17,864 nt of DNA from positions 1 to 17,864 of the forward strand of contig JASHVH010000376.1 in NCBI GenBank assembly GCA_030039575.1. The letters are read 5' to 3'. How positions within the stretch are numbered: the stretch's first letter is position 1; every line of letters begins with the position of its first letter. Positions 1-17,864 of this stretch are shown here, in pieces. A program made the translations under genes and the position numbers. Below the pieces are notes generated by a model. The model worked only from the letters and a program-made list of their open reading frames with translations, did not search any database and was not told where the DNA came from. Source of the stretch: Acidimicrobiales bacterium (GTDB taxonomy: Bacteria > Actinomycetota > Acidimicrobiia > Acidimicrobiales > Palsa-688).

Positions 1-4
1 TTTT

Positions 5-1426
5 GTGGGACCGCGGCCTCGCCCGGACCTGCCCGAGGGCAGCCATCTAGTGCCAGAGATCGACCACGTCGTGGTGCTGATGATGGAGAACCACTCCTAC
101 GACAACTACTTCGGCTGGATGCAGGACCATGGCGACGGTTTCGAGCGAGATGCCGCTGGCAACCCGGTCCCGAACGTGCCCAACCTCGACGCCAACGGCG
201 TGCCTGTCCCACTGAGCCATCGCCGTACGACCAAGCAACAGGCCGACGTGCCCACCCAGAGCTGGGCCGCGTCCCATATCCAGCTCGACCACGAAAGGAA
301 CGACGGGTTCGTCCGCAGCATCGAAGAGACCGTGCCCGGCGGCGACGCCGCGGTCGCCATGCAGTACTTCGACGGGAGCGACCTCCCCTTCTATGCACAG
401 CTGGTGCGCACCTTTCCCTTTGCTGTTCGCTGGTTCTGTTCGTGCCTTGGGCCGACTGTCCCCAACCGTCGCTACCTCATCTCCGCCACCTCGAACGGGC
501 TCATCGACGATTTCTCAGGTCTGGCCGACTACCCCGCCGCCGGCACGATCTTCGACTTGCTGAGCGCCAACGCCATCAGTTGGGCCAACTACCACGACAA
601 GCCGACGTGGAAGGTGGTCCTGCCCACCCTGCTCGGCCGGCGCGCGCACGGGCTGTTCCGTAAACTGCGCCTCATCCTTGCGGGTTTGTTACCTGGGCTC
701 GAACAGCTGGCCGAAGGCGAGCTGCTGTTCAGCGCCGATTCCTACCCACGGAGCCTCCTCATCAGCTGGTACCACGCGCCACCGATTGGCCAGTTCTTCG
801 AGCAGGCCGGGCGGGGCGACCTACCGGCGGTGAGCGTCGTCGACCCCGACTTCCTGACCTACTCCGAGGAGAACCCCCAGGATGTCCGGGTCGGCGAGAG
901 CTTCGCCGCCTCGGTGATCGAGGCGGTCCTGGAGAGCCCGTGTTGGCAGCGCACGCTGCTGCTTTGGCTGCACGACGAACACGGCGGCTACTACGACCAC
1001 GTTGTACCGCCGCCCGCCCCACCGCCTGATGACGTCTTGGCCACAAACCTCGTCGAGCGCTATCCCCTGCTGGCCAAATTGCCGTTCCTGCGGCCGTTGG
1101 TACGTGACCTCGAGCGCGTCGACGCCGGCCCGCGCACCTTTGACCGTTTCGGCTTTCGCGTCCCCGCCGTCGTCGTCTCGCCTTATGCCGAGCCCGCAGC
1201 AGTGAGCGACATGGTGCTCGACCACACGTCGGTCCTCCGGCTGATCGAGGAGGTTTGGAACCTGCCCTCTCTCACGCGACGGGACGCCGCGGCTAGGAGC
1301 CCGTTGCCACTGGTCGACTTCAGCCGTCCGCCGGCATTTCTCCATCGGCCGCCGTTACCCCCGCCGGCGACACCAGACGCGTGGCGTAGCGTGAGCCTGT
1401 CGGCGCGGTCGGTTCGCGACCAATGA
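5..1426 (+). CDS. Phospholipase C / acid phosphatase-type phosphoesterase, 5' end possibly cut
   Basis: This is a phosphoesterase of the phospholipase C/AcpA family, which hydrolyses phosphoester bonds of phospholipids or other phosphomonoesters at a metal-dependent site. The N-terminal metal/nucleophile motif ENHSYDNYFG is at residues 28-37. PNRRYLISATSNG follows in the first half. The hallmark DEHGGYYDHV lies at about 324-333, and a late DHTSVLRLIEEVW is the usual C-terminal helix motif. The length of 473 residues fits the family. The GTG at base 5 is the first possible start, but the frame is open to the window edge. No signal peptide is visible, so the true start, perhaps with an export signal, may lie upstream. 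It stands alone, 170 bases before the sigma-factor operon. The family assignment is secure; substrate and location are not known. Confidence 0.87.
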   Translation: MGPRPRPDLPEGSHLVPEIDHVVVLMMENHSYDNYFGWMQDHGDGFERDAAGNPVPNVPNLDANGVPVPLSHRRTTKQQADVPTQSWAASHIQLDHERNDGFVRSIEETVPGGDAAVAMQYFDGSDLPFYAQLVRTFPFAVRWFCSCLGPTVPNRRYLISATSNGLIDDFSGLADYPAAGTIFDLLSANAISWANYHDKPTWKVVLPTLLGRRAHGLFRKLRLILAGLLPGLEQLAEGELLFSADSYPRSLLISWYHAPPIGQFFEQAGRGDLPAVSVVDPDFLTYSEENPQDVRVGESFAASVIEAVLESPCWQRTLLLWLHDEHGGYYDHVVPPPAPPPDDVLATNLVERYPLLAKLPFLRPLVRDLERVDAGPRTFDRFGFRVPAVVVSPYAEPAAVSDMVLDHTSVLRLIEEVWNLPSLTRRDAAARSPLPLVDFSRPPAFLHRPPLPPPATPDAWRSVSLSARSVRDQ

Positions 1427-1528
1427 AACGACCAACGACAGAGCGCGATCGCCCGGCCACAGATAAGTGAGTGGGAGCCTATCCCCCACAAGCGGTCCTC
1501 CCCGGCAATCAGTCTCCCTATACCGGGG

Positions 1529-1551
1529 GAACTTGCGGGCTGAAGTCTGTT
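1529..1551 (+). promoter_or_regulatory. Promoter-like box upstream of the first ECF sigma gene
   Basis: GAACTT (1529-1534), ten bases, then GTCTGTT (1545-1551), ending 45 bases before the ATG at 1597. It shares the GAAyT half, a CTGA in the spacer and the TGTT end with three sites at 12761-12783, 13657-13679 and 13873-13895, with identical spacing and a similar distance to the start codon. The first half, read as GGAACTT, also resembles a common ECF -35 element. This is the weakest of the four sites. Promoter function is inferred from position and similarity only. Confidence 0.35.
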
Positions 1552-1596
1552 ACACCTGCTGGCGCGCGACCAATTAAGTGCATGGGGAGGGAGGCG

Positions 1597-2235
1597 ATGG
1601 ACCGTGAGCTGTTCGCTCGTCCCGGGGACCCCCAAGCGTTCGCGCTGTTCTATCGCCGTCACGTGGACCGCATCGTCCGGTTCGCTGCGCAGCGAGTTCC
1701 CGACCCGGCAGATGCTGCGGACGTGGCCGCGGCGACTTTCGTGGTGGCGCTGCGTGGAGCCGAGCACTACGACCCACGGCGAGGAGAACCCGAAGCGTGG
1801 CTGATCGGCATTGCGGCCCGCCTCATCGCCAACGACCGAAGACGGAAAGTCCGAGAAGCGCTGGCCCTGGCGAAGCTCGAGAGCCGAGCCTTGCTCCAAG
1901 ACGACGACATCGAACGCCTCGTCCAGCTGATGGACAACTCAGCCCTTGTCCGGAGCACGTATGAGGCCCTCTGCCATCTACCACCGCAAGCCAGGGAAGC
2001 GGTCCTCCTTGTGGGGCCCGAAGGGCTGACCGAGGCCGAGGCCGCGGCTGTCGTAGGTACCAGCACCGTCGCTTTCCGTATGCGCCTCTCGCGCGCACGT
2101 CGTCGCCTGGCTCGGCTGATAGCTGACGAGGCTCCCCCCCGTGCGTCAGCCGCCCGTGAGGGACCATCGCGCCTACAGCGAAAGTCAGGGCCAGAAAGGG
2201 CGAGCGGGCCAATCATGACGGAGGTAGCCCAATGA
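1597..2235 (+). CDS. ECF-type RNA polymerase sigma factor
   Basis: This is a group 4 (extracytoplasmic function) sigma factor that directs RNA polymerase to a dedicated promoter set. Region 2 spans roughly residues 8-77, with FALFYRRHVDRIVRFAAQRV, the DAADVAAATFVVAL helix and the AWLIGIAARLIANDRRR promoter-opening helix. Region 4 spans about 115-172, with LPPQAREAVLL and the helix-turn-helix LTEAEAAAVVGTSTVAFRMR. The start at 1597 is chosen because a GGAGG-rich tract (1584-1594) precedes it and region 2 begins right after it. An upstream in-frame GTG at 1471 would add 42 residues unlike any sigma domain. The 212-residue product ends in an Arg/Pro-rich tail. Its last codons overlap the start of the membrane propeller gene (ATGA at 2232-2235), so the two are probably translationally coupled. 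An anti-sigma partnership is an inference. Confidence 0.88.
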   Translation: MDRELFARPGDPQAFALFYRRHVDRIVRFAAQRVPDPADAADVAAATFVVALRGAEHYDPRRGEPEAWLIGIAARLIANDRRRKVREALALAKLESRALLQDDDIERLVQLMDNSALVRSTYEALCHLPPQAREAVLLVGPEGLTEAEAAAVVGTSTVAFRMRLSRARRRLARLIADEAPPRASAAREGPSRLQRKSGPERASGPIMTEVAQ

Positions 2236-2270
2236 CGGCCGATCATGACCGAGGCCACCCAATGACCACA
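2211..2270 (+). repeat. Imperfect 30-bp tandem duplication at the sigma/propeller gene junction
   Basis: Two adjacent 30-base units (2211-2240 and 2241-2270) match at roughly three quarters of positions, sharing ATCATGAC, GAGG and CCCAATGAC in register. Each unit contains an ATGA in the same place (2232 and 2262), in the same reading frame, giving two candidate starts for the propeller gene. Only the first has a strong ribosome-binding site (GGAGGT at 2220-2225, six bases before the ATG); the second unit carries the weaker GAGGCC. It looks like an old local duplication of the translation-coupling site. Confidence 0.6.
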
Positions 2271-3587
2271 GCGTCCCCCCCGGCTGATGAGCGTTTCGAA
2301 GACAGGCTGCTCGACGCCTTGCTCGACTGTTTCGAAGACGTCCGCGGCGACTGTGGGGCCCCTTCGGGTACGCTTCCGGCGCCCGGGGCTCACCGAGGCC
2401 GGATCGCGCTGACGGCGCTGGCGGTCGCCGCGGCGGGCCTCGGCGTGGCTCTCGCCCTCAATTTCGTTTCCAGCTCGACCGGCGCTACGCACGGGTTGCG
2501 TTGGGCGCTCGCGGGGTACGTGGGCACCCAGTGGGAGGGCACCCCAGGCCAAGGGCTCACCGTTTCCGGTCCTTATCACCAAGACTTGACCTGCTCGAGC
2601 GCGACCACCTGCTACGTGGAAGGACCGGCCAACGCCGGCCAGGGCGCCGAAGTCGAGGCGACCTACAACGCAGGCAAGACGTGGCACCCAGCGGGCGTGG
2701 CGGGCGCCACCCCGTTGAGCAACGTCTCCTGCCCGAGCGGTCGCGTGTGCGCCCTGTTGGAGGGCGGGACGACCAATAAACCGCTGTTCGTTGAGACCAC
2801 CGACGGCGGGACCACGTGGCTGGCGCGTCCGGCCCCGATCTCGCTTTTTCCCTCTGTCCGGGACGCCACGTCGGGGGCCACATCGTCCGGGCCGGCCGAG
2901 ACAATGACGAGCGTGTCCTGTCGAAGCTCGTCGACCTGCAGCGTCCTCGCGTGGAGCGGCAATGTGCGGAGCTCCAAACCGAGTGGCCGGAGTGCTGCGT
3001 CCGTCACAACGGACGGGGGGCGGACCTGGTCGTCGCCTGTCCCGGCCTTCAAGCCCTCTTGGGAGCTGCAGTGCTTTGCCAACGGCAAGTGCCTGGCCGC
3101 AGGGCCTTCGGGAGCCGCTTACAGCACCGACGACGGCCTCACATGGTCGCTTTCTTCGGGGTGGCCTATTCAAGCGGCGTCCTACTTCTCCTGCGCGACC
3201 GCGGCGAGGTGCACGGCTTTGTCCGTCCCGCCCGGCGGCAGTGCGGAGTCGTTGCTCGTCTCCAGTGACGGGGGCGAGTCTTGGTCGGCCCTAAGGACCA
3301 GCGGGCTCCCCACGGGGGTGCTATTCACCGGCTTGGCCTGCCCGACCAGCTCTGATTGTTGGCTGTCGGGCAACAGCGTCCAGGGGCAGTTCTCGGGCCA
3401 GGGCGCAGTGTTGCTGTCGTCGAACAACGGCGGCCGGACCTGGGGCGCCAGTTTCCTCCCTCGACGCACCGGCATCGTGTTCGCGGTCTTTTGCCCGGAC
3501 CGGGGCACGTGTTTCGCATTGGCGGCCAAGCAACCCACGGGATCGTCGCCTGCAACGTCCCCGGCGCTCGTGCTATTGGTCCACTAA
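2232..3587 (+). CDS. Membrane-anchored Asp-box (YCF48/BNR-like) seven-blade propeller, possible sigma-factor partner
   Basis: This 451-residue protein has a short N-terminal segment (about 1-57, acidic, predicted cytoplasmic). One transmembrane helix (about 58-79, rich in Ala/Leu/Val) follows, then a large exported domain. The domain repeats the Asp-box signature S/T-x-D-x-G-x-T-W: NAGKTW, TDGGTTW, TDGGRTW, TDDGLTW, SDGGESW and NNGGRTW. Between them lie seven CX5C pairs, the first at Cys121/Cys127 and the last at Cys421/Cys427, probably one disulfide per blade. Such propellers (sialidase/YCF48/VPS10-like folds) bind ligands or proteins; no catalytic sialidase set is evident. It begins in an ATGA overlap with the sigma gene behind a good GGAGGT site, and the lipoprotein gene follows with no gap. 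A role as membrane sensor or anti-sigma factor is inferred from topology and coupling. No recognisable zinc anti-sigma (HxxxCxxC) motif is present. Confidence 0.85.
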   Translation: MTADHDRGHPMTTASPPADERFEDRLLDALLDCFEDVRGDCGAPSGTLPAPGAHRGRIALTALAVAAAGLGVALALNFVSSSTGATHGLRWALAGYVGTQWEGTPGQGLTVSGPYHQDLTCSSATTCYVEGPANAGQGAEVEATYNAGKTWHPAGVAGATPLSNVSCPSGRVCALLEGGTTNKPLFVETTDGGTTWLARPAPISLFPSVRDATSGATSSGPAETMTSVSCRSSSTCSVLAWSGNVRSSKPSGRSAASVTTDGGRTWSSPVPAFKPSWELQCFANGKCLAAGPSGAAYSTDDGLTWSLSSGWPIQAASYFSCATAARCTALSVPPGGSAESLLVSSDGGESWSALRTSGLPTGVLFTGLACPTSSDCWLSGNSVQGQFSGQGAVLLSSNNGGRTWGASFLPRRTGIVFAVFCPDRGTCFALAAKQPTGSSPATSPALVLLVH

Positions 3588-4229
3588 GTGGTGGACAACC
3601 ATGATCCGGCCCCTAGCCCTGTCGCCGCCGTTTTGGCAGGCGTGCGACACTCAGGGCAGGCGCGGAAGGCGGCTACCCGGCTTTTCGCCGTGCTTGCCGC
3701 CTCGAGCTCCCTATTGACAGCCTGCGGGGCCGGGCCCGCGCACCACGGCCTCGCCAGCCTGGGCAAGACCACGACCACCCAGTCGAGCACCGCCGCCTCG
3801 AGCTCTTCCGGTTCGTCGGGGCCCACGGAGGCGCAGTTGCTCAAGTACGCAAGGTGCATCCGCTCCCACGGCCTTAGCAACTTCCCAGACCCGGTCCCCG
3901 CTGCGGGGGGCGGGTTCGCCTTTAGGGTCGAGCCAGGTCTCAACCCTCGTTCGCCCTCGCCGCAGTTCCAGTCCGCTGAGAAGGCCTGCCAGAAGGACGT
4001 GCCGCCCAGCCTCGCGAACCTTACACCTGCCCAGATGGCGGCCAGCGCCCTCAAGTACACCGCGTGCATGCGGTCCCACGGCGAACCCGACTTCCCTGAC
4101 CCCAACGCGCAAGGACTGATCAAGATCGACCCGACCGGGATCATGAGCCCGAGCTCGCCCCAGTTCCAGAGGGCCGAGAAGGCCTGCCAAAGCCTGGACA
4201 ACGGCAGCTTCGATGAGGGGTTCACCTAG
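3588..4229 (+). CDS. Lipoprotein with two Cys/His-Gly repeats, function unknown
   Basis: The sequence shows a lipoprotein signal with hydrophobic LFAVLAASSSLL and a lipobox LTAC placing the lipidated Cys at residue 46. A Ser/Thr-rich linker follows, then two homologous units. Unit 1 has KYARCIRSHG, then NFPDP, then FQSAEKAC (Cys90, His94, Cys134). Unit 2 has KYTACMRSHG, then DFPDP, then FQRAEKAC (Cys160, His164, Cys200). Proteins with this repeat are familiar as actinobacterial hypotheticals, but I know no assigned function. The conserved Cys pairs suggest disulfides, or metal or cofactor binding with His, which is inference. The GTG at 3588 abuts the previous stop. A later GTG at 3642 would give a more typical lipoprotein signal length, and neither has a strong ribosome site. 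Zero-gap junctions on both sides place it firmly in the sigma/GH30 operon. Confidence 0.8.
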   Translation: MVDNHDPAPSPVAAVLAGVRHSGQARKAATRLFAVLAASSSLLTACGAGPAHHGLASLGKTTTTQSSTAASSSSGSSGPTEAQLLKYARCIRSHGLSNFPDPVPAAGGGFAFRVEPGLNPRSPSPQFQSAEKACQKDVPPSLANLTPAQMAASALKYTACMRSHGEPDFPDPNAQGLIKIDPTGIMSPSSPQFQRAEKACQSLDNGSFDEGFT

Positions 4230-5771
4230 ATGACCTCTAGCCCCGGGGGCCAAGTGGGCCGCGTTAGTCCCGGCACTGCTCGCATTAACCCCGCAGTGGC
4301 CCTGCGTGCACGACGAACATCCCGGCGGCTGGTTGCGTGGTGCGCGGTGGCCGTGGTCGAGCTATCGCTCGCCATTTCGCTCGGCACCGTCCAAGACGCG
4401 GCCGGCGCGACGGGTCGAGCCATAGTTACGATCAACCCTGCCCAGCACTACCAGACCATCGCCGGGTTTGGCGTGTCCGAGGGGTTCGGCCAGGCCAAGA
4501 TGCTAATGAGCGCGCCAGCCTCGGTCCAGGAGCAGGTGCTGAGCTTGCTCTACAGCCCGACGCATGGGGCGGGCCTGACGATCTTGCGCAATGAGATCAG
4601 CGCCGACGCGGGTTTCACGATCGAGCCGAGGGCGCCGAGCAGCCCGGACGCCAAACCGTTGTACCTGACGCTGGCCGAGGTAGACCAGGACCAAGGGCAG
4701 CTGTGGTTCGCCAAGCTGATCAAGGCTGACTATGGCGTCAGCGACGTGTTCGCGGATGCCTGGAGCGCGCCCGCGTTCATGAAGACCAACGACTCGGCAA
4801 TCCACGGTGGCACGGTGTGCGGCGCCCCGGGCGCGACTTGCGAGAGCGGGGATTGGCGGCAGGCCTATGCCAACTACCTCGTGCAGTACGCGAAGGACTA
4901 CGCCGCGGCCGGCGTACCGCTCAGCTACGTGGGCCCGGAGAACGAAACGACGATCGCGCCTCCCCAAGACAGCATGATCATGAGCCCGGCGCAGTCCGCC
5001 AACTTGATGGCGGTCCTCGGCGCCACGCTGGCGCGGTCCGGGCTTTCGACCCGTGCCGAGTGCTGCGCCAGCATCGGGTGGAACTACGCGCAGCAGTACG
5101 CGGCTGCGATCGAGACCGATGAGGCAGCGAACACGGCAACGGCGCTGTTCACCAGCCACGGCTACTTCGTGGCGCCCGACTCGCCGCTGCGCGGCTGGAG
5201 CAAACCGGTCTGGGAGACCGAGTGGGCGCCCTTCGGTTTCCAGCCGTGGGACCCGGCCTGGGACGACGGTTCCCCGTCGTCCGGGTTCACTTGGGCGCAG
5301 AACATTTATACCGGCTTGACCGCGGCCAACCTGGGCGCGTTCTTTTACTTCTGGGGCGCGAGCATGACCTCCCTGACCGGTCCCAACACGGGACTGGTCG
5401 AGGTCAAGGGCAACACCGTCGCTACCTCTGGTCGACTGTGGGCGTTCGCGAGCTACAGTCGCTTCATCCGCCCGGGCGCGGTGCGGCTCGGGACGACGAC
5501 GAGCGGTACGGGGCTCGAGGTGGGCGCGTTCCGCAACAGTGACGGGTCGATCGCCGTGGTCGCTCTGAACAGCGCCAACACCCCCCAGGTCGCGACCTTC
5601 TCGCTGCGGGGGCTCGGCGGAGCTCACGTCACGCCGTACCTGACCGACACAACCCACGAACTCTCCGCCCAGACCCCGACCACGGTGAGGGACAACGCCT
5701 TCACGGCGACCCTGCCGGCCCGGTCGGTCGTCAGCTACGACATCCGATCGCGAGCGACGCGTGCCCGCTGA
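4230..5771 (+). CDS. Secreted glycoside hydrolase family 30 enzyme
   Basis: This is a retaining endo- or exo-glycosidase of GH30 (clan A), the family of glucuronoxylanases, beta-1,6-galactanases and beta-1,6-glucanases. It acts outside the cell: an Arg-rich N-terminus and hydrophobic stretch (about 33-52) form a signal peptide, with a likely cut near 60. The start of the family fold is visible as HYQTIAGFGVSEGFG, followed by LRNEISAD and DAWSAPAFMKTN. The probable acid/base is Glu239 in GPENET and the probable nucleophile is Glu331 in VWETEW. After the TIM barrel, the last 100 residues form the usual beta-sandwich side domain. The 513-residue length is normal. The ATG directly follows the lipoprotein stop (TAG-ATG), with GAGGGG nine bases before it. 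NET replaces the commoner NEP after the barrel-strand Asn-Glu. The family call is strong; the polysaccharide substrate cannot be told from sequence. Confidence 0.9.
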   Translation: MTSSPGGQVGRVSPGTARINPAVALRARRTSRRLVAWCAVAVVELSLAISLGTVQDAAGATGRAIVTINPAQHYQTIAGFGVSEGFGQAKMLMSAPASVQEQVLSLLYSPTHGAGLTILRNEISADAGFTIEPRAPSSPDAKPLYLTLAEVDQDQGQLWFAKLIKADYGVSDVFADAWSAPAFMKTNDSAIHGGTVCGAPGATCESGDWRQAYANYLVQYAKDYAAAGVPLSYVGPENETTIAPPQDSMIMSPAQSANLMAVLGATLARSGLSTRAECCASIGWNYAQQYAAAIETDEAANTATALFTSHGYFVAPDSPLRGWSKPVWETEWAPFGFQPWDPAWDDGSPSSGFTWAQNIYTGLTAANLGAFFYFWGASMTSLTGPNTGLVEVKGNTVATSGRLWAFASYSRFIRPGAVRLGTTTSGTGLEVGAFRNSDGSIAVVALNSANTPQVATFSLRGLGGAHVTPYLTDTTHELSAQTPTTVRDNAFTATLPARSVVSYDIRSRATRAR

Positions 5772-6453
5772 CCTGGCTGTCCGGCGTATCGATTTCGGTT
5801 ACTTCGTTCGACCGGCTGAAGAAACAGGGACGGGCACGCCAAGGGCAGAACCGTGCTTGGGTTACCTTGTCTTTCACCCCGGAGGTGTCCTCATTGTCGA
5901 CTCAGGAATGGGCTCACACCCTGAAGTCGATGACCATTATCGGCCTCGCCGGGTACCGCTTGCTGCCGCGCTGACTGCAGCGGGTGCCGAGCTGTCCGAC
6001 ATCCGCCAGGTGGTGAACTGCCATCTGCACTTCGACCACTGTGGCGGCAACCCCCAATTAACAGCTCGTCCGATCTTCACCCAGCGGGCCGAGCTCGAAG
6101 CGGCTCGAGGCTTCGACTACACCCTGCCTGAGCTGATCGACGCCCCCGGGATCACCTATGAGATCCTTGATGGGGCCAGCGAGATCCTCGACGGGATCCA
6201 CGTGTTGCCCACGCCGGGCCACACGCCAGGCCACCAGTCGGTCGTTGTCCATCGACCAGACGGGACCGTAGTCGTTGCCGGCCAGAGCCACGACACCGCC
6301 ACGGCCTTCGGAGCCGACGTCCTGGCGGTACACGCCGTCCGCGACCGCCACGCCGATGACCTCCCGGTCGCACCGGAGTGGGTCGATCAGCTTCTGGCTT
6401 TGGATCCTCGAAAGGTTGTCTTCGCGCACGACCGAGCCGTTTGGGTGCCGTAG
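5761..6453 (+). CDS. Metallo-beta-lactamase-fold hydrolase, AHL-lactonase-like
   Basis: This is a two-zinc hydrolase of the metallo-beta-lactamase superfamily, closest in motif layout to N-acyl-homoserine lactonases of the AiiA/AttM type. Visible ligands are HLHFDH (His88, His90, Asp92, His93), TPGHTPGHQS (His154), the bridging Asp178 in QSHD and His223 in FAHD. The 230-residue length fits. It has no signal peptide and is presumably cytosolic. The GTG start lies inside the GH30 gene, overlapping its end by 11 bases, so it is the last gene of the operon and probably translationally coupled. AiiA has Asp-Ala-Ser-Tyr around the bridging Asp, whereas here it is His-Asp-Thr-Ala. The substrate could therefore be another lactone or ester released by the upstream system. 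The fold is certain, the lactonase role moderate. Confidence 0.85.
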   Translation: MPADLAVRRIDFGYFVRPAEETGTGTPRAEPCLGYLVFHPGGVLIVDSGMGSHPEVDDHYRPRRVPLAAALTAAGAELSDIRQVVNCHLHFDHCGGNPQLTARPIFTQRAELEAARGFDYTLPELIDAPGITYEILDGASEILDGIHVLPTPGHTPGHQSVVVHRPDGTVVVAGQSHDTATAFGADVLAVHAVRDRHADDLPVAPEWVDQLLALDPRKVVFAHDRAVWVP

Positions 6454-6652
6454 ATCACCAAAGTAGGACGACCTTTCTTGCGCTGCTGACTGGGCCGAGC
6501 AGGAGCGCACGATCCAGAAAGTGCGACGCGTTGTGCTCGCTTGATTCCGTTGAAATCACTCAGGGAGCGAACGCCGAGTTAGCGAGTGTCGCCAGGCCTT
6601 CGATCTGGAACTCGGTGGTGTGCGCGCGGTGGCGTTGCCACTCACCGCTGGA
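6454..6652. other. Gap between convergent operon ends, with a coding-like frame on the - strand
   Basis: No independent gene with a start is visible. On the - strand, the frame of the small gene ending at 6653 stays open past its TGA for 30 more codons, to a TGA at 6560-6562. These codons have gene-like G/C third positions and encode TTEFQIEGLATLANSAF near the end. This may be a remnant of a longer protein cut by a nonsense change, or chance. Bases 6454-6559 show nothing recognisable and no convincing terminator hairpin. Confidence 0.35.
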
Positions 6653-6895
6653 TCACCAGGGGGTGTCGTGCCTGACCTCGCTCCACTTGCTCTCAGCGTC
6701 GGCCTGGGCTGCCTCTCGATCGCGTGCGCTGCCTACCTCGATGCCGTCGCCGGCGCCGCGGGGGGCACGCCCTGCGTCAATAATGTTCCAAGACCAGCCG
6801 CTGCCATCGTCGTGCGGCCAGACCAAGCCGTACCACCTCTCGTCGAACCAGGAGTGAAAGCCGGCTACCCGCTCGTTTTTTTCCCAGGTTGCCAT
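6653..6895 (-). CDS. Small protein of unknown function, 80 residues
   Basis: I do not recognise a family. The composition is protein-like rather than shadow-like: Trp-rich (RWYGLVWPHDD, GWSWNI) with an acidic/Ala-rich C-terminal helix (REAAQADAESKW). The pattern resembles small single-domain proteins with a Trp-containing sheet and a terminal Ala/Glu helix. No signal peptide or membrane segment is present. The ATG at 6895 is preceded by GAAAGG at a suitable distance. An even smaller gene on the same strand ends 11 bases upstream, suggesting co-transcription. The frame continues beyond the TGA with coding-like sequence, so the protein may once have been longer by about 30 residues. Confidence 0.5.
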   Translation of the reverse strand: MATWEKNERVAGFHSWFDERWYGLVWPHDDGSGWSWNIIDAGRAPRGAGDGIEVGSARDREAAQADAESKWSEVRHDTPW

Positions 6896-6906
6896 CGGCC
6901 GCCTTT

Positions 6907-7050
6907 CTAACGCTCATTCGGGTGGTAACCCAGCGCCACCGGCTCGCCACGGTCGCCTCCGGGCACTGACACTTCACCGTTGTCCAGGAACCGGGCCTCG
7001 GGCGCGCACATCAGGACCTTCACCGGCCGTTGGAACAGGCGCCTAACCAT
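6907..7050 (-). CDS. Very small protein of unknown function, 47 residues
   Basis: This is a short frame with convincing amino-acid content: a basic N-terminus (MVRRLFQRPVKVLM), then APEARFLDNGEVSVPGG and an ending in GYHPNER. Third positions are mostly G/C. Three GTG codons immediately upstream (7054-7062) are alternative starts. The ribosome-binding site is weak for all of them, and the frame is closed upstream by TAG at 7078-7080. It lies 11 bases before the 80-residue gene, so they may form a two-gene unit. No family is recognised, and it could be an unusual non-coding stretch. Confidence 0.4.
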   Translation of the reverse strand: MVRRLFQRPVKVLMCAPEARFLDNGEVSVPGGDRGEPVALGYHPNER

Positions 7051-7193
7051 AAGCACCACCACGAGCCCCCACAGTAACTACGGCTACCGCTGGGCGGGTT
7101 AGCGGAACGGGAGTTGGCCGGTCGGGCCTCACCGGTCGATGCCAGCGAGACCCGCCCGCCACTCCCCTCAACGTGCCAGCCCTAACGAGGCAA

Positions 7194-7652
7194 TTAGCCG
7201 CCAAGGGAGCGAAGCCGCTCCCGGGCGGTCGCCGGAAGGTTGCCCCAGGGAGCGATCCCGGCGACGTCGCGGGTGAATGTGACGAACAGTGAGAGGTCCT
7301 GGTCACCGCTTCGTGCCAGGCTCTCCACCCCGTCGAGCCACCAAGTCCACAGCTCCGAGGCTGGCGGTGCGAGGCTCTCGGCAAGAGCGTGAGCCTCTTG
7401 GACGGCCGCGTAATCGCCGTCTGTCACCGCCGCCCGTACGAACTTGCGCATCCTGGGATCTGACAGCGGGTTGACATCGCCCAGTACCAGGGGGAGACCG
7501 GCCGGGATGATCTCTCTCTTTTTGCCAATGAGCGCCATATCACCAGGGTACAGTAGCCAACCCACGACGACCGCGCTGCGTCTGGTGACATCGATGGCGC
7601 CGTATTCGCAGAGACGGTCAAGAGCGACCTGGCCAGCCGCCAGTTCAGCCAC
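7194..7652 (-). CDS. Hypothetical protein, 152 residues, cytosolic
   Basis: I do not recognise a family. The product is a soluble, mostly helical-looking protein with an early hydrophobic strand segment (SAVVVGWLLYPGDMALIG). A charged middle (DPRMRKFVRAAVTDGDYAAV) and a Trp-rich segment (ELWTWWLDGVESLA) follow. No signal peptide or metal motif is visible. The GTG start is five bases after the stop of the RCC1-repeat gene, so it is the downstream partner in the same transcript. The ribosome site is weak, fitting translation tied to the upstream gene. Downstream, 7063-7193 holds only a weak 5-bp inverted repeat (7087-7091 with 7101-7105) and no gene. Confidence 0.7.
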   Translation of the reverse strand: MAELAAGQVALDRLCEYGAIDVTRRSAVVVGWLLYPGDMALIGKKREIIPAGLPLVLGDVNPLSDPRMRKFVRAAVTDGDYAAVQEAHALAESLAPPASELWTWWLDGVESLARSGDQDLSLFVTFTRDVAGIAPWGNLPATARERLRSLGG

Positions 7653-7657
7653 GTCTG

Positions 7658-9616
7658 TCAGGACTGGTCGAAGACGGTGGCGAACGCCTCCTTATTAGCT
7701 GAAATGGTGGTCTTGACCTGCACCGTCGAGCTCGCGTAGAGGTTGTCAGCCTGGAGCCCAGTTTCCGCGGACCCGAACGGGTACCCGTTGATCACCGCAC
7801 TGGAGAAGACCACGGCGCCAAAGTTCGGTACGCCAGATGTCGAGCCAGGAACCGCTGGAAAATCGCCGGCCGTGATGCCCTCGCTCGTGCCGCCGCCGGC
7901 GCCGTTACTGGTGGCGATGAACCTGTGCGTCATGTCAATTACCGAGTCCGTCACTTTCGAGAGGCTCTGGGACACCGCGAACTCGATCGTGTCCCCGGGA
8001 TGGGCCACATCGCTTGGGATATTCCGTATGGCGCCATCTACTAGGAGTGACGGGTAGTAACGAGCCATGTGTTGCGGCGTGCAAGCGAGGTACAGACGAG
8101 CGTATGAGTTCACCGACGCTATGCCAACGCCGACGTAGATTGAGCTTCCCGCCGTTGGCGTGGACTTGCAGTTGAGCTGGGGCACGACAATATCGGCGCT
8201 CACCGCACCCGGTACCCCGATGTAGTTAGGGAAATTGTAGCCGGCGAAAACGGTGCTCTGAGTGGTGGTTACTGGCGCCGGCGCAGCAAGCGCGGCCCGC
8301 GTCGGCGCGTACGTTGCCATTGGTCCCGCCGGGGGCCCGAGCAGGTTCACCTTCACCGGCAGATCGCTCATTTTGTAGCTCCCGTCACCAAGCTGGCCGA
8401 AGTTGTTGCCACCCCAGGCGAACACAGTGCCGGCCGATGTCACTGCCAGGCTCTGTAGTTCGCCGACGGCGACGCCGCTCACCTTGGTGCCCGCGGGCAG
8501 CTTCACTTTTACCGGCACATCGCTGTTTGCCGTGCCGCCGTCACCGAGCTCGCCGTCCGCGTTGTGGCCCCAGGCGAACACCGCCCCACTCGAGGTAACT
8601 GCCAGGCTATGGCCGGGGCCGGCGACGTACTGTCCGACTCCGATCAGCGGGCCGCCGGCGGCGATGGCCTTCACTTTGGTGCCCGCTGGCAGCTTCACCT
8701 TTACCGGCATATCGGTCTTTGTCGTGCCACCGTCACCGAGCTCGCCGTCTGCGTTGTAGCCCCAGGCGAAGACGGCGCCGGTCGAGGTCAGCGCCAAGCT
8801 GTAGTAGCCCCCGGCGGCGATGGCGGTCACCTTCGTGCCCGCCGGCAACTTCACCTTCACTGGTACATCGGTGTTCACCGTGCCGCCGTCACCGAGCTCG
8901 CCGTCTGCATTGAAGCCCCACGCGTAGACCGCGCCGGTCGAAGTCAGCGCCAGGCTATGCAAGGCGCCGGCGGCGACCGCCGTCACCTTCGTTCCAGCTG
9001 GCAGGCTCACGTTGACTGGCACACCGCTGGACCCTCCCGTGCTGCCGTTGCCGAGCCCGCCGAAGAGGTCCAAGCCCCAGGCGAGCACCGCGCCGGTCGA
9101 AGTCACGGCCAGGCTGTGCCCTCCGCCGGCGGCGATGGCGGTCACCTTCGTGCCTGCGGGCAGGTCCACCCTCACCGGCACGTCGCTGTCCGTCGTGCCC
9201 CCGTCACCGAGCTCGCCATCATCGTTCTTGCCGCAGTTGAACACCGCTCCGGTCGAAGTCATCGCCATGCTGTGGGCGAAGCCGCCGGCGATCGCGGTCA
9301 CCTTGTTCCCGCCGAGCGACGTCACCTTGAGCGGCAGGTCGCTGCTATTTGTGTTCCCATAGCAAAGCTCGCCGGGTGTGTTCCAGCCCCACGCGAACAC
9401 CGCGCCGTTCGAGGTCAGCGCCAGGCTGTGGTACAAGCCGGCGGCGACCGCGGTTACCTTCACTGCCGAGGAAGCGGACGCTGACCGGGTTGTAGCCCCG
9501 GCCGTGCCCGTTAGCAAGAGGGCGGATCCGGGCCCAACGGAAGGCAACAGCGCCACTGCCATTGCCACCCCCATAGCACCGACTGTTGCCCTGCCCATTA
9601 GCCTCGTTAGTCCCAC
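7658..9616 (-). CDS. Secreted RCC1-repeat seven-blade propeller with a C-terminal G1-peptidase-like domain
   Basis: The GTG at 9616 is chosen because a near-perfect AAAGGAGGT (9622-9630) lies five bases before it; a GTG at 9658 would place that site inside the gene. The 652-residue protein starts with a signal peptide (hydrophobic core about 11-25, Ala-rich cut region near 40). Seven RCC1 repeats follow from about residue 54 to 430. Each runs like VTAIAAGGxHSLAVTSTGAV, then AWGxNxDGELGDGG, then VPVKVKLPAGTK. Repeat 6 carries an extra segment of about 12 residues. RCC1 repeats build seven-bladed propellers used for protein binding. The last 190 residues (from FAGYNF) contain a beta-rich domain with SSIYVGVGI, HPGDTIEF and FGAVVFSSAVING, resembling the eqolisin/G1 fold. 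The catalytic Gln position appears replaced. The propeller is certain, the C-terminal assignment tentative. Confidence 0.88.
   Translation of the reverse strand: MGLTRLMGRATVGAMGVAMAVALLPSVGPGSALLLTGTAGATTRSASASSAVKVTAVAAGLYHSLALTSNGAVFAWGWNTPGELCYGNTNSSDLPLKVTSLGGNKVTAIAGGFAHSMAMTSTGAVFNCGKNDDGELGDGGTTDSDVPVRVDLPAGTKVTAIAAGGGHSLAVTSTGAVLAWGLDLFGGLGNGSTGGSSGVPVNVSLPAGTKVTAVAAGALHSLALTSTGAVYAWGFNADGELGDGGTVNTDVPVKVKLPAGTKVTAIAAGGYYSLALTSTGAVFAWGYNADGELGDGGTTKTDMPVKVKLPAGTKVKAIAAGGPLIGVGQYVAGPGHSLAVTSSGAVFAWGHNADGELGDGGTANSDVPVKVKLPAGTKVSGVAVGELQSLAVTSAGTVFAWGGNNFGQLGDGSYKMSDLPVKVNLLGPPAGPMATYAPTRAALAAPAPVTTTQSTVFAGYNFPNYIGVPGAVSADIVVPQLNCKSTPTAGSSIYVGVGIASVNSYARLYLACTPQHMARYYPSLLVDGAIRNIPSDVAHPGDTIEFAVSQSLSKVTDSVIDMTHRFIATSNGAGGGTSEGITAGDFPAVPGSTSGVPNFGAVVFSSAVINGYPFGSAETGLQADNLYASSTVQVKTTISANKEAFATVFDQS
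8341..9457 (-). repeat. Seven tandem RCC1-coding repeats of about 156 bp
   Basis: The DNA coding for the propeller is a direct-repeat array with a period of about 156 bases (52 residues). Middle units are the most alike, sharing long stretches around GAGCTCGCCGTC and CCAGGCTATG-type segments. One unit is longer by 36 bases. The similarity at DNA level suggests recent unit duplication or gene conversion, and such arrays can expand or contract. Confidence 0.8.
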
Positions 9617-9689
9617 AGCGGACCTCCTTTTATCGTGCCGGGCACCGACGCGCCGCACTGTTTGTCTGAGTCGGATCGTTCCAGCGCGC

Positions 9690-9708
9690 CGTCACACAGA
9701 CGTCACAC
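9690..9708. promoter_or_regulatory. Direct repeat with 11-bp period, possible SARP-type operator
   Basis: CGTCACAC occurs twice (9690-9697 and 9701-9708), separated by AGA, giving an exact 11-base period, one helical turn. It lies between the divergent RCC1 gene (start 9616) and the broken SARP-like gene (start 9847). SARP regulators are known to bind short direct repeats spaced 11 or 22 bases apart near a -35 region. The function here is inferred from the spacing and the neighbouring regulator remnant. The rest of 9617-9846 shows no gene. Confidence 0.4.
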
Positions 9709-9846
9709 CCCACCTCATCAGGTAATACAGGGGTGAGAGCCGGTCAGTACGCCGGCTGTGCCGACGAGGACCGATGAGACCGAAGGCGAACGTGAGCCTG
9801 TCCCGGCGAGCTCAACAAGTGACGGCGGACGCGGGATGATGCGCTT

Positions 9847-10585
9847 GTGGATGCCACCACAGATGGTGCAGCCGACCTAGGCGTCGACCGTTTGCGGGCC
9901 AAGCTGCTGGGGCCGTTCTCCGTTTCCCTCGGCGAAAGCGTGGCAGGCCCGTGGAAACGCCCGAGCGCGAGGCGCCTGTGCCAGCTGGTATTGGTCAGCC
10001 CCGGCCTCCATATCAGCCGTGAGGCGGCCCAGGAAGCACTGTTCCCTAACCTCGGCCAACCAGCCGCGACGCGAGAGCTCTACAAAGCGCTATCGATGGC
10101 CCGGGCGGCACTATCCTCTCTGCGCCCCGGGAGCCGGCCTGCTGAGAGCCGACCGCACCCACGTCTGGGTCGACCCTGCTCGCCCCCTGGAAGTCGACTT
10201 CGTCTTGCAGGCCGAGACTTTACGCCAGGCGCTCCTCACGGAACCGGGCACCGGTCGTGACAATTTGCTGTTGGCCGCGGTGGCGGAGAAAGGCACCCTG
10301 CTCGAAGGAGAACCGGTCGCCGAGTGGGCGGTGCGGGCCAGGGAGAAACTCGAGTGGTCTAGACAGGAAGCCCGGCTGGCACTGGCCCGGGACCGGGCCC
10401 GGGGGTTCGGGCGTTCGAGCCCCGAAGCGACCTGGGTGATAACGGGAGGGACCGGTTCCTACACGGGCCTTCAAGGGAGCGGCAACGCCGACGCCGATGC
10501 CGAGAACACTTTCCCTTGGATACAGCACAACTCCTGGGGCAACGTGTGGTGGACGGGGGGCGCGAACACCGGGGCCAGCAACTGA
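9847..10585 (+). pseudogene. Frameshifted SARP/BTAD transcriptional regulator fused to a foreign secreted-protein tail
   Basis: Bases 9847 to about 10125 encode the N-terminus of a SARP/AfsR-type regulator. The winged-helix start is LLGPFSVSLGESV, followed by ARRLCQLVLVSPGLHISREA and ELYKALSMARAALSSLRPG. The frame then breaks. From about 10132 the family continues one base out of phase with GAGLLRADRTHVWVDPARP and the BTAD helices (LEWSRQEARLALARDRARG). The slip is in the CCCCGGG run at 10125-10131, where one base too many explains it. After GRSSPEA (near 10430) the family sequence stops. A dirigent/barrel-like secreted-protein ending follows, with ITGGTGSYTGLQGSG and WIQHNSWGNVWW. The repaired reading would be 245 residues, with the BTAD domain cut short. 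The most likely history is a deletion joining two genes plus a frameshift. The frameshift alone could be a sequencing error. Confidence 0.75.
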
Positions 10586-10617
10586 CGTCAAGCGTTGGAG
10601 GGTCAGCACCATGAAGC

Positions 10618-10639
10618 AAGGCCGCCAGCTTGCGGCCTT
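10618..10639. terminator. Bidirectional hairpin terminator between convergent genes
   Basis: A perfect 8-bp stem AAGGCCGC (10618-10625) and GCGGCCTT (10632-10639) flanks a six-base loop. It lies between the stop of the SARP remnant (10585) and the stop of the oxidoreductase (10642, - strand). The A and T ends of the stem give a short U run in either direction. Its position and symmetry fit a shared terminator. Confidence 0.7.
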
Positions 10640-10641
10640 CC

Positions 10642-11598
10642 TCACCCCCCGATTTGCAGCACCACTCGGCCCTGGGTGTGCCGCGCGCCGACGTACTCTA
10701 TGGCTTCGCGGGCTCGGTCGAGGTCGAACTCCGCCTCGATCGGCATCCGCAGCCTCCCGGCGGAGACGAGCCCGGCGACCTCTTGGAGCCGCGTGGAGTC
10801 GACTGTCGCACCAAAGGACTGGACCTCGACCCCGTCGGCGGCCGGAGGTGGCTGAGCCCCGAAAGCGATGAAGATGGCGCGGCCGCCCTTACGCACCAGC
10901 TTGAGCACCTGGTCGCGCACCTCGTTCCCAGTGCCGTCAAAGAGCAAATCGACCCCCCTCGGGGCGGCGCTGCGTAGTTGCTCGATGAAATCGGGGAGGT
11001 GGTAGTCAACGGCGATCTCCGCGCCCAGGTCGCGAACATAACCGTGGTTGCGCGCGCTGGCGACGGCGATAACCCGCGCCCCTGCGTCTCTCGCGATCTG
11101 GACCGCGGCGCTACCGACGCCACCAGACGCCGCGGTGACGAGCACCGTTTCACCAGCCTGCACCTTGGCGCGGTCGATGAGACCCTCATATGCAGTGCCG
11201 GCGCTGATCACGAGGCCGGCGGCTTCGGGAAAGCCGAGGTTGTCCGGCATCACCGCCGCTTTCTCCACGCTCAAGGCGGCCAGTTCAGCGAAGCCACCGC
11301 CGCCCGACCCCCACAAGGAGCCGAACACGCGGTCGCCGGCGCCAAACCCGTGTGCTCCCACCTTGACCGTCCCGGCCACCTCGAAACCGGGGATTCGAGG
11401 CAGGGGCGCGTCGCCGCCAGGGATCCCCGTCGGTACGACCTTGCCGACCGTCGAGCTCAGGATGCCGACGTCCCAGATCCCAACGCCGGCGGCGTGTGTT
11501 AGTAGGAGAATATGGTCAGCGTCCGGAGCGGGGTCCGGGCGCTCACCGACCTGAACGTTTTGCGGTCCGCCGAAGGCGTCGTAGTACGCGGCTCGCAT
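10642..11598 (-). CDS. Medium-chain dehydrogenase/reductase, quinone oxidoreductase-like
   Basis: This is an NAD(P)H-dependent oxidoreductase of the zinc-free MDR branch (quinone reductase/zeta-crystallin type), which reduces quinones or activated alkenes in the cytosol. The N-terminal GroES-like domain (about 1-125) begins MRAAYYDAFGGPQNV and includes the PGFEVAGTV and GAGDRVFG motifs. The Rossmann part has the nucleotide loop AASGGVGSAAVQ at about 156-167 and GAEIAVDY further on. The C-terminal DLDRAREAIEY and GRVVLQI match the family end. The start at 11598 has a GGAGG a few bases upstream and matches the family N-terminus; a longer frame from 11694 adds unrelated residues. At 318 residues it is of normal size. 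It follows the SnoaL-fused sigma gene on the same strand after 122 bases, so co-transcription is possible. Confidence 0.9.
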   Translation of the reverse strand: MRAAYYDAFGGPQNVQVGERPDPAPDADHILLLTHAAGVGIWDVGILSSTVGKVVPTGIPGGDAPLPRIPGFEVAGTVKVGAHGFGAGDRVFGSLWGSGGGGFAELAALSVEKAAVMPDNLGFPEAAGLVISAGTAYEGLIDRAKVQAGETVLVTAASGGVGSAAVQIARDAGARVIAVASARNHGYVRDLGAEIAVDYHLPDFIEQLRSAAPRGVDLLFDGTGNEVRDQVLKLVRKGGRAIFIAFGAQPPPAADGVEVQSFGATVDSTRLQEVAGLVSAGRLRMPIEAEFDLDRAREAIEYVGARHTQGRVVLQIGG

Positions 11599-11720
11599 GT
11601 CCACCACCTCCACTACCTGGTCCAGGGCGCCGTCCGTGCCCACGGACGTTGAGCCCATCCTTGTCGGGGATCTCACCGGTCTGCAATGTGACAACGCGAA
11701 CGAGAAAGGGCATGCATGCG

Positions 11721-12710
11721 CTAATCGCTCGGAAGGGCTCGAGGTAGGCCAAAGCGGGCCAGAACGCCCCGGTCGCCAAAGCGCGTAATGGCGGAAACAC
11801 CTTCTCGGGCGACGGTTAACACCAGCATCCCGCTAGCTCGGTGAACACCCGAACCTCGGTCGGGAAGGTAGTAACCGAAGGCAGGCTGATTGTTCGCCCC
11901 TGTCGGGACGAGCTTCAGGGCCTTGCCCCAAAAGCCCAGGCTTCGAAGGAATTCGCCAATCGTTCGCGGCCCTCGGAACTCCACGGGCTCGGGGGGCATC
12001 GAAAAAACCGAGTCCTCAGTGAGAAGCGCAACGACGGCGTCCAGGTCGCCGCGTTGAAAGGCCTCGACGAAGCGGTCCACGACCTGAGCTTCGACGTCCG
12101 AACGGGGGAGGGTCGTACGTTCCGGATCTTTGGTGGGCCGAAAGCCGGCTCGAGCGCGCTGTAAGGCGCTGTTGACCGATGCCGCTGTGCTATCAAGAAT
12201 GTGGGCAGTCTCCGAAGGCGAGAACCCGAGGACATCTCGCAACACGAGGGCGGAGCGTTGCTGGGTCGGCAGGTGCTGCAGGCCCGCCACGAACGAAAGC
12301 GCGATCGACTCCCGGGTCTCGTAGCGGGCCTCGGGCCCGGGTGTCACGTTGTCGATCAAGGCATCGGGGTACGGTTCGAGCCACCAGGGCTCGTCCGATG
12401 GCGAGGCTCCGAGGAACTGAGACGTGAAGTCTGCTCCTGTCCCCTGCGGCCGCCGGGAGGTGTCTCTAAGATAGTTCAGGCAACGGTTGGTGGCGATGCG
12501 GTAGAGCCATGCTCGTAGCGATCGGCCATCGAACCTTTCGAGGGATTGCCACGCAGCTAAGAGAGCCTCCTGAAGTACGTCTTCAGCGTCTTGGACCGAG
12601 CCGAGCATCCGGTAGCAGTGCACATGAAGTTCCCGGCGATAGGGACCGATCAACTCCTCAAAGGCCTTGCCGTCACCTGCCTGGGCCCGGGCGAGCCTCT
12701 CCTCGTTCAT
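11721..12710 (-). CDS. ECF sigma factor with C-terminal SnoaL-like domain (SigX5/TIGR02960-type)
   Basis: This is an RNA polymerase sigma factor of the ECF branch that carries its own C-terminal ligand-pocket domain. Region 2 (about 5-85) contains YRRELHVHCYRMLGSVQDAE, LQEALLAAW and LRAWLYRIATNRCLNYL. Region 4 (about 140-195) contains LPTQQRSALVLRDVLGFS and the recognition helix STAASVNSALQRARAG. The remainder (about 205-320) is a SnoaL/NTF2-like domain with VVDRFVEAFQRGDLDAVVAL and FRGPRTIGEFL. In such sigma factors the extra domain usually replaces a separate anti-sigma factor. The ATG at 12710 has GAGGAGG eight bases upstream. A promoter-like box lies at 12761-12783 and is shared with two neighbouring genes, so autoregulation is plausible. 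The family match is strong, and the signal sensed is unknown. Confidence 0.92.
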   Translation of the reverse strand: MNEERLARAQAGDGKAFEELIGPYRRELHVHCYRMLGSVQDAEDVLQEALLAAWQSLERFDGRSLRAWLYRIATNRCLNYLRDTSRRPQGTGADFTSQFLGASPSDEPWWLEPYPDALIDNVTPGPEARYETRESIALSFVAGLQHLPTQQRSALVLRDVLGFSPSETAHILDSTAASVNSALQRARAGFRPTKDPERTTLPRSDVEAQVVDRFVEAFQRGDLDAVVALLTEDSVFSMPPEPVEFRGPRTIGEFLRSLGFWGKALKLVPTGANNQPAFGYYLPDRGSGVHRASGMLVLTVAREGVSAITRFGDRGVLARFGLPRALPSD

Positions 12711-12760
12711 ATCTCACGCCTCCTCTCGGGACGGGCCTTCCCAAGTACGCCAAAGAATTG

Positions 12761-12783
12761 CACACGAATCAGGAGCCGAGTTC
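12761..12783 (-). promoter_or_regulatory. Promoter-like box upstream of the SnoaL-fused sigma gene
   Basis: Read on the - strand: GAACTC (12783-12778), ten bases ending CTCCTGAT, then TCGTGTG (12767-12761), 50 bases before the ATG at 12710. It shares an uninterrupted TCGGCTCCTGAT with the site upstream of the 238-residue gene. Identical internal spacing in three intergenic regions supports a common sigma or regulator target. Promoter identity is inferred. Confidence 0.55.
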
Positions 12784-12896
12784 GTCGTCAACCCTACGCC
12801 GGGTTGCTACCGAAGCACCTTAGGAAAATCACAGGGGTGCAGCGAGGCCCCTCCGAGTTCTCCACCGCCACCCGCGCCGCCGCCGTGCCCGTCCCG

Positions 12897-13613
12897 TCAC
12901 CGAATGGTGATCGCGCCCATATCGATTGCGACTAGCGGCAGCTCTGCCACGAACTCGTGACCCTCCTGCAAGGCGTAACTTCGTCGCGTGGTCGGGATCA
13001 CGATGCCATCGACGTCGCGGTAGTCGCCGGCATGGAGTTGAGCCGGGCCCCCGCCGAGGATGTCGATCGTGAAGTCATGACGGCGGAGCAGTCCGTCTGG
13101 GCCAAAGCAGAAGATCTGTTCGCGCGTGTGGGTTTTGATGTGATCAGGGAAGGTGGCCTTCAGCCGCCGCCAGGTTTCACCGTCGATCTCGATCGGGGAC
13201 ATCTCTTCGGTGGTGAAACCGGGCCAGGTGAAGAGGAACGGTGTGTTCAGATATGTCCACAAGGCCTCTCCGGTGAAATAGGCGAGGTGTAGGTCGTCCC
13301 ACGGCGTCTCGAGCTGATGTCCCTGGAAAGACCTCTCCGGGTCGTCCCGGGAACCGATGACCCGGGCGTCGCCTCGCTGTACAACGACTCGGCCGGGTTG
13401 GAAGACGGTCCGTTTGTCCTGACCGACGAAGTCCATCGTCAGCAACTGGCGATGGGTGTCGACCTCGAAACGAATGTCCTTGAGCGCGTCACCCTTGTCC
13501 TTGAGATGCCAAAAGGCTCCGGTGATGGATGCTTCGACAGTGACCGACCTGACCTGCTGCCAGCGGTCCGCACCACCGTGCGCGGCGACAGCCTCCTCGA
13601 GTAGCTCGTTCAT
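12897..13613 (-). CDS. Conserved-looking 238-residue protein of unknown function
   Basis: The ATG at 13613 is preceded by GGAGGAG at a good distance; an in-frame ATG at 13661 would sit over the promoter-like box. The product has a short helical start (NELLEEAVAAHGGADRW), then a long run of beta-strand-like segments. Landmarks are ITGAFWHLKDKGDALKDIRF, HQLETPWDDLHLAYFTGEA, DGETWRRLKATFPDHIKTH and FGPDGLLRRHDFTIDILGGG. This layout recalls LolA/lipoprotein-carrier-like single-sheet folds, but there is no signal peptide and I cannot assign a function. Similar proteins are, in my recollection, frequent hypotheticals in Actinobacteria and Proteobacteria. It is upstream of the SnoaL-fused sigma gene on the same strand (186-base gap) and divergent from the MFS/SDR pair. 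It shares a promoter-like box with both. Confidence 0.82.
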   Translation of the reverse strand: MNELLEEAVAAHGGADRWQQVRSVTVEASITGAFWHLKDKGDALKDIRFEVDTHRQLLTMDFVGQDKRTVFQPGRVVVQRGDARVIGSRDDPERSFQGHQLETPWDDLHLAYFTGEALWTYLNTPFLFTWPGFTTEEMSPIEIDGETWRRLKATFPDHIKTHTREQIFCFGPDGLLRRHDFTIDILGGGPAQLHAGDYRDVDGIVIPTTRRSYALQEGHEFVAELPLVAIDMGAITIR

Positions 13614-13656
13614 TTCTCCTCCTGGGCGGTTGGGAATTGTTACAGCTAGACAGTCG

Positions 13657-13679
13657 AACACCGATCAGGAGCCGAATTC
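13657..13679 (-). promoter_or_regulatory. Promoter-like box upstream of the 238-residue gene
   Basis: Read on the - strand: GAATTC (13679-13674), ten bases GGCTCCTGAT, then CGGTGTT (13663-13657), 43 bases before the ATG at 13613. The spacer is identical to that of the sigma-gene box, and the two end elements are identical to those of the MFS-gene box. It is the best link between the three sites. Confidence 0.6.
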
Positions 13680-13872
13680 ATCGGTCGATCTTCAGAAACG
13701 AAGGTGTTACAGCGTTAGGCCCGTCATTTGAACTCCGTCCCGGTCCTCGGACCTGCGGGGTGAGGGGCCGGCGCCCGAAACGGTGCCGTCAGAGTGGCGA
13801 GGGTCCCGCTGGCGGGGCGGATAGGCGGAGTTCGTCGGCTTGCAACACCATAGGGCCCCTCAATTCATCGCT

Positions 13873-13895
13873 GAATTCCCCGGTCGATCGGTGTT
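13873..13895 (+). promoter_or_regulatory. Promoter-like box upstream of the MFS/SDR genes
   Basis: GAATTC (13873-13878), ten bases, then CGGTGTT (13889-13895), 46 bases before the ATG at 13942. Both ends match the box at 13657-13679 exactly, as do a preceding T and the spacer's last three bases (GAT). The rest of the spacer differs, which suggests the two end elements are the recognised parts. Confidence 0.55.
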
Positions 13896-13941
13896 TCATC
13901 CCTCGTAGAGACCATCCAGCAACTAGAGCAGGAGAAACCTG

Positions 13942-15489
13942 ATGACGTGTTTTCAGTCAGAAGATATAACCGTCGCCCCAAAGCCGTCCGGGTCGACTGT
14001 CCCATTCGAAGCGACAAGAGTGCCGGCTTCCGATGGTGGCCCCAGCCAAGGTGAAGTTGGCCGTTGGCGGGCCTTTGCCCTGTTGGTGGTGGCGTTCTTT
14101 ATGACGGTGGTGGATCTGACGATCGTCAACGTCGCCCTGCCGACGATCGGGGTCAAGCTCCACTTCCCAGAGATTGACCTGCAATGGGTCGTCACTGCCT
14201 ATGGCCTCACGTTCGGCGGGTTCCTGCTCCTTGGCGGCCGCGCCGCGGATCTGCTGGGTCGCCGGCGTTTGCTGATGATCGGGCTGGCGATCTTCACCGC
14301 CGCATCGCTCGCTTGCGGCCTGGCCGCCTCGGACTCGCTCCTCATCGTGATGCGCGCGGCTCAAGGGTTCGGCGCAGCACTCGTCTTACCCTCGGCCCTC
14401 TCCATCGTGATGAACATGTTCCCCGAAGGCGCGGAACGCAACAAGGCGCTCGGGATCTGGGGTGCCGTCGGAGCCCTCGGGGCCACCGTAGGCGTGATGG
14501 CCGGCGGCCTCCTCACTCGCTACGCCGGGTGGGAGTACATCTTTTATCTGAACGTCCCTGTCGGGGCCCTCGCGCTCGGCCTGGCACCGAGGGTGGTGCC
14601 CGAGAGCCGGCTCCGCACCGGCTCCCGTCGTTTCGACGCACTCGGAGCGACCTCTATCACCGGCGCTCTTGTCCTCTTTGTCTACGCGATCTCACAGGCG
14701 CCCCAGGTCGGCTGGGGGACAGCGCGCACGGTCGCGATGTTGAGCGCGGCTGCGGCACTGGTGGTGACGTTCCTCGTCGTCGAGTCTCGAGCCGAGGCAC
14801 CGCTCCTTCCCCTGCGGCTGTTCCGCCTGAGCACCGTGGCCGGGTCCAACGCCGTTGGCTTCCTCCTGGGGGCGAGTTTCTTTGCCTTCATCTTCGTGGG
14901 CACGTTGTACATGCAACAGGTGCTCGGCTACTCGGCTTTGAAGACGGGGTTCGCCTGGCTGGCGGCTTCGCTCACCTCGCTGACCTTTGCGGGCCTGTCC
15001 CAAACGCTGGTCACCAAGACCTCGGCGAAGGCTGTCATGGCCATCGGTATGGCACTGATCGGAACAGGGATCTTGTGGGCGACGCAGGTCCCGAGCGATG
15101 GGAACTTCTGGCACAACCTGGCGGGGCCGTTCTTTGTCGGCGGTGCCGGCACGGCGTTCGCCTTCATCCCCGTCTCGATCGGGGCGCTTGCCGGTGTCAC
15201 AGAGCGAGATGGCGGTGTCGCCTCTGGGCTACTGAACACATCTCAGCAGCTCGGCGGTGCGATCGGCGTGGCCATTGCTTCGACCGTTGCGGCCTCCCGC
15301 TTCCATCTCCTGGTCCACCATGGTTATGGGACGGCTTCGGCTCTCACCGGGGGTTTCCAGTGGGCGCTGTGGGTCTGCGGGGTTACGGGCCTGGCCGCTG
15401 TCCCGGTCACCCTTGTACTGGTCCGGCGGGCCGAGATGTCGAAGGCAATCGCGCAGAGTCGCGACGCCTCGGTTCCCACAGTCGCCTAG
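13942..15489 (+). CDS. MFS drug exporter, DHA2 (EmrB/QacA, 14-TM) type
   Basis: This is a proton-driven multidrug exporter of the major facilitator superfamily in the cytoplasmic membrane. A soluble head of about 45 residues precedes the first helix (FALLVVAFFMTVVDLTIVNV), which holds the D-x-T-I-V-N-V-A-L-P signature of DHA2 proteins. WVVTAYGLTFGG and motif A (GGRAADLLGRRR, about 98-109) follow. Motif C-like Gly-rich GAVGALGATVGVMAGG lies in helix 5. Later helices include the SGLLNTSQQLGGAIGVA motif typical of EmrB/QacA members. The 515 residues and about 14 hydrophobic segments fit the family. The start has AGGAGA six bases upstream. It is the first gene of a probable pair with the SDR gene (56-base gap) and carries the shared promoter-like box. 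The exported compound is unknown. Confidence 0.93.
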   Translation: MTCFQSEDITVAPKPSGSTVPFEATRVPASDGGPSQGEVGRWRAFALLVVAFFMTVVDLTIVNVALPTIGVKLHFPEIDLQWVVTAYGLTFGGFLLLGGRAADLLGRRRLLMIGLAIFTAASLACGLAASDSLLIVMRAAQGFGAALVLPSALSIVMNMFPEGAERNKALGIWGAVGALGATVGVMAGGLLTRYAGWEYIFYLNVPVGALALGLAPRVVPESRLRTGSRRFDALGATSITGALVLFVYAISQAPQVGWGTARTVAMLSAAAALVVTFLVVESRAEAPLLPLRLFRLSTVAGSNAVGFLLGASFFAFIFVGTLYMQQVLGYSALKTGFAWLAASLTSLTFAGLSQTLVTKTSAKAVMAIGMALIGTGILWATQVPSDGNFWHNLAGPFFVGGAGTAFAFIPVSIGALAGVTERDGGVASGLLNTSQQLGGAIGVAIASTVAASRFHLLVHHGYGTASALTGGFQWALWVCGVTGLAAVPVTLVLVRRAEMSKAIAQSRDASVPTVA

Positions 15490-15545
15490 TCATCACAATC
15501 GCATCGTCACTCCCAAGAGAAGGTCCGGATAAAAAGGAAAATTCA

Positions 15546-16295
15546 ATGACTACTCGTGAACTCTCAGGAACTACGGCCGTCGTCACAGGAACCAGTCGGG
15601 GGTTCGGGCGAGCAATGGCCGTTTCTCTCGCATCGCATGGAGCGCATGTCGTCGGCGTGGCTCGTAACGAAGATCTGTTGAACGAGTTGAAAGACGAGCT
15701 GGGCTCCAGTTTCACTCCGGAGGTGGCCGACATTCGGGATCCCGGGTTGCCGCAACGGCTTCTGTCGACGTACTCGCCTCAGACACTTGTGCTCAACGCG
15801 GGCGCCACTCCAATGACCGTTCCGCTGGATCAGCAGACGTGGGAGAGTTTCAGTGAGAACTGGGACCACGACGTTCGCCACGTCTTCCAATTCCTCCGCG
15901 AGACGCTGCTCAACCCGCTTGAGCCGGGGTCAGTTGTCGTGAGCCTCTCGAGCGGCGCCGCCCTTCGTGGGTCACCCCTGAGCGGTGGCTATGCCGGCGC
16001 CAAAGCCACCATCAGGTTCATCAGCGCTTACGCCTCCGCCGAGGCCAAATCGCGGTCCTTGGAGTTGAGGTTCACCGCCATCCTGCCCCAGCTCACTCCG
16101 GCCACCAAACTCGGTGCGGCGGGAGTGGCGGCGTATGCCGAACGCGCAGGCCTCCCCGCCGCAGAGTTCGTCGACCAACTCGGTGGGGCCCTCACCCCGG
16201 AGTTCGTGGCCGAGACCGTCGCCGGCGTCGTGACCGACAACGGTTACTCAGCGGACGCGTACTTGCTGACAGCGACCGAACTTCGGCCCCTGTGA
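15546..16295 (+). CDS. Short-chain dehydrogenase/reductase (SDR)
   Basis: This is an NAD(P)-dependent classical SDR that oxidises or reduces an alcohol or ketone substrate in the cytosol. It shows the cofactor loop TGTSRGFG at 14-21, the Asp-Ile pair after the third strand (VADIRD) and NAG at 84-86. The active-site Ser lies in VVSLSSGAALRG, and YAGAK gives Tyr149 and Lys153. The Arg after the cofactor-loop Ser suggests, but does not prove, NADP preference. At 249 residues it is of standard length. The ATG at 15546 is preceded by an AAAAAGGAAAA stretch. It follows the exporter gene by 56 bases and is likely co-transcribed. Its stop is only 13 bases from the stop of the convergent surface-protein gene, with no terminator between. 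Confidence 0.92.
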   Translation: MTTRELSGTTAVVTGTSRGFGRAMAVSLASHGAHVVGVARNEDLLNELKDELGSSFTPEVADIRDPGLPQRLLSTYSPQTLVLNAGATPMTVPLDQQTWESFSENWDHDVRHVFQFLRETLLNPLEPGSVVVSLSSGAALRGSPLSGGYAGAKATIRFISAYASAEAKSRSLELRFTAILPQLTPATKLGAAGVAAYAERAGLPAAEFVDQLGGALTPEFVAETVAGVVTDNGYSADAYLLTATELRPL

Positions 16296-16308
16296 GTTAA
16301 CTATTCGT

Positions 16309-17864
16309 TCACGGCCCCGAGGCGCCCTGTACGACGTCCAACTGGCCGGTGCCGGCCACGGGGACGGCGGCCGTCCCCCCGTAACCGTCCCGGGCCAGCT
16401 CTGCCCGGGCCTTGAACGGGTAGGCGTCGCCCCCGTAGGTGACGAACACCCCGGGCCGGCCCACGGTGCTGAGCAGTACCCCGCTGGCCACCGGCGCCGA
16501 TAGCTGGGCGGCGCCCACGGTGGCCTTCAGTACCCGGGCGGGGTCGGCCTTTTGCACCTTGGAAAGGGCGGCCGGGGTGGGGACCCCGAAGGCCCTGCCC
16601 CCGGCCCACACGTAGTAGGTGCCCCTAGAGTCGACCACCGCCCCGTCGGCGGCGGTGGACAAGGCGGTGAGCCCGGCCGCCCCGGCGCTGTCGGCCGAGG
16701 CCCGCAGGCCCCCGAGGCCGCTCACGCTCACCACCAGGGCGGGGTCGAAGCCGCCCGAGACGAACTGGGCCGGGCCGGCGAAGCCGTACAGCTCACCGTC
16801 GTCAGCAACGACGTAGACCTCGGCCGCCCCGGTGACGGCCCGGGTGCTGAGCAGCGTCCCCGGCCGGGGCACCACCGCGGTGGGGGCGGCCGTGCCGGCG
16901 GGGGCGGTGACCACCCGGGCGTGGTCCACCTCCTGCAGCGCCCGCAGGGCGGCCCCCGGGGCGGCGAAGGCCCGCCCCCCGGCCAGCACGTAGGCCCGGC
17001 CCCCGAACCGCACCAGGGCGCCGTCGGGGTAGGAGACGGCGGCGGTGGGCACGCCGGGGTCGGCCACCACCTGGTCGAGGGGGGCCGAGGCCGAGGCGCC
17101 GTAGGCGTCGTAGCCCGAGAAGGAGGCGGCCACGCTACGGGTGCCGGGGGAAGTGTAGGAGAGCGAGCAGGTGGCCCGGCCGGTGCGGGGGTCGACCGGC
17201 ACCGAGCTACAGGCCGAGGGGACGGCCCCGTCGACGGTGAAGCTGACCGTGCCCCCCGGGGGCACCGGGCTGACCGAGGCGGTGTAGGTGACCTTGGTGC
17301 CCACGGCGGCCGGGTCAGCCGAGGCGCGCAGCACCGTGGTGGTGGCCACCGTGCTCGGGCCGGGCCCGGGCGGGGCCGTGGTGGTCGTAGTCGTGGTGGT
17401 GGCCGGGGCCTCCGGGGTGGCGTCCACCTCGGAGGACGGCGCCGAGGCCCCCCCGCCGCCCAGCGCCTCCACCGTGAAGTAGTACTGCGTGCCGTTGGTG
17501 AGCTGGCTAACCGTGCAGCTGGTGGCGCTGAGGCCGGCGGTGCAGGCCGGTGTGGCCGAGTAGTCCTCGCCCCCCGGGCTGGTGGCAGCGAACGCCACAT
17601 AGGAGGTGGCCCCGCTCACCGCGCCCCACGACAGGCCCACCTGGGCGTTGCCGGCGGTGGCCGACACCCCCGGGGGGGCCGACGGGGCGGGCGGCTCGGG
17701 GGTGGCGCTCACCTCCCCCGAGGGGGCCGACGCCCCCCCGCCGTCCAGCGCCTCGACGGTGAAGTAGTACTCGGTGCCGTTAGTGAGCTGGCCGACCGTG
17801 CAGCTGGTGGCGCTGAGGCCGGCGGTGCACGCCGGTGCCCCCGAGTAGTCCTCGCCCCCCGGGC
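16309..17864 (-). CDS. Surface protein with FN3, Ig-like and C-terminal display repeats, 5' end outside the window
   Basis: The frame is open to the right edge, so only the last 517 residues are seen. In order they contain part of one FN3 domain and a second full FN3 domain (PSAPPGVSATAGNAQVGLSW to SEVDATPEAP). A Thr/Pro linker with eight consecutive Thr follows, then a bacterial Ig-like domain of the Big_3 type (GTKVTYTASVSPVPPGGTVS to RSVAASFSGYD). Last come two long homologous repeats carrying AYVLAGGRAF/YYVWAGGRAF and GTLLST/GVLLST segments. FN3 and Ig-like modules are spacers or binders on secreted or wall-associated proteins; an N-terminal enzyme or binding domain probably lies beyond the window. 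No sorting signal or membrane anchor is seen at the C-terminus. Third positions are almost all G/C, more extreme than in neighbouring genes, hinting at a different history or selection. Confidence 0.85.
   Translation of the reverse strand, partial: PGGEDYSGAPACTAGLSATSCTVGQLTNGTEYYFTVEALDGGGASAPSGEVSATPEPPAPSAPPGVSATAGNAQVGLSWGAVSGATSYVAFAATSPGGEDYSATPACTAGLSATSCTVSQLTNGTQYYFTVEALGGGGASAPSSEVDATPEAPATTTTTTTTAPPGPGPSTVATTTVLRASADPAAVGTKVTYTASVSPVPPGGTVSFTVDGAVPSACSSVPVDPRTGRATCSLSYTSPGTRSVAASFSGYDAYGASASAPLDQVVADPGVPTAAVSYPDGALVRFGGRAYVLAGGRAFAAPGAALRALQEVDHARVVTAPAGTAAPTAVVPRPGTLLSTRAVTGAAEVYVVADDGELYGFAGPAQFVSGGFDPALVVSVSGLGGLRASADSAGAAGLTALSTAADGAVVDSRGTYYVWAGGRAFGVPTPAALSKVQKADPARVLKATVGAAQLSAPVASGVLLSTVGRPGVFVTYGGDAYPFKARAELARDGYGGTAAVPVAGTGQLDVVQGASGP
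17471..17864 (-). repeat. Tandem FN3-coding repeat, 285-bp period
   Basis: The segments 17471-17579 and 17756-17864 are nearly identical at DNA level, with GAAGTAGTACT and the following hundred bases matching with few changes. The period of 285 bases equals 95 codons, the size of one FN3 domain. Identity this high, including at silent positions, points to recent duplication or gene conversion. More copies may lie beyond the edge. Confidence 0.8.

What the first reader, a model, noticed from the sequence alone, without database searches (positions are those of the whole stretch)
12761..13895. Shared promoter-like box links an ECF sigma gene, an unknown-function gene and an exporter/SDR pair
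GAAyTC, ten bases, then yCGTGTG or CGGTGTT occurs at 12761-12783 (-), 13657-13679 (-) and 13873-13895 (+), each ending 43-50 bases before a start codon. Two copies also share the spacer GGCTCCTGAT. Exact spacing with correct orientation at three starts is unlikely by chance. It suggests a local regulon run by the SnoaL-fused sigma factor, including its own gene. I do not recognise it as a published ECF consensus. The 10-base gap is shorter than a usual -35/-10 spacer, so the box may be one composite element or a repressor site.
Basis: partly seen in the sequence, partly recalled or inferred. Interest (0 to 1): 0.7.

Follow-up and report, generated by a model that had tools for sequence, protein, structure and literature searches.

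The report
Back-to-back promoters of an ECF56 sigma
The repeated box is very probably the DNA address read by an actinobacterial sigma factor of the SigG/ECF56 type to switch on a neighbouring exporter gene and, in most close relatives examined, its own gene.

Summary
The three boxes exist where reported. Two (13657-, 13873+) are strong; the one before the sigma gene (12761-) is weak. A matrix trained on 18 orthologous sigma loci, window excluded, scores the window far above chance and reveals a better fourth site, 13844-13870(-), and a degenerate fifth. The window thus holds two units, 13657-13708 and 13844-13895, each two opposed promoters whose -35s overlap by 2 bp. Of 24 testable loci with sigma identity of at least 55%, 22 carry the box before sigma. 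In 15 of 18 training loci an opposed box is present, facing an MFS gene in 13. Best reading: autoregulated ECF56 promoters controlling an exporter/SDR operon; here the sigma gene's own box is decayed and sigma may depend on read-through. New variant of a known kind: the -10 is GTT instead of GTC, in a clade with a one-residue shorter specificity loop.

The parts
13844..13870 (-).
   Evidence: Matrix score 32.3 against random maximum 14.9; exact match in the genome scan
13869..13895 (+).
   Evidence: Score 25.7; gap -2
13657..13683 (-).
   Evidence: Score 26.6; exact match in the genome scan
13682..13708 (+). Degenerate opposed half of dyad unit 1, facing the exporter
   Evidence: Score 16.2, 18.1 with the second matrix; gap -2
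12761..12787 (-).
   Evidence: Score 2.9, 4.9 with the second matrix; 39-nt repeat shared with 13645-13683
11721..12710 (-). ECF sigma factor with C-terminal SnoaL_2 domain
   Evidence: Pfam Sigma70_r2, Sigma70_r4_2, SnoaL_2; above the cut-offs of TIGR02960 and PRK08241
12897..13613 (-). Unknown gene, predicted LolA/LppX-like fold
   Evidence: No Pfam or NCBIfam family; model pLDDT 84.4; Foldseek best E 6e-9 to a DUF1329 protein and 1e-8 to a LolA-superfamily protein, TM about 0.5
13942..15489 (+). DHA2-type MFS exporter, presumed main target
   Evidence: PF07690; TIGR00711 above cut-off
15546..16295 (+). SDR oxidoreductase behind the exporter
   Evidence: PF00106

Best explanation
The boxes are promoters read by RNA polymerase carrying the local ECF56/SigG-type sigma factor (or its 61%-identical paralogue in the same genome). 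CGATGA is the -35, GTT the core of the -10, 18 bases lie between. In relatives two such promoters sit back to back between the sigma gene and an exporter (MFS) or SDR gene, so active sigma raises the exporter operon and its own synthesis. In this genome the sigma gene's own box is decayed and the LolA-fold gene lies between the divergent promoters and the sigma gene, so sigma is probably fed by read-through from the promoters at 13657 and 13844. Shown here: sequence, spacing, orientation, conservation, gene linkage. Inferred: that this sigma binds the boxes, that it activates, the read-through, and that the fused SnoaL domain senses a compound which the exporter and reductases remove.
For: Matrix trained without the window finds four window sites above the random maximum; a second matrix from 11 loci gives the same order. 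In 602,538 bases of 103 loci there are 40 sites of score 14 or more: 23 point at sigma within 112 bp (22 loci) and 10 point away within 150 bp. Box present in 22 of 24 testable loci with sigma identity of at least 55%; 18 of the 22 were training loci, the other 4 (L002, L081, L082, L083) were not. CGATGA-N18-GT[CT] occurs before sigma in 34 of 83 loci, other spacings from 12 to 24 in at most 5. Same -35 and spacing as the SigG motif built on one mapped start. An opposed box is present where a divergent MFS/SDR lies and absent in L027 and L032, where none was identified. No terminator-like site on the minus strand at 12600-14050.
Against: No binding, expression or start-site data. M. tuberculosis SigG and S. 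tsukubaensis SigG1 are reported as not autoregulated, and the SigG1 motif is different. Only 14 of 58 more distant homologues carry the N18 motif. Opposed N18 matches also occur on the other strand in 6 loci. The window's own sigma box is weak. L016 has a divergent MFS gene without an opposed half at the trained copy, and L023 has the opposed box but only a short unidentified divergent ORF. The genome is 68% complete, so the regulon may be undercounted.
Confidence: 0.82

Rival explanations
1. The nearly palindromic pair (GATTGAGCGATGAATC centre with AACACC and GGTGTT arms) is the operator of a dimeric repressor or activator controlling the divergent genes; sigma linkage is incidental.
For: The pair is symmetric in 15 of 18 training loci; remnants of the left half of the centre are seen by eye in L002 and L060, where no opposed -10 is scored.
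Against: Single, directional copies stand before sigma in L027, L032 and L002; the half-site distance within a box is fixed while the distance between boxes is -2 or +8/+9; the motif matches a SigG promoter. I did not search systematically for a conserved regulator gene beside these loci.
Confidence: 0.1
2. The boxes are read by another sigma factor of the cell, such as the paralogue at C45 or one of the two other TIGR02960 members, rather than by the local one.
For: The genome has four TIGR02960 members above cut-off; the C45 paralogue has the same box before it and the same 7-residue loop.
Against: The box follows the orthologues of the local sigma from genome to genome; the members at C109 and C22 have loops of 8 and 9 residues.
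Confidence: 0.06
3. Chance resemblance picked out by an attentive reader.
Against: A matrix built without the window finds 13657, 13869 and 13844 above anything in 3.0 million simulated positions.
Confidence: 0.02

Closest known systems
M. tuberculosis SigG promoter, CGATGA(N18)GTCNNTA (PMC3776920, passages seen)
   Same: -35 CGATGA and the 18-base distance; regulon proposed to serve detoxification (glyoxalase-like Rv0887c and Rv0911)
   Different: -10 here is GTT, not GTC; here linked to an MFS exporter and SDR in back-to-back pairs; SigG is reported as not autoregulated
S. tsukubaensis SigG1-RsfG, ECF56 (PMC7730460, passages seen)
   Same: sigma2-sigma4-SnoaL_2 architecture; an MFS transporter gene among the ChIP-seq targets
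   Different: Proposed motif CCG-N17-CCCTCC; a co-transcribed anti-sigma protein RsfG; no binding site at its own promoter
ECF41 sigma factors with their COE genes (PMC3426412, passages seen)
   Same: SnoaL/NTF2-like extension, no obvious anti-sigma gene, a neighbouring enzyme gene as target, box often before both divergent genes
   Different: Promoter TGTCACA-N16-CGTC; partner genes are carboxymuconolactone decarboxylases, oxidoreductases or epimerases; protein models for SigJ-type factors fall below cut-off here

Membership tests
ECF56 / SigG-type sigma factors | Sigma2 and sigma4 with a C-terminal SnoaL_2 domain | tested here: met
   Pfam hits above cut-off
ECF56 / SigG-type sigma factors | Curated family models TIGR02960 and PRK08241 (that these correspond to ECF56/SigG is my recollection) | tested here: met
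   315.7 bits (cut-off 264.75) and 382.7 bits (cut-off 240)
ECF56 / SigG-type sigma factors | Placement by the ECF classification's own models or tree | not tested
   Those models are not among the tools
M. tuberculosis SigG-type promoter | -35 CGATGA with 18 bases to the -10 | tested here: met
   Exact at 13657 and 13844; one base off at 13869 (CGCTGA) and 12761 (CGACGA), spacing 18 in each
M. tuberculosis SigG-type promoter | -10 GTCNNTA | tested here: not met
   GTT at 13657, 13844 and 13869, GTG at 12761; so a variant, not a member in the strict sense
M. tuberculosis SigG-type promoter | Sigma-dependent mapped transcription start | not testable with these tools
   No expression data
ECF41 | SigJ-type protein models | tested here: not met
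   PRK09636 113.7 of 271 bits, TIGR02957 106.1 of 323.25 bits
ECF41 | Promoter TGTCACA-N16-CGTC | tested here: not met
   The window's boxes have CGATGA/CGCTGA/CGACGA and GTT/GTG (consensus)
Autoregulated ECF sigma locus | Sigma-type promoter directly before the sigma gene | tested here: inconclusive
   Present in 22 of 24 testable close orthologues; weak in the window; activity untested

The most novel reading that the evidence does not exclude
A clade of ECF56 sigma factors changed its -10 address from GTC to GTT together with the loss of one residue in the specificity loop, the loop that in SigH holds a flipped -10 base. It couples this with a back-to-back promoter whose two -35 elements overlap by 2 bp (or lie about one helical turn further apart), so two polymerases could hardly bind at once and each firing would choose between making more sigma and making the exporter: a built-in toggle between sensing and export.
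Probability: 0.3. Interest if true: 0.65.

Novelty: new variant of a known kind. Interest (0 to 1): 0.5.

Why it matters
Little promoter data turned up for ECF56 factors: the two members I found studied gave different motifs and no autoregulation. The conserved box gives a testable address for a whole clade, ties it to an exporter/SDR module that looks like detoxification, and supplies a natural experiment on how the specificity loop sets the -10 base. It also offers a simple divergent promoter in which sigma and exporter expression might compete.

Tried and rejected
My pattern counted the spacer wrongly and missed the sites. The L003 match overlaps, on the other strand, L003's own CGATGA-N18-GTC box; not a new target. 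Repressor operator, another sigma and chance: see rivals; ECF41: see membership test. Sigma-70-type promoters at 12600-14050: none. A viral-contig scan for the unknown gene found no relative. PADLOC gave nothing for the unknown or sigma protein. The unknown gene is rare near home: matches in 3 of 99 related genomes, the own one included and one of them weak.

What was left out of counts; 86 loci became 83 after dropping L080 (same contig as L012), L031 (no upstream sequence) and L017 (sigma hit begins where an SDR fragment ends, looks like a contig join); the 83 include the window itself (L001). One search used 84 (L080 and L031 dropped). L010 and L143 are the same contig as L015; L138 and L144-L150 with L153 re-fetch loci already held; not independent. 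L036-L049 are remote and were used only in the background scans. Searches listed more sigma matches than they laid as loci; I examined the 58 laid (L080-L137). Of 28 one-mismatch genome sites, one is the window's 13869 box, 16 were examined and 11 were not. Of 19 exact sites in 14 related genomes, 12 are at sigma loci and the contexts of 7 were not examined. The loop/-10 association follows one clade boundary and counts as one event. Of 75 plasmid records with the unknown gene, I looked at three.

Full report
What was checked. The window is the whole contig C555 of a genome of 3.83 Mb, 68% complete. The three boxes are at the stated places, 50, 43 and 46 bases from the start codons of the sigma, unknown and MFS genes.

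The genes. The sigma gene (11721-12710, minus) encodes sigma2, sigma4 and a SnoaL_2 domain and passes the cut-offs of TIGR02960 and PRK08241. The genome holds four TIGR02960 members above cut-off. One solved chain matches most of the protein (7qh5, residues 10-317, E 1e-56); in that alignment its loop between F and W has 8 residues. The unknown gene has no Pfam or NCBIfam hit but 3,445 homologues. Its model (37 sequences, best of five models pLDDT 84.4, the others 56.7-77.8) resembles LolA/LppX-type folds with TM-scores near 0.5. Three plasmid-borne homologues lie beside alkene reductases, SDRs, an alcohol dehydrogenase, an MFS transporter and a quinone oxidoreductase. The exporter is a DHA2-family MFS protein; the next gene is an SDR.

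The box in relatives. A scan of named genomes returned 38 loci, of which L012-L035 are ECF56-like. Their upstream regions show CGATGAATC, 12 bases, GGTGTT, N, CA. I built a matrix from 18 of them without the window and masked the spacer. In the window it scores 13844(-) 32.3, 13657(-) 26.6, 13869(+) 25.7, 13682(+) 16.2 and 12761(-) 2.9; the best of 2,999,565 simulated positions is 14.9. A second matrix from 11 loci of Streptomyces, Streptacidiphilus, Trebonia, Catenulispora and Streptosporangiaceae gives the same order, with 13682(+) just under its random maximum. In 602,538 bases of 103 loci the first matrix has 40 sites of 14 or more: 23 point at sigma with centres within 112 bp (22 loci), 10 point away within 150 bp, 7 lie elsewhere. 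Twenty-four loci with sigma identity of at least 55% are testable (L017, L031 and L080 dropped); 22 have the box, L018 and L035 do not. Eighteen of the 22 were training loci; the other four, L002, L081, L082 and L083, were not. In L018 the sigma gene follows the SDR gene, and a weak pair (scores 15.4 and 6.6, overlapping by 2 bp) precedes the SDR.

Identity of the box. The SigG motif of M. tuberculosis is CGATGA(N18)GTCNNTA, inferred from one mapped start and an alignment (PMC3776920, passages seen). The window's box is CGATGA-N18-GTT. In 83 loci (window included) CGATGA-N18-GT[CT] occurs before sigma in 34, any other spacing from 12 to 24 in at most 5, and spacing 18 on the opposite strand in 6. 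The 20 matches in the 25 loci above 55% identity are GTT, the 14 in the 58 more distant loci are GTC. The loop between the conserved F and W of sigma2 is 7 residues in 26 of 26 loci above 55% (window and L017 included), 8 in 57 and 9 in 1 of 58 others. In M. tuberculosis SigH this loop holds the flipped base T-9 of the -10 (PMC6411747, passages seen); that T-9 is the last base of SigH's GTT is my recollection. The association follows one clade boundary.

The back-to-back pair. In 10 of 18 training loci an opposed box (score 6 or more) overlaps the sigma-facing one by 2 bp; in 5 it lies 8-9 bp away, about one helical turn further; in 3 (L016, L027, L032) it is absent at the trained copy. A homologue of the MFS gene is divergent from sigma in 14 of the 18, at 68-77% identity in 12 and about 41% in 2. 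L024 faces an SDR, L023 a short unidentified ORF; for L027 and L032 I identified no divergent target, and they lack the opposed box. L081, L082 and L083 face an SDR; the opposed box is at gap -2 in L081 and L083 (scores 11.3 and 9.1), while in L082 it scores -2.5, by eye because of one extra spacer base. In L027 a second box stands before another MFS gene.

The window's layout. It holds two dyad units, 13657-13708 and 13844-13895, each with the 2-bp overlap. The unknown gene, which follows the SDR in L015 and is a broken remnant there in L012, here lies between the dyads and the sigma gene. The regions before sigma and unknown gene share a 39-nt repeat at 74% and a 14-nt repeat over the start codons, so the shared spacer is probably a trace of duplication. 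The sigma-side copy ends its -10 core in G. No terminator-like site was found on the minus strand at 12600-14050, so read-through into sigma is possible but unproven.

Regulon size. In the own genome the exact pattern CGATGA-N15-GGTGTT occurs three times, twice here and once before the 61% paralogue. With one mismatch allowed there are 31 matches against 9 for the reversed control. One of the 16 one-mismatch sites examined, C149:3089-3115, stands 64 bases before another SDR gene. In 14 related genomes 13 have an exact match; of 19 sites, against 2 control matches, 12 are at sigma loci.

Results against the reading. M. tuberculosis SigG and S. tsukubaensis SigG1 are reported as not autoregulated, and the SigG1 motif differs. 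Only 14 of 58 distant homologues have the motif. The window's sigma box is weak. Nothing here is experimental.

Literature. Searches for ECF56, ECF target promoters, SigG/Rv0182c, SigX5/TIGR02960, divergent ECF promoters, ECF41/SnoaL with MFS transporter, specificity loops, CGATGA/GGTGTT and SigG1/RsfG listed no paper that I recognised as describing this GTT-type box or the back-to-back arrangement. I saw listings, and passages of five papers (PMC7730460, PMC3776920, PMC8999054, PMC3426412, PMC6411747). Only open-licence papers are held, and supplementary files, where a published ECF56 motif could stand, were not seen.

Noticed in passing
window 10642-11598 (-): A zinc-type alcohol dehydrogenase/quinone reductase-like gene lies directly behind the sigma gene on the same strand; it would fit a detoxification theme but has no box of its own that I found.
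   Followed up: partly
window 1471-2235 (+) and 2232-3587 (+): A second ECF sigma gene overlaps the start of a gene with BNR/Asp-box repeats; possibly a sigma/membrane-anchored regulator pair.
   Followed up: no
window 9847-10585 (+): Two overlapping open frames (9847-10260 and 10019-10585) without Pfam hits look, by eye, like one regulator-type gene broken by a frameshift.
   Followed up: no
window 7658-9658 (-): A 666-residue protein with many RCC1 repeats, a family best known from eukaryotes (recalled).
   Followed up: no
L110, L084, L111 (upstream of sigma): Homologues at 51-54% identity have a similar but different element, CGCCCAGTY-N12-CGGTGTC (by eye), possibly an intermediate -10 type between GTC and GTT.
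   Followed up: no
L035, 5630-5656 (+): A strong box lies behind a sigma gene matching only residues 1-194, on a contig binned as Chloroflexota; perhaps a misbinned contig or a transferred, broken locus.
   Followed up: no
L060, 1501-1527 (G000:C149:3089-3115): A near-match box 64 bases before another SDR gene elsewhere in the same genome: candidate distant target.
   Followed up: partly
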